This document shows, piece after piece, positions 1 through 64,000 of a DNA stretch of 64,000 nt. This DNA is from Aeromicrobium sp. Root495 (GTDB lineage Bacteria; Actinomycetota; Actinomycetes; Propionibacteriales; Nocardioidaceae), in the NCBI RefSeq assembly GCF_001426755.1, contig NZ_LMFJ01000001.1, positions 1,111,846 through 1,175,845 of the forward strand, given 5' to 3'. Position 1 is the stretch's first letter; each line of letters starts with the position of its first letter. The translations under genes were made by a program, and so were the position numbers. A model generated the notes under the pieces. The model was not told where the DNA came from, ran no database searches, and saw only the letters and a list, made by a program, of their open reading frames with translations.

Positions 1-394
1 TGATGGTGAGCGGCACGAGCGTCAGGCCGCACAGAAGGACGGGAACAGGGGAGTCCAGCTTGAGCGCCGGCGTGAGGACGACGCTCGCAGCGGCCACCAC
101 GGCACCGCCCGCAAGCCCCGCGAGAACGGTGACCCGCCGGACGACGCCGATGACCTCGCCCTGGTGCTCGGGGTCGATGGCCAGCCGCCGGGCAGTGGTG
201 GCCTGGAGGCCGAGCGAGAGGACGTTGCCGATGAGCAGGATGCCGAGGAGCGCCGTGACCGCGCCCAGCTCGGCGGGGACGAGGAGGCGGGCCGAGGCCA
301 CGCTGAACCCGTAGACGGTGACGTTGGAGACCATCATCCCCGCGGCGACGACGGTGGTCCCGCGCAGGCCGGCACCGGGGGCGTTCGAGGTCAC
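1..394 (-). CDS. polysaccharide flippase-like membrane protein, partial
   Basis: This is the N-terminal part, about 131 codons, of a gene that runs off the left edge. The GTG start at 394 is preceded six bases upstream by TAGGGT (minus strand), a leaderless arrangement. The product opens with hydrophobic helices (AAGMMVSNVTVYGFSVASARLL, then GAVTALLGILLIGNVLSLGLQ) separated by short polar stretches. The pattern resembles oligosaccharide flippases of the Wzx/MurJ superfamily, which move lipid-linked sugars across the membrane. It is divergent from the membrane protein at 483 in a cell-envelope locus, which fits that role. The family call is by style and context; the missing C-terminus prevents a firmer assignment. 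Confidence 0.6.
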   Translation of the reverse strand, partial: MTSNAPGAGLRGTTVVAAGMMVSNVTVYGFSVASARLLVPAELGAVTALLGILLIGNVLSLGLQATTARRLAIDPEHQGEVIGVVRRVTVLAGLAGGAVVAAASVVLTPALKLDSPVPVLLCGLTLVPLTI

Positions 395-400
395 CGGCCC

Positions 401-406
401 ACCCTA
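401..406 (-). promoter_or_regulatory. leaderless -10 element of the flippase gene
   Basis: The minus strand reads TAGGGT, six bases before the GTG start at 394, and no Shine-Dalgarno is present. Confidence 0.5.
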
Positions 407-482
407 ACGATGCACGGGGCCGCCCAAGTCGCCACGCTCGGCCCGACCTCCTGACTAAGGTGTCCGAGGACGAAGGAGGCAC

Positions 483-2087
483 GTGGAGACCTGGCGGCGG
501 AGCATCGTGCTGCAGTGGTCGGCGCTGCTCGCCCTGCTCGTGGGTGTGCCGTGGTTCCGAGGCGGCTACGTGCTGTCCTACGACATGGTCTGGGTGCCGC
601 GCCTGGAGCTGAGCCGTTCCGACGTGTGGGGCCTCGGCAGCGCCCTGCCTCGTGCCGTCCCCTCGGACGCCGTGGCGTCCCTGCTCGGTGCCGCCGTGGA
701 CCCACAGGTCGTGCAGCGCGTCGTGCTGCTCGGCGCCCTCGTCCTCGCAGCCACCGGCGGGGCCAGGCTGGTCCGCGAGCTGGGGCTCCCCGCCCAGATG
801 GCCGCCGCCACCTTCGCCCTCTGGAACCCCTTCGTGGCCGAGCGCCTCGTGCTCGGCCAGTGGCCGCTGCTCGTCGCCTACGGCGCGCTGTTCTGGCTCG
901 TGGTGGGCCTGCGCGAGGACCGACGGTCGGTGTACGCACTCGCGCTGGTCGGCACGGCCCTCACGCCGGCCTCGGGGCTCATGGGCGTGCTCGTGGCCGT
1001 CGTGGTCGGACGGCGCGTCGTCGGTCCGGTCGTGCTGGGTGCGCTCGTCAACGCCCCCTGGATCGCCGCGGCGCTGCTCAACTCCGACGCCCTCGCTCCC
1101 GACTCGGGGGCGGTGCGCTCGTTCGCGGTGGAGCCCGAAGGTCCGTTCGGCCGTGTCGGCGCGGTGCTGGCCCTCGGTGGCATCTGGAACCGCGACGTCG
1201 TCCCGGACTCGCGCGGCCTGCTCCTCGTGGCGCTCATCGTGCTCGTGCTGTGGGTCGTCATGGTGGTCGGACTCGTCCGCCTCCTGCGCACGGACCGGGG
1301 ACTGGGCGTCTCGTTGAGCCTGCTGGCCGTCGTGGGCCTCCTCCTGGCGTGGTCCGGCTGGTGGGCGCCCGACCTCGTGAGCCGCGGGATCGATGCCTTC
1401 GGTCCGCTCGCCCTCCTCCGCGACGGGACGCGCTACCTGCCCCTCCTCGCCCTCCTCGAGGTCGTCGCGCTCGGACACGGCGTGGCGTTCCTGGTCACCC
1501 GCCTGCGCGCGCTCGAGACCACACGTGGCGCGTGGGCCGTGCCGGCCGTGCTCGGCGTCCTGCTCCCGCTCGCTGCCCTCCCCGACCTCGCCGACGGCGT
1601 CGGGGGCCGGCTCGAGCCGGTCGAGTACCCCGCCGGCTGGACGAGGGCCGCAGGCGAGGTGGCCGCGCTCGACGTGCGGGGCGACGTCCTCGTCCTGCCC
1701 TTCACCGCCTACCGGGCACCGTCCTGGAACGACGACCGTCCGGTCCTCGACCCCGCCGGGCGCTTCTTCGATCGCGACACCGTGACGGACGACCGTCTCG
1801 TGGTCGGCGGGCTCACGGTGGCGGGGGAGGACCCGCGGGCACGCCGCGTCCGCACGATCCTCAGGGGACCCGAGCGACGGCGCGACCGGGCGCTGGCGGC
1901 CGAGGGCATCGGGGTCGTCGTGTCGGGCACCGACACCTCTGCGCCGCGGGTCCGGGCCGTCCCTGGCGCCCGCGTCCGGGACGTGGCCCAGGAGGAACGG
2001 ATCATCATGACGGCGGCCTTCTCCGTCGCCGGGCTGGTGGCGCTGCTCTCGCTCGTGGGCGTGCTTCGCCGCCTGCTCGGGAGGTGA
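483..2087 (+). CDS. polytopic membrane protein, GT-C glycosyltransferase-like
   Basis: This 534-residue protein starts at GTG 483 behind a strong GAAGGAGG ribosome site. It has about ten to twelve hydrophobic helices and an early extracytoplasmic loop with acidic and aromatic residues (SYDMVWVPRLELS). A later conserved-looking stretch reads ALWNPFVAERLVLGQWPLL, typical of actinobacterial GT-C-type proteins that use polyprenyl-phosphate sugars. Residues from about 380 form a soluble extracytoplasmic part, and a final helix closes the protein near 510-530. Its place between a flippase and an AftD-type arabinofuranosyltransferase suggests a role in envelope glycan assembly. The exact reaction is unknown, and the glycosyltransferase label is an inference from topology and context. 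Confidence 0.6.
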   Translation: METWRRSIVLQWSALLALLVGVPWFRGGYVLSYDMVWVPRLELSRSDVWGLGSALPRAVPSDAVASLLGAAVDPQVVQRVVLLGALVLAATGGARLVRELGLPAQMAAATFALWNPFVAERLVLGQWPLLVAYGALFWLVVGLREDRRSVYALALVGTALTPASGLMGVLVAVVVGRRVVGPVVLGALVNAPWIAAALLNSDALAPDSGAVRSFAVEPEGPFGRVGAVLALGGIWNRDVVPDSRGLLLVALIVLVLWVVMVVGLVRLLRTDRGLGVSLSLLAVVGLLLAWSGWWAPDLVSRGIDAFGPLALLRDGTRYLPLLALLEVVALGHGVAFLVTRLRALETTRGAWAVPAVLGVLLPLAALPDLADGVGGRLEPVEYPAGWTRAAGEVAALDVRGDVLVLPFTAYRAPSWNDDRPVLDPAGRFFDRDTVTDDRLVVGGLTVAGEDPRARRVRTILRGPERRRDRALAAEGIGVVVSGTDTSAPRVRAVPGARVRDVAQEERIIMTAAFSVAGLVALLSLVGVLRRLLGR

Positions 2088-2135
2088 CCCTCTCGCTGGT
2101 AGGCTGACGGCGTCTTCGAGGGAGGGACCATCACT

Positions 2136-2282
2136 GTGAGAACCAAGTCCATCACGGGCGGAATCGCCGCCACCATCATCGGGCTCGCGCTCGCGTGCGC
2201 CACTGCTTACGGCGTCGTGTCGTCGCAGGAGAGCGCCGGCAACGCGCCCATCAAGACCTCGACCGTGAGCTACGGCAGCTGA
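2136..2282 (+). CDS. DUF2613-type small membrane/secreted protein
   Basis: A 48-residue open frame starts at GTG 2136 behind GGGAGGGA, with a TAGGCT -10-like element at 2100-2105. The product has one N-terminal hydrophobic helix (GIAATIIGLALACATAYGVV) and a polar tail ending VSYGS. This matches the small DUF2613 proteins of actinobacteria, such as Rv0236A, which sits next to aftD in Mycobacterium tuberculosis. Here an aftD-like gene lies about 2 kb downstream. The protein is probably anchored in or exported across the membrane; no function is established. It ends just before a strong hairpin at 2301-2340. The assignment rests on length, architecture, tail motif and neighbourhood. Confidence 0.65.
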   Translation: MRTKSITGGIAATIIGLALACATAYGVVSSQESAGNAPIKTSTVSYGS

Positions 2283-2300
2283 TCGCAGCCCACGGAAGCA

Positions 2301-2340
2301 CGCAGAAGAGCCCGGACCAGATGGTCCGGGCTCTTCTGCG
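2301..2340. terminator. bidirectional terminator, perfect 19-bp stem
   Basis: A perfect inverted repeat (arms 2301-2319 and 2322-2340, two-base centre) lies between the convergent small protein gene and the glycosyltransferase gene. It is likely to stop transcription from both sides, although no long T-run follows. Confidence 0.8.
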
Positions 2341-2362
2341 TGCGGGGGCTCCGGCCAGGAGC

Positions 2363-3457
2363 TCAGGGCCGGGGGTGCTCCGCCACGTCGGCGAAGGCCG
2401 AGGCCGAGCGCGGCCACGAGTACTGCGCCGCCTTGAGCCGAGCGCCCTCACCGAGGAACGTGCGCCACTCGTCGTCGGAGACCAGACCGACGACGGTGCT
2501 GACGAGGTCGTCGTGGTCGTCGGCGAGGTACCCCGAGTCCTTGTGGTCGATGGACTCCAAGGTCCCGCCCGCCGAGGCATAGGCCACGGTGGGCGTCCCG
2601 TGCGTGCCGGCCTCGCCGATCACGATGCCCCAGCCCTCCTTGAGGGACGGCATGAGCATGAGCCACGAGCGGGCGAGGATCTCGTGCTTGGTCTGCTCGT
2701 CGACGAACCCGTGGAAGTGGACGGCGTCGGCCACTCCGGAACGCTCGGCGTAGGCGCGGAGGTCGTCCTCCCACCAGCCGGCACCCACGACGTCGAGCTC
2801 GGCGTCCGGTCGGCCGGCGCGCAGCACGGCCAGCGCGTCGATGGCGTGCTCGACCTGCTTGTGCGGGACGAGGCGGCCCAGCACGCAGAGCCGGGGGGAC
2901 GCCGAGCGCACGGAGACGGTCTCGGGCGCGGGGTCCGTCCCGTTGTGCACGACGGTGAGTCGGTCGCGGTCGACGCCGAGGTCGATGAGCTCCATGCGGG
3001 TGGCGTCGGAGACGGTGACGTACCGGCTGCGGCGGTACAGGCGCGGCGCGAGACGGCTCTCGATCCACCAGCCGATGCGTCCGGTGAGGCCGGGGTAGAC
3101 CACGGGCCACTGCTCGCGGTGGACGTGGTGCACGAGGACCACGACCGGCTTGCGGGTGGCGAGTCGGGTGAAGAACGGCAGGCCGTTCTGCACGTCGACG
3201 ACGACGTCGACCTTGCCGTAGCGGCGGGTCAGCAGGCGCAGGGGCGTGGTGAGGTAGATGTGGAGCTTGGTGCCACGGCGCACGTAGCGGACCCCGTTGA
3301 CGGTCTCGTCGCGCGGCGCGGCCTCGTGCTCGGCGCACGCGATGGTGACCTGGTGCCCGCGCGCGGCCAGCCCTTCGGCCATGGTCTCGACGTAGCGCTC
3401 GGACCCGCCGCCCTCAGGGCCACGGGTGTCGCGCCAGTTGCAGAAAAGGATGTGCAA
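2363..3457 (-). CDS. glycosyltransferase family 4 protein
   Basis: This 364-residue cytoplasmic enzyme starts at ATG 3457 and has the two-domain GT-B layout of family GT4. The N-terminus carries the acceptor-side glycine loop (GGGSERYVETMAEGLAARGH). The C-terminal donor-binding domain has the E-x7-E signature within EGWGIVIGE near residues 275-284, plus LCVLGRLVPHKQ, typical of nucleotide-sugar-using retaining enzymes. It is divergent from the MtrP-like methyltransferase, as Rv0225 is beside Rv0224c in mycobacteria. It likely adds a sugar to a lipid or envelope glycan precursor; donor and acceptor cannot be read from the sequence. Confidence 0.9.
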   Translation of the reverse strand: MHILFCNWRDTRGPEGGGSERYVETMAEGLAARGHQVTIACAEHEAAPRDETVNGVRYVRRGTKLHIYLTTPLRLLTRRYGKVDVVVDVQNGLPFFTRLATRKPVVVLVHHVHREQWPVVYPGLTGRIGWWIESRLAPRLYRRSRYVTVSDATRMELIDLGVDRDRLTVVHNGTDPAPETVSVRSASPRLCVLGRLVPHKQVEHAIDALAVLRAGRPDAELDVVGAGWWEDDLRAYAERSGVADAVHFHGFVDEQTKHEILARSWLMLMPSLKEGWGIVIGEAGTHGTPTVAYASAGGTLESIDHKDSGYLADDHDDLVSTVVGLVSDDEWRTFLGEGARLKAAQYSWPRSASAFADVAEHPRP

Positions 3458-3514
3458 TGACGTCCCGGCCGGAGCCGGTCCCTCCCTCGTCCGGCTCGCG
3501 CCGGTTCCCTCGAG

Positions 3515-3554
3515 CCGCGTCCCTCAACGCAGCACCGCGTCCCTCAACACGGCA
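3515..3554. repeat. two-copy 20-bp tandem repeat
   Basis: Two adjacent 20-base units share CCGCGTCCCTCAAC and differ at a few later positions (3515-3534 and 3535-3554). They lie in the short region between the divergent glycosyltransferase and methyltransferase genes and are followed by a small inverted repeat (CACCCCC/GGGGGTG, 3553-3576). Confidence 0.7.
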
Positions 3555-3590
3555 CCCCCATCCTAACCCGGGGGTGGGCCACCTGCGGGG

Positions 3591-3596
3591 TATCGT
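3591..3596 (+). promoter_or_regulatory. leaderless -10 element of the methyltransferase gene
   Basis: TATCGT lies seven bases before the GTG start at 3604, with no ribosome-binding site between them. Confidence 0.55.
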
Positions 3597-3603
3597 TCCC
3601 GCC

Positions 3604-4338
3604 GTGACTGAGCACCGGTTCCGCCACACGCTGGGGCGTTCGTGGCGACTGTTCCGGGCCTTCGGCCACGAGCAGAGCGATCCGGACCGTTTCTACGGTC
3701 CTCTGGCGCAGGACTCCGTCCACCAGGTCGAGGCCTTCGGACCCATCGAGGGAGCGATGCTCCTCGACGTCGGCGGCGGACCGGGCTACTTCGCCGACGC
3801 CTTCCGTGCGGCCGGCGCGCGGTACGTCGGGCTCGACGCCGACCACGCCGAGCTCACCGGCCGTGGGCACCCCGGCGCCAGCATGGTGATCGGCAGCGGC
3901 ATGGACCTTCCCTTCGCCGACGGTGCCTTCGACGTGAGCTACTCCTCCAACGTCCTCGAGCACGTGGTGGAGCCCTGGACCATGGCCGACGAGATGGTGC
4001 GCGTGACCCGGCCCGGCGGCCTGGTCGTCATCGCCTACACGCTCTGGTGGGGGCCGTGGGGCGGACACGAGACCGCACCGTGGCACCTGCTCGGGGGTCG
4101 CTACGCGCGCCGACGCTACGTCCGCAAGCACGGTCACGAACCCAAGAACAAGTTCGGGGAGTCGCTCTTCGCCGTCACGGCAGGATCGGGCGTGCGTTGG
4201 CTCCGCACCCACCCTGACCTCGTGGACGTCCGGGCCTTCCCGCGCTACCTGCCCCGGTGGATGCACTGGCTCGTGCGGGTGCCGGGCCTGCGCGAGCTCG
4301 GCTTGTGGAACGTGGTCCTCGTGGGCCGGCGCCGATGA
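3604..4338 (+). CDS. class I SAM-dependent methyltransferase, MtrP/Rv0224c-like
   Basis: The GTG at 3604 is chosen because TATCGT lies seven bases upstream and the next motif begins soon after; it gives 244 residues. The SAM-binding motif I reads LLDVGGGPGYF (about 53-63), followed by an acidic VGLDAD and a FDVSYSSNVLEHV segment, typical of class I methyltransferases. Length and context match Rv0224c of M. tuberculosis and MtrP of Corynebacterium, the latter reported to be needed for trehalose mycolate transport. Nocardioidaceae-like organisms are not known for mycolates, so the substrate here is open. The stop codon overlaps the ATG of the AftD-type gene (ATGA), implying coupled translation. 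Confidence 0.82.
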   Translation: MTEHRFRHTLGRSWRLFRAFGHEQSDPDRFYGPLAQDSVHQVEAFGPIEGAMLLDVGGGPGYFADAFRAAGARYVGLDADHAELTGRGHPGASMVIGSGMDLPFADGAFDVSYSSNVLEHVVEPWTMADEMVRVTRPGGLVVIAYTLWWGPWGGHETAPWHLLGGRYARRRYVRKHGHEPKNKFGESLFAVTAGSGVRWLRTHPDLVDVRAFPRYLPRWMHWLVRVPGLRELGLWNVVLVGRRR

Positions 4339-7300
4339 CGCGGGAGGACGTCGTGTGGCGCGTCCGGCTGATCGCGTGCTGCGTCCTGCTCGCCGCCGTG
4401 ACGTTCGTGCAGGCCCCCGGCCAGATCGTCGGCGACACGAAGTACGACCTGTCCGAGCGTCCCGGGCTCATGCTCGCCAAGGTCCTGCACCTGTGGGACC
4501 CGCTGGGCAACTTCGGTCAGGTGCAGAACCAGGCCTACGGCTACCTGTTCCCCATGGGTCCCTTCTTCCTGGCGGGGCACGAGGTCGGGCTGCCCGAGTG
4601 GGTCGTCCAGCGACTGTGGTGGACGCTCGTGCTCGTCGTCGCCTTCCTGGGCGTCGTCCGGCTCGCGCGCGTCCTGGGCATCGGTGGGCCGTGGACGCAG
4701 GTCCTCGCGGGCTTCGCGTTCGCCCTGTCGCCCCGCATGCTCACCAACACCGGGCCCATCTCCATCGAGAACTGGCCGTCCGCCGTCGCACCGTGGGTGC
4801 TCGTCCCGCTCGTGCTGGCCACTCAGGGCCGCCCGCTGTGGCGGTCGGCAGCGCGCAGCGGCTTCGCGGCCGGCTTCGTCGGTGGCGTCAACGCCGTGGC
4901 CTCGGCGGCCGTGGGACCGCTCGCTGCGCTCTGGATCCTCACCCGCAAGCCGTCGTGGCGTTCCGTGCGACTCGGCGGCTGGTGGCTCCTCTTCATGGTC
5001 ATGGCCACCCTGTGGTGGCTCGTGCCGCTGCTCGTGCTGGGCCGGTACAGCCCGCCGTTCCTCGACTACATCGAGAGCGCGGCGGCCACGACCTCGCCGG
5101 CCACGATCGCCGACGCCTTGCGCGGCACCACCAAGTGGGTGCCCTACGTCGGCGCCGACTACAGCGCCGGTCGCACGCTGCTCACCGAGCCGGTCGTGAT
5201 CCTGCAGGGCGGCATCGTGGTGCTCCTGGGGCTGGTCGGACTCTCGCGCCGCGACCTCCCCGAGCGTCGATTCCTGGCCCTGAGCCTGCTGTCCGGGCTG
5301 TTCCTCGTCACGATGGGTCACCTGGGAAGCCCGCAGGGCATCCTCGCGCCGACGCTCCAGGACCTGCTCGACGGCGTCCTCGCACCCATGCGCAACACCC
5401 ACAAGTGGGACGTGCTCATCCGGATCCCGCTCGTCCTGGGGCTGGCGCACGTCGTCACGGTGGCGGGGACGTCGCTCGTCGAGGGTGCCGCGGACGGCCG
5501 GCGACGGCTCGTCCCCGAGCTCGGCGCCGTCCGACTCGGCGTGGGCGTCCTGGCCACCGTCGCGGTCGTGGGCAGCGCGAGCGTCGTGTGGTCCACCGGG
5601 CTCGCGTCCGCAGGAGGCTTCGAGGCCACCCCGCAGTACTGGAAGCAGGCGGCGGCCTGGCTCGAGGACCACGACGACGGGCGGCGCACCTACGTGGCGC
5701 CCGGCGCGCCGTTCGGCGACTACGTGTGGGGCCGTCCCATGGACGAGGCGGTGCAGGCGCTCGCCGACGCTCCCTGGGTCACCCGGAGCGTCATCCCCCT
5801 CGTGCCGGGGGCCAACATCCGGATGATGGACGCCATCGAGTCGCGGCTCGTGAACGGCCAAGGCTCGTCGGGCCTCCACGACTTCCTCGTCCGCGCCGGC
5901 ATCGGGAAGATCGTGGTGCGCAACGACCTGCGTCCCGACCGGGCCACGCCGAGCGTCGCCCGCGTCCGCGAGGCGGTGGCCGACACCCCCGGCCTCGTGA
6001 AGGTGGCGTCCTTCGGTCCCGAGCTGGGTGGCGAGACCCGCCTGGACGACGGCAGCCGCTCCGCGGTCTTCGTCGACGACGGACGGCAGACACGATCACG
6101 GGCCATCGAGGTGTATCGCGTCCAGGCACCTGCTGTCTCGGCCACCAACGCGGAGGTCCTCGGCGTGGGAGCGCTCACGCGGTTCGTCGGCGACTCCGCG
6201 TCGCTGCTCTCGTCCTTGGAGATGGGGGCCGTGGGAAGAGCACCCGTGCAGTTCGCCCGCGACCTCCCCGTCTCGGACGTCCCGGACAGCTGGGTGCTGA
6301 CCGATGGCTCCCGACGCCAGGAGGTGGACTACGGGCGCGTGCACGACAACCGTTCGGCCTCCATCGCGCTCGACGAGCCGTGGCAGACCACGAGGCCCGT
6401 CCACGACTACGACACGGGAACGGCCGACCGCTGGCTGGCCGTGCCACGGATCGAGGGCGCGCGGGCGCTCCGGGCGTCGTCCTCGGCCTCCGACGTCGGC
6501 TCCACGGAGGAGCTCGAGCCGGGACAGCAGCCGTTCGCAGCGCTCGACGGCGACGGCGACACGTCGTGGGTCTCGGGTCGGGCCGTCGACGGGAAGCACT
6601 CCTTGACCGTGCGGCTCACGCGTCCTCGGACCATCCGTTCGCTCACCATCACGGCCCCTGCCGTCCAGGGCGCCACGTCCAGGTCGCTGAGGGTCGTCAC
6701 CTCCACGAGCTCCATCAGCACCGAGCTGGCTCCCGGCGACACCACCACGGTCCGGATCGACGCGACGACGTCGTTCGTCTCGGTCGAGGCCCGCTCCGAC
6801 CTGCTCCAGCCGCTCCGCATCTCCGAGCTCGGCATCCCCGGGGTGCCGGTGAGTCGGCCGCTCGCTCTGCCCACGGCGCCACCGGCCTGGGGCGCGCCGC
6901 GGACCATCGCCCTGTCCGTCGACGCGGGAGATCGCGACGGCTGCATCACGGTGGACTCCGACGTCAGGTGCGCTCCCGAGAACGAGCGCCTCGGTGAGGA
7001 CGGCCGCATCCTCGACCGCGTGGTGGACCTGGCGGGCTCGGCCAGGTACGTCCCGTCCTTCACCGTCCGGCCGTGGGGGACGCGCTCGCTCTCGGACCTG
7101 GTCCAGTCCGGGCGCGACGTCCAGGTGACGGCGTCGTCGCAGGCCACCCACGACGCTCGCTCGGGTCCCCTGGCCGCGCTCGACGGCGACGACCGCACCG
7201 GCTGGGTCGCCGCGACGGAGGACGACGACCCGTCCCTGACCTTCACGTGGCCGAAGGAGCGCAGGTTCTCGTCCCTCCAGGTCACCACGTCTCGTGGCCT

Positions 7301-8447
7301 CGTCGCCTCGACCGCCACGGCGGCCGTGCTCGACTTCTCCGACGGGACCACCCGCACGGTCACCCTGCGCGACGGGACGGCCAGGTTCGAGCCGGTGCGG
7401 GCGGATGCCGTGCGGGTCCGCCTGGTGGCCGACGACGACGCGGTGAGCGGCGGTTCGGTGACCGGCACGGGTCGCACGCTGCCGGTCGGCATCAGCGAGG
7501 TCCGGTGGGACGCCGACGCCCCGCCTCCTGCCCTGTCCACGAAGAGGCTGGCCCGTCCCTGCGGCAGCGGGCCCGACGTCGACGTCGACGGCACCACCAC
7601 GAGGACGAGGCTCGTCGCGAGCCCAGCCGATCTCTACGCGGGAGGTGCGTCCGAGGTCCGGTGGTGCGGCACCAGGAACCTCGCGCTCGCGCGTGGTGCG
7701 CACCGCATCACGACGCGGGCCAACGACCTGGTGCGCCCGGTGTCGCTCAGGCTCGGTCCCACCTCCTCGACCGTGACCACCGCGGCAGCCGCGCAGGCCG
7801 ACGAGGACCAGCAGCGCACCACCGTCGAGGTCCCGCCCGGCGCGCCGGGCGAGCTGCTGCTCGTCCGTGCCAACCAGAACGAGGGATGGGCGGCCACGCA
7901 GGACGGCCGAAAGCTCTCCGGGACGATCCTCGACGGATGGCAGCAGGGCTGGACCCTGCGCGGCGACGGCGACGTCGAGCTCAGCTACCGACCTGATCGG
8001 ATCTACCGCGCGGGACTCTGGACGGGGCTCGCCACGTTCCTGCTGGTCGCGGTCGCGGCGGTGTGGCCCCGGCGCCGCAGAGGCACGAGCCCTGAGACGC
8101 CGAGCCCGCTGATGCCTGCCGCGGAGCCCGGCCTCGCCCTGGGAGCGCTGGTCGTGCTCGCCGCGAGCGTGGTGCTCGCAGGCTGGCCCGGACTGGCCGC
8201 AGGTGCTGCCGGCGTCCTCGGCGCGGTGCTGCTCCGACGGTGGTCCGTCGGGGTGATCGGCCTCGGCGCGGGTGTCGTGTACGCCGCCTACGCCGTGAGG
8301 CCGTGGGGCACGCAGCAGGCGTGGATGGGACAGTCCGCCTGGCCGCAGCTGCTGGCCCTGGGCGTCGTGGTCTTCGTCGTGCTGGTCGGATGGCCCCGAC
8401 GGGTCAGGCGGCGGAGCGAGGCCGCGTCAGACGAGCGGCCAGCCTGA
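4335..8447 (+). CDS. AftD-type alpha-(1->3)-arabinofuranosyltransferase family protein
   Basis: This very large membrane protein (1370 residues) starts at ATG 4335, overlapping the preceding stop codon. Residues 1-430 form a GT-C multi-helix domain with an acidic first loop (IVGDTKYDLSE), a likely metal or lipid-sugar contact site. The long extracytoplasmic part carries two F5/8 type C-like (carbohydrate-binding) modules marked by ALDGDGDTSWV near 735 and AALDGDDRTGWV near 950, and C-terminal helices follow at about 1230-1365. AftD of mycobacteria uses decaprenyl-phospho-arabinose to branch arabinan in the wall. The neighbours support an envelope role, but the glycan in this organism is inferred. 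Its last 44 bases overlap the convergent acyltransferase gene. Confidence 0.85.
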   Translation: MTREDVVWRVRLIACCVLLAAVTFVQAPGQIVGDTKYDLSERPGLMLAKVLHLWDPLGNFGQVQNQAYGYLFPMGPFFLAGHEVGLPEWVVQRLWWTLVLVVAFLGVVRLARVLGIGGPWTQVLAGFAFALSPRMLTNTGPISIENWPSAVAPWVLVPLVLATQGRPLWRSAARSGFAAGFVGGVNAVASAAVGPLAALWILTRKPSWRSVRLGGWWLLFMVMATLWWLVPLLVLGRYSPPFLDYIESAAATTSPATIADALRGTTKWVPYVGADYSAGRTLLTEPVVILQGGIVVLLGLVGLSRRDLPERRFLALSLLSGLFLVTMGHLGSPQGILAPTLQDLLDGVLAPMRNTHKWDVLIRIPLVLGLAHVVTVAGTSLVEGAADGRRRLVPELGAVRLGVGVLATVAVVGSASVVWSTGLASAGGFEATPQYWKQAAAWLEDHDDGRRTYVAPGAPFGDYVWGRPMDEAVQALADAPWVTRSVIPLVPGANIRMMDAIESRLVNGQGSSGLHDFLVRAGIGKIVVRNDLRPDRATPSVARVREAVADTPGLVKVASFGPELGGETRLDDGSRSAVFVDDGRQTRSRAIEVYRVQAPAVSATNAEVLGVGALTRFVGDSASLLSSLEMGAVGRAPVQFARDLPVSDVPDSWVLTDGSRRQEVDYGRVHDNRSASIALDEPWQTTRPVHDYDTGTADRWLAVPRIEGARALRASSSASDVGSTEELEPGQQPFAALDGDGDTSWVSGRAVDGKHSLTVRLTRPRTIRSLTITAPAVQGATSRSLRVVTSTSSISTELAPGDTTTVRIDATTSFVSVEARSDLLQPLRISELGIPGVPVSRPLALPTAPPAWGAPRTIALSVDAGDRDGCITVDSDVRCAPENERLGEDGRILDRVVDLAGSARYVPSFTVRPWGTRSLSDLVQSGRDVQVTASSQATHDARSGPLAALDGDDRTGWVAATEDDDPSLTFTWPKERRFSSLQVTTSRGLVASTATAAVLDFSDGTTRTVTLRDGTARFEPVRADAVRVRLVADDDAVSGGSVTGTGRTLPVGISEVRWDADAPPPALSTKRLARPCGSGPDVDVDGTTTRTRLVASPADLYAGGASEVRWCGTRNLALARGAHRITTRANDLVRPVSLRLGPTSSTVTTAAAAQADEDQQRTTVEVPPGAPGELLLVRANQNEGWAATQDGRKLSGTILDGWQQGWTLRGDGDVELSYRPDRIYRAGLWTGLATFLLVAVAAVWPRRRRGTSPETPSPLMPAAEPGLALGALVVLAASVVLAGWPGLAAGAAGVLGAVLLRRWSVGVIGLGAGVVYAAYAVRPWGTQQAWMGQSAWPQLLALGVVVFVVLVGWPRRVRRRSEAASDERPA

Positions 8448-9588
8448 TCGCGGGACGCTCCACGAGGTGGTGCAGCGCGATCGCCGCGACCAGGGTCAGG
8501 GCCAGCGTCACGGGCGCCACCAGCCAGAACCTGCCCGTGAAGATCTCGGTGGAGGTCAGCGAGAGCGCGGCGTGCAGCAGCACGAGGTGGATGCAGAACA
8601 CCGAGTAGGAGATCTGACCCAGGTAGCGCAGGACGCGGTGCTCGAGGACGCGCCGGTAGGGGGTCTCCGGGCCGAACACCGCCGGGACCACGAGCAGCAC
8701 GCCCACGGCGAGGTAGAGCAGGTTCTTGACCACGGCTGTGGTGGCCGACGTCGAGGGGGTGAGGTCGAGCGGACCGGCGAGCGGGGTGGACGCCACCAGC
8801 AGGCAGCTGAACGCCAGGGTCCAGCAGACGCCCGGCAGGGAGCCGGCGAGGTCGAGCAGGTCGAGAGCCCGGTGGCGCGCACCTCTGCTCCGGGCGACCC
8901 ACGCCACGGCGAGCGCGATCCCGGCGGCGAACCAGTCCAGGTACGACAGCAGCCAGAGGTGGGCGAACGGACGATGGTCGTCGACCCGCCCGCTCGCGAC
9001 CGCCACCCACACGATGGTCACGACGACGAGGGCCGCCGACAGCGCGAGGGTGCCGCGCAGCACACGTCGTCGGGCGAGCCGGGCGACGGGCAGCAGCAGG
9101 AGGGGAAGCACGACGTAGAACGCCACCTCGGTCTCGAGGCTCCACATCTGGGTGAGCCCGTCGGTGAAGTAGTCCGGCGTGTAGAGGGTGGTCATGGTGA
9201 GCGACCGGACCCACGAACCGAGGCCGGGGTCGCGGGCGATCGTCAGGTGCACCACCACGAGGGTGACCACGAAGACCGGCCAGATGCGAAGGACGCGCTT
9301 CAGCGCGTACGCGCCGAGCCCTGGTGTCGGTCGACCCTCCACCAGCGGGCGCAGGAACCCGATGGAGAGCAGGAACCCGGACACCACGAAGAAGAGCGCG
9401 ACGCCGACGTCGAGACGTGAGAAGAGGGCGCCCACGAGTCCGCGCGGGTACTGCCCCGTCTGGAACGCGACGTGCGTCAGGACGACGGCGAGAGCGCCGA
9501 CGGCTCGCAGGCTGTCGACCGCAGGGAAGCGGTCCTGTCGGGTGGCCGTTCCCGGGATCGGGTCGTCGACCAGGACGCGGCTGCTCAT
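8404..9588 (-). CDS. acyltransferase family 3 (OafA/TmaT-like) membrane protein
   Basis: The protein has 394 residues from ATG 9588. After a short cytoplasmic tail it shows DSLRAVGALAVVLTHVAF, the conserved Arg and His start of acyltransferase-3 proteins, then about ten helices and a WSLETEVAFYVVLPLLLLP segment typical of the family. Such enzymes move acetyl or other acyl groups across the membrane onto sugars or lipids. Corynebacterial TmaT (the Rv0228 counterpart) acetylates trehalose mycolates and lies in a comparable locus. The start codon overlaps the stop of the upstream membrane protein gene (ATGA), so the two are co-translated. The 3' end overlaps the AftD-type gene. The acceptor here is unknown. 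Confidence 0.85.
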   Translation of the reverse strand: MSSRVLVDDPIPGTATRQDRFPAVDSLRAVGALAVVLTHVAFQTGQYPRGLVGALFSRLDVGVALFFVVSGFLLSIGFLRPLVEGRPTPGLGAYALKRVLRIWPVFVVTLVVVHLTIARDPGLGSWVRSLTMTTLYTPDYFTDGLTQMWSLETEVAFYVVLPLLLLPVARLARRRVLRGTLALSAALVVVTIVWVAVASGRVDDHRPFAHLWLLSYLDWFAAGIALAVAWVARSRGARHRALDLLDLAGSLPGVCWTLAFSCLLVASTPLAGPLDLTPSTSATTAVVKNLLYLAVGVLLVVPAVFGPETPYRRVLEHRVLRYLGQISYSVFCIHLVLLHAALSLTSTEIFTGRFWLVAPVTLALTLVAAIALHHLVERPAIRLAARLTRPRSAA

Positions 9589-10913
9589 GCGAGCTCCGTG
9601 GGGACGAGCGGACCCAGCCCGACGACACCGACACACACGCTCGAGCCGCGCGTCCCGACCCTGAGCGTCACCTCGGAGGGTGTCCTCGAGCCCACGCGCA
9701 GCAGGTAGGTGTGGGCGCCGCGCAGGACGTCGACCTGCAGGGTGGTGCCGTCGAGACCCAGCTCGACGGTGTCGTCCTGGGACGCGAGGTACGAGATGGA
9801 CACCCACGCGTCCGGGGTGCGGCGTGGTGCGGAGAGCCGCGCGACCGTGACGGCGCGGGAGGAGCCGGAGCCACGCAGCAGCTGCCCGCACGAACCGGGC
9901 GCCGGCGGCACCGTCCCCACACCCCCGGCCACGCGGGGCTGGCGCACGAAGCCCAGCCCGTCGGCCATCCGCAGGTCGTTCCCGGCGCGGCGGACCACCA
10001 CCTCGTCGCTGCGAGCGAACAGCTCGGCCACCGAGGTGGAGCCGAGACGACGTGGCAGGACGTTGGGCGGCACGTCGGTGGCGGCCAGGGTGACCGTGCC
10101 GGTGCTGCGAGCCAGGTCCTCCACCCCGCGCACGTAGTCGCGTGTGGCGTCCTCCCGGGCGAGGAGCGCGGCCAGCGTGATGGTGGACGCGACGCATGCG
10201 ACGGCGAGGACGCCGGTCGCCAGGACGGCCGGGCGTGGTCGGAGCCGGGGGAGGAGCGCGGCAGCGCCCACGAGGCCGAGCGCCACCGCCGGTGCCGAGC
10301 GCCCGGCCGTGCTCGTGAGGGCGCCCGACGTGGAGACGAGCGCGACGGCGAGGACCACGGCCAGGGCCAGTGTCGAGGCGGCCAGCACGACGTCGCGGCG
10401 CCGCTCGTGGCGTCGGAACAGCTCTGCGCACGTCAGGCCGACGACGAGCAGGGCCGTGAGCGGGAGGGTGACGACACCGGTGGAGAGGTCGGTGGCCGCG
10501 ATCGTGAGGCCTGGGAAGCCGAGGGCCACGAGGGCCAGCGGTGTGCGGAGCCGACGTCCTGCGAGTGAGCGGACGGCCCACCACGCCGCGAGGTCGACCA
10601 GCGCGGTCAGCAGGAGGAGCAGCACGGCTGCGGCCCACCATGGGAAGGACCCCAGCTGGGCCACCACCCAGACGAGCGGACCACCTCGCGCGAGGGTCCC
10701 CACGTCCGGAGCGGGCGATGAGCGGACGTCGAGCAGCAGGCGGAGGTCCGAGCCGTCGAACCACGAGAGCGCGAGGATCCCCGCCACGGTGAGGAGGTGC
10801 ACGAGGACGACGCCGGCGCCGAGGACGTCGGCGGCACGAGGCGGGCCGCCGAGGGTCTCGTCGACGAGCCGACGGAACCGAGGTCCGTCGGGGTCGTTCC
10901 AGGTGGTGGTCAC
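9585..10913 (-). CDS. Rv0226c-like polytopic membrane protein
   Basis: Starting at GTG 10913, this 442-residue protein has roughly ten hydrophobic helices in its first 270 residues. A C-terminal soluble part of about 170 residues lies outside the membrane and ends in a beta-rich segment (WVSISYLASQ, LQVDVLRGAHTYLLRVG). No catalytic motif is recognised. Its position between a DUF3068 gene (divergent) and the TmaT-like acyltransferase (4-base overlap) mirrors mycobacterial Rv0226c, an uncharacterised membrane protein of the same neighbourhood. A role in envelope lipid or glycan export is inferred only from context. Confidence 0.65.
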   Translation of the reverse strand: MTTTWNDPDGPRFRRLVDETLGGPPRAADVLGAGVVLVHLLTVAGILALSWFDGSDLRLLLDVRSSPAPDVGTLARGGPLVWVVAQLGSFPWWAAAVLLLLLTALVDLAAWWAVRSLAGRRLRTPLALVALGFPGLTIAATDLSTGVVTLPLTALLVVGLTCAELFRRHERRRDVVLAASTLALAVVLAVALVSTSGALTSTAGRSAPAVALGLVGAAALLPRLRPRPAVLATGVLAVACVASTITLAALLAREDATRDYVRGVEDLARSTGTVTLAATDVPPNVLPRRLGSTSVAELFARSDEVVVRRAGNDLRMADGLGFVRQPRVAGGVGTVPPAPGSCGQLLRGSGSSRAVTVARLSAPRRTPDAWVSISYLASQDDTVELGLDGTTLQVDVLRGAHTYLLRVGSRTPSEVTLRVGTRGSSVCVGVVGLGPLVPTELA

Positions 10914-11009
10914 GGCTGCCGATCCTGCCACGCCATGGGTTCGCCAGGCGTCCGTGACCCCCGGCGCCGTTAACCTGGCGGTAACCATTTCTCTGGAGGG
11001 AGACCCATC

Positions 11010-12017
11010 GTGGGTAAAAAGATGGCGACCGTTGCGCTGCTCCTCGGAGCATTCCTGATCGCACTCGCCGCGCTGAGCAAGTTCTACATGTACGACCGGC
11101 TGGCCGTCGCGCCCGCCAACACCGAGAGCACGAGCATCTCCGAGACCGCCCCTGGCGCGGACGGCACGTACCTCTCCGTCGCTCAGCTCAAGGTCGTCGA
11201 CGCCCCGCTCCGCTCCGTCCGCACCGTCCAGGGCGACGTGAAGCTGAGCGAGAAGGCCAGCAAGGACCTCGGCAAGGACGTCGACGTCTGGAAGACGTAC
11301 GTCTGCACCGACACCCAGAGCTTCGACTGCAGCAGCGGCAAGACGCCGCTGAGCGCCACCAGTGACGTCGTCGCGTTCGACGCCACCACCGGCGAGGCCG
11401 TCAAGTGGGACGGCGCCAGCTCGGCGAGCGACGGCGAAGAGGTGGCCGACCCCTTCGAGGGCCAGTACTTCAAGTTCCCGTTCGACGCCAAGAAGAAGAC
11501 GTACCAGTTCTGGGACGGCACCCTCAACAGGGCCACCCCGGCCGAGTACGTGGGCACCACGAAGCTCAAGGGCCTCGACGCCTACGAGTACCGCCAGACC
11601 ATCGAGCCCACCAAGACTGGTGAGATCACCGTGCCGGGCGACCTGGTCGGCTCCGAGGCCGGTTCCGTCAAGGCCGACCGCATGTACTCCACGGTGCGCA
11701 CCTTCGTCGTGGAGCCCACGACGGGCGTCATCCTCAAGGGCGGCGAGGCTCAGGACTCGTACCTGGCCGTCGACGGTGTCCGCAAGGCCACTACCACCAA
11801 GGCCACCCTCGGATACACCGACGACTACATCACCGAGACCGTCAACGAGTACAAGGGCAAGGCCATGCTGCTCGGCGTCGTCAAGTCCACGTTCCCGATC
11901 GTCGGTCTGGTCGTGGGCCTCGTGCTCCTCGGCCTCGGTGGGTTCGGCATCGCCCGCTCGCGCGGTGGATCGGCCACGCCGAGCCCGACGCGCGAGAAGG
12001 CAGGCGCCCACGCCTGA
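11010..12017 (+). CDS. DUF3068 (PorA-family-named) membrane-anchored protein
   Basis: The 335-residue product starts at GTG 11010 behind GGAGGGAGA. It has an N-terminal helix (residues 5-25), a large extracytoplasmic domain with two cysteines close together ([11 protein letters not shown]) and a C-terminal helix near 295-318, followed by a short basic tail. This two-helix layout is that of DUF3068, annotated as porin PorA family although porin activity is not established for most members. Mycobacterial Rv0227c is the equivalent gene. Divergence from the Rv0226c-like gene preserves the mycobacterial arrangement, so an envelope assembly role is plausible. Confidence 0.82.
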
Positions 12018-12027
12018 CCTCAGGTCA

Positions 12028-12033
12028 TAGGGT
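12028..12033 (+). promoter_or_regulatory. leaderless -10 element of the M18 aminopeptidase gene
   Basis: TAGGGT is followed by seven bases and then the ATG at 12041; no ribosome-binding site is present. Confidence 0.6.
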
Positions 12034-12040
12034 TGGCCGC

Positions 12041-13282
12041 ATGAGCCTGCCTGACGACCTTTGCTCCTACGTCGACGCGTCGCCGTCACCGTTCCATGCG
12101 GTGGCCACGACCGCGAAGGCGCTGGAGGCGGCCGGCTGGACCCGGGTGCAGGAGCACGACTCCTGGGCCGGATCCGGTCGGTCGTTCGCCGTCCGGGGCG
12201 GCTCGCTCATCGCCTGGGACGACACCGCGGCCACCTCGGCCTCGGACCCGTTCCGCATCGTCGGAGCCCACACCGACAGCCCCAACCTGCGGCTCAAGCA
12301 GCACCACGACCGCCGCTTCGAGGGCACCGGGGTCCTGGCCCTCGAGCCCTACGGCGGTCCGCTGCTCGGCACGTGGCTCGACCGCGACCTCGGCGTCGCG
12401 GGGCGGGTCGTCCTGCGCGACGGCACCGAGCGACTCGTCCACGTCGACGAGCCGGTGCTGCGTGTGCCCAACCTGGCCATCCACCTCGACCGCGAGACCT
12501 CGACGCCCGACCGGCAGCGTCATCTCGACGCCCTGTGGTCCCAGCCGGACCAGCCGTTCCTGCGCTGGCTCGGGGAGCGCGAGGGCTTTGGCGCCTCCGA
12601 CGTCCTCGGCTTCGACCTCATGACCGCCGACGTCGTGCCCAGCGCCCGCGTGGGGGCCGACGGCTGGCTGGTCGCAGCCCCCCGCCTCGACAACCAGGCC
12701 ACGTGCTTCGCCGGACTGCAGGCGCTGCTGGCCGCTGCTCCTGTGGAGGGCCAGCGCACCGTCCTGGTGCTGTTCGACCACGAGGAGGTGGGCAGCACAT
12801 CGGAGCGAGGCGCCGACTCCGACCTGCTCCTGACCGTGCTGGAGCGCATCGTCCTGGCCGCCGGGGGAGGACGCGACGAGCTGCACCGCGCCATCGCGGG
12901 GTCGATCCTGGCCTCGGGCGACATGGCGCACGCCACGCACCCCAACCACGCCGAGCGTCACGAGCCCCTGCACCACATCACGCTGGGCGGCGGACCGGTG
13001 CTCAAGGTCAACCCCAACCTCCGCTACGCCACCGACGCCCGCGGTGCTGCCACGTTCGCTCTCGCGTGCGAGCAGGCCGGCGTCCCGCTGCAGCGGTACG
13101 TGCACCGCGCCGACCTGCCGTGCGGCTCCACCATCGGGCCCATCAGCGCCGCCCGGACGGGCATCTCGACGGTCGACTTCGGCGCTCCGCAGCTGGCCAT
13201 GCACTCCGTCCGCGAGACCATGGCAGCGGCCGACGTCGACCACTACGTGGCCGCCCTGACCGCTTTCCTTTCCCCCGTCTGA
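12041..13282 (+). CDS. M18 family aminopeptidase
   Basis: This 413-residue cytoplasmic metallopeptidase removes N-terminal, preferentially acidic, residues from peptides. The family's two-zinc site is visible: [12 protein letters not shown] (His and Asp) near residue 70, DHEEVGS near 247 and [15 protein letters not shown] near 290. A terminal His region is also kept, and the length fits M18 enzymes. The start is ATG 12041, seven bases after TAGGGT, so the mRNA is probably leaderless. It lies upstream of rpsA with separate promoters. Confidence 0.93.
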
Positions 13283-13288
13283 GGCTGA

Positions 13289-13294
13289 TACCCT
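13289..13294 (+). promoter_or_regulatory. candidate -10 element of the rpsA leader
   Basis: TACCCT lies just upstream of a short open frame at 13300 and about 65 bases before rpsA. Transcription would start at or near 13300. Confidence 0.45.
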
Positions 13295-13299
13295 GGGAG

Positions 13300-13362
13300 A
13301 TGCGCTGTCGTCCGACACGCATCACCTACTCATGTCCATCAACGGAGCCCATCCACTTATGA
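13300..13362 (+). CDS. candidate 20-codon upstream ORF overlapping rpsA start
   Basis: An ATG at 13300 opens 20 codons (product begins MRCRPTRITYSCPS) and stops with a TGA that overlaps the rpsA ATG (ATGA at 13359-13362). It lies five bases after TACCCT, so it could be read from the very 5' end of the transcript. The overlap would couple its translation to rpsA. No homologue is known to me, and the frame could be fortuitous. Confidence 0.35.
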   Translation: MRCRPTRITYSCPSTEPIHL

Positions 13363-14807
13363 CTTCTGGTATCGCAACGCCTGCTGCCGCACCGCAGGTT
13401 GCGGTCAACGACATCGGCAACGAGGAAGACTTCCTCAAGGCCATTGACCTCACCATCAAGTACTTCAACGACGGCGACATCGTCGAGGGGACGATCGTCA
13501 AGGTCGACCGCGACGAGGTCCTCCTCGACATCGGCTACAAGACCGAGGGCGTCATCCCCTCGCGTGAGCTGTCGATCAAGCACGACGTCGACCCGAGCGA
13601 GGTCGTCTCCGTCGGCGACTCGGTCGAGGCCCTCGTCCTCCAGAAGGAGGACAAGGAAGGTCGTCTGATCCTCTCCAAGAAGCGCGCACAGTACGAGCGC
13701 GCCTGGGGCGACATCGAGAAGATCAAGGCCGAGGACGGCGTCGTCGAGGGCACCGTCATCGAGGTCGTCAAGGGCGGCCTCATCATGGACATCGGGCTCC
13801 GTGGCTTCCTGCCCGCCTCGCTCGTGGAGATGCGCCGCGTGCGCGACCTCGACCCGTACATCGGTCAGAAGATCGAGGCCAAGATCATCGAGCTCGACAA
13901 GAACCGCAACAACGTGGTCCTGTCGCGCCGTGCGTGGCTCGAGCAGACGCAGTCCGCCGTGCGCCAGAAGTTCCTCGACGAGCTCAAGAAGGGGCAGGTC
14001 CGCAAGGGCGTCATCTCCTCCATCGTCAACTTCGGTGCCTTCGTGGACCTCGGTGGCGTCGACGGACTCGTCCACGTCTCCGAGCTCTCCTGGAAGCACA
14101 TCGACCACCCCAACGAGGTCGTCCAGGTCGGCGACGAGGTCACCGTCGAGGTCCTCGACGTCGACCTCGAGCGCGAGCGCGTCTCCCTGTCGCTCAAGGC
14201 GACGCAGGAAGACCCGTGGCAGCACTTCGCGCGCACGCACCAGATCGGTCAGATCGTGCCCGGCAAGGTCACCAAGCTCGTTCCCTTCGGCGCCTTCGTG
14301 CGTGTCGAGGAGGGCATCGAGGGCCTCGTGCACATCTCCGAGCTGGCTGAGCGCCACGTCGAGATCCCGGAGCAGGTCGTCCAGATCGGCGACGCCGTCA
14401 TGGTCAAGATCATCGACATCGATCTCGAGCGTCGTCGTATCTCGCTGTCGCTCAAGCAGGCCAACGAGACCGCGGTCGCCACGGCCGACGACTTCGACCC
14501 CACGCTGTACGGCATGACGTCGTCGTACGACGAGGCCGGCAACTACATCTACCCCGACGGCTTCGACCCCGAGACCGGCGAGTGGCAGGAAGGCTTCGAC
14601 GACGCGCGCGCCGCGTGGGAGAAGCAGTACGCCGAGGCTCACGAGCGCTGGGAGGCGCACAAGAAGCAGATCGAGGAGTCCGAGAAGGCCACCCTCGAGG
14701 CCGGCGAGACCAGCACGTACTCCTCGGAGGCCGAGACCAACGAGGGCTCGCTCGCTTCCGACGAGGCCCTGCAGGCTCTCCGCGAGAAGCTCACCGGCGG
14801 CGAGTGA
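13359..14807 (+). CDS. rpsA: 30S ribosomal protein S1
   Basis: The ribosomal protein S1 binds mRNA and helps initiation on the small subunit. The start ATG 13359 is preferred over an in-frame ATG at 13332 because GGAG lies eleven bases before it and the 482-residue product then matches the 481-residue mycobacterial S1. The sequence AVNDIGNEEDFLKAIDLTIK begins the conserved part. Four S1/OB-fold repeats follow, each ending in an LSLK or LSRR-type strand, for example VSLSLKATQ and ISLSLKQAN. A C-terminal acidic, repeat-free tail closes it. The gene is followed by a strong terminator. Confidence 0.97.
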   Translation: MTSGIATPAAAPQVAVNDIGNEEDFLKAIDLTIKYFNDGDIVEGTIVKVDRDEVLLDIGYKTEGVIPSRELSIKHDVDPSEVVSVGDSVEALVLQKEDKEGRLILSKKRAQYERAWGDIEKIKAEDGVVEGTVIEVVKGGLIMDIGLRGFLPASLVEMRRVRDLDPYIGQKIEAKIIELDKNRNNVVLSRRAWLEQTQSAVRQKFLDELKKGQVRKGVISSIVNFGAFVDLGGVDGLVHVSELSWKHIDHPNEVVQVGDEVTVEVLDVDLERERVSLSLKATQEDPWQHFARTHQIGQIVPGKVTKLVPFGAFVRVEEGIEGLVHISELAERHVEIPEQVVQIGDAVMVKIIDIDLERRRISLSLKQANETAVATADDFDPTLYGMTSSYDEAGNYIYPDGFDPETGEWQEGFDDARAAWEKQYAEAHERWEAHKKQIEESEKATLEAGETSTYSSEAETNEGSLASDEALQALREKLTGGE

Positions 14808-14831
14808 TCACACTCGCCCGCTAGGGCAACG

Positions 14832-14867
14832 GCAAGGCCCCCGTTCCGCCAGGATCGGGGGCCTTGC
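14832..14867 (+). terminator. rpsA terminator
   Basis: A 12-bp stem (GCAAGGCCCCCG with its complement) and 12-base loop lie 25 bases after the rpsA stop. It could also act for the small minus-strand gene that ends at 14892. Confidence 0.8.
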
Positions 14868-14891
14868 TGCGTCCGGAGCCTGGTCGGTCGT

Positions 14892-15050
14892 TCAGGGCTG
14901 CAGGCGCACGGGCCCGAACCCGCCGTGGGTGTGGCTGCGGGGCGGGGGGCGGAGGCCGTACCCGTCCCGTCCGACGCAGCGCACGAGGGCTCCGAGGGCG
15001 AGCAGACTCGTCAGCACGAGCAGGACGGTGAGGAGGGCGAGAAGCATCAT
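14892..15050 (-). CDS. small single-pass membrane protein, hypothetical
   Basis: This 52-residue open frame from ATG 15050 has one strong hydrophobic helix (MMLLALLTVLLVLTSLLALG) and a short basic, proline- and glycine-rich tail ending FGPVRLQP. It is divergent from the GlxA-like regulator gene, with 93 bases between the starts. The composition looks like a genuine small membrane protein, but I recognise no family. The first of two consecutive ATG codons is used for the start. Confidence 0.5.
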   Translation of the reverse strand: MMLLALLTVLLVLTSLLALGALVRCVGRDGYGLRPPPRSHTHGGFGPVRLQP

Positions 15051-15078
15051 GGCAGCAACTCTGCTAGCACTCTGATCC

Positions 15079-15123
15079 TGCCACCAGTGGCAGTAATGTC
15101 ACGTTGCGTTGATTTTCTGCCAC
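15079..15123. promoter_or_regulatory. candidate operator of the GlxA-like regulator
   Basis: An inverted pair TGCCAC/GTGGCA (15079-15092) and a third TGCCAC half-site (15118-15123) lie in the short divergent region before the regulator gene, just ahead of its CAGGCT -10-like element at 15132-15137. Autoregulation is an inference. Confidence 0.45.
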
Positions 15124-15143
15124 CCGTCTGACAGGCTGACCGC

Positions 15144-16115
15144 GTGATCAAGGACGTGAAGAACATCGCCGTCGTCGTGCAGGACGGCGCCGAGCCCTTC
15201 GGCCTCGGCGCCATCTGTGAGGTGTGGGCGGAGCCGTTCCATCCCGAGGACGAGAACCCGGTCTTCGACGTGACCGTGTGCACGCCCGAGCCGGGGAGGG
15301 TCCGGGGCGCCTCGGGCTTCGACCTCCACGTCGAGCACGGGCTCGAGGCGCTCGAGCGCGCCGACCTCGTGTGCATCGCACCCAAGCGGGAGTACCGCAC
15401 CCACCACCCGGCCGCCGTCGAGGCCGTGGGCGCCGCGGGACGGCGCGGCGCCTGGGTCTCGGCGCACTGCACCGGGTCGTGGCTCCTGGGCGAGGCGGGG
15501 CTGCTCGACGGCCGACGCTGCACCACGCACTGGCGCTACGGCGCGGAGCTCCAGGCTGCCTTCCCCGAGGCCACCGTCGATGCTGACGTCCTCTACGTGC
15601 TCGACCAGAACATCCTCACGGGCGCGGGCTCGACGGCCGGTCTGGACGCGTCGCTGCACCTCATGCGTCAGCTCTACGGATCCAAGGTCGCGGCCACGGC
15701 GGCCCGCCGGATCGTCATGCCGCCGCACCGCGACGGCGGGCAGGCACAGTACGTGCGCACGCCCGTCGGCGAGGTGGAGGCCGAGACGCTCGCCCCCCTC
15801 CTGGAGTGGGTGCTCGTGCACCTCGACGAGCCCATGCCCGTGGAGCGGCTCGCCCGCGAGGCGCACATGTCGGCCCGCACCTTCGCGCGTCGTTTTCGTG
15901 ACGAGACCGGGACCACGCCGCTGCAGTGGGTCACCGGGCAGCGGGTGGCGCTGGCCGAGGAGCTGCTCGAGACGTCGACCCTGTCGGTGGAGCAGATCGC
16001 GACGCGGGTCGGGTTCGGCAACGCGGCCACCCTGCGCCACCACTTCGGCGCCGCGCGCGGCATCACCCCGCAGGCCTACCGCAAGACCTTCGGCCTCCAG
16101 GAGGTCGTGGCCTGA
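15144..16115 (+). CDS. GlxA/FtrA-like AraC-family transcriptional regulator
   Basis: The 323-residue protein joins an N-terminal DJ-1/PfpI (class I amidotransferase-like) domain to a C-terminal AraC DNA-binding domain. The first domain has the nucleophile-elbow segment SAHCTGSWLLGEAGLLDGR near residue 108. The second, from about 220, has two helix-turn-helix units (VERLAREAHMSARTFARRF and SVEQIATRVGFGNAATLRHHF). Such proteins control amino acid or quaternary amine metabolism in other bacteria, but the ligand here is unknown. The GTG start at 15144 lies six bases after CAGGCT. It is divergent from a small membrane protein gene, a possible target. Confidence 0.9.
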   Translation: MIKDVKNIAVVVQDGAEPFGLGAICEVWAEPFHPEDENPVFDVTVCTPEPGRVRGASGFDLHVEHGLEALERADLVCIAPKREYRTHHPAAVEAVGAAGRRGAWVSAHCTGSWLLGEAGLLDGRRCTTHWRYGAELQAAFPEATVDADVLYVLDQNILTGAGSTAGLDASLHLMRQLYGSKVAATAARRIVMPPHRDGGQAQYVRTPVGEVEAETLAPLLEWVLVHLDEPMPVERLAREAHMSARTFARRFRDETGTTPLQWVTGQRVALAEELLETSTLSVEQIATRVGFGNAATLRHHFGAARGITPQAYRKTFGLQEVVA

Positions 16116-16116
16116 C

Positions 16117-16406
16117 GGTGGGGCGGTGACCTGGCGTCCGTTCCGCGGGCCCGGCCCGTGGGGCGGTGACTTGGCGTCCGTTCCACCGGGCCGGGCCGGT
16201 GGGGCGGTGACTTGGCGTCCGTTCCACCGGGCCGGGCCGGTGGGGCGGTGCCGTGGCGTCCGTTCAGGCGCACATTGAGGCTCGGAACGGACGCCAGCTC
16301 ACCGCCGCCACGGCGCTGGGCGCATCGGCGCCCGGGACGGACGCCAAGTCACCGCCGCCACGGCGCTGGGCGTATCGGCGCTCGGGACGGACGCCAGCTC
16401 ACCGCC
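16117..16406. repeat. two convergent arrays of a shared 22-bp motif with hairpin linkers
   Basis: This fills the 315-base gap between the convergent regulator and acyl-CoA synthetase genes. Four plus-strand units at 16117, 16158, 16198 and 16239 (40-41 bp period) contain GGCGGTGACTTGGCGTCCGT or close variants. Three minus-strand units at 16284-16306, 16334-16356 and 16384-16406 (50-bp period) carry the complement. Plus linkers pair as CCACCGG/CCGGTGG; minus linkers pair as GGGCGC/GCGCCC or, with wobble pairs, GGGCGT/GCGCTC. Each convergent gene is thus followed by copies in its own direction. No coding function is apparent. Confidence 0.9.
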
Positions 16407-16430
16407 GTGGCGGTTGCGACGGCGCGGGAG

Positions 16431-17756
16431 CTAGGCCAGCTCGGTGCGACGCACCTTGCCGGTGGCGGTGCGGGGGAGTGCGTCGAGTCGCTCGTACTCC
16501 TTGGGTCGCTTGGGAGGCGCGAGCCGCTCGACAGCCAGCGCGCGCAGGGCGTCCTCGTCGACCTCGCCCACGTACGCAGCGCACACCCGCTGGCCCCAGC
16601 GCTCGTCCGGACGGCCGAAGACGGCCAGGTCGAGCAGGCCGGGAACGTCGGCCAGGGCGTCCTCCACCTCGGCGGGGTAGACGTTGACACCGCCGCTGAT
16701 GATGAGGTCCGTCCGCCGCGCGTCCAGGTAGACGAGCCCCTTCTCGACCCGGCCCAGGTCGCCCACCGTGAACGCCGGTCCGTCCGGAGTGTCCTTCCAG
16801 GCGGCTGCCGTCTTCTCGGGGTCACGCCAGTACTCGAAGCGCGCCCACTCAGGCACCGAGCACCACAGCTGGTCGTCCGCGTCAGTGGTGATGGTCCGGT
16901 GGGGACGGGCCGCGCCCAGCGTGCCGGGGCTCGCCTGCCACACCGGCGCCGGGCAGGCGGTCCACTGGCCCTCGGTGGAGCCGTAGAACTCCCACACGAC
17001 GTCGGTCCCGAACAGCTCGTGGGCCCTTCGGCGGACCGGCTCGGGGCAGGGCGCCCCCGCATGGGCGACGAGCCGGAACGACGAGACGTCGGGCTGCTCC
17101 CCGGTCTCGTCGAGGTGCTGGAAGAGCCGTTGCAGGTGTGCCGGAACGCAGAACATCGACGTGGGGCGCAGGGGCAGTGCGGCGAGGAGGCCCTGCGGCG
17201 AGAAGGTCGGCAGGACCGCGATCGAGCCGCCCGCCAGCAAGGTGCCCATGGCGAAGCGCAGAGGGGCTGAGTGGTAGACCGGGGAGACCACGAGGTCGAG
17301 GTCGTCGGCGCGGAAGCCCCACAGCTCGCGCTCCTCGAGCGCGAGGACCGCGGAGTTCTCGTCGCTCAGCAGCCCGGACCAGACGCCCTTGGGCCGACCG
17401 GTGGTGCCCGACGTGAAGTGCATCGGCCGAGCACGCGGGAAGTCCGCCAGGTCGCCGTCAGCGGGACCGTCCGCAAGGGCGCGGAGCTCGTCCTCGTCGA
17501 GCACCTGCAGCGCCGGCTCGACGTCGGCGATGATCCCGTCGCGCTCCCACGGCGTGAGCCGCGGGTCCAGCGGCACGGGCACGACGCCGGACCGGAGCGC
17601 CCCGAGGACGACGCTCACGTAGGTGGGCGATCCTGCGACGCTGAGCGCGACACGGTCGCCGGTGCCGAGTCCGCGCCGAGCCAGCGACGCCGCGACGGCC
17701 CGCTGCTCGCGCTCGCTGGCCTCGGCCGTGAGGATGGTGGGGTGGATGGGGCTCAC
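16431..17756 (-). CDS. acyl-CoA synthetase, class I adenylate-forming family
   Basis: The 441-residue enzyme activates a carboxylic acid as an acyl-adenylate and then a thioester. It has the P-loop FTSGTTGRPKGV near residue 117, FYGSTEG near 260, the hinge segment with LVYLDARRTDLIISGGVNVYP near 345, and PRTATGKVRR with the catalytic C-terminal lysine. It is short for the family (usually about 500 residues), mostly by a compact N-terminus. The GTG at 17756 is favoured because two AGGAG motifs precede it, giving MSPIHPTIL. Substrate is not readable. It is convergent with the GlxA-like regulator across the repeat array. Confidence 0.87.
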   Translation of the reverse strand: MSPIHPTILTAEASEREQRAVAASLARRGLGTGDRVALSVAGSPTYVSVVLGALRSGVVPVPLDPRLTPWERDGIIADVEPALQVLDEDELRALADGPADGDLADFPRARPMHFTSGTTGRPKGVWSGLLSDENSAVLALEERELWGFRADDLDLVVSPVYHSAPLRFAMGTLLAGGSIAVLPTFSPQGLLAALPLRPTSMFCVPAHLQRLFQHLDETGEQPDVSSFRLVAHAGAPCPEPVRRRAHELFGTDVVWEFYGSTEGQWTACPAPVWQASPGTLGAARPHRTITTDADDQLWCSVPEWARFEYWRDPEKTAAAWKDTPDGPAFTVGDLGRVEKGLVYLDARRTDLIISGGVNVYPAEVEDALADVPGLLDLAVFGRPDERWGQRVCAAYVGEVDEDALRALAVERLAPPKRPKEYERLDALPRTATGKVRRTELA

Positions 17757-17888
17757 GTGACTCCTGTGACTCCTGGGTGAGAGTTGGCTCACGATGAGTG
17801 CAGGTTCCGGGGCCGTCAACGTGATCCTCTCCGCGAAGTATGGTTCACTCGACGACGGACTGTTCCCGACCCCCGTAGGTGATCATCT

Positions 17889-18752
17889 GTGGCTTCCCCC
17901 CGCCACACACGTGTCGCACCGCGTCGCGTGGCCCCTAAGCAGTGGCGACGGCAGCTGACCCGAGTGGCCCTTCCGGCCCTCGGATTCGTCGTCGTCGCGG
18001 GTGCCGCCACCGCCGCAGTCGTCCATGACGCCGAGATCGCGCCGGTCAGCGCTGCTGCCGCCGCCCCGGCGTCCAAGCCTGACTCCACCGACATCATCGG
18101 CAGCGCGCTGGCCGAGGAGCCCGAGATCACCCGCAGTGCCGACCGCCCGCAGCTGGCCGACGCCGCCGCTGCCGATCCCGACATCGACGGCACGCTCGTC
18201 GTGCTGAAGGACGGCGTCGAGGTCCACGCCGACTCCGAGGGCAAGTCCCCCGTGCTGGCCACGCTCGACGAGGGCGACCGCGTCGACGTCACCGGCCGCA
18301 CCAAGGGCGGGTGGACCGAGATCGTCCGCAAGGACCTCCCGCGCTGGGTGCGCTCCAAGGAGGTCGCCAAGAACCTCCCGCTCGGCAAGGCGCCGTGCGC
18401 CGCCGGGTCCGGCGTGGAGGGCGGGCTCCAGCCCGACACCGTCAAGGTCTACCGCGCCGTGTGCGCCCGCTTCCCGCAGATCACGCGCTATGGCGGTACT
18501 GCCGGCCGCGGGGAGCACGCCACCGGCCAGGCCCTCGACATCATGGTCTCCAGCGACCTCGGCAACGAGATCGCCGCGTTCCTGCAGGAGAACCGCGCCA
18601 AGCTGGGCGTCGAGTACCTCATCTGGCGTCAGCGCATCTGGCGTCCGGCCACCTCGGCCTCCTGGCGCGGCATGAGCTCGCGCGGCAGCGCCACGGCCAA
18701 CCACATGGACCACGTCCACGTCACCACCTACGGCAACGCTGCCACGGAGTGA
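17889..18752 (+). CDS. secreted SH3-like/VanY-like C-terminal domain protein
   Basis: The 287-residue product (GTG 17889) has a basic N-terminus, a membrane-spanning or signal helix (LPALGFVVVAGAATAAVV, about 28-45) and an acidic linker. An SH3-type domain around 95-165 (LVVLKDGVEVHADSEGKSP) follows. The C-terminal domain from about 175 has GGTAGRGEHATGQALDIM and SATANHMDHVHVTTYG, whose His and Asp residues resemble the zinc site of D-Ala-D-Ala carboxypeptidase-like domains. It probably acts on or binds peptidoglycan outside the membrane, although activity is not proven. The coaE gene begins four bases after its stop. Confidence 0.8.
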   Translation: MASPRHTRVAPRRVAPKQWRRQLTRVALPALGFVVVAGAATAAVVHDAEIAPVSAAAAAPASKPDSTDIIGSALAEEPEITRSADRPQLADAAAADPDIDGTLVVLKDGVEVHADSEGKSPVLATLDEGDRVDVTGRTKGGWTEIVRKDLPRWVRSKEVAKNLPLGKAPCAAGSGVEGGLQPDTVKVYRAVCARFPQITRYGGTAGRGEHATGQALDIMVSSDLGNEIAAFLQENRAKLGVEYLIWRQRIWRPATSASWRGMSSRGSATANHMDHVHVTTYGNAATE

Positions 18753-18756
18753 CCGC

Positions 18757-19353
18757 GTGACCACGATCGTGCTCACCGGTGGCATCGGCACCGGCAAGAG
18801 CACGGTCAGCCGTCAGCTCGCCCAGCACGGCGCTGTCGTGGTCGACTACGACCTCCTGGCCCGCGAGGCCGTCGAGCCCGGCTCGCCGGGCCTGAGCGCC
18901 ATCGTGGAGCGCTTCGGCGACGGCGTCCTGTCGCCCGACGGCACCCTCGACCGGCCGGCGCTCGGCTCCATCGTCTTCGCCGACGAGGCCGCTCGGCGCG
19001 ACCTCGAGGCCATCACCCATCCCGCGGTCAGGGACCTGGCCGTGCAGCAGGTCCTCGCTGCAGGCCCCGACGCCGTGGTGGTCCACGACATCCCGCTGTT
19101 CGTGGAGTCCGGCGCGGCGCCGCCCCACGACCTCGTCGTGGTGGTGGACGTGCCCGAGTCGGTGCAGGTGGAACGACTCGTGCGCGACCGAGGCATGACC
19201 GAGGACGAGGCGCACGCCCGCATCGCGGCCCAGGCCTCTCAAGAGCAGCGTCTGGCCGTCGCCGACGTCGTGCTCGACAACGCGGGGACCCCCGACGAGC
19301 TGATCGCCGCCGTCGACGCCCTCTGGACCCGCCTCACCACCTCCGCTTCCTGA
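18757..19353 (+). CDS. coaE: dephospho-CoA kinase
   Basis: CoaE phosphorylates dephospho-CoA in the last step of coenzyme A synthesis. The 198-residue protein begins at GTG 18757 with the P-loop GGIGTGKST (residues 8-16). It also has DYDLLAREAVEPGSPGL and the conserved EAITHPAVRD segment, with length normal for the family. In many actinobacteria coaE lies close to rpsA. Here they are separated by about 4 kb holding a regulator, a repeat array, an acyl-CoA synthetase and the VanY-like gene just upstream, with which it is probably co-transcribed. Confidence 0.95.
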   Translation: MTTIVLTGGIGTGKSTVSRQLAQHGAVVVDYDLLAREAVEPGSPGLSAIVERFGDGVLSPDGTLDRPALGSIVFADEAARRDLEAITHPAVRDLAVQQVLAAGPDAVVVHDIPLFVESGAAPPHDLVVVVDVPESVQVERLVRDRGMTEDEAHARIAAQASQEQRLAVADVVLDNAGTPDELIAAVDALWTRLTTSAS

Positions 19354-19410
19354 CGGGCTCAGGCGGCGGTCTTGCTCTCTGGGCCTGTCGAAGGGTGCCG
19401 GACATGACGA

Positions 19411-19447
19411 AGGGCCGCCGAACGCCGGGGGAAGCGTCGACGGCCCT
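19411..19447. terminator. possible terminator between coaE and the sigma factor gene
   Basis: AGGGCCG (19411-19417) and CGGCCCT (19441-19447) can pair across a 23-base loop between two convergent genes. The long loop makes it a weak candidate. Confidence 0.4.
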
Positions 19448-19466
19448 GCGCCATCAATGACTGCGA

Positions 19467-20417
19467 CTAGGCAGCCAGCTCGGGGTCCGCGATGCGGCGG
19501 AGCGTCTGCAGTGCCTGGCGCTCCAGCTGGCGGACGCGCTCGGCCGAGATGCCGTGGCGCTTGCCGATGTCGGCCAGCTTCTGCTGGCGTCCGTCGAGCA
19601 GGCCGTAGCGGGCCCGCACGATGTCGGCCTCACGCGGCTCCAGGTGGTCGATGAGCGACTCGATGAGGTGCTTGGTCTCGTCGTCGAGCACGGCCAGGTC
19701 GGGACCCGGCTCCGTGCCACGGGCGATGAGGTCGCCCAGCGACGTGTCGCCGTCCTCGTCGACAGGGGAGTCCAGGCTCACGTGGTCGCGGCCCCACGCC
19801 ATCAGGTCGATGACGCGGTTGACGTCCATGCCCAGCTCCTCGGCCACCTCGAACGGCTCCGGGTCGCGCCCGAGCTCGCGCTCGAGGTTGCGGCGGGCGG
19901 CCGTGACCTGGTTGAGCTCCTCGACGACGTGCACGGGGAGGCGGACCACACGGGCCTGCTGCGCGATGCCGCGCGTGATGGCCTGGCGGACCCACCACGT
20001 GGCGTAGGTGGAGAACTTGAAGCCCTTGGCGTAGTCGAACTTCTCGACGGCGCGGATGAGACCGGTGTTGCCCTCCTGCACGAGGTCGAGCATCGGCATG
20101 GCCGAGCGACCGTACTTGCGGGCGATGGAGACCACGAGGCGCAGGTTGGCCTGGATGAACTCCTGCAGGGCGCGGTCACCCTCGTCGGCGATGAACTGCA
20201 GCTCCTCGAGGGAGGCGCGCTTGGGGGCCCCGCCCTTGGCGCGGCCGATACGGCCGGACTCGAGCAGGTGGCGCGCGAACAGGCCGGCCTCGATGGTCTT
20301 GCTGAGCTCGACCTCACGCGCGGCGTCGAGCAGCGGCGTGCGGGCGATCTCGGCGAGGTACATGCCGACGCTGTCCTTGCCCTCGATGGACTCGGCCCGG
20401 TTGGTCTTGGTGCTCAT
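19467..20417 (-). CDS. RNA polymerase sigma-70 family sigma factor, SigB/HrdB-like
   Basis: The 316-residue protein has region 1.2 (DSVGMYLAEIARTPLLDAAREVELS), region 2 with MLDLVQEGNTGLIRAVEKFDYAKG and FSTYATWWVRQAI, region 3 and region 4 (LADIGKRHGISAERVRQLERQAL). It lacks the long region 1.1 extension of the primary factor, which fits a group 2 factor such as mycobacterial SigB (323 residues). It binds core RNA polymerase and directs it to -10/-35 promoters, probably under stress or in stationary phase. GGAGGGCTGAGAC precedes the ATG at 20417. Confidence 0.92.
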   Translation of the reverse strand: MSTKTNRAESIEGKDSVGMYLAEIARTPLLDAAREVELSKTIEAGLFARHLLESGRIGRAKGGAPKRASLEELQFIADEGDRALQEFIQANLRLVVSIARKYGRSAMPMLDLVQEGNTGLIRAVEKFDYAKGFKFSTYATWWVRQAITRGIAQQARVVRLPVHVVEELNQVTAARRNLERELGRDPEPFEVAEELGMDVNRVIDLMAWGRDHVSLDSPVDEDGDTSLGDLIARGTEPGPDLAVLDDETKHLIESLIDHLEPREADIVRARYGLLDGRQQKLADIGKRHGISAERVRQLERQALQTLRRIADPELAA

Positions 20418-20518
20418 GTCTCAGCCCTCCTGGTTGTTGCTCTGTACTGGTGCAACGTCGCAGGTCAGCCCGGGATTCCGCTCTCAGGTGATTCTTTGGG
20501 TCACAGTGCTATGGCGGG

Positions 20519-20524
20519 TAGCGT
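20519..20524 (+). promoter_or_regulatory. leaderless -10 element deciding the hydrolase start
   Basis: TAGCGT is followed by seven bases and the GTG at 20532. This favours 20532 over the in-frame ATG at 20511, which lies upstream of the element. Confidence 0.5.
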
Positions 20525-20531
20525 CGGCCGC

Positions 20532-21317
20532 GTGAACATCGTGGAACGCGGTTCCGGCCGTCCCGTCGTCCTGGTTCACGGTTTCCCCGTCGACCACCGG
20601 AGCATGCTTCCGCTCGACGGCTGGCTCGACGAGCCGGGCGCCTGGCGCAGGATCTACGTCGACCTGCCGTTCGTGCGGGGCAGCGACTCCAGCCGGGCCA
20701 TCGAGTCGTCCGACGACGTGCTCGCCGAGCTCGTGGACACCCTGGACCGACTCATCGGTCCCGGCGAGTCGTACCTGGTCGTCGGTAGCTCGTTCGGTGG
20801 CCTGCTCTCCTCACGGATCGCCCATGACGACCCTCGCGTGGTCGGGCTCGCCCTGCTCGAGCCTGCGGTCATCGCCGACCACGCGCGCCGAGACGTTCCT
20901 CCCCACGTCGTGCTGCACGAGGATCCCGATGCACTCGCGGCCGTCGACCCCGCGCTGGCGCAGGAGTATGCGGAGATGTCGGTCGTACAGTCGGCCGAGG
21001 GCCTCCAGGTGTTCGCCGAGTCCGTGCACGCGGGGCTCGAGGCGGCCGACCCGACGGTGGTGGCCCGCGTGGAGCAGAAGTACTCGCTCACCGGCGGTGA
21101 GGCCGAGGTGGGGTATGACGGTCCGACCCTCGTCGTCACGGGTCGGCAGGACCACGTGGTCGGGTACCAGGACCAGCTCGATCTGCTCGACCGGTACCCG
21201 CGTGCGACGTTCGCGCTGCTCGACTCGGCGGGGCACAACGCCCACCTGGAGCGCCCCGACGTGGTGGGGGCACTTCTGAGGGACTGGCTCGTCCGCGTGG
21301 GCGCCGCGTCGGACTGA
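20532..21317 (+). CDS. alpha/beta fold hydrolase
   Basis: The 261-residue protein begins MNIVERGSGRPVVLVHGFPVDH, with the oxyanion-hole HGFP motif. It has the nucleophile elbow VGSSFGGLL (GxSxG, about residue 80), a late acid in TGRQDHVVGY and the catalytic His in SAGHNAHLERPD. It is a soluble esterase/lipase-like hydrolase of unknown substrate. The GTG start at 20532 rests on the leaderless TAGCGT element; an ATG at 20511 would add seven residues. It is divergent from the sigma factor gene. Confidence 0.85.
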   Translation: MNIVERGSGRPVVLVHGFPVDHRSMLPLDGWLDEPGAWRRIYVDLPFVRGSDSSRAIESSDDVLAELVDTLDRLIGPGESYLVVGSSFGGLLSSRIAHDDPRVVGLALLEPAVIADHARRDVPPHVVLHEDPDALAAVDPALAQEYAEMSVVQSAEGLQVFAESVHAGLEAADPTVVARVEQKYSLTGGEAEVGYDGPTLVVTGRQDHVVGYQDQLDLLDRYPRATFALLDSAGHNAHLERPDVVGALLRDWLVRVGAASD

Positions 21318-21328
21318 CCCAGGTGGGC

Positions 21329-22162
21329 TCAGAACTCCTGGTGGCTGCGCGGGTCGCCGCCGATGCGCTGGCCGGTGGCGAGCGACGCGATCTGTGCCAG
21401 GTCGCCGTCGTCGAGGGTGGCGCCGAAGATGTCGAGGTTGGCGCGGAAGCGCTCGGGCGTGGCCGACTTGGGGATGGGCGCTGCGCCGATCTGCGTGTGC
21501 CACCGCAGCACCACCTGGCCAGGGGTCAGGCCGTGCTTCTCGCCGATCTCGGCCAGCACGGGCTCGTCGAGCAGGCCGGTCTTGCGGCCGAGCGGCGTCC
21601 AGCTCTGGGTCACGGTGCCGAGCTCGGCGTCGGCGGCGCGCTGCTCCTCCTGGGGGAAGTACGGGTGCAGCTCCACCTGGTTCACGGCCGGGGCGACCCC
21701 GGTGGCCGCCACGATGCGCTCGAGGTGCTCGGGCAGGAAGTTGGAGACACCGATCGACGCGGCGAGCCCCGCCTCACGCAGCTCCACGAGGGCGGCCCAC
21801 GTCTCCACGTACTTGTCCTCGAGCGGGTTGGGCCAGTGGATCAGGTAGAGGTCGACGTGGTCGAGCCCGAGACGCTCGAGCGAGGCCTCCAGCTCGACGC
21901 GCGGACCCTCCGAGCCGTGCCCCGAGCCCGGGAGCTTGGTGGTGACGAACAGGTCGTCCCGGGCAGCTCCGGACTCGGCGATGCCGCGCCCCACCTCCAC
22001 CTCGTTCTCGTACCGCGTGGCGGTGTCGAGCAGGCGGTAGCCGGCCTCGATCGCCTGCACGAAGAGACCGGGGGCCTCGTCGCCGTTGATCGAGTAGGTG
22101 CCGAAGCCCAGGGCGGGCATGGAGCGGCCGTCGTTGAGGGTCAGGAGGGGTGCGGTAGCCAT
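21329..22162 (-). CDS. aldo/keto reductase
   Basis: The 277-residue enzyme is an NADPH-dependent reductase of carbonyl compounds with a TIM-barrel fold. The catalytic set is visible: GYRLLDTATRYENE (Asp and Tyr), VTTKLPGSGHG (Lys) and LYLIHWPNP (His). The cofactor loop near the end reads PIPKSATPERFRANLDIF, close to the 2,5-diketo-D-gluconate reductase type. It starts at ATG 22162 and follows the alcohol dehydrogenase gene by 26 bases on the same strand, suggesting one transcript for two redox enzymes. Substrate unknown. Confidence 0.92.
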   Translation of the reverse strand: MATAPLLTLNDGRSMPALGFGTYSINGDEAPGLFVQAIEAGYRLLDTATRYENEVEVGRGIAESGAARDDLFVTTKLPGSGHGSEGPRVELEASLERLGLDHVDLYLIHWPNPLEDKYVETWAALVELREAGLAASIGVSNFLPEHLERIVAATGVAPAVNQVELHPYFPQEEQRAADAELGTVTQSWTPLGRKTGLLDEPVLAEIGEKHGLTPGQVVLRWHTQIGAAPIPKSATPERFRANLDIFGATLDDGDLAQIASLATGQRIGGDPRSHQEF

Positions 22163-22188
22163 CTCTCCACCGTAGCCAGGACGGCTGC

Positions 22189-23226
22189 TCAACCCAACGT
22201 GGAGACGTCGATGACGGCGCGGTAGCGGACGTCGCCGTCGACGACCTTGTCGTAGTAGGCGTCGACCTCGTTCGCGTCGATGACCTCGACGGTCGCCGTG
22301 ATGTCGTGCTCGGCGCAGAAGTCGAGCATCTCCTGGGTCTCGGCGAGCCCGCCGACCATGGACCCCTCGACCTTGCGACGCATCGAGAGGAGCGAGAACG
22401 CGCCCACCTCGAGCGACTCGCTGGGAGCGCCGAGGTTGACCATGGCGCCGCCCCGGTCCAGGAGCCCGAGGAAGCTGTCGAGGTCGACGGCCGAGCCCAC
22501 CGTGTTGAGGATCAGGTCGAAGGAGCCCTGGAGGTCGTCGAGCACGCCGTCGTCCGCGGTGGCGTAGTAGTGCGCGGCGCCGAAGGACAGCCCGTCCTCC
22601 TTCTTGGCGTCGGTGCGGCTGAGGACGCTCACCTCCGCGCCCATGGCGGCGGCGATCTTGACGGCCACGTGGCCGAGGCCGCCCAGGCCGATGACACCCA
22701 CGCGGGTGTCCTCGGTGACGCCGTGGCGCTTGAGCGGGGCGTAGGTGGTGATGCCGGCGCACAGCAGCGGCGTGGTGGCGGCCAGGTCGACCCCCTGGGG
22801 GACCTTCACGACGAAGTGGTCGCGCACCACGACCTCGTTGCTGTAGCCGCCGTACGTGATCTCGCCGTGGTAGTCCTTCGCGGAGTACGTCTGCACGACG
22901 CCCTTCTCGCAGAACTGCTCCTCGCCGTCCTTGCACGCGTCGCACTCGAGGCAGGAGTCGACGAAGCAGCCCACGCCCACGACGTCGCCCACCTGGTGGT
23001 CGGTGACCTCGGAGCCGACCTCGCTCACGGTGCCGACGATCTCGTGGCCGGGCGTCATCGGGAAGATGCCCTGGCCCCACTCGTCGCGGGCCTGGTGGAT
23101 GTCGGAGTGACAGATGCCGGCGAACCGGATGTCGATGCGCACGTCGTCGGCGCGGAGCTCGCGTCGGTCGAGCTGCACCTGCTCGAACGCGGCGCCTGCG
23201 TCGGGGGTGGAGAGTGCTGCAGTCAT
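22189..23226 (-). CDS. zinc-dependent NAD(P)-dependent alcohol dehydrogenase
   Basis: The 345-residue enzyme is of the cinnamyl-type medium-chain dehydrogenase family, interconverting alcohols and aldehydes. The catalytic zinc site is CHSDIH with GHE (GHEIVGTV), and the structural zinc site is CLECDACKDGEEQFC. The cofactor fold carries GLGGLGHVAVKIA followed by SVLSRT, which favours NADP. AAGGAGCACCC precedes the ATG at 23226. It resembles mycobacterial AdhC (Rv3045). The downstream aldo/keto reductase is likely co-transcribed. Confidence 0.92.
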   Translation of the reverse strand: MTAALSTPDAGAAFEQVQLDRRELRADDVRIDIRFAGICHSDIHQARDEWGQGIFPMTPGHEIVGTVSEVGSEVTDHQVGDVVGVGCFVDSCLECDACKDGEEQFCEKGVVQTYSAKDYHGEITYGGYSNEVVVRDHFVVKVPQGVDLAATTPLLCAGITTYAPLKRHGVTEDTRVGVIGLGGLGHVAVKIAAAMGAEVSVLSRTDAKKEDGLSFGAAHYYATADDGVLDDLQGSFDLILNTVGSAVDLDSFLGLLDRGGAMVNLGAPSESLEVGAFSLLSMRRKVEGSMVGGLAETQEMLDFCAEHDITATVEVIDANEVDAYYDKVVDGDVRYRAVIDVSTLG

Positions 23227-23330
23227 GGGTGCTCCTTGGTGTGGCCGGGGGTAGTTGCGTGTTCATCCACCGTCCCAAACCGAGCGCGGCCCGCAACCTG
23301 AGACGGGCGGAGGTTTCTCACACCGGTGGG

Positions 23331-25133
23331 TCAGCCCAAGGCCCGGTCGAGGTTGGTGGCAGCGCTGATGAGGGCCAGGTGTGTGAACGCCTGGGGGAAG
23401 TTGCCGAGCTGGAGCCCGTCGAGGCCCACCTGCTCCGCGTAGAGCCCGAGGTGGTTGGCGTAGGAGAACATCTTCTCCAGCGCCAGTCGGGCGTCCTCGA
23501 GCCGTCCTGCCCGGGTGAGCGCCTCGACGTACCAGAACGAGCACAGCGAGAACGTGCCCTCCTGGCCGTGGAGCCCGTCGTCGAGCGAGTCCTGGTCGTA
23601 GCGGAAGACGAGGCTGTCGGAGACCAGCCGCTCCTCGATGGCCTCGAGCGTGTGCAGGAAGCGCGGGTCGTTGGGGGAGAGGAACTTGACCATGGGCATG
23701 AGCAGCACGCCGGCGTCGAGCGTGTCGGCACCCTCGTGCTGCATGAAGGCCTTCACGTCGTCGTCCCACGCGGTGTCCATGATGCGCTGGTAGATCTCGT
23801 CGCGCACCGAGGACCATGCCTCCAGGTCGCCGGGGAGCCCGCGCTGACGGGCGATGCGGATCATGCGCTCCACCGCCACCCAGGCCATGAGGCGCGAGGT
23901 GGTGTGGTGCCGAGGCTCGTCGCGGATCTCCCACATGCCGGCGTCGGGCTGGTCCCAGTTCTTCATGAGCCAGCCGACGACGCGTGTCATGTCGGCCCAG
24001 GCGTCGGCACTGATGCCGGGACCGTACTTGTTGAAGAGATAGATGGAGTCGATGAGCTCGCCGTAGATGTCGAGCTGGAGCTGTCCCGCGGCCGCGTTGC
24101 CGACGCGCACGGGGGCGGAGTCCTGGTAGCCCGTGAGGTGGTCGAGCACCTGCTCGTCGTCGGGGATGTTGCCGTCGATGTCGTAGAGGACCCGCAGCGG
24201 TCCGAGGCCGCCGTCCTTGTCGTCGCCGATGCGCTCGGAGAGCCAGCGCACGAACGCCGCAGCCTCGTCGGTGAAGCCGAGCCGCAGCAGCGCGTAGAGG
24301 GTGAAGCCGGCGTCGCGCATCCACACGAAGCGGTAGTCCCAGTTGCGGTCGCCGCCGATGGCCTCCGGCAGGCTCGTCGTGGGCGCGGCCACGAGGGCGC
24401 CGCTGGGCTCGTGGGTGAGGAGCTTGAGGGTGATGGCCGAGCGCTCCACCATCTCGCGCCACCGACCCCGGTACGTGCTCTGCTCGATCCAGTCGCGCCA
24501 GAATCCCACGGTGCAGTCGAAGAGGTCGGCGGTGTCGGACTCGTCGCACGCCTGGCACTCGTCGCCGTCCTGGAGCGACTCCAGCACGAAGAGGGCCGAG
24601 GTGCCGGCCTCCAGGACGGTCTCGGCCACGACGTCGCCGTCGGTCGTGGTGAGCTCCACGGTGGAGCTCAGCCCCAGACGCACGCTCTCGGAGGAGATGG
24701 TGACCCGGCGCTCGTCGTGCGCCTCCGTGGTGGGGTGCTCACGGCCGAAGTCGGGACGGGCCGAGAGGCTGGTGCGGAACCGGATGCTGCCACGCACCGA
24801 CGTGACACGACGGACGAGCCGCTGGCGGTGCTCCGGGTCGTGCGCCGAGAGCACCGGCATGAAGTCGTGCACCTCGAGCAGCCCGCCCTCGGTGTGGAAC
24901 CGCGTGACCAGGATCGCCGACTCCGGCACGTAGAACTGGCGCGTGGTGACGCTCCCGTCGATGGGCTCGACGGTCCAGGAGCCGCCCTTCTCCTGGTCGA
25001 GGATCGATGCGAAGATGCTGGGCGAGTCGAACCGTGGGGCGCAGAACCAGTCGACCGTCCCGTCGATCGCCACCAGGGCGGCGGTGCGGAGGTCGCCCAC
25101 CAGGCCGTGGTCGGAGATCGCCGTCCAGGTCAT
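23331..25133 (-). CDS. glycoside hydrolase family 15 protein
   Basis: The 600-residue cytoplasmic enzyme has an N-terminal beta-sandwich domain and a C-terminal (alpha/alpha)6 barrel. Segments typical of GH15 include [26 protein letters not shown] at the N-terminus, [23 protein letters not shown] near 295 and [19 protein letters not shown] near 420; the acid pair around the last is in the region of the catalytic residues. Actinobacterial members include glucoamylase-like proteins and trehalases, so trehalose or maltose-type sugars are likely substrates. The ATG at 25133 overlaps the zwf stop codon (ATGA), linking glucose release to the pentose phosphate pathway. Confidence 0.92.
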
Positions 25134-26560
25134 GCGTCGACGCCGTCGAGGCGCCAACCGCGCTGACCCGGGAGGCCACGAGCCTCGCGCGGTCCCCAGG
25201 ATCCCTTGGCGTACCGGTGGATCGGCGGCGGGTCGCTCAGGACCGGGTCCACGAGGCACCAGAGCCGGTCGACCTCGTCGGAACGGGTGAACAGGGTCTG
25301 GTCGCCGCGCATCACGTCGAGCAGGAGGCGCTCGTAGGCCTCGAGGGGCTCGTCGGCCGGGTCCTTGGTGGCGAGGTCGAGCTCCATCGTGGTGCGGGCG
25401 ATGTCCATGACGGGACCGGGTCGCTTGGTGTGCAGCTCGAGCGACATCCGCGCGTCGTCCGTGAGCTCCAGCACGAGCTCGTTGGGTCCGTCGGCATGGT
25501 GGCCGAACATGCCCATGGGCGGTGTCCGGAACGTGATGGTGACGGTGCGTCGGGTCTCGGCGAGCGCCTTGCCGGTGCGTAGGTAGAAGGGGACGCCCTG
25601 CCAGCGCTGGGTCTCGATGAAGACCTCGAGCGCCGCGAACGTCTCGACCGAGGAGCGCGGATCGACGCCTTCCTCCTCCCGGTAGCCCTCGTACTGACCG
25701 AGGACCACGCGGCTGGGGTCGATGGGCTTCATGGCCTCGAAGACCTTGGCCTTCTCGTTGCGGAGCGCATCGGCGGTGAGGTGCACGGGCGGCTCCATGG
25801 CCACGAAGCCCAGCACCTGGCACAGATGGGTGTTCACCATGTCGCGGAAGCACCCGGTGGACTCGTAGAAGGAGCCGCGTCCCTCGACGGTGAGCTCCTC
25901 GGGGACGTCGATCTGGACCGACTCGATGTGGTCGCGGTTCCAGGCCGACTCGAACAGGCCGTTCGCGAACCGTACGGCCAGGATGTTCTGCACGGCCTCC
26001 TTGCCCAGGAAGTGGTCGATGCGGAACACCTGGGCCTCGTCGACGACGTCCTTGATGGTGGCGTCGAGCGCGCGCGACGACTCGAGGTCGGTTCCGAACG
26101 GCTTCTCGCACACCAGGCGAGCCCGCTCGGTGAGGCCCTCTCGCCCCAGCATCGAGATCATGGGCCGCATGGCGCCCGGGGGGACCGAGAGGTACAGCAG
26201 GCGGTGGACCTCCTGGCCCTCCTGCGGCTCGAGGTCCTTCTCGGCCGCCTTGACCGCCTTGGCCAGGTCCTTGCCGTCGTCGGAGTCCGAGACCTGGAAG
26301 CTGATGCGCTCGAGCAGCGGGCCGGCGACGGCGTCGTCGAGGTCGTCGACGAACTCCTCGAGACCCTTGCGGACCTTGGCCCGGAACTCGTCGTCGGTGC
26401 CGGGGGAGTGCCGACCCGAGCCGATGACGGCGAAGCTCTCGGGCAGCCGCCCGGCCTCGGCCAGGTGGTACAGGCCCGGGAACAGCTTGCGGCGCGCCAG
26501 GTCTCCGGTCGCGCCGAAGAGGACGAGGACGTGCGGGGGAAGCGTGGTCTCCTCTGACAT
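25130..26560 (-). CDS. zwf: glucose-6-phosphate 1-dehydrogenase
   Basis: Zwf oxidises glucose 6-phosphate to 6-phosphogluconolactone and makes NADPH, entering the oxidative pentose phosphate pathway. The 476-residue product has the cofactor motif [13 protein letters not shown] near residue 16, EKPFGTDL, and the catalytic RIDHFLGKE near 190. The start ATG 26560 lies six bases after TAGCGT (minus strand), so the transcript is probably leaderless. The downstream GH15 gene overlaps its stop. Actinobacterial zwf often lies with opcA/tal/tkt; here it stands with a sugar hydrolase instead, so this may be a second copy, which the window cannot show. Confidence 0.95.
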
Positions 26561-26566
26561 GCCACC

Positions 26567-26572
26567 ACGCTA
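26567..26572 (-). promoter_or_regulatory. leaderless -10 element of zwf
   Basis: The minus strand reads TAGCGT followed by six bases and the ATG at 26560. Confidence 0.6.
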
Positions 26573-26610
26573 TTGCGGCGGTGGTGACCCCGCCCGTCGA
26601 GCGGCCCGGG

Positions 26611-28263
26611 TCAGACGACGGCGCGAGCCGCCGCTTGGCCGGCGGCCCGCCCGGAGAAGATGCACCCGCCGAGGAAGGTGCCCTCCAGCGAGTTGTAGCC
26701 GTGCACGCCTCCGCCGCCGAAGCCGGCCACCTCGCCGGCAGCGTAGAGGCCGGGCAGCGGGTCACCATCGGGGCGAAGCACGCGGGACTCGAGATCGGTC
26801 TCGAGGCCGCCGAGCGACTTGCGCGTGAGCACGTGCAGGCGGACCGCGATGAGCGGGCCCTTGTCGGGGTCGAGGATCTTGTGCGGCGACGCGACACGGA
26901 TGAGCTTGTCACCCCGGTACGAGCGCGCCTGTCGCATGGCGGCGATCTGCAGGTCCTTGGTGAAGTCGTTGTCCATCTCGCGGTCGCGCTCCTCCACCTG
27001 GCGGCGGACCACGGCGACGTCGAGCGGGGTGTCGGGGGTGACGGCGTTCATGCCGGCCACGAGCTCGTCGAGCGTGTCGGCCACGACGAAGTCCTCACCG
27101 TTCTGCTTGAACGCCTCGACGGGCCCGGTGGCGCCCTTGCTGAGGCGCTGCTTGAGGAGCTCGCGGACGCTCTTGCCGGTGAGGTCGGGGTTCTGCTCCT
27201 GGCCCGACAGCGCGAACTCCTTCTCGATGATGGCCTGCGTGAGCACGAACCAGCTGTGGTCGTGACCGCTCTGCCGCAGGATCTTGAGGGTGCCGAGGGT
27301 GTCGAACCCCGGCAGGCCCGGGACCGGGAGCCGCTGGCCGGAGCCGTCGAGCCACAGGGACGAGGGCCCGGGCAGGATCCGGATGCCGTGCATGGGCCAG
27401 ATGGGGTCGAAGTTCTTGATCCCCTCCACGTAGTGCCACATGCGGTCGCGGTTCACGTGGCTCGCCCCGGCCTTCTCCGAGATCGCGAGCATGCGTCCGT
27501 CGACGTGCGCGGGGACGCCGGAGATCATGTGCTTCGGGGGCGTCCCGAGACGCTCGGGCCACACCGACCGCACGAGGTCGTGGTTGCCTCCGATGCCGCC
27601 GCTCGTGACGATGACCGACTGGGCCCTCGCCTCGAACTCGCCCATCTCCGTGCGCGAGGTCTCGGCGGCGCGCGGTGCGTCCGTGGGCTCCAGCACGGCG
27701 CCACGGACGCCGGTGACCACGCCGTCGGTGACGACGAGCTCGTCGACCCGGTGGCGGAACGCGTACTGCACGAGACCCTTCTCGTGGCCCTCCCGCACGA
27801 CCTTCTCGAACGGCTCCACGATGCCCGGCCCGGTGCCCCACGTGATGTGGAACCGCGGGACGGAGTTGCCGTGCCCGCCGGCGAGACCGCCACCGCGCTC
27901 GGCCCAGCCGACGACGGGGAACAGCTGATGACCGCGGGCCCGCAGGTACGCCTGCTTCTCGCCCGAGGCGAAGTGCACGTAGGCCTCGGCCCACCGGCGC
28001 GGCCAGGCATCCTCCTCGCGGTGGAACTGTGCGCTGCCCTGCCAGTCCTGCCACGCCAGGTCGAACGAGTCCTTGATGCCCATGCGCCGCTGCTGCGGAG
28101 AGTCCACGAGGAACAGCCCGCCGAAGGACCAGTAGGCCTGGCCCCCCAGGTTCTGCTCACCCTCCTGGTCGACCAGGAGGACGGTCTTGCCCGCCTCGAC
28201 GAGCTCGGTGGTGGCGACGAGACCGGCCAGGCCAGCCCCCACGACGATGACGTCAGCTTCCAT
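26611..28263 (-). CDS. FAD-binding dehydrogenase, 3-ketosteroid dehydrogenase/fumarate reductase-like
   Basis: The 550-residue flavoprotein starts MEADVIVVGAGLAGLVATTEL with an FAD dinucleotide fold. It has TSGGIGGNHDLVRSVWP, a substrate-domain linker, and ends with the second FAD contact PLPGLYAAGEVAGFGGGGVHGYNSLEGTFLGGC. This architecture is the fumarate reductase/3-ketosteroid dehydrogenase superfamily; the close type is the mycobacterial Rv0785 group, whose substrate is unknown. ATG 28263 is chosen over an in-frame ATG at 28272 because CAGGAT lies seven bases upstream. It is divergent from a small membrane protein gene. Confidence 0.88.
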   Translation of the reverse strand: MEADVIVVGAGLAGLVATTELVEAGKTVLLVDQEGEQNLGGQAYWSFGGLFLVDSPQQRRMGIKDSFDLAWQDWQGSAQFHREEDAWPRRWAEAYVHFASGEKQAYLRARGHQLFPVVGWAERGGGLAGGHGNSVPRFHITWGTGPGIVEPFEKVVREGHEKGLVQYAFRHRVDELVVTDGVVTGVRGAVLEPTDAPRAAETSRTEMGEFEARAQSVIVTSGGIGGNHDLVRSVWPERLGTPPKHMISGVPAHVDGRMLAISEKAGASHVNRDRMWHYVEGIKNFDPIWPMHGIRILPGPSSLWLDGSGQRLPVPGLPGFDTLGTLKILRQSGHDHSWFVLTQAIIEKEFALSGQEQNPDLTGKSVRELLKQRLSKGATGPVEAFKQNGEDFVVADTLDELVAGMNAVTPDTPLDVAVVRRQVEERDREMDNDFTKDLQIAAMRQARSYRGDKLIRVASPHKILDPDKGPLIAVRLHVLTRKSLGGLETDLESRVLRPDGDPLPGLYAAGEVAGFGGGGVHGYNSLEGTFLGGCIFSGRAAGQAAARAVV

Positions 28264-28425
28264 GCAACGCATCCTGCCTCATGGCACGGTCCACCGGAGG
28301 CGCCGATCCTGACGGATCGCCGTGCTCGTCGCACCTCGACCGTGTCCAAACGGCGAGCGATGGTGACGACGGGGTGCCGCGACCGCTACGCTCTCAGGAA
28401 ATTCTCAACTTTTCGAGAGGTAGTC

Positions 28426-28941
28426 ATGGCTACAGACTTCAAGTCCATCGGCCGGAACGACCAGGGGGCTCTCATCGCGGGAGCGGTGGCCCTCGTGCTG
28501 TCGTTCTTCTCCGCCTACGTGACGGTCAGCATCAACGGCAAGGGGCTGCCCGGTGTCTCGGGCTCCTCGGGCATCAGCGCCTGGAACAGCTTCGGCACCC
28601 TGGGCATGCTGCTCGTGATCATCGCGACCGCCGTCGTGGCCGTCAAGGTGTTCGCCGGTGACCAGCTTCCCGCGGGCGTCCCGTGGAACCTCGTGGCTGC
28701 GGCAGCAGCGGGCCTCGGCACGCTCCTGCTCATCCTGCGCGCGTTCACCTACGACGGCGGCGGCAGCTTCGGCGGCGTCAGCGTCGACGTCGGTCCCGGC
28801 TGGTCGGGCTGGGCCCTGTTCGTCGCGACGATCGCGCTCACGGTGTTCGCGGCGCTCTCGTTCCGTGACTCGGGGGAGAAGATCCCGGAGTTCAACAAGA
28901 ACGGCGACGCCACGCCGCCGCCGGCTCCTCCGGCGGCCTGA
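28426..28941 (+). CDS. four-helix membrane protein, hypothetical
   Basis: The 171-residue protein begins MATDFKSIGRNDQ and has four hydrophobic helices at about 15-30, 55-75, 90-105 and 130-150. A glycine-rich extracytoplasmic loop (TYDGGGSFGGVSVDVG) and a proline-rich cytoplasmic tail follow. GAGAGGTAG serves as ribosome site before ATG 28426. I recognise no catalytic motif; small four-helix proteins of this type are common in Nocardioidaceae-like genomes. It converges on the geranylgeranyl reductase gene with only six bases between the stops. Confidence 0.75.
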   Translation: MATDFKSIGRNDQGALIAGAVALVLSFFSAYVTVSINGKGLPGVSGSSGISAWNSFGTLGMLLVIIATAVVAVKVFAGDQLPAGVPWNLVAAAAAGLGTLLLILRAFTYDGGGSFGGVSVDVGPGWSGWALFVATIALTVFAALSFRDSGEKIPEFNKNGDATPPPAPPAA

Positions 28942-28947
28942 TCAGGT

Positions 28948-30198
28948 TCAGCTGAACGGTGGGCGGGTGTCGAGCGCGATCGAGCGCCGCCCCGCCCACC
29001 GCCATGCTCGGGCCGTGAGGTCGCGGTCGTCCTCGGTGACGAGGTTGCCCATCACGCGCAGGGCGACGGTCATGAGCGCCTGGGAGCGCATCCCGAGGGG
29101 TCCGAACGTGGGAAGCAGGTGGGGGAGCGTGAGCAGTCCCGCCAGACGACGCGCGATGGAGAACGCCTCGCCGTAGTGGTGCGTGAGAAGCGCGGGCCAG
29201 GCCTGCTCGGGGTCGTGGCTGGTGTCGAGGAGCTCGGCACCCACCCGCCCGGTCTCGAGGCCGTAGTCGATGCCCTCGCCGTTGAGCGGGTTGACGCACC
29301 CGGCGGCGTCTCCGACCACGATCCAGTTGGGTCCGGCCACGCCCGACACGGCGCCACCCATGGGCAGGAGCGCGCTCGTGGGCATCCGGAGCTCGGGGCC
29401 CAGCTCCCACTCGTCGCGTCGCAGCGTGGCGTAGTACTCCATGAGCGGACGGATCTGCAGGTTGGCGGGACGCTTGGCCGTGGCCAGCGCGCCGACGCCG
29501 AGGTTCACCTCGCCACCCTCGCCCGCCGTCCCGAGCGGGAAGATCCAGCCGTAGCCGGGGAGCAGGTCACCGTCCTCCCCGCGGAGCTCCAGGTGGGAGC
29601 TGATCCACGGGTCGTCGGCACGCCCGGACTTCACGTAGGAGCGGCCGGCCACTCCGTAGGCGGTGTCGCGGTGCCACTCCCGGCCCAGCACGCGTCCGAG
29701 CGAGGACCGGACACCGTCGGCGACGACGAGGCGCTCGCACGCGATGGTGAGCGGTCCGTCGGCGGTCTTGAAGACCACGGCGGTCACGCGACCGTCGGAG
29801 GCGCGCTCGACGTCGACGGCGCGGGCCCCGTCGAGGGCAGTGGCCCCGGCCGTGATGGCGGCCTCGCGGATCTTGGCGTCGAGAGTGGTGCGCGGCACGG
29901 CTGAGCCGTGGTCGGGGAGCGAGCCGCCCGGCCAGGGCAGCAGGAGCTCCTGACCGAAGCCGGCCGCGCGGAGCCCGCGGTTGGTGCCGAAGCTGCGTGC
30001 CCAGTCGCCGAGGTCGAGACGGTCGAGCTCGGCCATGGCGCGCGGGGTGAGTCCGTCGCCGCACGTCTTGTCGCGAGGGAAGGTGGCCGCGTCGGCCAGC
30101 ACGACGTCGTGCCCCAGGCGGGCCGACCAGGCGGCCGCGGCTGCTCCGGCGGGTCCGGCGCCCACCACGAGGACGTCGGTGCTGCGGGGAACGCTCAT
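28948..30198 (-). CDS. geranylgeranyl reductase family flavoprotein, MenJ-like
   Basis: The 416-residue FAD-dependent enzyme saturates isoprenoid double bonds. It has the FAD motif DVLVVGAGPAGAAAAAW at the start, PRDKTCGDGLTPRAM near 47, and VVGDAAGCVNPLNGEGIDYGLETG near 285, all standard for this family. In actinobacteria the best studied member, MenJ, reduces the menaquinone side chain; chlorophyll or archaeal lipid roles do not apply here. ATG 30198 is chosen because GGGAGG lies at suitable distance, and an upstream in-frame ATG lies within that site. It is divergent from the queuosine precursor transporter with matching start regions. Confidence 0.88.
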   Translation of the reverse strand: MSVPRSTDVLVVGAGPAGAAAAAWSARLGHDVVLADAATFPRDKTCGDGLTPRAMAELDRLDLGDWARSFGTNRGLRAAGFGQELLLPWPGGSLPDHGSAVPRTTLDAKIREAAITAGATALDGARAVDVERASDGRVTAVVFKTADGPLTIACERLVVADGVRSSLGRVLGREWHRDTAYGVAGRSYVKSGRADDPWISSHLELRGEDGDLLPGYGWIFPLGTAGEGGEVNLGVGALATAKRPANLQIRPLMEYYATLRRDEWELGPELRMPTSALLPMGGAVSGVAGPNWIVVGDAAGCVNPLNGEGIDYGLETGRVGAELLDTSHDPEQAWPALLTHHYGEAFSIARRLAGLLTLPHLLPTFGPLGMRSQALMTVALRVMGNLVTEDDRDLTARAWRWAGRRSIALDTRPPFS

Positions 30199-30265
30199 GA
30201 GGTCCATCCTCCCACCTGTGCGGGAGGACGGCCGGGGCAGTGGGAGGATGACGCTCATGAGTTCT
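30193..30265. promoter_or_regulatory. near-symmetric divergent start region
   Basis: On each strand the sequence GTGGGAGGATG precedes CTCATGAG at the start codon, so the two divergent genes (starts 30198 and 30257) have inverted copies of the same translation-start segment. The 58-base core must hold both promoters. Confidence 0.5.
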
Positions 30266-31000
30266 CAGGCAACCTCACCAAAACCTGACGTCCACTTCGC
30301 CTCGCGCGGCTCGTCGTACTACGACGTGATCCTGGCCGTCTTCTGCGTCGTCCTCGTCGTCTCCAACATCGCAGCCACCAAGTCGACGGAGTTCCTGAGC
30401 GGCGACGTCTCGATCGGCCCCGTGCAGATCGTGCCGATCATCTCCGACGGCGGGGCCGTGCTGTTCCCGCTCGCCTACATCCTGGGCGACGTCATCTCCG
30501 AGGTGTACGGCTTCAAGGCGGCCCGCCGAGCCATCCTCGTGGGCTTCGGGACGGCGATCATGACCTTCGCGACGTTCCTCGTGGTCATGGCGCTGCCGGG
30601 GGCCAGCTTCTACGAGAACCAGGACGCGTTCGAGAGCGTCGTGTGGTCGGGCCTGCAGATCGTCGCCGCGTCGATGATCGCCTACCTCACGGGCCAGTTC
30701 CTGAACTCCTACGTGCTGGTGCGCATGAAGGCACGCTCGTCCGAGCCTGGTCTGTGGCGCCGGCTCGCGGGCTCCACCGGCGTGGGGGAGGCGGCCGACA
30801 CCTTCATCTTCTGTGCCATCGCGGCCTCGGCCATCGGCATCACGACCGGCGGCCAGTTCGTGAACTACGTCGTGGTGGGCTTCGTCTTCAAGTGCGCCGT
30901 CGAGCTGCTCGTCATGCCGCTGACGATGCTCGTCATCCGGACCCTCAAGTCCCGTGAGCCGTCCTACTGGGCCGACGAGCCGGCCGACCTGCGCGCGTAG
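30257..31000 (+). CDS. queuosine precursor transporter (YhhQ/COG1738 family)
   Basis: The 247-residue membrane protein has six or so helices. Family features include NIAATKSTEF in the first helix region, SDGGAVLFPLAYILGDVISEVYGFKAARRAI, and a late EAADTFIFCAIA. It imports queuosine precursors such as preQ1, preQ0 or queuine. The ATG at 30257 has GGGAGG eight bases before it; another ATG at 30248 is too close to that site. It converges on tgt, overlapping it by 37 bases, and the enzyme would use the imported base. Confidence 0.88.
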   Translation: MSSQATSPKPDVHFASRGSSYYDVILAVFCVVLVVSNIAATKSTEFLSGDVSIGPVQIVPIISDGGAVLFPLAYILGDVISEVYGFKAARRAILVGFGTAIMTFATFLVVMALPGASFYENQDAFESVVWSGLQIVAASMIAYLTGQFLNSYVLVRMKARSSEPGLWRRLAGSTGVGEAADTFIFCAIAASAIGITTGGQFVNYVVVGFVFKCAVELLVMPLTMLVIRTLKSREPSYWADEPADLRA

Positions 31001-32196
31001 AACCGCCCGAGCGACTCCTCCTTCAGCGCCGCGAAGTCGCCCGAGGCGATGGCGGTGCGCATGGAGTCGACGAGGCGCACGATGAACCGTTCGTTGTGGA
31101 TCGTCGTGAGCGTGGCCGAGAGGAACTCCTTGGTCTTGAAGAGGTGGTGCAGGTAGGCCGTCGTGTAGTGCGTGCACGTGTAGCAGTCGCAGTCGTCCTC
31201 GATGGGACCGAAGTCGCGCCGGGACGCAGCGACCAGCAGGTTGCGGTGGCCGTCGGCGGTGTAGACACGGGAGGAACGCGCGGTCCGCGAGGGTCCGACG
31301 CAGTCGAAGGTGTCGCACCCCGCCTCGACCCCGGCGAACAGGTCGTCCGGCTCGCCGATGCCGAGAAGATGTCGCGGCTTGTCGCGCGGGAGCTCGTCGA
31401 CGACCCAGCCCACGATCTCGGACAGCTGCTCCTTCTCGATGGCGCCGCCGATGCCGAAGCCGTCGAACGAGCGCCCCTCGACCTCGAGCGCCGCGAGGCC
31501 GGACGCGGCCCGGCGGCGCAGGTCCTCGTACTGCGCGCCCTGGACCACGCCGAAGAGCGCCTGGTAGGGGTGCTCGCTGCGCTCGACCGTGAGCCGGTCG
31601 TGCTCGGCGAGACAGCGCTCGGCCCAGGCGTGCGTGCGCTCGACCGACTGCTCCTGGTAGCCGCGGGTGTTCATGAGGGTCGTCAGCTCGTCGAAGGCGA
31701 AGATCACGTCGGCACCCAGCCGGTGCTGGATGCCCATGGAGATCTCGGGCGTGAACCGGTGCTTGGAGCCGTCGAGGTGGCTCTTGAACGTGACGCCGTC
31801 GTCGTCGACGTGCGCGAGGCGCTCCTTGCCCGGCGCGATGACGGTGTCGGACGTGGCGCTCGTGGAGTCCATGGACAGCGTCTTCTTGAAGCCGGCGCCG
31901 AGGCTCATGACCTGGAAGCCGCCGGAGTCGGTGAAGGTGGGTCCACCCCACCCCATGAACCGTGCGAGCCCCCCGCCCTCCTCGACGATGTCGGCGCCGG
32001 GCTGGAGGTAGAGGTGGTAGGCGTTGGCCAGCACCGCCTGGGCGCCGAGCTCGCGGACGGACTCCGGGAGCACGGCCTTGACCGTCGCGCGGGTGCCCAC
32101 CGGGATGAAGGCCGGCGTCTGCACGTCGCCGTGCGGGGTGGACAGCACGCCGGTGCGGCCGGCTGCATCGGGGAGCTCGGCACCGACGGTGAACAT
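30964..32196 (-). CDS. tgt: queuine/preQ1 tRNA-ribosyltransferase
   Basis: Tgt exchanges guanine 34 of GUN tRNAs for a queuosine base. The 410-residue protein has FTDSGGFQVMSLG (catalytic Asp region), the second Asp region before FDCVGPSRTARSSRVYT, and the zinc site CDCYTCTHYTTAYLHH. ATG 32196 is used, four bases after the stop of the M50 gene; an in-frame TTG at 32208 would overlap that gene. No queuosine synthesis genes are in the window. With the facing transporter this suggests salvage of an imported base. Confidence 0.94.
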   Translation of the reverse strand: MFTVGAELPDAAGRTGVLSTPHGDVQTPAFIPVGTRATVKAVLPESVRELGAQAVLANAYHLYLQPGADIVEEGGGLARFMGWGGPTFTDSGGFQVMSLGAGFKKTLSMDSTSATSDTVIAPGKERLAHVDDDGVTFKSHLDGSKHRFTPEISMGIQHRLGADVIFAFDELTTLMNTRGYQEQSVERTHAWAERCLAEHDRLTVERSEHPYQALFGVVQGAQYEDLRRRAASGLAALEVEGRSFDGFGIGGAIEKEQLSEIVGWVVDELPRDKPRHLLGIGEPDDLFAGVEAGCDTFDCVGPSRTARSSRVYTADGHRNLLVAASRRDFGPIEDDCDCYTCTHYTTAYLHHLFKTKEFLSATLTTIHNERFIVRLVDSMRTAIASGDFAALKEESLGRFYARRSAGSSAQ

Positions 32197-32200
32197 CCTG

Positions 32201-32848
32201 CTATCCAACCAGTCCCGCCAGCCTGGCCGCAGGCCAGAGGGCGGCCAGGGTGGCCAGCACGAAGACGATGTTCCACACCGCGGCCGGCACGCGGGTCAGC
32301 CGGGCGAGCACGTCGGCGTCGCTCGTGCGGGACCGCGAACGGCTGCGGGTGATCCAGAGCTCGACGGAGGCGCGGGGACCGCCCACGAGGAGCAACCACG
32401 AGAACGACAGGGCCGCGAGCTCCTGGACGTCGGTCGAGGAGCGCCAGATGAGGGTGGCGACGGCCGCACCCGCGAGCAGGACCACGAGCAGCCCGAACCA
32501 GTTGCGGATGAACAGCAGCATGGCCGCCAGGACGGCGAGTCCGATCCAGAGTGCCCAGGCCGTGTGCCCGAGGCTCACGAGCCAGGCACCGCCCAGTCCT
32601 AGGGCCGACGGAGCGAGGTAGCCGGCCGCGGCGGTGGCGATCATGCCGGGGCCGTGGGGGCGTCCGATCGAGGTGGTGAGGCCGGAGGTGTCGCGGTGCA
32701 GGCGGATGCCGCTCAGCCGTCGGCCTGTGAGCACCGCCACGAGGGCGTGGCCGCCCTCATGGACGAGGGTCACGACGTGCCGGGTGAACGGCCACGCCGC
32801 GAGTGCCAGGACGGCACCCGCGGCGGCGGCGATCAGGGTGTGGCTCAC
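32201..32848 (-). CDS. M50-like membrane metallopeptidase
   Basis: The 215-residue protein has five or six helices and the zinc-binding HEGGH (HExxH) in VTLVHEGGHALVAVLTGRR near residue 30, then SGLTTSIGRP and GYLAPSALGLGGAWL. This pattern is the M50B-like peptidase family, intramembrane relatives of site-2 protease. Substrate is unknown and the usual PDZ domain is absent. GTG 32848 overlaps the stop of the TPR protein gene (GTGA), and tgt begins four bases after its stop, so the three are likely co-transcribed. Confidence 0.85.
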   Translation of the reverse strand: MSHTLIAAAAGAVLALAAWPFTRHVVTLVHEGGHALVAVLTGRRLSGIRLHRDTSGLTTSIGRPHGPGMIATAAAGYLAPSALGLGGAWLVSLGHTAWALWIGLAVLAAMLLFIRNWFGLLVVLLAGAAVATLIWRSSTDVQELAALSFSWLLLVGGPRASVELWITRSRSRSRTSDADVLARLTRVPAAVWNIVFVLATLAALWPAARLAGLVG

Positions 32849-33249
32849 TCGGCGGGTCGGTCGACGAGCTCGACGCGGGTGGCGTCGCGCTCCGAGGCGC
32901 CCATGGCGGCTGCCAGACGATGCAGGGCAGCACCTTCACGGTGGCGGCTCTGACGGTCCAGCGTGAGGCCGAGCGCAGTGTGCGCCCAGGCGCTCGTGGG
33001 CTCCAGCTCGACGAGGCGACGGAAGGCCTCCTCCGCGGGCTTGAGCTGGGCGGCCGCGAAGTGGGCCCGGGCCAGCAGCTCCCAGGCCGACGCGTTGGTG
33101 GGGTCGGCGTCGGTGACCTTGCGGGTGACCCGGGCGGCGTCGCGCGGGAAGCGGGACTCCAGCAGCTCCTCGCCGAGGCGGAAGGCGTCGAAGACCTCCA
33201 TCTCGGCGATCGTGTCGTCGGTGATGTTGGGGGTCATGTAGATGGTCAT
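32845..33249 (-). CDS. tetratricopeptide repeat protein
   Basis: The 134-residue protein begins MTIYMTPNITDDTIAEME and contains about three TPR helical pairs, for example ASAWELLARAHFAAAQLKPAEEAFRRLVELEP and AWAHTALGLTLDRQ. TPRs form protein-binding surfaces; the partner is unknown. AGGAGGACCC directly precedes ATG 33249. It heads a minus-strand run (TPR, M50 peptidase, tgt) with overlapping or near-touching genes. Confidence 0.85.
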   Translation of the reverse strand: MTIYMTPNITDDTIAEMEVFDAFRLGEELLESRFPRDAARVTRKVTDADPTNASAWELLARAHFAAAQLKPAEEAFRRLVELEPTSAWAHTALGLTLDRQSRHREGAALHRLAAAMGASERDATRVELVDRPAE

Positions 33250-33375
33250 GGGTCCTCCTTCCAAGGTCCTGCCCGCTCCAACGTCGCGGAGGGCCGCAAG
33301 ATTCCCGCGACGATCGGACGGGGGCGTCGGCACGCCTGACGCAATCTGTCGGCGCTCGTTGACACACTGACCGAC

Positions 33376-34761
33376 ATGGAACTCGTGCTGCTCCTCGTCC
33401 TCGGTCTGGCCCTCGGATTCGCCTTGGGCTGGCTCGTCGCGCGCCAGCGCACGGAACCTGCGGCGCAGGGGGTCGACCCGGCCGTCCTGGAGGCTCAGCA
33501 GGCTCGGGCCGAGGCCCAGCAGGCCCAGGTGGAGGCACACCACGCGCGCGTCGTCGCCGAGGTGCGCCACGCCGAGGCCGCCGCCCGGGCCGAGGTCGAG
33601 CGCGAGCTGTCCGCCGCCCTCGCCTCCCTGGAGGGGGTGGGCCGCGAGCTCGCCGCAGCGCAGCAGCAGTACCGCGAGACGATCGACCAGCAGCGTCGCG
33701 AGGCCCGCCGCCGCGAGGCCGAGGGCCAGACCGAGAGCAAGATCCTGCAGCAGCTCGCTCCCGTCGCGCGCCAGCTGGGAGACATGCGCCTCAAGGTCGA
33801 CGAGATCGAGAAGCAGCGCTCGCACCAGCACGGTCAGCTCACCGAGCAGCTCCGCGTCACGCACGAGACGGCGGCGCAGTCCAAGCAGGCGGCCGAGGCG
33901 CTCGCCGCTGCCCTCAGCAACAACTCGGTGCGAGGCACGTACGGGGAGACCCAGCTCCGCACCCTCGTGGAGTCCGCCGGGCTGCTCAACCGGATCGACT
34001 ACTCCGTGCAGGAGTCCATCACCGCCGACTCCGGCGCGCGCCGCCCCGACATGGTCATCAACCTCCCCGGCGGCAAGCGCCTCGCGATCGACTCCAAGGT
34101 GCCGTACCGGGCCTTCATCGACGCGTACCGCGAGGAGCTCGACGACGAACGCCGCCGGCAGCTGCGGCTCGACCACGCCCGCGCCGTCAAGAAGCACGTC
34201 GACGAGCTCGCGGCCAAGCAGTACTGGTCGGGTCTGGAGACCAGCCCCGAGTTCACGATCGCCTTCATCCCCAACGAGGCCATCCTCAACGACGCCCTCG
34301 ACGCCGACCCCGGCCTCATGGAGCACGCGTACGCCAAGGGCATCGCCCTGGCCACTCCGGTGAACCTGTGGGCCACCCTCAAGACGGTGGCGCTCACCTG
34401 GAAGCAGGAGCAGATGGCCGAGAACGCGCGCGACCTCGTGGCGCTCGGTCGCGAGCTCTACAAGCGTCTAGGGACCATGTCGGACCACGTGACCAAGCTC
34501 GGCCGCTCGCTGGAGCGCACCGTCGGCGACTACAACAAGTTCGTCGGCTCGCTCGAGCGCCAGGTCCTCTCCACGGCCCGTAAGCTCGACGCCGTCGACG
34601 AGGCTGCGCAGCTGGGAGCCGTCCCCGAGATCGAGGACGCCGACCCCCGTCGCCTGGCGGCCGCGGAGTTCGCCGTGTTCGAGGACCTCGAGCGCCCCGA
34701 GCTGCCGCAATCGCTCTTCGAGGGTGAGATCGTCGAGGACGAGCAGCGCGACATCGGCTGA
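33376..34761 (+). CDS. rmuC: DNA recombination protein RmuC
   Basis: The 461-residue protein has an N-terminal membrane anchor (LVLLLVLGLALGFALGWLVA), a long alanine/glutamate-rich coiled coil to about 190, and the RmuC nuclease-like domain. In that domain are SVRGTYGETQLRTLVE, RRPDMVINLPGGKRLAIDSKVPY and AFIPNEAILNDAL. RmuC limits DNA inversions and is distantly related to restriction-type nucleases; the Asp and Lys in AIDSK fit a PD-(D/E)xK site. Its stop codon directly abuts the stop of the convergent metB gene. Confidence 0.94.
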   Translation: MELVLLLVLGLALGFALGWLVARQRTEPAAQGVDPAVLEAQQARAEAQQAQVEAHHARVVAEVRHAEAAARAEVERELSAALASLEGVGRELAAAQQQYRETIDQQRREARRREAEGQTESKILQQLAPVARQLGDMRLKVDEIEKQRSHQHGQLTEQLRVTHETAAQSKQAAEALAAALSNNSVRGTYGETQLRTLVESAGLLNRIDYSVQESITADSGARRPDMVINLPGGKRLAIDSKVPYRAFIDAYREELDDERRRQLRLDHARAVKKHVDELAAKQYWSGLETSPEFTIAFIPNEAILNDALDADPGLMEHAYAKGIALATPVNLWATLKTVALTWKQEQMAENARDLVALGRELYKRLGTMSDHVTKLGRSLERTVGDYNKFVGSLERQVLSTARKLDAVDEAAQLGAVPEIEDADPRRLAAAEFAVFEDLERPELPQSLFEGEIVEDEQRDIG

Positions 34762-35934
34762 CTAGCCGAGGGCCTGCTCCAGGTCGGCGACGAGGTCGGC
34801 CTCGTCCTCGATGCCCACGCTCAGCCGCACCAGGTCGTCGGGAACCTCGAGCAGGGAGCCGGCGGTGGAGGCGTGCGTCATGGCGCCGGGATGCTCGATG
34901 AGCGACTCGATGCCGCCGAGGCTCTCGGCCAGCGTGAAGATCTCCGTCCGTGCGCAGAGCTCGAGCGCGGCCTCGCGGCCGCCCCTGAGCCGCACCGAGA
35001 CCATGCCACCGAACCGGCGCATCTGCCGCGCGGCCACGGCGTGCCCGGGGTGCTCCGGCAGGCCGGGGTACAGGACCTGGCTCACCGCGGGATGCGCGGT
35101 CAGGAGATCGACGACGGCCTCGGCGTTGGTGCAGTGCTGCTCCATGCGCACCGCGAGCGTCTTGGCGCCGCGCAGAGTGAGGAAGGCGTCGAACGGTCCC
35201 GGCACGCCACCGGCGCCGTTCTGCAGGAAGGCGAAGGCAGCGTCCAGATCGGGATCGTCGGTCACGAGCGCGCCGCCCACGACGTCGGAGTGGCCGCCGA
35301 GGTACTTGGTGGTGGAGTGCAGGACGACGTCGGCGCCCTGGGCCAGAGGCTGCTGCAGGTACGGCGAGGCGAAGGTGTTGTCGACCACGAGGCGGGCCCC
35401 GTGCTCGTGGGCCACGCCGGAGAGCGCCTCGACGTCACCGATGTTGAGCAGCGGGTTGGTGGGGGTCTCGATCCACACGATCTTGGTGGCGGGGGTCAGT
35501 GCGGCACGGATGCCCTCGACGTCGCCCACACCGACCGGTGTGTAGGTGACGCCCCACTGCGTCAGCACCTTGTCGATCAGACGGAAGGTTCCGCCGTAGG
35601 CGTCGTCGGGGATGACGAGGTGGTCGCCAGGGCGCAGCATCGAGCGCAGCGCGGTGTCAGTGGCGGCCATGCCCGAGGAGAACGCTCGCCCGTGGGCGCC
35701 TCCCTCGAGGGCCGCGAGGTTGGCCTCGAGCGCCGTGCGTGTGGGGTTGCCCGTGCGGGCGTACTCGTAGCCCGACCGCATGTTCCCGACGCCGTCCTGG
35801 GCGAACGTGGACGAGGCATAGATGGGCACGTTCACCGCGCCCGTCTGGGGGTCCGGCTCGAACCCGGCGTGGATGGCTCGCGTGGCGAAGCCCCGACCGC
35901 TCTGGTCGGAACCGGTGTGGTCGGCGGTGCTCAA
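34762..35934 (-). CDS. metB: cystathionine gamma-synthase
   Basis: This PLP enzyme of the Cys/Met metabolism family is 390 residues. It has RTGNPTRTALEANLAALEGG, the PLP-binding VVLHSTTKYLGGHSDVVGG with its lysine, and GGIESLIEHPGAMTHA. It joins O-succinyl- or O-acetyl-homoserine with cysteine to cystathionine. The start is a TTG at 35934 whose bases overlap the cbs stop (TTGA), so translation is coupled. Together with cbs it forms a two-way transsulfuration pair; a gamma-lyase activity cannot be excluded from sequence alone. Confidence 0.9.
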   Translation of the reverse strand: MSTADHTGSDQSGRGFATRAIHAGFEPDPQTGAVNVPIYASSTFAQDGVGNMRSGYEYARTGNPTRTALEANLAALEGGAHGRAFSSGMAATDTALRSMLRPGDHLVIPDDAYGGTFRLIDKVLTQWGVTYTPVGVGDVEGIRAALTPATKIVWIETPTNPLLNIGDVEALSGVAHEHGARLVVDNTFASPYLQQPLAQGADVVLHSTTKYLGGHSDVVGGALVTDDPDLDAAFAFLQNGAGGVPGPFDAFLTLRGAKTLAVRMEQHCTNAEAVVDLLTAHPAVSQVLYPGLPEHPGHAVAARQMRRFGGMVSVRLRGGREAALELCARTEIFTLAESLGGIESLIEHPGAMTHASTAGSLLEVPDDLVRLSVGIEDEADLVADLEQALG

Positions 35935-37316
35935 ATCTGTACTCCCAGCAGGTCGTGTCGGGTGAGGACGCCCAGCGGCTTGCCGTCCTCGATCACCATG
36001 ACGGCGTCGCTCGTGCTCAGCGCTGCGTGGGCCGCGTCGAGGTCCTCGCCGGAGCCCAGCAGCGGGAGCGGCTCCTCCATGTGCTGCGAGACCGGGTCGG
36101 TGAGGCTTGCGCGACCCTCGAAGACAGCGCTCACGAGCTCGCGCTCGCTCACGCTGCCGGCCACCTCGCCGATGACGACCGGCGGCTCGGGGCCGACCAC
36201 AGGCATCTGCGAGACGTTGTACTCGCGCAGGATCTCGATGGCGTCGCGGATCGTCTCGGAGGGGTGCGTGTGCACGAGGTCGGGCATGTTGCCGGACTTG
36301 CGGCGCAGGATCTCGCCGACGCTCGGGCGGTCGGTGTGCCCGTCGAGGGGCTCGCGCAGGAACCCGTACGAGCTCATCCACGCGTCGTTGAAGACCTTGG
36401 TCAGGTAGCCGCGACCGCCGTCGGGCAGGAGCACCACGATGACGGCGTCAGGTCCTTCACGCTCGGCCACCCTGAGGGCTGCCACGACGGCCATGCCGCA
36501 GGAACCGCCCACGAGCAGGCCCTCCTCGCGAGCGAGCCGGCGCGTCATCTCGAAGGAGTCGGCGTCGGAGACCGCGATGATCTCGTCGGCGATGTCGGGG
36601 TCGTAGGCGCTGGGCCAGAAGTCCTCACCCACGCCCTCGACGAGGTACGGACGCCCGGTGCCGCCGGAGTAGACCGAGCCCTCGGGATCGGCGCCGATGA
36701 CCTTGACCTTCCCGCCCGAGACCTCCTTGAGGTAGCGACCGGCACCCGTGATGGTGCCGCCGGTCCCGACCCCCGCGACGAAGTGCGTGATGCGGCCGTC
36801 GGTGTCGTCCCAGATCTCGGGGCCGGTGGTCTCGTAGTGGCTCTGGGGCCCGGCCGGGTTGGAGTACTGGTCGGGCTTCCAGGCGTTCTCGGTCTCGCGC
36901 ACGAGACGGTCGGAGACGTTGTAGTAGCTGTCGGGGTGCTCCGGCGGCACCGCGGTGGGGCACACCACCACCTCGGCACCGTAGGCACGGAGCGTGTTGC
37001 GCTTGTCCTCGCTCACCTTGTCGGGGCACACGAAGATGCAGCTGTAGCCGCGCTGCTGGGCCACGAGGGCCAGACCCACGCCGGTGTTCCCCGAGGTGGG
37101 CTCGACGATCGTGCCGCCCGGCTTGAGGGCGCCGGACGCCTCAGCGGCGTCGACCATCTTGACGGCGATGCGGTCCTTGGAGCTGCCGCCGGGGTTGAGG
37201 TACTCGACCTTGGCGGCCACGAGCCCGCCCCCACCCGGGACCACCTTGTTCAGGCGGACGAGCGGGGTGTGCCCGACGAGGTCGATGACATGGTCGGCGA
37301 TACGCATGTCGTTCAT
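35931..37316 (-). CDS. cbs: cystathionine beta-synthase
   Basis: Cbs condenses serine (or an activated serine) with homocysteine. The 461-residue product has a PLP domain with VGHTPLVRLNKVV, NPGGSSKDRIAVKM (PLP lysine), EPTSGNTGVGLALVA and GVGTGGTITGAGRYLKE. From about 340 it has two regulatory CBS domains. It is closely similar in pattern to the mycobacterial enzyme, which begins at the equivalent of the in-frame ATG at 37307; ATG 37316 has a better spaced GGTGG and is used here. The metB gene overlaps its end. Confidence 0.93.
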   Translation of the reverse strand: MNDMRIADHVIDLVGHTPLVRLNKVVPGGGGLVAAKVEYLNPGGSSKDRIAVKMVDAAEASGALKPGGTIVEPTSGNTGVGLALVAQQRGYSCIFVCPDKVSEDKRNTLRAYGAEVVVCPTAVPPEHPDSYYNVSDRLVRETENAWKPDQYSNPAGPQSHYETTGPEIWDDTDGRITHFVAGVGTGGTITGAGRYLKEVSGGKVKVIGADPEGSVYSGGTGRPYLVEGVGEDFWPSAYDPDIADEIIAVSDADSFEMTRRLAREEGLLVGGSCGMAVVAALRVAEREGPDAVIVVLLPDGGRGYLTKVFNDAWMSSYGFLREPLDGHTDRPSVGEILRRKSGNMPDLVHTHPSETIRDAIEILREYNVSQMPVVGPEPPVVIGEVAGSVSERELVSAVFEGRASLTDPVSQHMEEPLPLLGSGEDLDAAHAALSTSDAVMVIEDGKPLGVLTRHDLLGVQI

Positions 37317-37358
37317 TCAACCACCGTCGGGCACACCTCTCGCCAGGCGCCGTGCGGC

Positions 37359-39650
37359 TCAGACCACCGCGCCGTCGGCCCGGCCGTCGTCGATGTGCGC
37401 GTACGGGTCGATGGGCTTGGCCTTCTGACGATCCGGGTCGTGCGGCCAGCGCTCCTCCAGGACCACGGCGAGCGCCGAGGCCGTGAAGATCGTCGACAGG
37501 ATGCCGACGCCGAGACCGATCAGCAGGGCGATGGCGAAGTCCGTGAGGGAGTCGCCGCCGAGGAAGGCCAGCGCCGCCAGGATGAACATCGCACCGAGAC
37601 CGGTGTTGATGGTGCGGGGGATCGTCTGGAGGATGGCCTCGTTGACGACCTCGCGCAGAGGTCTCTTGCGGTTCTCGCCGGTGTGCTCCCGGATGCGGTC
37701 GAACACCACGATCGTGTCGTTGACCGCCAGGCCGATCACCGACAGGATCGCCGCCAGGAAGACGCCGTCGATGGGCTTGCCCCACCACGCGAACGCGCCC
37801 ACCACCGTGAGCACCACGGACGACATCGAGATGACGGCCGACGCCGCCCACGTCCAGCGGAAGCGCCAGGCGAGATAGAGCATCTGGGCCAGGACCGCGA
37901 TCGCGAAGGCGATGAGCGCCTTGTTGCGCAGCTCCTCGCCGAGGCTCGGGCCGATGAGCTCGTCGCGCTCCTTGGTGACGTCGCCGGCCACGGTGCTGAC
38001 GGCCTGCTCGATCTCGACCGCCTCGTCGTTCGTGATCTTGTCGAGGCGCACGGTGACGTTCTCGCTCTCGCCGTCGCCCGACGACGCCTGGACGACGGCC
38101 TGCGGGAAGCCGGCCTCGCCGACCGCCTCGCGGACCGTGTCGGGCGTGACCGTCTTGGACGTCGAGAACTCGAGCAGGCGTCCGCCGGTGAACTCGACAC
38201 CGAGGTTGAGGCCTCGCACGAGGATGCCGCCCACCGAGACGACAGCCACGAGCACCGTGATGACGATCCAGGTTCCGCTGCGACGCATGAGGTTGAGACC
38301 GCTCGTCTCGATCCACTGTCGGATGCGACCGGTGCCGGCCAGACCGCTGCTTCCGGGATGGTTGGCGACGTACTTCCGGGCCACCGACCACTCCGCCAGC
38401 ACCCGGGCCACGATGAGCGCCGAGAACATGGATGCCACGACGCCGATGGACAGCGTCACGCCGAAGCCCTTGACCGGGCCGGACGCCAGGAAGAACAGCA
38501 GCGCCGCGGCCAGGAGCGTGGTGACGTTGGAGTCGAGGATGGCCGACCAGGCCTTGGAGAATCCCGTGGAGAGCGCGGGGGAGAGTCCGCCGGACTGACG
38601 TTCTGCGTACTCCTCCCGAGCCCGTTCGAAGACGAGCACGTTGGCGTCGATCGCCAGCCCGATGGCCAGCACGAAGCCGGCCAGGCCCGGCAGGGTCAAC
38701 GTGGCGCCGAGCCAGACGAGCAGACCGTAGGAGATGGCTGCGTACGTCGCCAGGGCGACCGTGGCCATGAGGCCGACCAGTCGGTAGACGAAGACGATGA
38801 AGAGACCCGTGAGGGCGATGCCGATGATGGCCGCCTCGATGGAGGCGTCGATCGCTGCCTTGCCGAGGGTCGGTCCGACGGTCCTCTGCTCGATGACGTC
38901 GACGGGGACGGGCAGTGCGCCGCCCTTGATCAGGACGGCGAGGTCCTCGGCCTCGGTCTGCGTGAAGCTGCCGGTGATGCTGGTCTCGTTGCCGCCTCCC
39001 GACGCGCAGAGGTCGGGGACGATGCCGGGGGAGGAGATGACCTCGTCGTCGAGCAGGATCGCGATGCGCTGGCCGGCCTCGGCGTTGGCGCACGCGGAGC
39101 CGACGAGCTCACGCCAGCCGGACCGGCCCTCGCCGGCGAAGTCGACGTTGACGACCCACTGGCCCACGCCGTCCTGCGGGGTGGTGGCCACGGCGTCCTT
39201 GACGCCGTTCCCGTCGAGAGCGGACGCGGCGAGCAGGATCGGGGCCCCGGTCTCGTCGGGGACCACCTGCTGGCCCTTCTCGGGCTCGGTGCCTTGCGGG
39301 ACGTCCTGCTGCAGGACCTCGTGGAAGGTGAGCTGTGCGGTCTTGCCGATGACCTCGGCGGCCTCGCGCGGGTCCTGGAGACCCGGCAGCTCGACGATGA
39401 TGCGCTTCTCACCGGAGCGGGCCAGCGTGGGCTCGGAGACGCCGAGGGCGTCGACGCGGCCGCGGAGGACCTCCAGGGCCCGGTCGGTGGACTCCGCATC
39501 GGCCTCGACGCGTTCGGTGGATTTGGTCTCGAGGACGATCTGCGTGCCGCCCTCGAGGTCGAGCCCGAGCTTGGCGGGCTGGAAGTAGGCGACGGCGATG
39601 GCCGCGCCGACGACGAAGAGGGCGAGCAAGGCTCTGGTGCGTGTGGACAT
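37359..39650 (-). CDS. secDF: SecDF fusion protein translocase accessory subunit
   Basis: The 763-residue protein joins SecD (LGLDLEGGTQIVLE near residue 30, a large periplasmic P1 domain with two cysteines, then six helices) to SecF (LNLGVEFTGGRLLEF near 490 and six further helices). SecDF uses the proton gradient to pull secreted proteins out of the Sec channel. Most actinobacteria have separate secD and secF beside yajC and relA; a fused copy away from that locus is usually a paralogue, as reported in Streptomyces. None of the usual neighbours are here. A small secreted protein gene lies 49 bases upstream on the same strand. Confidence 0.93.
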   Translation of the reverse strand: MSTRTRALLALFVVGAAIAVAYFQPAKLGLDLEGGTQIVLETKSTERVEADAESTDRALEVLRGRVDALGVSEPTLARSGEKRIIVELPGLQDPREAAEVIGKTAQLTFHEVLQQDVPQGTEPEKGQQVVPDETGAPILLAASALDGNGVKDAVATTPQDGVGQWVVNVDFAGEGRSGWRELVGSACANAEAGQRIAILLDDEVISSPGIVPDLCASGGGNETSITGSFTQTEAEDLAVLIKGGALPVPVDVIEQRTVGPTLGKAAIDASIEAAIIGIALTGLFIVFVYRLVGLMATVALATYAAISYGLLVWLGATLTLPGLAGFVLAIGLAIDANVLVFERAREEYAERQSGGLSPALSTGFSKAWSAILDSNVTTLLAAALLFFLASGPVKGFGVTLSIGVVASMFSALIVARVLAEWSVARKYVANHPGSSGLAGTGRIRQWIETSGLNLMRRSGTWIVITVLVAVVSVGGILVRGLNLGVEFTGGRLLEFSTSKTVTPDTVREAVGEAGFPQAVVQASSGDGESENVTVRLDKITNDEAVEIEQAVSTVAGDVTKERDELIGPSLGEELRNKALIAFAIAVLAQMLYLAWRFRWTWAASAVISMSSVVLTVVGAFAWWGKPIDGVFLAAILSVIGLAVNDTIVVFDRIREHTGENRKRPLREVVNEAILQTIPRTINTGLGAMFILAALAFLGGDSLTDFAIALLIGLGVGILSTIFTASALAVVLEERWPHDPDRQKAKPIDPYAHIDDGRADGAVV

Positions 39651-39699
39651 GGGTGACTCTCGGGTGTGCGCCTCGTGGCGCGGGTGGGCGGTGGACGGC

Positions 39700-40038
39700 T
39701 CAGGCCGTCGGCGGTGCCCGCGAGTCGTGCGACGTGCTGGTGAGGGGGAGGGTCGCCCGAGCGCCCGCGCCCGCTGTCTCGACGCTGCGGTCGCTCTGCG
39801 GGGACCAGGCGTCGACCGGGCCCGTGCTCAGGTCGAGGTGGACGACGGCCGACGGCGCGTCGTGCTTGATGAGGTGGTGCGTGCTGGCCGCGCCTGCGCT
39901 CGCGGCGTGCTGCGGGGTGGCGCTCGCACGCTGCTGGCGCTGGGCCGTGGCGTGAGCACCGCCCATGGCTGCGAGCACAGCGAGCAGCGCCGCCGTCAGG
40001 ACGACGGCGACGCTGCGCTGCTGGTGGGCCCGAGTCAT
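39700..40038 (-). CDS. small exported protein upstream of secDF, hypothetical
   Basis: The 112-residue open frame starts at ATG 40038, seven bases after TAGACT (minus strand), a leaderless signal that supports it as real. It has a basic N-terminus, a hydrophobic signal segment (VAVVLTAALLAVLAAMGGAHA) and a polar, serine/alanine-rich rest with two adjacent His and an HDAPSAVVHLDLS strand. It is probably exported or anchored. It precedes secDF by 49 bases, so both may share a transcript. No family is recognised. Confidence 0.55.
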   Translation of the reverse strand: MTRAHQQRSVAVVLTAALLAVLAAMGGAHATAQRQQRASATPQHAASAGAASTHHLIKHDAPSAVVHLDLSTGPVDAWSPQSDRSVETAGAGARATLPLTSTSHDSRAPPTA

Positions 40039-40045
40039 CGGGGCG

Positions 40046-40051
40046 AGTCTA
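40046..40051 (-). promoter_or_regulatory. leaderless -10 element upstream of the small exported protein and secDF
   Basis: The minus strand reads TAGACT, seven bases before the ATG at 40038. Confidence 0.55.
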
Positions 40052-40090
40052 CGGGTCCGACGTCGCGGATCGTGTCGCCGTCCGAGGTCC

Positions 40091-41035
40091 TCACGCAGGG
40101 GGTGGCTCGACGACGACCGTCTTCTTCGCGGAGATCCACGAGCGGCAGTCACCGCTGTAGTAGGCAAGGAAGTAGGTGTGCTCACCGGGATCCTGTTCGT
40201 CGAGGGTGAGCGAGACGTTGCCCTTCGAGAACTTCGCGGTCCTGATGTCCATCTCCTCGCCGTCGCGGTAGATTCCGGCAACGCCGCCACCGGGCACGGG
40301 CACCCCGTAGGCGTCGGCAGCGGTCGATGCCGTGATGACCACCGAGCCCGGCTTCTCGCCGGGTGACGCGTCGAAGGTCGTCCTGCAGGGGACCTCGCGC
40401 TTCCAGGCGACCGCATAACGGGCCCCGGGCCTCGCCACGCGAATCTTTTGCGCGCTGGTGTAGACCTTGCCGATGCGGGCGCGCAGGTAGAGCGTCAGGG
40501 TGGGGATCCCGAAGAAGTGCAGCGTGCCGTCGGCAAGCGTGTTGCCCTCCTCGATCACGTCGGCTGGATCCGTCGTCCACTGGGTACGGACGGCAGCCCC
40601 CTTGACCGGCAGGCCCGACGGTGTGGTGACGGACGCCAGGATGTGCGCCCCGGTGGCCAGGGTCCGGGTCGTGAGGTCGAGGTTCTTCCCGGAGCGAAGC
40701 TTCACGTACAGGGTCTTGGGGGCGTACGAGGTGGTGGCCCGGTACCGCGTGAGGTTGTCGTCCTGGAGGTAGAGCGTCCAGCTGCCCCCACCCAGCCTGC
40801 CGCTGACGCCGGAAGCCTTCCTCAGGTTGCCCCGGACGTTGGTCGTGCCGACCTTGACCGTCTTCTTGCCCTGGTAGGCGTAGATGGTCACGTCCTTGAG
40901 CGCGCGACCCTTGACGTTCTGCACGTGGACCGAGATCGACGTCTTCTTGGCGGCAGCGTCGGCCGGTGAGGCGAGCAGGCCGCCCAGGAGGGTCAGGGTC
41001 GTCAGCAGGCCGAGGGCCGTGCGGCGGGGGGTCAT
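40091..41035 (-). CDS. secreted protein with Ig-like/carboxypeptidase-regulatory-like repeats
   Basis: The 314-residue protein has a clear signal peptide (RRTALGLLTTLTLLGGLLASPADAA). Beta-rich segments then repeat a theme of ISVHVQNVKGRALKDVTIYAY, ILASVTTPSGLPVKGAAVRTQW and VVITASTAADAYGVPVPGG. These look like successive Ig-like or carboxypeptidase-regulatory-like domains (X-V-x-G-x-P-V-x-G-A-x-V). Two cysteines (PCRTTFD and DCRSW) may form a disulfide. A cell-surface or matrix-binding role is likely, with no evident enzyme site. It stands alone, divergent from the aldo/keto reductase gene. Confidence 0.75.
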   Translation of the reverse strand: MTPRRTALGLLTTLTLLGGLLASPADAAAKKTSISVHVQNVKGRALKDVTIYAYQGKKTVKVGTTNVRGNLRKASGVSGRLGGGSWTLYLQDDNLTRYRATTSYAPKTLYVKLRSGKNLDLTTRTLATGAHILASVTTPSGLPVKGAAVRTQWTTDPADVIEEGNTLADGTLHFFGIPTLTLYLRARIGKVYTSAQKIRVARPGARYAVAWKREVPCRTTFDASPGEKPGSVVITASTAADAYGVPVPGGGVAGIYRDGEEMDIRTAKFSKGNVSLTLDEQDPGEHTYFLAYYSGDCRSWISAKKTVVVEPPPA

Positions 41036-41136
41036 GGGAGAACGCTAGATGATCTCGGGTTCAGGGGAGGTGAACTTCACCGAAAAGTCCGCAGCTCCTC
41101 TCCCAGGTGGGCGAGCGACGCATCCCACCGCCTGCC

Positions 41137-41142
41137 TAGGCT
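41137..41142 (+). promoter_or_regulatory. leaderless -10 element of the aldo/keto reductase gene
   Basis: TAGGCT followed by six bases and the ATG at 41149; no ribosome site. Confidence 0.6.
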
Positions 41143-41148
41143 GGTCGC

Positions 41149-42120
41149 ATGACTCTTCCTCAGCGCACCCTCGGCCACAGCGGCATCACGGTCCCGTCGG
41201 TCGGCATCGGCTGCAACGCGTTCGGCGCGCGGGTCGACCAGGCCGGCGTCGACGCGATCGTCGGCACGGCGCTCGATGCCGGGGTCACGTTCTTCGACAC
41301 CGCCGACACGTACTCCCTCGGTGAGAGCGAGACGCTGCTCGGTCGTGCTCTGGGCTCACGGCGCGGCGAGGCCGTGATCGCGACCAAGTTCGGCATGGAC
41401 ATGCAGGGGGTCAACGGGGACGACGGCGGTCGACGAGGCTCGCCGGCCTACGTGCGCACGGCCGTGGAGGCGAGCCTCCAGCGGCTCGGCACCGACCACA
41501 TCGACCTGTACCAGCTCCACACGCCCGATCCGCGGACGCCGGTCGCCGAGACGTTGGGCGCCCTCCACGAGCTGGTCGCGGAGGGCAAGGTCCGTGCCAT
41601 CGGCTGCTCCAACTTCCAGGCCTGGCAGCTCGTCGACGCAGCCTGGATCGCCCGCACGCAAGGCCTGCACGCGTTCGCGACGGCCCAGAACGAGTACTCG
41701 CTGTACAACCGGACGGCCGAGGTGGAGCTCGTGCCCGCTGCCGAGACGCTGGGCGTGGGGATCCTGCCGTACTTCCCGCTCGCGTACGGGCTCCTCACCG
41801 GGAAGTACCGCAAGGGCGAGGCAGCGCCGGAGGGCTCGCGGCTCGGTTCCCAGACGTCGCGGCTGGAGACGGCGGACTGGAGCCGGATCGGCGAGCTGCA
41901 GGCGTTCGCCGACCGTCACGGCATCACCCTGCTGCAGCTCGCCATGGGCGGTCTCGCCGCGCAGCCGGCCGTCTCGAGCGTCATCGCCGGCGTGAGCCGC
42001 GCCGAGCAGGTCCTGAGCAACGCGGAGGCTGCATCGTGGGAGCCGACGCCCGACCAGCTCGAGGAGCTGGCTGAGATCGGTCAGCCGTCGCAGTCGTACA
42101 CGACCTTCGCGCCCGCCTGA
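41149..42120 (+). CDS. aldo/keto reductase, AKR11/12-like
   Basis: The 323-residue NADPH-dependent reductase has VTFFDTADTYSLGESETLLGRAL (Asp and Tyr of the tetrad), VIATKFGMDM (Lys) and DLYQLHTPDPRTPV (His). The cofactor region VSSVIAGVSRAEQVLSNAEA lies near the C-terminus. The length and signature are of the oxidoreductase type that acts on small aldehydes and ketones, unlike the shorter reductase at 21329. It is a single-gene unit with a leaderless start and a strong downstream hairpin. Confidence 0.93.
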   Translation: MTLPQRTLGHSGITVPSVGIGCNAFGARVDQAGVDAIVGTALDAGVTFFDTADTYSLGESETLLGRALGSRRGEAVIATKFGMDMQGVNGDDGGRRGSPAYVRTAVEASLQRLGTDHIDLYQLHTPDPRTPVAETLGALHELVAEGKVRAIGCSNFQAWQLVDAAWIARTQGLHAFATAQNEYSLYNRTAEVELVPAAETLGVGILPYFPLAYGLLTGKYRKGEAAPEGSRLGSQTSRLETADWSRIGELQAFADRHGITLLQLAMGGLAAQPAVSSVIAGVSRAEQVLSNAEAASWEPTPDQLEELAEIGQPSQSYTTFAPA

Positions 42121-42130
42121 TCGCCGAGCG

Positions 42131-42176
42131 ACGACGAGGGCCTGCGGTCGTGGTGACGACCGCAGGCCCTCGTCGT
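42131..42176. terminator. terminator with perfect 21-bp stem
   Basis: The arms 42131-42151 and 42156-42176 pair perfectly around a GGTG loop, eleven bases after the aldo/keto reductase stop. Confidence 0.85.
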
Positions 42177-42180
42177 TCGT

Positions 42181-42307
42181 CCCCCGCGTGATGGGGGAGA
42201 AGCTGAGCGCCGGGCCGGGAAGCGCCTCACGGCGCGTGGCCGCTCGTAGCGGCTAATTTTGGGACCCGGGGCTACCACGGCCCGGCGCAGGCTCCATTTT
42301 AATGGAG
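42181..42307. other. unexplained folded element between convergent genes
   Basis: A perfect 11-bp outer stem (GCGCCGGGCCG at 42207-42217 with CGGCCCGGCGC at 42278-42288) encloses two hairpins. These are GCGCC-TCAC-GGCGC (42222-42235) and GCCGCT-CGT-AGCGGC followed by TAATTTT (42239-42260). A further CCCCC/GGGGG hairpin lies at 42181-42197, and CTCCATT/AATGGAG (42292-42307) covers the stop of the next gene. It may be a small RNA, a compound terminator or a DNA cruciform; none is proven. Confidence 0.5.
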
Positions 42308-42889
42308 GCGGTCAAGCCTTTCGAGCGCGGCCGCACTTCTCAGGTGTGTCGCCATGTCGAGCAGGCGGGCAGCGCTGCGCGGGTCCTCGGCGTCGAGCTG
42401 ACCCCGTCCGACGCCGACGATGTGAGCGAACGCTGCGGCCCGGTCGAGGGCGACGTCGAAGTCGGCGCTCAGGATGCCTCGGATGACGGTGTCGACGAGC
42501 TCGACCACCTCCTGGGGGCCGGGCGGGTCGACGACTCCGGCCAGGACCTCGTGGACGGGCGCGAACGCGCGACCGGTGGCGTACTCCAGCGCCGCTCGCT
42601 CAGGCTGACGGTGGACCCACGTGCGCAGGAGGTAGAGCCGCCAGAGGGACCCGGCGATGGTCTCCGGCGCGGCGTGCGACCACAGCTCGGCGATCACGCC
42701 GAGGCCCTCCTCGTCGGCCAGGTGCAGCACCCGCTCGACCAGGTCGGTGTCGGCGTCCCCGTGCGGGCCGCGCACGAGCAGGGTGGCGATACGGTGCCCG
42801 GCCGCCGCCATGGCAGCAGGGTCGGACTCGTCGGCGACCGCTGCGAACAGGGCGGGGCCGGGGAGGGAGGGGCGTCGGTACTCGCTCAC
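42299..42889 (-). CDS. hypothetical all-alpha cytoplasmic protein
   Basis: The 196-residue protein begins MSEYRRPSLPGPALFAAVAD and looks wholly helical and soluble, with many Leu, Ala and acidic residues and no catalytic motif. GTG 42889 overlaps the stop of the FTR1 gene (GTGA) and also lies six bases after TACCGT, so it may be made both by coupling and from its own leaderless transcript. Neighbourhood suggests a link to iron uptake, but I recognise no family. Confidence 0.7.
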   Translation of the reverse strand: MSEYRRPSLPGPALFAAVADESDPAAMAAAGHRIATLLVRGPHGDADTDLVERVLHLADEEGLGVIAELWSHAAPETIAGSLWRLYLLRTWVHRQPERAALEYATGRAFAPVHEVLAGVVDPPGPQEVVELVDTVIRGILSADFDVALDRAAAFAHIVGVGRGQLDAEDPRSAARLLDMATHLRSAAALERLDRLH

Positions 42890-43716
42890 CCGGCCACGGT
42901 AGCCCGCGGGGGGCTGACCGGCGTCTTGGCACCACGGCGGTAGAGGACGAGGACGGGGACGATGTAGACGAGCCACGCCACGACCTGGAGCCACGACGGG
43001 TTGGGCTGGAAGTTGACCGTTCCCTTGAGCAGGGTGCCGTACCAGCTGTCGGGCGGGATGGTGCTCGTGACGTCGAAGGCCAGGTTATTGAGGCCCGGGA
43101 GGACGCCGGCCTCCTGCAGGTCGTAGACGCCGTAGGCGAGGACCCCTGCCGCGACCACGATGAGCAGGGCACCGGTCACGTTGAAGAAGGTGGCGAGGTT
43201 GATCTTGAGCGCGCCGCGGTAGATGAGGTAGCCCAGCACCACGGCGACCAGGATCCCGGACACGGCCCCGATGAACGGGTCGGGCGTGTAGCTGCCGTTG
43301 ATGGTGGCCCAGATGATGGCGGCCGTCTCCAGGCCCTCACGGCCGACCGTCACGAAGGCGACGGTGACGATGGCGAGCGGCCCCAGCTCCAGCGCGTGCG
43401 CGAGCTCGCCCTCCAGGGACGACTTGAGCTTGCGCGCCGTGCGTCGCATCCAGAAGATCATCCAGGTCACGAGACCGGCGGCCAGGATGGACAGGCTGCC
43501 GCCGACGATCTCCTGGGCCTTGAAGGGCAGCTGCTCGAAGACGGCCGTCACGATCGAGAACACCGCCACGACCAGGGCGATCGCTCCACCGACGCCGATC
43601 CAGATGTACCGGGTGTCGTGACGACGGTCGGTCTTGACGAGGTAGGCGATCAGGATGCTGACCACGAGGCTGGCCTCGAGGCCCTCACGCAGTCCGATCA
43701 AGAAGTTGGCGAGCAC
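42886..43716 (-). CDS. FTR1/EfeU-family iron permease
   Basis: The 276-residue membrane protein has seven helices with two REGLE-type iron-binding motifs: LIGLREGLEASLVV at residue 8 and VTVGREGLETAAIIW near 123. FTR1/EfeU permeases take up iron with a partner such as EfeO/EfeB; neither partner lies next to it here. The GTG start at 43716 is six bases after TAGAAT (minus strand). An AGG-CAAA-CCT palindrome just upstream could be an iron-dependent repressor site. Confidence 0.92.
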   Translation of the reverse strand: MLANFLIGLREGLEASLVVSILIAYLVKTDRRHDTRYIWIGVGGAIALVVAVFSIVTAVFEQLPFKAQEIVGGSLSILAAGLVTWMIFWMRRTARKLKSSLEGELAHALELGPLAIVTVAFVTVGREGLETAAIIWATINGSYTPDPFIGAVSGILVAVVLGYLIYRGALKINLATFFNVTGALLIVVAAGVLAYGVYDLQEAGVLPGLNNLAFDVTSTIPPDSWYGTLLKGTVNFQPNPSWLQVVAWLVYIVPVLVLYRRGAKTPVSPPRATVAG

Positions 43717-43722
43717 AGACGG

Positions 43723-43745
43723 ATTCTACGCAGGTTTGCCTAAGC
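43723..43745 (-). promoter_or_regulatory. leaderless promoter and possible IdeR/DtxR half-site before the iron permease gene
   Basis: On the minus strand CTTAGGCAAACCT (43744-43732) is followed by TAGAAT (43728-43723) and, six bases later, the GTG start. TTAGGC..CCT resembles part of the 19-bp iron box of IdeR/DtxR, but only the core palindrome fits, so repression by iron is a suggestion. Confidence 0.4.
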
Positions 43746-45047
43746 TGTTCTGAGGGCCTGAGTGAGTTCGGTGGCGACGAGCCCGATCTGCCATGGGCGA
43801 GCACCGGCGGCAGCGAGCTCGGCGCTGACGGTGTCGACGTCGACGACCTGGGGCGGCTCCCACGCGAGCTGTCGCACGATGGACGGCGTGACGAGGTTCT
43901 CCGCCGGAAGGTCGTGCTGCTCCGCGATGCGCGCGATGGCGTCGCGGGCGGGCGCGAGACGGGCCGCAGCCTCGGGGTGCTTCTCGCTCCAGGCGCGCGG
44001 CGGCGGCAGTCCGCCACGGTTCTGCGAGGTGCTGGGCAGCTCGTCCTCGGGGACGGCGAGGCCTTCTTCGACGGCGTCGAGCCAGTCCTGCAGGAAGCGC
44101 CGCGGGCCGCGGCCGCGCATGGCCTTGAGCTGGCGCAGCGTGGAGGCGTCAGTGGGGGCAGCCTTGGCGATCTCGAGGATCGAGGTGTCGGGCATGATGC
44201 GACCGGGCGTCACGTCGCGCTGCTCGGCGATGGCGTCGCGGCGCTGCCACAGCGCTCGCACGATGCCCAGCTGGCGGCGGCCGCGGGCTTGGTGAATCCC
44301 CGACGTGCGACGCCATGGCTCCTCCCGGGCTGCGGGACCGGTGAACGAGAGCAGCGCGTCGAAGTCCTGGCGGGCCCACTCGAGCTTGCCGGCGGCCTCG
44401 AGGTCGGCCTCGACCATGTCGCGAAGCTCCACGAGCACCTCGACGTCGAGCGCGGCGTACTCGAGCCACGGCTCGGGCAGCGGACGGGTGGACCAGTCGG
44501 CCGCGGAGTGCTCCTTGGCCAGGCTCAGACCGAGGTAGTGCTCCACGAGAGAGGCAAGGCCCACGCGCGGCAGGTTGAGGAGGCGCCCGGCGAGCTCGGT
44601 GTCGAAGAGCGTGCGGGGGTGCAGCCCGATCTCGGCCAGGCACATGAGGTCCTGGGTGGCCGCGTGCAGGATCCACTCGGCGTCGCCGATGGCCTCGTCG
44701 AGGTCGCTGAGGTCGTCGAACGCGATGGGGTCGATCAGGCCGGAGCCCGCGCCCTGGCGGCGCACCTGGACGAGGTAGGCGCGCTGGGAGTACCGGTAGC
44801 CCGAGGCGCGCTCGGCGTCGAGGGCCACCGGGCCGTCGCCGATGGAGACCTGGGCGCAGTAGCGGGCCAGGGCGTCGTCGGTGTCGATGACGGCGGTGAG
44901 GGGCTCACGCAGGACGAGCGGCGGGAGGGGGGCGGCAGGCGCCTCGTCGGCCGGGGCCTCCGGCTCCGACGGCGAGGCCTCGGCAGCGGGCGGATCCTCC
45001 GGAGCCTCCAGGGGCAGCTCTTCGGGCGTGCTGGTCTGGTCGGTCAT
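43740..45047 (-). CDS. ribonuclease D family/HRDC domain protein
   Basis: The 435-residue protein has an acidic, proline-rich N-terminal tail (1-55) and a DnaQ-like 3'-5' exonuclease domain. Exo motif I reads VALDAERA, motif II ILHAATQDLMCL and motif III YAALDVEVLVEL. A C-terminal HRDC helical domain follows (IVRALWQRRDAIAEQRDVTPGRIMPD near 285). It trims RNA 3' ends, as in tRNA maturation. The start ATG 45047 overlaps the DUF3000 gene stop (ATGA). Mycobacteria keep the same gene pair (Rv2680-Rv2681). Confidence 0.9.
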   Translation of the reverse strand: MTDQTSTPEELPLEAPEDPPAAEASPSEPEAPADEAPAAPLPPLVLREPLTAVIDTDDALARYCAQVSIGDGPVALDAERASGYRYSQRAYLVQVRRQGAGSGLIDPIAFDDLSDLDEAIGDAEWILHAATQDLMCLAEIGLHPRTLFDTELAGRLLNLPRVGLASLVEHYLGLSLAKEHSAADWSTRPLPEPWLEYAALDVEVLVELRDMVEADLEAAGKLEWARQDFDALLSFTGPAAREEPWRRTSGIHQARGRRQLGIVRALWQRRDAIAEQRDVTPGRIMPDTSILEIAKAAPTDASTLRQLKAMRGRGPRRFLQDWLDAVEEGLAVPEDELPSTSQNRGGLPPPRAWSEKHPEAAARLAPARDAIARIAEQHDLPAENLVTPSIVRQLAWEPPQVVDVDTVSAELAAAGARPWQIGLVATELTQALRTA

Positions 45048-45625
45048 CGGCGGCCCCCGCGTCGTCGCTGGAGCGGGATCACACCGGGCGCGAGTGGCGG
45101 CAGGCCCGCCAGCGCGCACAGGAGGTCGGACCAGGCGCGCGCGTGGGCGCCGAGCTCGGAGGTCGGTGTCCAGGAGGCACGGACCTCGATCTGTGCGTCG
45201 GCGTCGTCGTCGGCCATCTCGCCGAAGCCCTCGGTCCGCACGACGGTGACGCTTCCGCTGGCGGCGGTGAAGTCTGCGCCGTGGGCGTCGAGGGCGTCGG
45301 TGAGCCAGCTCCAGCCCACGGCGTGCAGGGCCGGGTCGGCGGCCATCTCGGCCTCGACGTCGGCCTTCGCGAAGGTGACGCAGCGGAACTCGCCGTTCCA
45401 GGCGTCGTTGCCCGCGGGGTCGTGGAGCAGGATGAAACGGCCGGTGCCGAGGTCCTCGTCGTCGACCACGACGTCGCCGCTCAACGCGTGCGCGTGCGGT
45501 GCGATGCGCTGGGGAGCCGGCATGACGTCGGCCAGGACTTCCGGGCGCAGCTCGGCTCGGGTCAGCTGCTCGACGGCAGTGACGAAGGCCGGTGGTGTGC
45601 GATCGATCTCGCGGTGGACGCCCAC
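45044..45625 (-). CDS. DUF3000 family protein
   Basis: The 193-residue protein starts at GTG 45625, six bases after TACCAT (minus strand). It contains ALSGDVVVDDEDLGTGRFILLHDPAGNDAWNGEFRCVTF in its first half and RASWTPTSELGAHARAWSDLLCALAGLPPL near the end, the layout of the DUF3000 proteins found beside ribonuclease D and hemE in actinobacteria (Rv2680 in M. tuberculosis). Its role is unknown. It is co-translated with the ribonuclease D gene and divergent from hemE, with 69 bases between the starts. Confidence 0.88.
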   Translation of the reverse strand: MGVHREIDRTPPAFVTAVEQLTRAELRPEVLADVMPAPQRIAPHAHALSGDVVVDDEDLGTGRFILLHDPAGNDAWNGEFRCVTFAKADVEAEMAADPALHAVGWSWLTDALDAHGADFTAASGSVTVVRTEGFGEMADDDADAQIEVRASWTPTSELGAHARAWSDLLCALAGLPPLAPGVIPLQRRRGGRR

Positions 45626-45631
45626 AGCGTG

Positions 45632-45688
45632 ATGGTAGGCGTGATCTGGCGCACCCGTCTCGCCGACACTCCGCCCGCCTGAGACAAT
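45632..45688. promoter_or_regulatory. divergent leaderless promoter pair, DUF3000/hemE
   Basis: TACCAT on the minus strand (45637-45632) lies six bases before GTG 45625, and GACAAT (45683-45688) lies six bases before GTG 45695 on the plus strand. The two -10 elements are about 45 bases apart. Confidence 0.55.
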
Positions 45689-45694
45689 CGCCCA

Positions 45695-46756
45695 GTGACG
45701 ACCCCCGCTCCAGACCCCGTGAAGAACCCGCTCCGCGACAGCACGTTCCTCCGGGCCTGTCGTGGCGAGACCACCGATCACGTCCCGCTGTGGTTCATGC
45801 GCCAGGCCGGACGCTCGCTGCCGGAGTACCGCGCGGTGCGCGAGGGCACGGCCATGCTGGAGTCCTGCTTCAAGCCCGACATGGTCGTCGAGATCACGAT
45901 GCAGCCCGTCCGTCGCTACGGCGTCGACGCCGCCATCTTCTTCTCCGACATCGTCGTCCCGCTCAAGGCCATCGGCGTCGACCTCGACATCGTCGCGGGC
46001 ACGGGTCCGGTCGTGGCCGATCCCATCCGCTCGCGCGAGCAGCTCGAGCAGCTCCGGCCGGTCGAGGACTCCGACGTCGAGCCCATCACCCAGGCCGTCA
46101 AGGCCCTCGTGGGCGAGCTGGGCAGCACCCCGCTCATCGGCTTCGCCGGTGCACCGTTCACCCTCGCCTCGTACCTCGTGGAGGGCGGGCCGTCCAAGGA
46201 CCACCTCGCGACGAAGCGACTCATGTACTCCGACCCCGACCTCTGGCACGACCTCGCCGGACGTCTCGCGGTCATCGCCGGAGGCTTCCTGCGCCAGCAG
46301 GTCCTGGCCGGTGCGTCGGCCATCCAGCTCTTCGACTCCTGGACCGGCGCGCTCTCGCTCGCCGACTACCAGGAGTTCGTGGCGCCGCACTCCGCTGCCG
46401 CGCTCGCCGCCGTCGAGGACCTCGACGTGCCGCGCATCCACTTCGGCGTCGGCACGGGCGAGCTGCTCGGCGCCATGGGCGACGTCGGCGCCGACGTCGT
46501 GGGCGTCGACTGGCGTGTCCCGCTCGACGAGGCGGTCAAGCGCATCGCCCCCGGCAAGGCCGTGCAGGGCAACCTCGACCCGGCCTTCCTCTTCACCCCG
46601 GAGGAGGTCTACACGCGACGGGCCGCCCAGATCATCGAGGCGGGCCGTGCGGCCAACGGTCACGTCTTCAACCTGGGTCACGGCGTGCCGCCCTCCACCG
46701 ACCCGGACGCGCTCAAGCGCCTCACCGACTTCGTGCACGGGTACGAGCGGGTCTGA
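45695..46756 (+). CDS. hemE: uroporphyrinogen decarboxylase
   Basis: HemE decarboxylates uroporphyrinogen III to coproporphyrinogen III in heme synthesis. The 353-residue product has VPLWFMRQAGRSLPEYR near residue 32 (conserved substrate-binding Arg residues), AAIFFSDIVVPL with its catalytic Asp, and HFGVGTGELLGAMGDVGADVVGVDWRVPL near 250. It begins at GTG 45695. The next gene starts within the stop codon (TGATG), making a hemE-hemG-hemQ operon of the coproporphyrin-dependent pathway. Confidence 0.96.
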   Translation: MTTPAPDPVKNPLRDSTFLRACRGETTDHVPLWFMRQAGRSLPEYRAVREGTAMLESCFKPDMVVEITMQPVRRYGVDAAIFFSDIVVPLKAIGVDLDIVAGTGPVVADPIRSREQLEQLRPVEDSDVEPITQAVKALVGELGSTPLIGFAGAPFTLASYLVEGGPSKDHLATKRLMYSDPDLWHDLAGRLAVIAGGFLRQQVLAGASAIQLFDSWTGALSLADYQEFVAPHSAAALAAVEDLDVPRIHFGVGTGELLGAMGDVGADVVGVDWRVPLDEAVKRIAPGKAVQGNLDPAFLFTPEEVYTRRAAQIIEAGRAANGHVFNLGHGVPPSTDPDALKRLTDFVHGYERV

Positions 46757-48090
46757 TGCGGGTCGCGGTCGTCGGGGGAGGGCTCGCCGGTCTCACGGCA
46801 GCCCATCTGTTGTCGCGCGCAGGTGCTGATGTCGTGGTGCTGGAGGGCTCGCCCCGTGCTGGCGGCAAGCTCCGCCGTGAGCGCGTGGGAGACCTCGTGC
46901 TCGACGTCGGCGCCGAGTCGATCCTCGCCCGGCGTCCCGAGGGCCTCGACCTCATCTCCCGCCTCGGGCTGGACGACGACGTCGTGCACCCGTCGCTCGG
47001 CCAGGCCACGGTGTGGACCCGTGATGCGCTCCGGCCCCTGCCGCGCAGCGTCATGGGCGTTCCGGCCGACCTCGACGCCCTGCGCGCGTCGGGCATCCTC
47101 GGTGAGCTGCCCGACGGGCGTTCCGTGCCCGTCCCCGACGAGGACGTGTCGGTCAGGGCCTTCCTCGAGCCCCGTGTCGGTGCCGAGGTCGTCGACCGTC
47201 TCGTCGAGCCGCTCCTGGGCGGCGTCTACGCCGGTCACTCCGACCAGCTCTCCCTGCGCGCCGCCGCGCCACAGGTCCTGGCCCTGGGCGCAGACCCGCT
47301 CGCGGCAGCCCTCGCCACCGAGCCACACCCGCCCGGGACCCCGGTGTTCGCCGGGCTGCGCGGGGGAGTGGCACGCCTGGCCGAGACGCTCGCCGCCGGC
47401 GACTTCGAGCTCCGTCTTGACGCCCCGGTCCGCGTCGTCACGCGCACCGGCTCGGGCTGGGAGCTCGCGGTGGGTCCGACGTCGGCCATCGAGACCATCA
47501 CCGCCGACGCCGTCGTCGTGGCCACGCCGGCACCTGCCACGGCGAGGCTGCTCGCCGAGGCCGCGCCCGCCGCAGCCTTCGCCCTCGCGGGACTCGACTA
47601 CGCCAGCATGGCCATCGTGACCCTCGTCGTCGACGGGCCGCTCGCTGCCGAGGGGTCAGGCTTCCTCGTGCCGCCCGTCGACGGCACCACCATCAAGGCC
47701 TCCACGTTCTCGTCCCAGAAGTGGCCGTGGCTGGCCGAGGAGGCTGCTGGGGCCTCCGTGCTGCGTGCGTCCATCGGGCGACGCGGCGAGACCGCGATCC
47801 TGCACCAGGACGACGAGACCGTCGTGGAGCTGGCCGCCGCCGACCTCCGCCGGGCCCTCGGGGAGCTGCCGCCCGTGCTCGCCTCCCACGTCCAGCGATG
47901 GGGAGGAGCGCTCCCGCAGTACGACGTCGGGCACCTCGAGCTGGTCGACGGAGTGGAGGCTGCCGTCGCGTCGGTGCCGGGCCTCGAGGTCTGCGGCGCC
48001 GCCTATCGGGGCATCGGCATCCCTGCCGTCATCGCATCCGCGCAGGCGGCTGTCGACCGACTTCTCGGACAGGAGAGAATCGAGTCATGA
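46756..48090 (+). CDS. hemG: coproporphyrinogen III oxidase (HemY/CgoX type)
   Basis: This 444-residue FAD enzyme (named hemG, hemY or cgoX in different sources) oxidises coproporphyrinogen III to coproporphyrin III in Gram-positive bacteria. It begins [30 protein letters not shown], has [46 protein letters not shown], and the final FAD contact [29 protein letters not shown]. It overlaps hemE by one base and hemQ by four. The neighbouring hemQ indicates that the product stays on the coproporphyrin branch. Confidence 0.95.
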
Positions 48091-48797
48091 CCGAGCGCGT
48101 AGCCAACCAGGGCAAGCTGGCCAAGGAGATCAACGACACGATCCGCTACACGATGTGGTCGGTCTTCAAGCTCGAGCGGGTGCTCGGCGACGCCGACCGG
48201 GCTGCCGAGGCCGCCGAGGTCGACGACCTCATCGCGAAGCTCGCCGCCGACGACGTCGTGGTGCGCGGCACCTACGACGTGAGCGGCATGCGCGCCGACG
48301 CCGACCTCATGGTCTGGTGGCACGCTTCCACCGCCGACGCGCTGCAGGCTGCCTACAACGCGTTCCGGCGCACGGCTCTCGGTTCACGCATGGCTCCGGT
48401 CTGGTCGCAGATGGCCCTGCACCGCCCCGCCGAGTTCAACCGTTCCCACATCCCCGCCTTCATGGCCGACGAGTCCGTCAAGGACTGGGTCTGCGTCTAC
48501 CCGTTCGTGCGCTCCTACGAGTGGTACCTGCTGCCCGAGGACGAGCGCCGCGACATGCTCAAGGAGCACGGGATGCAGGCCCGCCCGTACCCCGACGTCC
48601 GCGCCAACACCGTCGCCTCGTTCGCGCTGGGCGACTACGAGTGGATCCTGGCCTTCGAGGCCGACGAGCTTCACCGGATCGTCGACCTCATGCGCGAGCT
48701 CCGCGCCAGCCGCGCCCGTCGCCACGTGCGCGAGGAGATCCCGTTCTACACGGGCCGCAACCACTCCGTCGCGGACCTCACGACTCTCTGGCCGTAG
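48087..48797 (+). CDS. hemQ: coproheme decarboxylase HemQ (chlorite dismutase-like)
   Basis: HemQ turns iron-coproporphyrin into protoheme, the last step of the coproporphyrin pathway. The 236-residue product shows [16 protein letters not shown] at the N-terminus, a [18 protein letters not shown] segment with the conserved lysine/arginine-rich surroundings, and [23 protein letters not shown] near 145, where the Tyr needed for decarboxylation lies. The ATG overlaps the hemG stop codon (ATGA). Iron insertion (hemH) is not encoded here. Confidence 0.95.
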
Positions 48798-48811
48798 CGT
48801 CGGGCAGCCGG

Positions 48812-49459
48812 TCAGGAGACGTCGGTGCAGACGGAGTAGATGTCGGTCTCGGAGAGGCCGAGCTCGGAGCGGAGAAGCTCGTCGTCATCTGAGGTCTCTC
48901 GACCGGAGCAGAAGGTCACGGCGTTGCGGCTCGTCACGTGCTTCGTCCGGCCGTTGACGCGGTACGTGATGTCGAGCCCGACCAGCGCCGCCGGACGGGC
49001 CGTGCCCCGCACCTGCAGCTCGAGCGCCAGAGGACGGTCGGAGTAGTCACTCGATCGGCAACGCTGGGAGAGCACACGGGTGAGCGGAGCAGTCCGGCCG
49101 TTCCCGTGGTCGTCGACGAAGGTCTGGAGGTCGGTGTCGTCGTTGACTCCGTAGCCACCGCCGGGCGCCATGAGGGCGAACGACCGGATCGACACGTTCG
49201 GCGTGGACCTCAATGGCTTGACGGCGAGGATCTTGGCGCGGGCATCGCCGGTCAGGCAGACGAACGTGCCGCTCACGACCTGGGTTCGTGGCTTCGGTGC
49301 GGTGACGGCGACGGAGAGCCCGCTCTCGGCTTCGAGCCTCACTCCGAGACGGTCGCCGCGGTCGTCCCACCACAGAGCGGTCCAGGTGAGGAGTCCTCCC
49401 ACGAGGGCCGTCGCGACAGCGAGGGCAACCGTGGCCGGCAGGGGCACCATGCGTCGCAT
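48812..49459 (-). CDS. membrane-anchored extracytoplasmic protein, hypothetical
   Basis: The 215-residue protein has one N-terminal helix (VALAVATALVGGLLTWTALWW) followed by an extracytoplasmic domain rich in beta structure. Four cysteines (TFVCLTG, SQRCRSS, VTFCSGR and YSVCTDVS) could form two disulfides. ATG 49459 is six bases after TAGCGT (minus strand), a leaderless start. It is convergent with hemQ, with a 14-base gap. I recognise no family. Confidence 0.72.
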   Translation of the reverse strand: MRRMVPLPATVALAVATALVGGLLTWTALWWDDRGDRLGVRLEAESGLSVAVTAPKPRTQVVSGTFVCLTGDARAKILAVKPLRSTPNVSIRSFALMAPGGGYGVNDDTDLQTFVDDHGNGRTAPLTRVLSQRCRSSDYSDRPLALELQVRGTARPAALVGLDITYRVNGRTKHVTSRNAVTFCSGRETSDDDELLRSELGLSETDIYSVCTDVS

Positions 49460-49465
49460 GCCAGC

Positions 49466-49471
49466 ACGCTA
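49466..49471 (-). promoter_or_regulatory. leaderless -10 element of the gene ending at 48812
   Basis: Minus strand TAGCGT, six bases before ATG 49459. Confidence 0.55.
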
Positions 49472-49513
49472 GGGCACCACGGGCGCCCCCGTGATGCTTT
49501 TCTGCGGCTCGGG

Positions 49514-49921
49514 TCAGGCCTGGTCGGGGACCTGGGTGAGGCTGATGCCGTTGATGCAGAAGCGCTGGTCGGTGGGGGTGTCGAAGCCCTCACCCTCGAA
49601 CACGTGGCCCAGGTGGGAGCCGCAGTTGGCGCAGCGCACCTCGACCCGCTTCATGCCCATCGCGCGGTCCTCGATGTACTGGACGCGGTCCTCGGCGAGC
49701 GGTGCGTAGAAGGCGGGCCAGCCGCAGTGCGCGTCGAACTTGGTCTCGCTGCGGAACAGCTCGGATCCGCACGCGCGACACGCGTAGACGCCCACCGTGG
49801 GGTCGGTCTCGAACGGGCTGCTGAAGGGCCGTTCGGTGCCCGCCTGCCGCAGCACGTGGTACTCCTTCGCGCTCAGCTCGGCGCGCCATTCCTCATCGGT
49901 CTTCTCGACCTCGTAAGCCAT
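49514..49921 (-). CDS. msrB: peptide-methionine (R)-S-oxide reductase
   Basis: MsrB repairs the R form of methionine sulfoxide in proteins. The 135-residue protein has the structural zinc site YACRACGSELF with VRCANCGSHLGHVFEG, the substrate segment FDAHCGWPAFY, and the catalytic cysteine in DQRFCINGISL. ATG 49921 is seven bases after TAGGCT (minus strand), giving the usual length. It stands alone between two unrelated genes on the same strand. Confidence 0.95.
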   Translation of the reverse strand: MAYEVEKTDEEWRAELSAKEYHVLRQAGTERPFSSPFETDPTVGVYACRACGSELFRSETKFDAHCGWPAFYAPLAEDRVQYIEDRAMGMKRVEVRCANCGSHLGHVFEGEGFDTPTDQRFCINGISLTQVPDQA

Positions 49922-49928
49922 GTCTCCC

Positions 49929-49934
49929 AGCCTA
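49929..49934 (-). promoter_or_regulatory. leaderless -10 element of msrB
   Basis: Minus strand TAGGCT, seven bases before ATG 49921. Confidence 0.6.
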
Positions 49935-49965
49935 CGGTCCCGGGCAAGACCTCGCCGGAAGAGCC

Positions 49966-50466
49966 TCACTGGCCGGGCGGTGTCTGCGCGTCGAACGGCA
50001 CGCTCTCGAGCAGGTGCAGGGTGGGGACGTCGAGGTGGCGCTTGGCGCGCGAGGACCAGTCGATGCGCAGCAGCTCCTGCACGAGGTGCGACTCGGTGAG
50101 GATGATGGCCTCCGAGGAGCCGGTGTCCTTCACGAGCTTGACGAGGGCGTCGACGGGGTCGTCCTCGGTGAGCGTCGTGGTGACCTGCTGTCCGCGCGCG
50201 GTGAGAAGCGCCGCGCTGGCGGCGATGTCGTCCTCGGCCGCGTTGGCCAGCTCCTCCTGCACCTCCAGGACAGCACCGGGCTCCGTGACCGGGACGGGCG
50301 AGCCGCCGACGGCGCCGAGCGACGACGCGAGCAGCGCCGACGAGCTCTGGACCGGCATCAGGAGGTGGTAGCGCACGGTGTCGTCGAGACCCTCGTGCAG
50401 CGCGACGGCCTGGTCGGCGTCGAGCTCCTCCATACGGCGCTCGATGAGCAGTGCCACGTCATACAT
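49966..50466 (-). CDS. universal-stress-protein-like protein
   Basis: The 166-residue cytoplasmic protein alternates helices and strands, with TVRYHLLMPVQSSSALLAS, a middle helix of acidic residues (LEVQEELANAAEDDIAASAALL), VTTTLTEDDPVDALVKLV and SEAIILTESHLVQELLRIDWSSRAKRHLDVPTLHL. The order matches a UspA-type fold, in which the late part packs near a nucleotide site. The typical GxxxxG-(S/T) ATP loop is not clear, so nucleotide binding is doubtful. GAAGGGGAA precedes ATG 50466. Confidence 0.6.
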   Translation of the reverse strand: MYDVALLIERRMEELDADQAVALHEGLDDTVRYHLLMPVQSSSALLASSLGAVGGSPVPVTEPGAVLEVQEELANAAEDDIAASAALLTARGQQVTTTLTEDDPVDALVKLVKDTGSSEAIILTESHLVQELLRIDWSSRAKRHLDVPTLHLLESVPFDAQTPPGQ

Positions 50467-50561
50467 GCTGTTCCCCTTCGTCGATCTCCAGCCTATGCCA
50501 GGGGGTCGAGCGCTGTTGGGACACCGTTCACCTCGGTGTGGTGGATGGAGGGGTGACCTTC

Positions 50562-51416
50562 GTGCGACGACTCTTCATGACCTCGGCGGTGCTGGCCGGT
50601 GCCGGTGCCGTCAGCGCCATCACGACCCGGGAGGTGCTGCGGCGCCAGGCCGCGGTGGCCCGAGCCGTGATCGGCAAGCCGCTCGGCGAGCTGGCTCCCG
50701 ACGCGGACCGCGTGTACAAGAAGCGCCTCGGCGACCGCGTCGAGCTCGTGCTGCTCGGCGACTCCATCGCTGCTGGGCTGGGAGCCGACGACGAGCGGGG
50801 CACGCTGGGCTCACGGCTCGCCCGCGGCGTGGCCAAGGCGTCCGGGCGCTCCGTGCGGCTCACCACGGTGGCGCGCGTGGGCTCGGAGAGCAGCGTGCTC
50901 GGCGAGCAGGTCGCCGACCTTCCTGCCAACCTCCGTCCCGACGTCGCGGTGATCGTGGTGGGCGGCAACGACGTGACCCACCGCGTACCGGTCTCGGAGT
51001 CCGTCAAGCACCTCGTCGGCGCCGTCGAGGAGCTGCAGGCCCGTGGCGCCGAGGTGGTGGTGGGGACGTGCCCCGACCTCGGCGCGCTGCGTCCGGTGCC
51101 GCAGCCCTTGAGGGCGCTCGGCTCGCGGGCCTCACGCCAGCTGGCCGCCGCACAGCGGGTGGCCGCGCTCGACCACGGTGCGTGGTCGGTGTCGTTGGCC
51201 GACGTCGTCGGGCCGTTCTTCATCACCAACCCCGACGAGATGTTCTCGCTCGACCGGTTCCACCCCAGCGCGGTGGGCTACAAGCGCACCGCCAAGGCCA
51301 TGCTCCCGTCGGTGCTGGCCGCGCTGGGTGAGCAGGAGACGGGGCACGTGCTTCCGTTCGGGCACCAGGCTCCTCGCGCGGTGGACGACGTCAGCGGTCG
51401 CGCACCCACCGGGTGA
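50562..51416 (+). CDS. SGNH/GDSL hydrolase family protein
   Basis: The 284-residue protein has an N-terminal hydrophobic anchor or signal (FMTSAVLAGAGAVSAI), so it acts at or outside the membrane. The four blocks of SGNH esterases are visible: LLGDSIAAGLG (Ser), a Gly in block II, VVGGNDVTH (Asn) and LDRFHPSAVGY (Asp and His). GTG 50562 is chosen because GGAGGGG lies eight bases upstream; an in-frame GTG at 50553 overlaps that site. Substrate unknown, probably an ester on a lipid or glycan. The 3' end overlaps the convergent reductase gene by 26 bases. Confidence 0.87.
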   Translation: MRRLFMTSAVLAGAGAVSAITTREVLRRQAAVARAVIGKPLGELAPDADRVYKKRLGDRVELVLLGDSIAAGLGADDERGTLGSRLARGVAKASGRSVRLTTVARVGSESSVLGEQVADLPANLRPDVAVIVVGGNDVTHRVPVSESVKHLVGAVEELQARGAEVVVGTCPDLGALRPVPQPLRALGSRASRQLAAAQRVAALDHGAWSVSLADVVGPFFITNPDEMFSLDRFHPSAVGYKRTAKAMLPSVLAALGEQETGHVLPFGHQAPRAVDDVSGRAPTG

Positions 51417-52035
51417 GCAGCACGCCGTCCTCCTCCACGACGTGGGCCAGCCGCAGGTCGCGCCGGACGGCCTGGTTCGACTGGGCCGGTCGAAGGCCCT
51501 CGCCGGCCACGAGCGCCGGAGCCACGGTCAGGCAGACCTCGTCGACGAGGTCCTGCTCGACGAGCTCGCCGTGCAGGTGCGGTCCGCCCTCGCACAGCAC
51601 CTTGGTCCAGCCCCGGGCCGCAAGGGCCTCGAGGGCCGGCTCCCAGTCGATCGTGCCCGTGCCGTGCCGGAGCACCTCGACGCCGTCCGACTCGAGCGAG
51701 GCTGCGAGGTCCGTGTCGGCGTCGGTGGTGGTGAGCACGAGGACGCCCGAGGTCCGCAGCTTCTCGGGGACGTCGAGCCGTCGGGTCACGAGCACGAGCG
51801 GTCGGTCGGTCGGTCCGTAGCCCTCGTCGCGAGCCGTCCCGGCGCCCACGACCACCACGTCGCACGCCTCGCGCATGGCCTGGAAGGCGCGGTGGTCGGC
51901 TTCCCCGCCGAGCGTTCCGGACACGCCTGACTCGTCCTGTGCCGAGCCGTCGACCGTGACCACGAAGTTGGTGCGGACCCAGGGTCGTTGCGGCGCGGGT
52001 CCGAGGTCGGGGTAGGCGTACAGCGAGGCGTCCAT
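51391..52035 (-). CDS. dihydrofolate reductase/RibD C-terminal family reductase
   Basis: The 214-residue protein has PWVRTNFVVTVDGSAQDESGVSGTLGG near the start, ACDVVVVGAGTARDEGYGP, VLVTRRLDVP and KVLCEGGPHLHGELVEQDLVDEVCLTVAP. These are the NADPH and substrate segments of RibD C-terminal (pyrimidine reductase) relatives. It lacks a deaminase domain, so it is either a stand-alone flavin-pathway reductase or, more likely, a paralogue of unknown substrate. ATG 52035 lies seven bases after TACCCT (minus strand). Only 29 bases separate it from the divergent PPK2 start. Confidence 0.88.
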   Translation of the reverse strand: MDASLYAYPDLGPAPQRPWVRTNFVVTVDGSAQDESGVSGTLGGEADHRAFQAMREACDVVVVGAGTARDEGYGPTDRPLVLVTRRLDVPEKLRTSGVLVLTTTDADTDLAASLESDGVEVLRHGTGTIDWEPALEALAARGWTKVLCEGGPHLHGELVEQDLVDEVCLTVAPALVAGEGLRPAQSNQAVRRDLRLAHVVEEDGVLLTRWVRDR

Positions 52036-52042
52036 GCGGCCC

Positions 52043-52058
52043 AGGGTAGGGGCATACT
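52043..52058. promoter_or_regulatory. divergent leaderless promoter pair in a 29-bp gap
   Basis: TACCCT on the minus strand (52048-52043) serves ATG 52035 and CATACT (52053-52058) on the plus strand serves ATG 52065. Any -35 contacts must lie inside the opposite gene. Confidence 0.5.
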
Positions 52059-52064
52059 TCCGAC

Positions 52065-52892
52065 ATGCCTTCCCTGAGCGAGCAGCTGGCCGTCCGACAC
52101 CTGACCGACCTGGACTCCCGCGACACCCCGGGCTTCGACGGCGGGAAGAAGGCGGCGAAGAAGCAGATCTGGTCCACCGGGGTCGAGCTGGCCGCCGAGC
52201 AGGAGAAGCTCTACGCCCGGGGCACGCAGGACGATCCGCGCTCGGTGCTCCTGGTCCTCCAGGGGATGGACACCTCCGGCAAGGGTGGCGTCATCGGCCA
52301 CGTCGTCGGGATGGTCGACCCACTTGGGGTCAAGATCACGTCGTTCAAGAAGCCCACGCCCGAGGAGCTGGAGCACGACTTCCTGTGGCGCGTCACGAAC
52401 GGGCTCCCCGCCGCGGGACAGCTGGGTGTCTTCGACCGCTCGCACTATGAGGACGTGCTCATCGGGCGGGTGCGTCGGCTCGCGGACCCGGAGGAGATCG
52501 AGCGTCGGTACACGGCCATCAATGCCTTCGAGCAGGCCTACGTCGACGGCGGAGGGACCATCGTGAAGTGCCTGCTGCACATCGACGCCGACGACCAGCG
52601 CGACCGGCTCGCCGCGCGTCTCGACGACCCCACCAAGCACTGGAAGTTCAACCCCGGCGACCTCGACGAGCGTGAGGTCTGGGCGCAGTACCAGGAGGCC
52701 TACCAGGTGGTCCTGGAGCGGACCTCGACCGACGCGGCCCCGTGGTTCGTGGTGCCGAGCGGGCGCAAGTGGTACCGGAACTGGGCGGTCGCCACCCTGC
52801 TGCTCGAGCACCTGCGCGCCCTCGACCTGGAGTGGCCCGCGCCCGAGTACGACATCGACGAGCAGAAGGCCCGCCTCGCCGCCATGGCCTGA
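52065..52892 (+). CDS. polyphosphate kinase 2 family protein
   Basis: The 275-residue enzyme has the Walker A LQGMDTSGKGGVIGHV near residue 66, the lid/Walker B segment VFDRSHYEDVLIGRV near 124, and HWKFNPGDLDEREVWAQYQ near 187. PPK2 enzymes transfer phosphate between polyphosphate and nucleotides; single-domain proteins of this length usually phosphorylate AMP, ADP or GDP using polyphosphate. The subclass is not decided here. The next feature downstream is a strong palindrome before the convergent transporter gene. Confidence 0.94.
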   Translation: MPSLSEQLAVRHLTDLDSRDTPGFDGGKKAAKKQIWSTGVELAAEQEKLYARGTQDDPRSVLLVLQGMDTSGKGGVIGHVVGMVDPLGVKITSFKKPTPEELEHDFLWRVTNGLPAAGQLGVFDRSHYEDVLIGRVRRLADPEEIERRYTAINAFEQAYVDGGGTIVKCLLHIDADDQRDRLAARLDDPTKHWKFNPGDLDEREVWAQYQEAYQVVLERTSTDAAPWFVVPSGRKWYRNWAVATLLLEHLRALDLEWPAPEYDIDEQKARLAAMA

Positions 52893-52928
52893 CCCCCATC
52901 GCGGTTTACCACGGGGGGTTGGCAAGCC

Positions 52929-52964
52929 GACCCATACCTCGGGAAGCTTCCCGAGGTATGGGTC
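52929..52964. terminator. 36-bp perfect palindrome between convergent genes
   Basis: The arms 52929-52946 and 52947-52964 are perfect complements centred on AAGCTT, and an outer GGCAA/TTGCC pair (52921-52925 and 52968-52972) extends it. It lies between PPK2 and the AbrB-family gene and probably acts as a bidirectional terminator, although it has no T-run. Confidence 0.7.
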
Positions 52965-52982
52965 AGGTTGCCGAGGGGAGTG

Positions 52983-54005
52983 TTACTCGGGTCGGCTGAG
53001 GAGGCGGGCCAGCACGGGGGCGAGGAGCAGCACCATGAGCAGGCGCAGCATCTGGACCGCGGTCACGAAGGTGACGTCGCCGCCCGTGGCCGTGGTCGTG
53101 GCCAGCACGGCGTAGAGGCCCCCGGGGGTGGTGGCGAGGTAGGCGTCGAGCCGGCTCACCCCCGTCGCCGCGGAGAGGCCCCAGGCCATCGCCGCGCACA
53201 GGACGAGCGTGATGAGGATCGAGACGAGCGCCGTGGGGACCATGCGGCTGATGGACCGCAGGCTGTCGAGGGTGAATCGAAGACCGACCTGGACGCCGAT
53301 CGCGACGTACCCGATGGCCTGCACCCACAGCGGCACGACGGCGTCGTCGAACACCGGGAGGAGCCGCAGGACGACGGCCGCGAGGAGCGGTCCGAGCACG
53401 GCCGGCGAGGGGAAGCGACCCCATTTCCCGACCGCCAGCCCGAGGCCGACGGCGAGGACGCAGAAGACGACGTCGGAGACGTCCCACGCCGGCGCGGGAG
53501 CTCCTCCTCCGGAGTCCTGGACGTGGAAGGCAACAGCCACGACCGCGGGCATGGAGAACAGGATGATCAGCACCCGCAGGTACTGGATGACGGTGACCAC
53601 GCGGTCGTCGGCGCCCAGGTCGCGCGCGAGGGCCGTCATGCCCGACGCGCCGCCGGCGATGGACGCGAAGGAGGCCGTGACGGCGGAGACGCCGTGCAGC
53701 CGCAGCATCTGTCCGGCCAGGACGCTGATGACGAGGGTGAGCGCCGACACCAGGACGACGGCCGGCCAGTCCCAGCCCAGCTCGCCGAGCGTCGACCACT
53801 CCACCGAGGCGCCGACGACGACTCCGATGACTCCCTGCCCGGACAGGAAGAGCGGGCGGGGGAGCGTCAGCTCACGGGTCGGCAGCAGCGCGTAGGCGAG
53901 CGCGCCCACGAGGCCGCCGAACAGCAGCGGGGAGGGGAGGCCGACCAGCGTGAACCCGGCCGAGGCCGCCGCGACGAGCGCGGCGAGCCCCAGCCAGGCC
54001 TTCAC
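52983..54005 (-). CDS. AbrB-family membrane protein (PF05145 type)
   Basis: The 340-residue protein (GTG 54005) has about ten helices in two similar halves. Examples are LLFGGLVGALAYALLP and GVIGVVVGAS in the first and VLGPLLAAVVLRLLP and AIGYVAIGVQVGLRFT in the second, with ATTPGGLYAVLATTTATGGD near the end. This repeated G-rich pattern is that of the AbrB/ammonia monooxygenase-named membrane family, which is not the AbrB transcription factor. It follows the sirohydrochlorin chelatase gene by ten bases, so a role in sulfur or metal transport is possible but unproven. Confidence 0.83.
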   Translation of the reverse strand: MKAWLGLAALVAAASAGFTLVGLPSPLLFGGLVGALAYALLPTRELTLPRPLFLSGQGVIGVVVGASVEWSTLGELGWDWPAVVLVSALTLVISVLAGQMLRLHGVSAVTASFASIAGGASGMTALARDLGADDRVVTVIQYLRVLIILFSMPAVVAVAFHVQDSGGGAPAPAWDVSDVVFCVLAVGLGLAVGKWGRFPSPAVLGPLLAAVVLRLLPVFDDAVVPLWVQAIGYVAIGVQVGLRFTLDSLRSISRMVPTALVSILITLVLCAAMAWGLSAATGVSRLDAYLATTPGGLYAVLATTTATGGDVTFVTAVQMLRLLMVLLLAPVLARLLSRPE

Positions 54006-54015
54006 GGACAAGCCA

Positions 54016-54774
54016 TCAGGCGAAGAGAGCCTCGAACGACACGAGCGACACAGCGCCGACGGCGTACCGGGCAAGGATCACGTGGGCGATCTCCTCGTGG
54101 GCTCCGAGGGGCTCGGCCACCGCGACGGCGCCGGCCTCGTAGGCCAGCTCCTTGACGCGGTCGGGCAGGAAGCCGGGGGCCAGCATGAGCTGGCCGACCG
54201 CGATGTGACGACGCCCGTCGGCACGGTGCGCACGCACGGCCTCGCCGGCCGCCGGGGGAGCGCTCGACGCGAACGCTGCGATGACCGGCAGCTTGTGGTG
54301 GTGTCCCCACGCGCGGGCGGCGCGGGCGATGGCGGCGTTGGCGACCGGGTCCGAGGAGCCGGCGCCGGCCAGGACGAGCGCGTCGAGCTCGCGGACGCGG
54401 TGCTCGCGCAACGCCTCCCGGAGCCGAAGGTCGAGGACCTTGAAGAAGACGTTCTCGATGCCGAGGACGTCGGTGACCTCGATCATGACGTCGTCGTGAC
54501 GACCGCGGGCGGCTTCCACGACGGCCGGCACGTCGACCTTGGCGTGGTACGCCTCGGTGAGCAGCAGCGGGACCACGACGATCTCGCTGTGGCCCTCGGC
54601 CACGAGTCGGTCGACGACCGAGTCGAGGTCGGGATCGGCGAGGTCGAGGAACGCGGGCGCGACCCGGAGATCAGGACGCATGCACGCGATCATCTCCGTC
54701 AGGGCAGTGATGGTGGCGGCAGAGCGGGGATCCCGGCTGCCGTGTGCAAGAGCAACGAGTGCTGGTGCGGTCAT
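54016..54774 (-). CDS. sirohydrochlorin chelatase family protein
   Basis: The 252-residue protein begins VALAHGSRDPRSAATI, whose His is the metal ligand of CbiX/SirB chelatases, and has VPLLLTEAYHAKVDVPAVVEAA with a second conserved His near 82. A second, weaker half repeats the fold. It inserts iron into sirohydrochlorin to make siroheme, the cofactor of the sulfite reductase two genes upstream. AGGAGG precedes ATG 54774, which overlaps the preceding zinc-ribbon gene stop. Confidence 0.9.
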   Translation of the reverse strand: MTAPALVALAHGSRDPRSAATITALTEMIACMRPDLRVAPAFLDLADPDLDSVVDRLVAEGHSEIVVVPLLLTEAYHAKVDVPAVVEAARGRHDDVMIEVTDVLGIENVFFKVLDLRLREALREHRVRELDALVLAGAGSSDPVANAAIARAARAWGHHHKLPVIAAFASSAPPAAGEAVRAHRADGRRHIAVGQLMLAPGFLPDRVKELAYEAGAVAVAEPLGAHEEIAHVILARYAVGAVSLVSFEALFA

Positions 54775-54962
54775 GGTGCTGTCCTCCTTCCGGGAGGTTC
54801 TTGGGTGGTGTGGCTGGGGTTGAGGATGCCGAGGAACTTGAGGCTGAACGCCCTCTGACAGCTGCGACACTCCCACTGGCCGTGGGTCTCGCCGTGCGGT
54901 CGGAGGTCCTCGTCGCCGCAGAACGGGCAGTGGAACGGCACCGCGCGCTGCCCGGCGCTCAT
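54771..54962 (-). CDS. small zinc-ribbon protein of the sulfite reductase operon
   Basis: The 63-residue protein begins MSAGQRAVPFHCPFCGDEDLRP and has a four-cysteine ribbon, CPFC then CRSC 17 residues later, in EGHGQWEC-like context (HGQWECRSCQRAFSLKFLG). Such small CxxC-CxxC proteins often accompany actinobacterial assimilatory sulfite reductases; a role in electron delivery, assembly or regulation is unproven. Both ends overlap the neighbours by four bases, showing tight translational coupling. Confidence 0.75.
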   Translation of the reverse strand: MSAGQRAVPFHCPFCGDEDLRPHGETHGQWECRSCQRAFSLKFLGILNPSHTTQEPPGRRTAP

Positions 54963-56638
54963 CGCAGGACCGCCTCGTCGGCGCGGGCGACCCAGCGGGC
55001 GAACGACTCGTCGTCCTCGCGCTGCTCGAGGAAGGTGCGCGAGAGCTTCTCCACGTAGTCCGGGAGCTGGGCGCCCGTGACCTTGTGGGCGCGGAGCTTG
55101 CGGCCGAAGCCGGCGTCGAGTCCGAGTGCGCCACCCAGGTGGACCTGGAAGCCCTCGACCTGGTCGCCGTTCTCGTCCATCACGAGCTGGCCCTTGAGGC
55201 CGATGTCGGCCGTCTGGATGCGCGCGCAGGAGTTGGGGCAGCCGTTCACGTTGATCGTGATGGGCGTGTCGATCGTGGGAATCCGGTCCTCGAGCTCGCC
55301 GATCAGCTCGGCGGCGCGGTCCTTGGTGTTGACGATCGCGAGCTTGCAGAACTCGATGCCGGTGCAGGCCATGGTGTTGCGCTTCCACACCGACGGCCCG
55401 GCGTCGAGGCCGACCTCGGCCAGAGCGGCCACGAGCGACTCGACCTGGTCCTCGGCGACGTCGAGGACCACGAGCTTCTGCATGGGCGTGGTGGCGACCC
55501 GCTCGGAGCCGTGCGCCTCGACGATGTCGGCCACCTGGTTGAGCAGGGTGCCGGAGATGCGGCCGACGGTGGCGGCGACGCCCACGTAGTAACGGCCGTC
55601 CTTCTGACGGTGCACGCCCACGTGGTCGACGGGGGTCTCCGGGACCTCGGGTGCCTCGAGGTCGACGAGCTCGCGCTTCAGGTACTCGGTCTCGAGGACC
55701 TCGCGGAACTTCTCGATGCCCCAGTCGGCGACGAGGAACTTCAGGCGGGCACGGGCGCGGAGGCGGCGGTAGCCGTAGTCGCGGAAGATGCTGACGACGC
55801 CCTCCCAGACCTCAGGGACCTCGTCGATCGGGACCCAGGCGCCGAGCCGCTGCGCCAGCATGGGGTTGGTGGAGAGGCCGCCGCCGACCCAGACGTCGAA
55901 CCCGGCGCCGTGCTCGGGGTGCGTGGCGCCGATGAAGGCGATGTCGTTGATCTGGGGGACCACGTCGTGGCCCGGGTGACCGCTGATGGCCGACTTGAAC
56001 TTGCGCGGCAGGTTCGAGAAGTTCCGGTCGCCGATGTACCGGCTCTCGATGGCGTCGATGGCCGGGCGCCCGTCGATGATCTCGTCCTCGGAGAGGCCGG
56101 CCACGGGGCTGCCGAGGATGACGCGCGGGCAGTCGCCACAGGCCTCCTGCGTGGAGAGGCCCACCGACTCCAGGCGCTCCCAGATGGCGGGCATGTCGAC
56201 GACGTCGATCCAGTGGTACTGGACGTTCTGGCGGTCGGTGAGGTCGGCGGAGTCGCGGGCGAAGTCGACCGAGATGTCGGCGATCGTGCGCAGCTGCTCG
56301 AGGTTGAGCTGACCGCCGTCGATGCGCACGCGCAGCATGAAGTAGCGGTCGTCGAGCTCCTCCGGCTCCAGCGTGGCGGTCTTGCCGCCGTCGATGCCGG
56401 CCTTGCGTTGCGTGTAGAGGCCCCACCAACGGAAGCGGCCACGCAGGTCGCCCGGGTCGATGCTGTCGAAGCCGCGGACCGCGTAGATGTTCTCGATGCG
56501 CGCCCGGACGTTGAGCGGGTTGTCGTCCTTCTTGGACTGCTCGTTGGGGTTCAGCGGCTCGCGATAGCCGAGAGCCCACTGTCCCTCGCCGCGCTTGCGG
56601 CGGGGAGCGCGAGTGGGTGCGGGGCTGTCCGATGCCAT
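54959..56638 (-). CDS. ferredoxin-dependent nitrite/sulfite reductase
   Basis: This 559-residue siroheme, [4Fe-4S] enzyme makes six-electron reductions. The cluster and siroheme ligands are NTMACTGIEFCKLA near residue 423 and VNGCPNSCARIQTADIG near 468. The Tyr of RWWGLYTQRKAG and the Cys of EACGDCPR are in the positions of the Tyr-Cys crosslink described in the mycobacterial sulfite reductase. Placement with a siroheme chelatase and a Cys leader peptide points to sulfite as substrate. The mRNA start is likely far upstream, beyond the leader. No cysH, cysD or cysN is in the window. Confidence 0.92.
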   Translation of the reverse strand: MASDSPAPTRAPRRKRGEGQWALGYREPLNPNEQSKKDDNPLNVRARIENIYAVRGFDSIDPGDLRGRFRWWGLYTQRKAGIDGGKTATLEPEELDDRYFMLRVRIDGGQLNLEQLRTIADISVDFARDSADLTDRQNVQYHWIDVVDMPAIWERLESVGLSTQEACGDCPRVILGSPVAGLSEDEIIDGRPAIDAIESRYIGDRNFSNLPRKFKSAISGHPGHDVVPQINDIAFIGATHPEHGAGFDVWVGGGLSTNPMLAQRLGAWVPIDEVPEVWEGVVSIFRDYGYRRLRARARLKFLVADWGIEKFREVLETEYLKRELVDLEAPEVPETPVDHVGVHRQKDGRYYVGVAATVGRISGTLLNQVADIVEAHGSERVATTPMQKLVVLDVAEDQVESLVAALAEVGLDAGPSVWKRNTMACTGIEFCKLAIVNTKDRAAELIGELEDRIPTIDTPITINVNGCPNSCARIQTADIGLKGQLVMDENGDQVEGFQVHLGGALGLDAGFGRKLRAHKVTGAQLPDYVEKLSRTFLEQREDDESFARWVARADEAVLR

Positions 56639-56690
56639 GAGAAGTCGCTTTCTGAGCGGAGGAGGTCAGGTCTGAGCTGCCTGGGAAGGT

Positions 56691-56704
56691 CGTGCTGGAG
56701 CACG
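56691..56704 (-). promoter_or_regulatory. leader hairpin before sulfite reductase
   Basis: CGTGCT/AGCACG pairs around a two-base centre, and GGTCG/CGACC can enclose it. It lies between the leader peptide stop and the reductase start, where an attenuator or ribosome-site control would sit. Confidence 0.4.
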
Positions 56705-56720
56705 GGGGTTCGACCAGGGT

Positions 56721-56801
56721 TCAGCGACACATCATGGATCGAGCACGACCGAGGTCCACGTGGAGACGCTCCACGAGGTACACGGGGTGTGCGATCAGCA
56801 T
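56721..56801 (-). CDS. cysteine-type leader peptide upstream of sulfite reductase
   Basis: A 26-residue open frame from ATG 56801 ends ERLHVDLGRARSMMCR and stops at TGA 56721, 83 bases before the reductase start. The pattern R-x-HVDL-x-R-x-x-S-x-x-C-R at the C-terminus is the hallmark of the actinobacterial leader peptides found before sulfur assimilation and sulfate uptake genes. They are thought to sense Cys-tRNA through the terminal cysteine codon. It is too short for standard gene calling. The region after it can fold into hairpins. Confidence 0.72.
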   Translation of the reverse strand: MLIAHPVYLVERLHVDLGRARSMMCR

Positions 56802-56832
56802 GGGGACAGTCTGCTGACCGTCAGGACGGCGG

Positions 56833-56873
56833 GACAAACGTCTGTCTCGCATGGTGGATGTTGCGTTCAACAT
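56833..56873. promoter_or_regulatory. candidate operators upstream of the leader peptide
   Basis: Two inverted repeats lie just upstream of the leader: GACAnACGTnTGTC (56833-56846) and ATGTTG-CGTT-CAACAT (56858-56873). They are plausible sites for a sulfur regulator, but no -10 element is clear and no regulator is identified. Confidence 0.35.
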
Positions 56874-56926
56874 GTGAGACGCGCGGAGCACGATCGTTGT
56901 GCTGGCGTGGGCCGATGTGGCCTGGA

Positions 56927-57547
56927 TCACTCCTCGCGGCGTGACACCACAGAGGTCGAGAAGACGCCCAGGACGGTTCCTACGAGCGCGGATCCGGCCG
57001 CCACGAGAGCGACGTCCCACGGCAGGAGGTCGGCCACGGCGAGGCCCACGAGCGGTCCGGCCGACGCTGTCACGGCGAGCGCGGGACCGAGCAGGGCACC
57101 GGCGACGACCGGCGCGGCGGCGGACCAGGCGAGGTGCTGACCACCCTCCACGGCGAGGGTCAGCCATCCGGCGAGGAGCCCGACCACCGCGGCCAGCGCT
57201 GCAGTGGCGACGAGGGTCGGCTCGGTCCAGACGAGGGTGCCGTCCGTGCCGAGCGCCAGGAGTCCGAGCCCACCCACGACGGCGCCCACGACCTGGGCGG
57301 TGAACACGGCGAAGGCCGTGCCGACGGGCGCGCGGCCCACGAGCAGCAGGGCGAGCAGCGCGGACGGGGACGCCAGGGCAGGCCCCGACGTCTCCTCGTC
57401 CGTGCTCCACGACGACACCAGCCAGGTGAGGGCCGTGACGGCGGCGACGGCCAGCACGGCCTGGGAGGCGTCGGCGGCTCGGAGGGCTGCTCCGGCGACG
57501 AAGGTCGCGACGGCGGACAGCACGAGGGCGGTGGAGAGGGAACGCAT
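56927..57547 (-). CDS. membrane protein, possibly aquaporin-fold-like without NPA motifs
   Basis: The 206-residue protein from ATG 57547 has about six helices. The third region reads SPSALLALLLVGRAPVGTAFAVFTAQVVGAVVGGLG, which resembles the first NPA half-helix region of MIP channels with SPS in place of NPA. A second GALLGPALAVTASAGPLVG region sits where the other half would be, also without NPA. If it is a MIP-type fold, the selectivity would be unlike that of normal aquaporins. It may equally be an unrelated small transporter subunit. It lies upstream of the sulfite reductase leader on the same strand. Confidence 0.45.
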   Translation of the reverse strand: MRSLSTALVLSAVATFVAGAALRAADASQAVLAVAAVTALTWLVSSWSTDEETSGPALASPSALLALLLVGRAPVGTAFAVFTAQVVGAVVGGLGLLALGTDGTLVWTEPTLVATAALAAVVGLLAGWLTLAVEGGQHLAWSAAAPVVAGALLGPALAVTASAGPLVGLAVADLLPWDVALVAAGSALVGTVLGVFSTSVVSRREE

Positions 57548-57646
57548 GGTTCAGCTCGCGATCAAGATGGCGCGGCGCGCGACGATGGAGGAGTCCACCG
57601 TAGGCCACATCACGCCATTGCTGGGTACGGCTCGGAACGCGGCCGA

Positions 57647-57652
57647 TAGGAT
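57647..57652 (+). promoter_or_regulatory. leaderless -10 element of the first DUF4333-like gene
   Basis: TAGGAT followed by six bases and ATG 57659. Confidence 0.6.
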
Positions 57653-57658
57653 CCCTGC

Positions 57659-58087
57659 ATGACCGACCTTCCCCCGTCAGCACCGGGACCCGCGCCGCTC
57701 AGCACGTGGCGCAAGATCACCACCGTCGTGCTGATCCTGCTGGGGGCCGCGGCCATCCTGTTCGCTCTGCGCTCATGCCAGCAGGACACCGCCGACGAGG
57801 CCGCTCCCGAACCCTCGGCGACGGTCACCGAGAAGGTCAAGCCGCGGTCGGTCCTGATGTCGACCGTGTCCATCGAGAACAAGATCAAGACCCGTCTGGA
57901 GACGGTGTCCAACCGCAAGATCTCGGTTGAGTGCCCCAAGAAGGTGAAGCAGAAGGTCGGCACGACGTTCGACTGCGACGTCTTCTTCGCCGATGAGCCC
58001 GGCACCGCTGCAGTGTCCACCGCCGACGTCGAGATCGACGGCCCCGACGGGCACTTCACGTGGAAAGCCACCCCCAAGGAGCAGTAG
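57659..58087 (+). CDS. DUF4333-like membrane-anchored protein
   Basis: The 142-residue protein has a proline-rich cytoplasmic head, one membrane helix (ITTVVLILLGAAAILFAL) and an extracytoplasmic domain. The motif VSIENKIKTRLETVSNRKISVECPKKVKQKVGTTFDCDVFF has two cysteines spaced as in DUF4333 domains, which are common on actinobacterial lipoproteins and penicillin-binding-like proteins. Its stop codon directly abuts the start of a second such protein, giving a tandem pair on one transcript. Function unknown. Confidence 0.75.
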   Translation: MTDLPPSAPGPAPLSTWRKITTVVLILLGAAAILFALRSCQQDTADEAAPEPSATVTEKVKPRSVLMSTVSIENKIKTRLETVSNRKISVECPKKVKQKVGTTFDCDVFFADEPGTAAVSTADVEIDGPDGHFTWKATPKEQ

Positions 58088-58609
58088 ATGAGCAGCCTGA
58101 AGTTTCCCGCCGTGATCGTGCTGGGAGTCGTGGCCGTCCTGCTGAGTGCGGGGGCCGTCTTCGGCCTGCGCTCCTGGGTCGGCACGGAGAAGGGCGACGG
58201 CGACCTCGGGACCTCTCCGACGGCTTCGCCCTCGCCGACGGACGAGGCGAGCGCCGAGGCGTCCGCGCCCCCCACGTCGTCGCCCACGAAGAGCGCCAAG
58301 CCCACGCCGAGCAAGACGCCCACCCCGACGCCCACGCCGACGAAGAAGCCGACGCCCGAGCCCACGAAGAAGCCGGCTCCCACCAGCCTGTCCACGAGCT
58401 ACATCGAGAAGGTCATCAGCCAGCGCCTCGCCACGACGACGGGGGAGCCCGTCAGCGTCGGCTGCCCCGGCTCGGTGTCGGCCAAGGTCGGCACGTCCTT
58501 CGGGTGCAGCGTCCGCATCCAGTCCTCGCCCTCCAAGGCGACGACGGCGTCGGTCGTGATCGTCAGCTCCGACGGCCGCTTCAAGTGGTCCTCGGGCTCG
58601 GCGCAGTAG
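58088..58609 (+). CDS. DUF4333-like membrane-anchored protein with Thr/Pro linker
   Basis: The 173-residue protein has an N-terminal helix (VIVLGVVAVLLSAGAVFGL), a long Ser/Thr/Pro/Lys linker (about 35-100, with TPTPTPTKKPTPEPTKK) that would span the wall, and a C-terminal domain. That domain reads IEKVISQRLATTTGEPVSVGCPGSVSAKVGTSFGCSVRI, matching the domain of the gene just before it. The two genes probably arose by duplication. ATG 58088 follows the upstream stop without a gap. The linker length suggests the domain reaches past the cell wall. Confidence 0.75.
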   Translation: MSSLKFPAVIVLGVVAVLLSAGAVFGLRSWVGTEKGDGDLGTSPTASPSPTDEASAEASAPPTSSPTKSAKPTPSKTPTPTPTPTKKPTPEPTKKPAPTSLSTSYIEKVISQRLATTTGEPVSVGCPGSVSAKVGTSFGCSVRIQSSPSKATTASVVIVSSDGRFKWSSGSAQ

Positions 58610-58622
58610 TCGGTCCGTGACC

Positions 58623-58742
58623 ATGGCCTCCGTCGACGTCGGCCCTCGCCGCCGCTCGCCGGAGGTAAGAGTCGGGGTCATCCTGCTGGTCGCCGTTCTG
58701 GCTGCCACCGGTCGGCCGTCCTGGCGCGGCGAAGGAATCTGA
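58623..58742 (+). CDS. possible 39-residue membrane peptide
   Basis: ATG 58623 opens 39 codons with a weakly hydrophobic stretch (VRVGVILLVAVLAATG) and a basic head. It lies between the second DUF4333-like gene and the small membrane protein at 58757. No ribosome site is clear and it may be chance; it is listed because the gap is otherwise empty. Confidence 0.25.
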   Translation: MASVDVGPRRRSPEVRVGVILLVAVLAATGRPSWRGEGI

Positions 58743-58756
58743 GAGGTCAGAGGTCC

Positions 58757-58942
58757 ATGAGTCTCAAGACCGCACTCCGCCTGGCCGCCGCCTACGTCCT
58801 CATCTATCTTCTGGTCGCCATCGTGGTGTCAGTGCTCGGCAGCAGTGTCGGAGAGGTGGAGATCGTCGTGGCCCTGATCGTCGCGCTCGTCGCGTCGGTC
58901 CTGGCCACCCGCGTGATCCTTCGCTCCAGTCAGGGAGGCTAG
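58757..58942 (+). CDS. small two-helix membrane protein (DUF4229-like)
   Basis: The 61-residue product has two hydrophobic helices (LRLAAAYVLIYLLVAIVVSVLG and IVVALIVALVASVLATRVIL) joined by a short acidic loop. GAGAGGTCAGAGG precedes ATG 58757. The layout is like the small DUF4229 proteins of actinobacteria, but the match is by architecture only. It precedes a lipoprotein gene by four bases and may share its transcript. Confidence 0.65.
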   Translation: MSLKTALRLAAAYVLIYLLVAIVVSVLGSSVGEVEIVVALIVALVASVLATRVILRSSQGG

Positions 58943-58946
58943 ACGC

Positions 58947-59381
58947 ATGAGGCTCAGCCCCGCTCTCGGACTCGCGGCGCTGCTCCTGCTCCCGCTCACG
59001 GGATGCGGCGGCGGTCCTCGGACGACCGCCGACCTGGCCACTGACTTCAAGCTGGTCCCGTACGCCGGAGCGGTGAGGGTGTTCGAGACGTACGGGAGCC
59101 AGGACGACGTCGACGACACGGTCCAGATCGACCGCACCAGGCCTTTGATGGCCGTGATCATCGACTGCGTCGGGGACGACGACGAGGACGACGCGGTCGA
59201 GGTGAAGATCGGCAACGTCCTCGTCAGCAGCAAGTGCGCGGACCTGAAGGAAGCGACGGTCGGACGAGTCGGAGCACAGGACGTGAAGGACGGGGCCAAG
59301 ATCTCGGTCACCGCCAGCCCGGGCGTCACCTGGTCCGTCGCAGTCGACCTCTACGACTCGTCGGAATCTTCTACGAGCTGA
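58947..59381 (+). CDS. lipoprotein, hypothetical
   Basis: The 144-residue protein has a signal peptide ending in a lipobox (LLLLPLTGC, cysteine at about 20), so it is lipidated and held at the outer face of the membrane. The mature part is acidic, with DDVDDTVQID and DDDEDDAVEVKIG, and a further cysteine pair (IIDCVGD and SSKCADLK). It has no recognised family. It follows the small membrane protein gene by four bases. Confidence 0.72.
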   Translation: MRLSPALGLAALLLLPLTGCGGGPRTTADLATDFKLVPYAGAVRVFETYGSQDDVDDTVQIDRTRPLMAVIIDCVGDDDEDDAVEVKIGNVLVSSKCADLKEATVGRVGAQDVKDGAKISVTASPGVTWSVAVDLYDSSESSTS

Positions 59382-59407
59382 TCTCGCCCGCGCCCCGTTC
59401 AAGCCGT

Positions 59408-59413
59408 TACAGT
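59408..59413 (+). promoter_or_regulatory. leaderless -10 element of the second lipoprotein gene
   Basis: TACAGT followed by seven bases and ATG 59421. Confidence 0.6.
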
Positions 59414-59420
59414 CGCCCTC

Positions 59421-59960
59421 ATGCGAACGACGTTGAGCGCTGCCGCGCTGGTCCTTCTCACGGTGCTGAGCGGTTGCAGCGACTCGGGCAGCGACGCCGA
59501 TGCCACGCCGACAGCGCCCGAGACGAGCGCCGGCGCGAGCGCCACCCCGGCGCCCTCGGCGGCGCCAAGCCCGGAGGACACGTACGTGCCGGCACCGGGA
59601 GACCCGAAGACCCACACGTTGCGGATCACGATCCTCGACAAGGGCATCTCGTACGACCCGAGCACGTGCCGTGCGTTGCGCACCGGGGCCGCCGCCGACC
59701 GGCTGGCCCTGGCCGCTCCGGACGCGAAGTTCGAGTCCCGCCCCATCGACCCTGAGTCGGCGATCCCCGCCCAGGGTGAGCGGCTGGCCGACGGTCGCTG
59801 CTCTGCCACGGTGACCGTGAAGGTGCGCTACGCGCCGAGATACACCGCTGGCATCGCTCGGGAGGGCAAGGGCATCACGACCCCGGACGACCCGCAGGGG
59901 GCTGACGTGGTCACCCGCGGCACGCTCCAAGACGTCGACCTCCTCAACTACCCCAAGTAG
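59421..59960 (+). CDS. lipoprotein, hypothetical
   Basis: The 179-residue protein has a signal peptide and lipobox (LVLLTVLSGCSD, cysteine near 19). A Ser/Ala/Pro/Thr-rich tether (about 20-55) and a folded part beginning THTLRITILDKGISYDPS follow. Two more cysteines (STCRAL and GRCSATV) may pair. The fold is unknown. The leaderless ATG 59421 gives it its own promoter within a row of exported proteins. Confidence 0.72.
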   Translation: MRTTLSAAALVLLTVLSGCSDSGSDADATPTAPETSAGASATPAPSAAPSPEDTYVPAPGDPKTHTLRITILDKGISYDPSTCRALRTGAAADRLALAAPDAKFESRPIDPESAIPAQGERLADGRCSATVTVKVRYAPRYTAGIAREGKGITTPDDPQGADVVTRGTLQDVDLLNYPK

Positions 59961-60002
59961 GCACTGGGAGAGCGAGCCGACGTCGGCGTCCGCGGCGCTG
60001 GA

Positions 60003-60008
60003 TACTCT
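60003..60008 (+). promoter_or_regulatory. leaderless -10 element of the gene at 60015
   Basis: TACTCT followed by six bases and ATG 60015. Confidence 0.6.
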
Positions 60009-60014
60009 CCACCC

Positions 60015-60431
60015 ATGCGAAGTCGCCGGCTCGACTCGGTCGCCTGGGAGCGGCGACACCGAGAGTTCGAGCAGCGATGTCTCGCAAGGTTCCTACCTGC
60101 GATGAGGGCGGCCGGGCTCGACCATGGGGTGGAGGCTCTTGATCCCGGAGGGGGCGGCACGCCGTGGAACATCGGCGAGTTCGCCGTGCTGCTCCACGAA
60201 GGTGACATCGACACCGGTGAGATGCCGGCCAGTGACTACGCGGGCGAGGTGTGGCTCGAGTACGACGAGAACACGGGATCGGTCTATGTGTCCCTGCTCG
60301 GGGACCTTCCTCACCTCGAGGGCTGGGCGTCGAACGAGGAAGGCGCGCTCGAGCTGTTCGCCGAGGGTCTGAGACCACTGATCGAGCGCGAGTCGACTCG
60401 GGCGTCGAGGCGGCTCGGTCGCAGTCTTTGA
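60015..60431 (+). CDS. hypothetical cytoplasmic protein
   Basis: The 138-residue soluble protein begins MRSRRLDSVAWERRHREFEQR. Its middle, PWNIGEFAVLLHEGDIDTGEMP, VWLEYDENTGSVYVSLLGDLPHLEG and GALELFAEGLRPLIE, alternates strands and a final helix, suggesting a small alpha/beta fold. No signal peptide or catalytic motif is seen. It is the last protein gene before the tRNA cluster and is unlike the exported proteins around it. Confidence 0.7.
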   Translation: MRSRRLDSVAWERRHREFEQRCLARFLPAMRAAGLDHGVEALDPGGGGTPWNIGEFAVLLHEGDIDTGEMPASDYAGEVWLEYDENTGSVYVSLLGDLPHLEGWASNEEGALELFAEGLRPLIERESTRASRRLGRSL

Positions 60432-60452
60432 CGGTGGCACCGACAAAAGAAA

Positions 60453-60471
60453 GCCCCCGGAATCCGGGGGC
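60453..60471. terminator. terminator of the minus-strand tRNA cluster
   Basis: GCCCCCG/CGGGGGC pairs around a five-base loop. On the minus strand it is followed by TTTCTTTTG, a good T-run, placing it 9 bases after tRNA-Val. On the plus strand it can end the gene at 60015-60431. Confidence 0.85.
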
Positions 60472-60479
60472 CTTCTTGG

Positions 60480-60554
60480 TGGTGGGCGATACTGGGTTTG
60501 AACCAGTGACCTCTTCCGTGTCAGGGAAGCGCGCTACCGCTGCGCCAATCGCCC
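60480..60554 (-). tRNA. tRNA-Val(GAC)
   Basis: The minus strand gives a full cloverleaf: acceptor GGGCGAT/ATCGCCC, anticodon stem CTTCC/GGAAG with loop CTGACAC (anticodon GAC), T arm CTGGTTCAAACCCAG, and an encoded CCA end. Confidence 0.95.
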
Positions 60555-60582
60555 GAGGGTGGTGCTGTTCAGTTTTTGGTCG

Positions 60583-60653
60583 AGGTGGGTACGGGATTTG
60601 AACCCGTGTAAACGGATTTGCAGTCCGTTGCCTCGCCTCTCGGCCAACCCACC
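60583..60653 (-). tRNA. tRNA-Cys(GCA)
   Basis: The minus strand folds with acceptor GGTGGGT/ACCCACC, anticodon stem ACGGA/TCCGT with loop CTGCAAA (anticodon GCA) and T arm CGGGTTCAAATCCCG; no CCA is encoded. Confidence 0.95.
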
Positions 60654-60680
60654 GCAGGATGGGCATGGAGACCCGCTCCG

Positions 60681-60752
60681 AGCGGACAACGAGATTCGAA
60701 CTCGCGACCCTCACCTTGGCAAGGTGATGCTCTACCACTGAGCTATGTCCGC
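60681..60752 (-). tRNA. tRNA-Gly(GCC)
   Basis: The minus strand folds with acceptor GCGGACA/TGTCCGC, anticodon stem TCACC/GGTGA with loop TTGCCAA (anticodon GCC) and T arm CGAGTTCGAATCTCG. It is first of the Gly-Cys-Val cluster, and TAATGT at 60786-60781 upstream is a plausible -10. Confidence 0.95.
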
Positions 60753-60832
60753 ATTGCGACCGTTTCCGGCGCGGAAAGAAACATTAGCCGATGGGGTCGG
60801 GCCGACCAAACTGGGGGTCCTTCCCGGAGAGG

Positions 60833-60838
60833 TACCGT
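60833..60838 (+). promoter_or_regulatory. leaderless -10 element of pabC
   Basis: TACCGT followed by six bases and ATG 60845. Confidence 0.55.
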
Positions 60839-60844
60839 GGCGGC

Positions 60845-61678
60845 ATGAGGGCATGGGTGGGCGGACAGGTGCTGGAATCCCCGGACGAGCCTCGCGTGAG
60901 CGTGCTCGACCACGGGCTCGTGGTGGGCGACGGAGTGTTCGAGACGGTGGCCGTGGAGCACGGCCGGCCGTTCGCGCTCACTCGTCATCTTGCGCGGCTG
61001 GAGAGGTCGGCCAGGGGGCTGGGCATCGGCGATCCCGACCTCGCGCTCATCCGGTCGGGCATCGAGGCCACGATGGACGGCCAAGACCTCCCGTTCGGGC
61101 GGATCCGCATCACCGTGACGTCGGGACCGGGGCCGCTCGGTTCTCCGCGCGGCGACGGGCCGCTCACGCACGTCGTGGTCACGGAGCCCGCCGACCGGCC
61201 GCCGTCGGTCGCCGCCATCGCCACCGTGCCGTGGGTGCGCAACGAGCGCGGAGCCGTCTCCGGGCTCAAGACCACGTCGTACGCCGAGAACGCGCTCATG
61301 ATCGAGCACGCGCACGACCTCGACGCCTCGGAGGCCGTCATGGCCAACACCCGTGGGCTGCTGTGCGAGGGCACCGGGTCCAACATCATGTACGTGCTGG
61401 ATGGCCGGATCATCACGCCCACGCTCGAGTCCGGATGCCTGGCCGGCATCACGCGCGCCCTGGCCCTGGAGTGGCTCTCCGAGGAGCTCGAGGTCGTGGA
61501 GGAGGACCGGCCCATCGAGGTGCTCGAGGAGGCCGACGAGGTGATCCTCGTGGGCACCACGCGCAACATCCAGGCCATCAGCCGCGTCGACCACCGCGAG
61601 CTGGAGGCCCCCGGGCCCGTCACCCGGCGGGCGCAGGAGATCTGGGCCCGGGAGTCGGCCAAGACGTCGGACCCGTGA
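60845..61678 (+). CDS. pabC: aminodeoxychorismate lyase/class IV aminotransferase
   Basis: The 277-residue PLP enzyme has SVLDHGLVVGDGVFETVAVEHGRPF near residue 18, GLKTTSYAENALMIEHA with the PLP lysine near 143, and GLLCEGTGSNIMYVLDGRIITP near 175. The pattern is class IV aminotransferases; actinobacterial proteins of this length and start are annotated as 4-amino-4-deoxychorismate lyase, making p-aminobenzoate for folate. A D-amino-acid or branched-chain transaminase role is less likely. It starts at ATG 60845, a leaderless site, between two tRNA-Val genes. Confidence 0.83.
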   Translation: MRAWVGGQVLESPDEPRVSVLDHGLVVGDGVFETVAVEHGRPFALTRHLARLERSARGLGIGDPDLALIRSGIEATMDGQDLPFGRIRITVTSGPGPLGSPRGDGPLTHVVVTEPADRPPSVAAIATVPWVRNERGAVSGLKTTSYAENALMIEHAHDLDASEAVMANTRGLLCEGTGSNIMYVLDGRIITPTLESGCLAGITRALALEWLSEELEVVEEDRPIEVLEEADEVILVGTTRNIQAISRVDHRELEAPGPVTRRAQEIWARESAKTSDP

Positions 61679-61768
61679 CCGGCGGCCTCGACGCGAGAGG
61701 CGCGACGCACGGCCGGACCCTCGGTTCGGACCCGAGCCCACCCATGGGCTAAAGTCGTGTCCGCACTC

Positions 61769-61840
61769 GGGCGATTGGCGCAGTGGTAGCGCGCTTCGTT
61801 CACACCGAAGAGGTCACTGGTTCGAACCCAGTATCGCCCA
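61769..61840 (+). tRNA. tRNA-Val(CAC)
   Basis: The acceptor GGGCGAT/ATCGCCC, anticodon stem CTTCG/CGAAG with loop TTCACAC (anticodon CAC) and T arm CTGGTTCGAACCCAG form a full cloverleaf. It is nearly identical to the minus-strand tRNA-Val(GAC), but without an encoded CCA. Confidence 0.95.
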
Positions 61841-61847
61841 CCGAGAA

Positions 61848-61875
61848 GAAGCCCCCGGCCCACGCCGGGGGCTTC
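61848..61875 (+). terminator. tRNA-Val(CAC) terminator
   Basis: GAAGCCCCCGGC pairs with GCCGGGGGCTTC around a four-base loop, seven bases after the tRNA. Confidence 0.85.
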
Positions 61876-61945
61876 TCGCGTCTCCGGGACGAAGGATGAG
61901 GACCTCGGGTCGCTGGGGTGACCACGACGCCGCGTCGTGCGTCGG

Positions 61946-61951
61946 TAGCCT
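61946..61951 (+). promoter_or_regulatory. leaderless -10 element of the YbaK-like gene
   Basis: TAGCCT followed by six bases and ATG 61958. Confidence 0.6.
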
Positions 61952-61957
61952 CGGCGC

Positions 61958-62422
61958 ATGAGCATCGAGACGGCGCGGGCGCACCTGGCGCGCTTCGGGC
62001 GCGACAGCGACGTGATCGAGACGGCCGAGTCGAGCGCGACGGTCGAACTGGCTGCCGCGGCCCTGGGCGTGGAGCCCGCGCGCATCGCCAAGACGCTCGG
62101 GTTCTACGACGCCGACGGCGGCGCGATCCTCGTCGTGGCTGCAGGTGACGCGCGGATCGACAACGCAGGGTTCAAGGCGGCGTTCGGCCTGAAGGCCAAG
62201 ATGCTCAAGGGTGACGACGTGGAGCGGCTCTCCGGCCACGCCCCGGGCGGGCTGTGCCCGTTCGCCAACCCGCCCGAGGCGAAGGTCTACCTCGACGAGT
62301 CGCTCAGACGCTTCGCGTCCGTCTTTCCTGCGGTCGGGAACGCGGCTTCGGCCGTCGAGCTGACGCCTGAGGACATCGAGCAGGTGGCCGAGCCCGAGGG
62401 ATGGGTTGCTGTCACGAAGTAG
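61958..62422 (+). CDS. YbaK/ProX-type aminoacyl-tRNA deacylase
   Basis: The 154-residue protein has ESSATVELAAAALGVEPARIAKTLGF, LVVAAGDARIDNAGFKAAFGLKAKML and the GHAPGGLCPFANP motif, all typical of YbaK/EbsC-type editing domains. These free-standing deacylases remove wrongly attached amino acids from tRNA. The specificity cannot be read here. It starts at a leaderless ATG close to a tRNA gene, which is suggestive but may be chance. A 28-bp tandem repeat follows 32 bases after its stop. Confidence 0.9.
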   Translation: MSIETARAHLARFGRDSDVIETAESSATVELAAAALGVEPARIAKTLGFYDADGGAILVVAAGDARIDNAGFKAAFGLKAKMLKGDDVERLSGHAPGGLCPFANPPEAKVYLDESLRRFASVFPAVGNAASAVELTPEDIEQVAEPEGWVAVTK

Positions 62423-62453
62423 TCCGAGGGATCTGCATCGCGCACCCCCAGTC

Positions 62454-62509
62454 GGGCCGGAAGTCGATTCCTCCGTCCCGCGGGCCGGATCTAGATTCCT
62501 TCGTCCCCC
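62454..62509. repeat. two-copy 28-bp tandem repeat
   Basis: Two adjacent 28-base units (62454-62481 and 62482-62509) both begin GGGCCGG and end with GTCCC-type bases; one has AAGTCGATTCC and the other ATCTAGATTCC between. The junction TCCGTCCCGCGGGCCGG resembles part of the unit at 16117. Confidence 0.75.
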
Positions 62510-62515
62510 GGAGGG

Positions 62516-62719
62516 TCAGTCGACGTCGGCGGTGCCGAGGGCGTCGAGACGGATCCAGCCGTCGTCCTGCTTCTTCTCCAGGCGCAGCTGACGGCCCTCG
62601 TCCACACCGGGACCCTCGAAGGGGTGCGCCGAGCGCCAGGAGATGGCCGCCTGGTCGTGCTCCAGCTCGTCCTCGGCGACGACGGCGCCGTTCTCGTCGG
62701 TCAGTCGGTACGTAGACAT
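62516..62719 (-). CDS. small soluble hypothetical protein
   Basis: The 67-residue protein begins MSTYRLTDENGAVVAEDELEHDQAAISWR and is mixed acidic and polar, with short strand and helix segments and no membrane helix. GGTGGAGTC precedes ATG 62719. I recognise no family. It lies between a YbaK-like gene and an acetoacetate decarboxylase-like gene on the same strand as the latter. Confidence 0.6.
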   Translation of the reverse strand: MSTYRLTDENGAVVAEDELEHDQAAISWRSAHPFEGPGVDEGRQLRLEKKQDDGWIRLDALGTADVD

Positions 62720-62753
62720 GACTCCACCGTGTCACCGGAGGAGCGAGGTCGCA

Positions 62754-63347
62754 TCAGCGCCGACCGAAGACCAGGTTGAAGCGGGGGATGAGCAGGGTGA
62801 ACAGCTGGCGGCCGCCCTCGAGGTGGGCCAGAGGCCCGGTGAACGACCAGCGGGCGCGAGCCGACGCCAGCCTGACGCGACCCCGCACCGGCGTCACGAG
62901 AGCCGCGCCGTCGCGCTCCTGGGCGATCCGGAACCCCAGCGGGATCCGACCGGGGAGCGCTCGCACCGACCGCAGCGTCGCCGAGCCGATGCCGTCGGCG
63001 ACGTACGACGTGGGCGGCACGAGCCCGAACTCGGCCAGGTCCTTCGGGATGGCCCACAGCTCGCGTCCGCCGTCGCGTGACGCGGGGGAGTCGACCCAGA
63101 TGTGGGTGATCCACACCCGGGGTCGCAGTCCCTGGCGCACGAGCACGGTGGCCATGATCTCGTCGTACTGCAGCGGGCTCGGCTCCTCGTAGCGGAAGAA
63201 CGCGGTGGTCACGAGTGCGCGCCGACCGATCTTCACGATGCGGGTGCCGGGCGGGGGAGTGCCGACGCGCTCGGCCGGCACGAGGAACGACGTCGCGAGG
63301 GCCTGCCCGTGCAGGTCCCACGGCTCCTCGGGGTAGCTCACGCCCAT
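62754..63347 (-). CDS. acetoacetate decarboxylase-like family protein
   Basis: The 197-residue protein begins MGVSYPEEPWDLHGQALATSFLVP and has YDEIMATVLVRQGLRPRVWITHIWVDSPASRDGGRELWAIPKDLAEF. In true acetoacetate decarboxylases a lysine in this region forms the Schiff base; here it is an open question which residue, if any, does so. Many relatives are of unknown activity. ATG 63347 lies inside the last codons of the upstream monooxygenase gene, so the two are translationally linked. Confidence 0.72.
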   Translation of the reverse strand: MGVSYPEEPWDLHGQALATSFLVPAERVGTPPPGTRIVKIGRRALVTTAFFRYEEPSPLQYDEIMATVLVRQGLRPRVWITHIWVDSPASRDGGRELWAIPKDLAEFGLVPPTSYVADGIGSATLRSVRALPGRIPLGFRIAQERDGAALVTPVRGRVRLASARARWSFTGPLAHLEGGRQLFTLLIPRFNLVFGRR

Positions 63348-64000
63348 GCGAACGCCTCGGGCTCCAGGGTGCGGGTCCGACGCTCGTAGGGCTTGGTGGC
63401 GCCGGGCCAGTTGGACGTGATCCGGCCCGACGGGTGCCGGTACCAGGAGTCGCAGTGCGACCAGGCCGAGCTGTCGAGCTCGTCCTGGACCTGCGCGTCG
63501 TAGGCGGCCTCGGCCTCGGGCGTCACCTCGACGGTCGTGTACCCGCCGCCCTGCATCCGGTCGAGCACCTGCACCATGTGCCGGGCCTGCGCCTCGAGCA
63601 TGTAGATGATCGAGCCGCCGCCGAGGTTGGTGTTGGGTCCGTAGGAGATGAGCAGGTTGGGGAAGCCGGGCGCGTGGACGCCCAGGTAGGCGTGCGCGCC
63701 GTCGGTCCACTGCGTGGCGAGCTTCTGGCCGCCCCGACCGGTGATGTCGATCGAGGACAGGAAGTCCTGCGACTCGAAGCCCGTGCCGTAGATGATGACG
63801 TCGACCTCGTGCTCGGCACCGTCCGCCGTCACGACGCTGGTGGGGGTGACGCGCACGATCCGCTCGTCGACGAGGTCGACGTCGTCGCGGTTGACCGTGG
63901 GGTAGAAGTTGTTGGAGAACAGGATGCGCTTGCACCCGATGGGGTAGTCGGGCGTGAGCTTGGCGCGCAGCTCGGGGTCGTCGATCCTGGCCTTGAGGTG
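63338..64000 (-). CDS. flavin-dependent monooxygenase (Baeyer-Villiger-like), C-terminal part
   Basis: About 220 C-terminal residues are seen; the start lies beyond the right edge. The visible part reads CKRILFSNNFYPTVNRDDVDLV, then VDVIIYGTGFESQDFL (typical of class B flavin monooxygenases), ISYGPNTNLGGGS and a final helical region. These proteins use FAD and NADPH to insert oxygen into ketones or oxidise heteroatoms. The downstream acetoacetate decarboxylase-like gene overlaps it, suggesting a shared catabolic or detoxifying role. Confidence 0.85.
   Translation of the reverse strand, partial: HLKARIDDPELRAKLTPDYPIGCKRILFSNNFYPTVNRDDVDLVDERIVRVTPTSVVTADGAEHEVDVIIYGTGFESQDFLSSIDITGRGGQKLATQWTDGAHAYLGVHAPGFPNLLISYGPNTNLGGGSIIYMLEAQARHMVQVLDRMQGGGYTTVEVTPEAEAAYDAQVQDELDSSAWSHCDSWYRHPSGRITSNWPGATKPYERRTRTLEPEAFAWA

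Follow-up and report, generated by a model that had tools for sequence, protein, structure and literature searches.

A convergent gene junction of Aeromicrobium sp. Root495 (the home genome, G000) carries seven copies of a two-part 20-bp core, four on the plus and three on the minus strand, and this array belongs to a family of 127 core copies in that genome. Repeats at the 3' ends of bacterial genes are commonly attributed to RNA hairpins or selfish palindromes. The array family keeps two DNA blocks and a spacing class while the sequence in between drifts, also at orthologous places, and this points to a bound protein. Judging from sequence, we tentatively favor, at somewhat below an even chance, that the cores are bipartite sites bound by a predicted DNA-binding protein and that each array forms a boundary blocking readthrough between transcription units. 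If true, this would imply a DNA-binding factor whose specificity changes, and a mechanism, open to testing, by which a bacterium separates convergent genes.

The window array and its family in the home genome

The window is the whole 64-kb stretch (64,000 nucleotides) that was analyzed, and its coordinates are used in Table 1. The two head-to-head arrays and the convergent junction of the preliminary description were both confirmed. The 20-bp pattern, with up to three mismatches allowed, gives seven matches within the window, all of them inside the array, against 0.27 ± 0.60 in shuffles. Plus cores follow one another at steps of 40, 41 and 41 bp and minus cores at two steps of 50 bp, with a head-to-head step of 39 bp between the two groups. 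Genes were called by a simple codon-usage script trained on the fetched stretches; the start of the ligase-type gene is uncertain, the gene caller placing it at 17756.

Table 1. Array features and flanking genes, in window coordinates.
Feature	Position	Strand	Remarks
Upstream gene, AraC-family regulator	15144..16115	+	Top NCBIfam match FtrA, 320.7 bits, below cut-off 425
Core copy 1	16124..16143	+	CGGTGACCTGGCGTCCGTTC; starts 8 bp past the stop codon of the AraC-type gene
Core copy 2	16164..16183	+	
Core copy 3	16205..16224	+	
Plus-copy linkers, 20-21 bp	16144-16163, 16184-16204, 16225-16245 (in 16144..16245)		Palindromic in the window, not family-wide
Core copy 4	16246..16265	+	One mismatch (GGTGC); left arm of central dyad
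Central spacer, 19 bp	16266..16284	no strand	Between the two arms of the central dyad
Core copy 5	16285..16304	-	Right arm of central dyad
Minus-copy linkers, 30 bp	16305-16334, 16355-16384 (in 16305..16384)		
Core copy 6	16335..16354	-	50-bp step
Core copy 7	16385..16404	-	50-bp step; its end lies 26 bp ahead of the end of the ligase-type gene
Convergent gene, acyl-CoA synthetase / ligase family	16431..17819	-	No NCBIfam family shown reaches its cut-off

The genome-wide search that had been proposed for further cores found 76 + 51 = 127 copies with up to two mismatches in the home genome, against a single match of the reversed-pattern control. Among the matches listed, they form about 30 face-to-face arrays, mostly just 3' of genes. 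We fetched 29 stretches around the listed places (L078, with one weak lone copy, was left out) and counted, among the matches listed, 31 arrays with at least two copies, including that of the window. Plus copies lead and minus copies close in all 31. Of 32 head-to-head steps, 31 measure 39 bp and one, of 101 bp, crosses an assembly gap. Direct steps are 40-41 bp (60 times), 29-30 bp (five), 50 bp (two), 42 bp (two), 39 bp and 45 bp (once each), with four more across gaps. The step of 45 (L068) and steps of 19 and 22 (L061) are spurious matches; when direct steps are pooled they fall at 29-32, 39-42 and 50 bp, with outliers of 19, 22, 44 and 45 once each. Arrays hold two to nine copies, or ten if L061, which is two arrays in succession, is taken as one, and a same-direction run in L070 reaches seven copies with a single opposite partner. 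Assembly gaps (N runs) lie in or beside the arrays L050, L065, L066 and L073, so that some copy counts are lower bounds.

The central 19-bp spacer is constant in length in 31 of 32 pairs of the home genome, and its sequence likeness between arrays is weak (6.5 of 19 positions, against 5.7 when shuffled). Linkers of different arrays give 35 close pairs, compared with 6-22 in ten shuffles. We read this slight likeness of linkers and centers as a sign of some copying between places. Neighboring copies inside arrays of G000 differ at 16 of 649 block sites, 88 of 413 variable-core sites and 39 of 404 linker sites; as neighboring linkers are closer than the variable core positions, this may be the pattern left by young tandem duplication.

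Elsewhere, the exact core was found in 19 stretches of named genomes, with a single match each; two of these are Aeromicrobium records and the other 17 are taken as chance. It also occurs once each in two viral contigs. A plasmid or phage origin of the arrays was rejected, the plasmid and the phage collections having both given no match. A scan of 20 of the 341 neighbor proteins (11 from G000 and 9 from G057) revealed no repeated DNA-binding gene; the neighbors scanned included nitroreductase, catalase, a TetR regulator, ispH, qcrB, aspA and gamma-glutamyltransferase.

Core architecture and position at gene ends

The core follows the plan GGTG-N5-GCGTCC, two blocks with a variable spacer. Over 130 copies (those of 140 units with at most one mismatch and no N), GGTG, GCGTCC and a T at position 18 are almost invariant, and positions 7-10 and 19-20 vary; since the search pattern itself asked for the blocks, this invariance alone is no proof. 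The block centers lie ten bases apart, which would fit two adjacent major-groove faces. Single units are not palindromic, their best self-pairing being 4.52 vs 4.42 shuffled in G000, 4.33 vs 4.30 in G039 and 4.52 vs 4.48 in G009, and unit folding gives z of +0.05 to +0.65.

It had been suggested that linkers kept their pairing through compensating wobble changes, as under selection on RNA or single-stranded DNA. Those pairings do occur in the window but do not extend to the family: the folding of 30 representative linkers does not exceed that of mononucleotide shuffles (linker mean z +0.18; -1.15 for the window's own), which rules out linker hairpins as a family rule. The 31 central 19-mers likewise fold like shuffles (mean z -0.20). 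We also compared the arms of 80 central dyads from G000, G039 and G009 with shuffled arms. Matching at positions 6-10 was not above shuffled (0.427 vs 0.497, 0.565 vs 0.506 and 0.461 vs 0.471), and G-U was not clearly commoner than A-C in these dyads. Positions 19-20 in G000 did match above shuffled (0.683 vs 0.515, p 0.005), and three of 24 single columns had z above 2 (position 19 in G000, 10 in G039 and 8 in G009). With no overall arm covariation and with linkers folding like shuffles, selection on RNA or single-stranded DNA is unsupported, as is the central dyad as an RNA stem. An intrinsic terminator was also rejected: the search for a U-tract terminator gave 0 matches in 15900-16600. The best Rfam match (E 0.036) reached 25.3 bits where the gathering score is 97. 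Three features point to double-stranded DNA: the intervals of about 10 bp between spacing classes, the two constant blocks set one turn apart, and the long same-direction runs that face just one opposite copy. Among the three roles offered before, namely stabilizing 3' ends, stopping transcription and binding a protein, the last fits best.

Across 88 arrays of G000, G039, G009 and G057, 42 are convergent, 40 codirectional, 4 divergent and 2 unclassified, compared with 71 convergent, 299 codirectional and 104 divergent array-free junctions in the same stretches (convergent enrichment, p 4e-11). Gene 3' ends are thus the site of 82 of the 86 classified arrays, and of 8 of the ten seen in G048 (3 convergent, 5 codirectional and 2 divergent). 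The first core lies a median of 19 nt from the stop codon in G000 (n=45), 12 in G039 (n=26), 18.5 in G009 (n=52) and 19 in G057 (n=3). At seven places (L053, L058, L070, L077, L080, L093 and L120) the predicted gene ends 6 bp inside the first core, the neighboring gene apparently using the TGA within the core as its stop codon.

Eighteen gene ends leave 45-140 nt before the array, and at least nine of them have a terminator-like hairpin in between (at least nine pairs, judged by eye from folds; L061, L063, L068, L079, L085, L094, L109, L112 and the right side of L209). The array thus sits beyond the gene, or beyond its terminator, without having to be the terminator itself. In several relatives a terminator-like hairpin likewise follows qcrB ahead of other repeats. 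At L211, L214 and L215 (G043, G046 and G008) these form an array of GGACGTCATCACATCAGTACC and its relatives with their complement, after the hairpin, and the 3' side of qcrB at L223 (G019) carries a further array on GACGATGATGC... / GCATCATCC.

Polarity was followed in the codirectional arrays. The majority of copies runs with the upstream gene in 23, against it in 7 and is tied in 10 (p 0.005). This bias is absent from G000 alone (7 with, 5 against, 2 tied); in G048, by eye, 3 run with, 1 against and 1 is tied.

Distribution, gain and retention among relatives

Aeromicrobium belongs to the family Nocardioidaceae and the order Propionibacteriales. Among 391 genomes of that order, five hold at least five copies of the exact core (CGGTGANNNNGCGTCCGTYY), namely G000, G009, G039, G048 and G057; on the AraC gene tree these occupy, by eye, three separate positions. 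In G039 the head-to-head center is 29 bp in 17 of 17 arrays, 16 of which have exactly three copies, at steps of 31 and 29. Among the matches listed, G009 has centers of 28-29 in 32 of 35 cases and direct steps of 31-32 in 39 of 40, and G048 centers of 28-29 in 7 of 9 and direct steps of 31 in 8 of 8. The home genome is thus longer than these relatives by about one helical turn in both step classes. Arrays running in one direction only occur in G009 and G048 (L097, L105, L126 and L209); stretches of relatives without a cluster of at least two copies (L082, L084, L100, L114, L119 and L201) count as having no array.

The AraC/ligase junction was examined at 33 AraC loci. The gap to the convergent ligase gene is -4 to 121 bp in 14 relatives, about 1 kb in six, and 272 and 282 bp in G051 and G005, which have another repeat there; seven loci show no ligase, and in three (G006, G044 and G041) the stop was mis-traced, G044 having a gap of 6 bp in another trace. 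The junction with its array in G000 is longer than in most relatives with a traced AraC/ligase junction. In the nearest relative compared (G015, 82% identity) the two stop codons overlap, whereas G000 has 315 bp and the array; the window array was therefore likely gained. Similarly, the aspA junction measures 18 bp in the nearest relative and 241 bp in G000. Comparison by eye of the window junction with the relative at about 82% identity shows a possible 2-bp repeat only, and the arms are inverted.

Few array places are common to G000 and the G009/G039 group. Within the group, G009 has an array at the corresponding junction for 6 of the 10 arrays seen in G048. Nine orthologous pairs were matched on both sides, and the seven with equal copy order were scored (L102/L204 and L105/L200 were left out; a single G009 array enters two of the seven). 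In these comparisons identity is 219/231 in blocks, a figure biased upward as the arrays were located by their blocks, 58/105 in N5, 52/84 in the other core positions, 78/141 in linkers (gapped) and 73/140 in flanks.

Arrays of like build were also seen, by eye, at orthologous junctions of other Aeromicrobium. They keep GGCGGTG, or a near form, with another right block: GCGTCCA in G008 and G043, GCGACC in G046, GACACC in G003, GTCAACC in G022, and GCAACC in G013, where the left block is GGCGGTA or GGCGGTG. Of 49 genomes of the genus, 25 carry the generic dyad GGCGGTG-N36..40-CACCGCC at eight or more places, some of the listed places looking like chance; its control never exceeds five. A narrower dyad (N38-39) was scanned in the 391 genomes of the order. 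It was tallied at 316 places (control 11) in 32 Aeromicrobium, at 659 (control 81) in 119 genomes of a second genus of the family, g9, of which 29 have at least eight, and at 66 (control 26) in 38 genomes of g3, from another family. Within 91 kb read from one g9 genome there is a single dyad, GGCGGTGAGTGAGCCACGATC, between divergent genes. In six genomes of other lineages 23 dyads were read, and 12 of these have no flanking copy; the flanking copies of the others lie at 31 bp six times (G008, G043 and G007), and otherwise at 26, 29, 32, 37, 38 and 39 bp.

One GCGACC-type dyad lies inside a predicted gene (L280 in G043, 1564-1616). Near-identical GGCGGTGGATCTGCCACCT dyads occur at L284-L286 in G005, where a 588-bp stretch common to L284 and L285 is 85.5% identical; these are possibly a mobile element carrying this dyad type. 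A second dyad family, with right arm GGTGAGYGNGGGAGAACCATGG and tail-to-tail orientation, is found at L138 and L166-L194, mainly in G051, G005, G018 and G056. Its step is 38 bp in 9 of 9 pairs with up to three mismatches in both arms, its copies having been retained partly on account of that step. Ten of its contexts are convergent, 11 codirectional and one divergent, and it is the repeat at the AraC/ligase junction of G051 and G005.

A proposed protein-bound boundary, its rivals and known systems

The predicted protein would read GGTG-N5-GCGTCC as DNA, on two major-groove faces one turn apart, at repeated sites whose spacing classes differ by about one helical turn, inverted about a center and placed mostly just past gene 3' ends. 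The lineage-specific right block would track a changing binding domain, and the bound array would stop or slow RNA polymerase, marking the ends of transcription units. Copy number, plus-then-minus order and the spacing classes of about 28-32, 39-42 and 50 bp are observed; protein binding, two-face reading, the changing domain and the polymerase block are what we infer. Near-constant blocks, free spacers, helical spacing classes and orthologous retention are together what would be expected of a protein-site array under selection. Unshared places in distant species, the G005 copies and the likeness of linkers show that relocation or new formation of such elements occurs as well. Against a boundary speak the dyads of other lineages that stand alone, the sole g9 dyad between divergent genes and the missing polarity bias in G000. 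Moreover, with a hairpin already present at half or more of the roomy gene ends, a blocking role would often be redundant, and the patchy distribution of the exact core is not what an essential role predicts. A boundary system of the Nocardioidaceae as a whole, with a dedicated protein that has one conserved and one fast-changing DNA-reading part and hence lineage-specific right blocks, seems unlikely; we give it less weight because of the divergent g9 dyad and the 12 solitary dyads.

The main rival to protein-bound boundary arrays is that the arrays are non-autonomous mobile elements, in which the core would be a putative transposase site with GGCGGTG as tip and the lineage-specific block as inner part. 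Insertion-sequence terminal inverted repeats are built in this way, from a tip and a transposase-specific inner part. Mobile elements would pile up after stop codons as the least harmful place, and they would account for junctions that are short or overlapping in the nearest relative and long in G000, for the patchy distribution with few places common to distant species, for linkers and centers slightly more alike than shuffles, and for the near-identical G005 dyads. We still regard this as somewhat unlikely, given blocks kept at orthologous places while linkers drift (with the upward bias mentioned), copy numbers that change by whole units, the one junction inspected, which had no target-site duplication beyond the possible 2 bp, and the search for Y1_Tnp/RAYT (PF01797), which had no match in any of the 12 genomes searched (controls match in 5 of 14).

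Two further explanations seem weaker. The arrays might be landing sites for gyrase or a nucleoid-associated protein, relieving supercoils at convergent transcription in a BIME-like manner. Enriched convergent contexts, spacing classes about a turn apart, arrays lying beyond a terminator-like hairpin and the targeting of E. coli REPs by gyrase, as stated in the Discussion of Di Nocera et al. (2013, PMC3733652), are in its favor. It is nevertheless quite improbable: 44 of the 86 arrays with a classified context lie elsewhere than between convergent genes, and a ten-base-specific site with a lineage-changing half seems unlike the preference of gyrase. That the arrays act as RNA, as 3' untranslated hairpins that stop transcription or protect the transcript, we hold to be highly improbable. 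Their inverted arms could pair, 12-19 nt past the stop codon would suit a terminator, and the excess matching at positions 19-20 in G000 and in three single columns agrees with pairing. This is countered by the absence of overall covariation and of a clear G-U over A-C excess in the 80 dyads, by linkers that fold like shuffles, by units that are not palindromic, by the seven same-direction copies with a single partner in L070, by spacing in classes, by the lack of a U-tract terminator in 15900-16600 and by the separate hairpin ahead of the array at many roomy ends.

Protein-bound boundary arrays can be set beside several known systems. Multi-site transposon ends (Tn7-, Mu- or IR/DR-like) have sites of about 20 bp, several in direct order per side and inverted across the center. 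The arrays resemble miniature inverted-repeat elements in site order, shared tip and family-specific inner block, but differ in having an interior of only about 9 or 19 bp, no recognized transposase, no clear target duplication and a varying number of units. Mycobacterial interspersed repetitive units and VNTRs are tandem repeats of variable number, in direct order only, in intergenic actinobacterial DNA; unit length and variable number are similar in the arrays, which however run in both directions at a fixed center distance. The roadblock terminators of Reb1 and TTF-1 are repeated, directional protein sites past eukaryotic gene ends. The arrays are likewise repeated, directional and past gene ends, but they are bacterial, and their protein and termination are predicted only. 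We found no published account of intergenic or interspersed repeats in Aeromicrobium or Nocardioides or of REPs in Actinobacteria, and none tying helical phasing to convergent genes.

The closest likeness is to REP/BIME sequences (Di Nocera et al., 2013, PMC3733652). As portrayed there, REPs are species-specific and intergenic, sit 3' of genes and between convergent or codirectional ones, in many cases no more than 20 bp from the 3' end, frequently form head-to-head pairs and clusters, and differ in family between related species; CGTC REPs apparently lack a dedicated transposase, Y1_Tnp going with the GTAG type. A REP unit is a palindrome of 20-40 bp that forms a stem-loop. With REPs so described the arrays share their place at gene 3' ends, head-to-head pairs and lineage-specific families. 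We do not count them as REPs: their units are not palindromic and have no RAYT match, and they lack an unpaired terminal GTAG/CGTC tag, CGTC sitting, by eye, within the right block in some lineages and being replaced in others. Instead, their copies stand in phased direct arrays about one center, with blocks kept at orthologous places.
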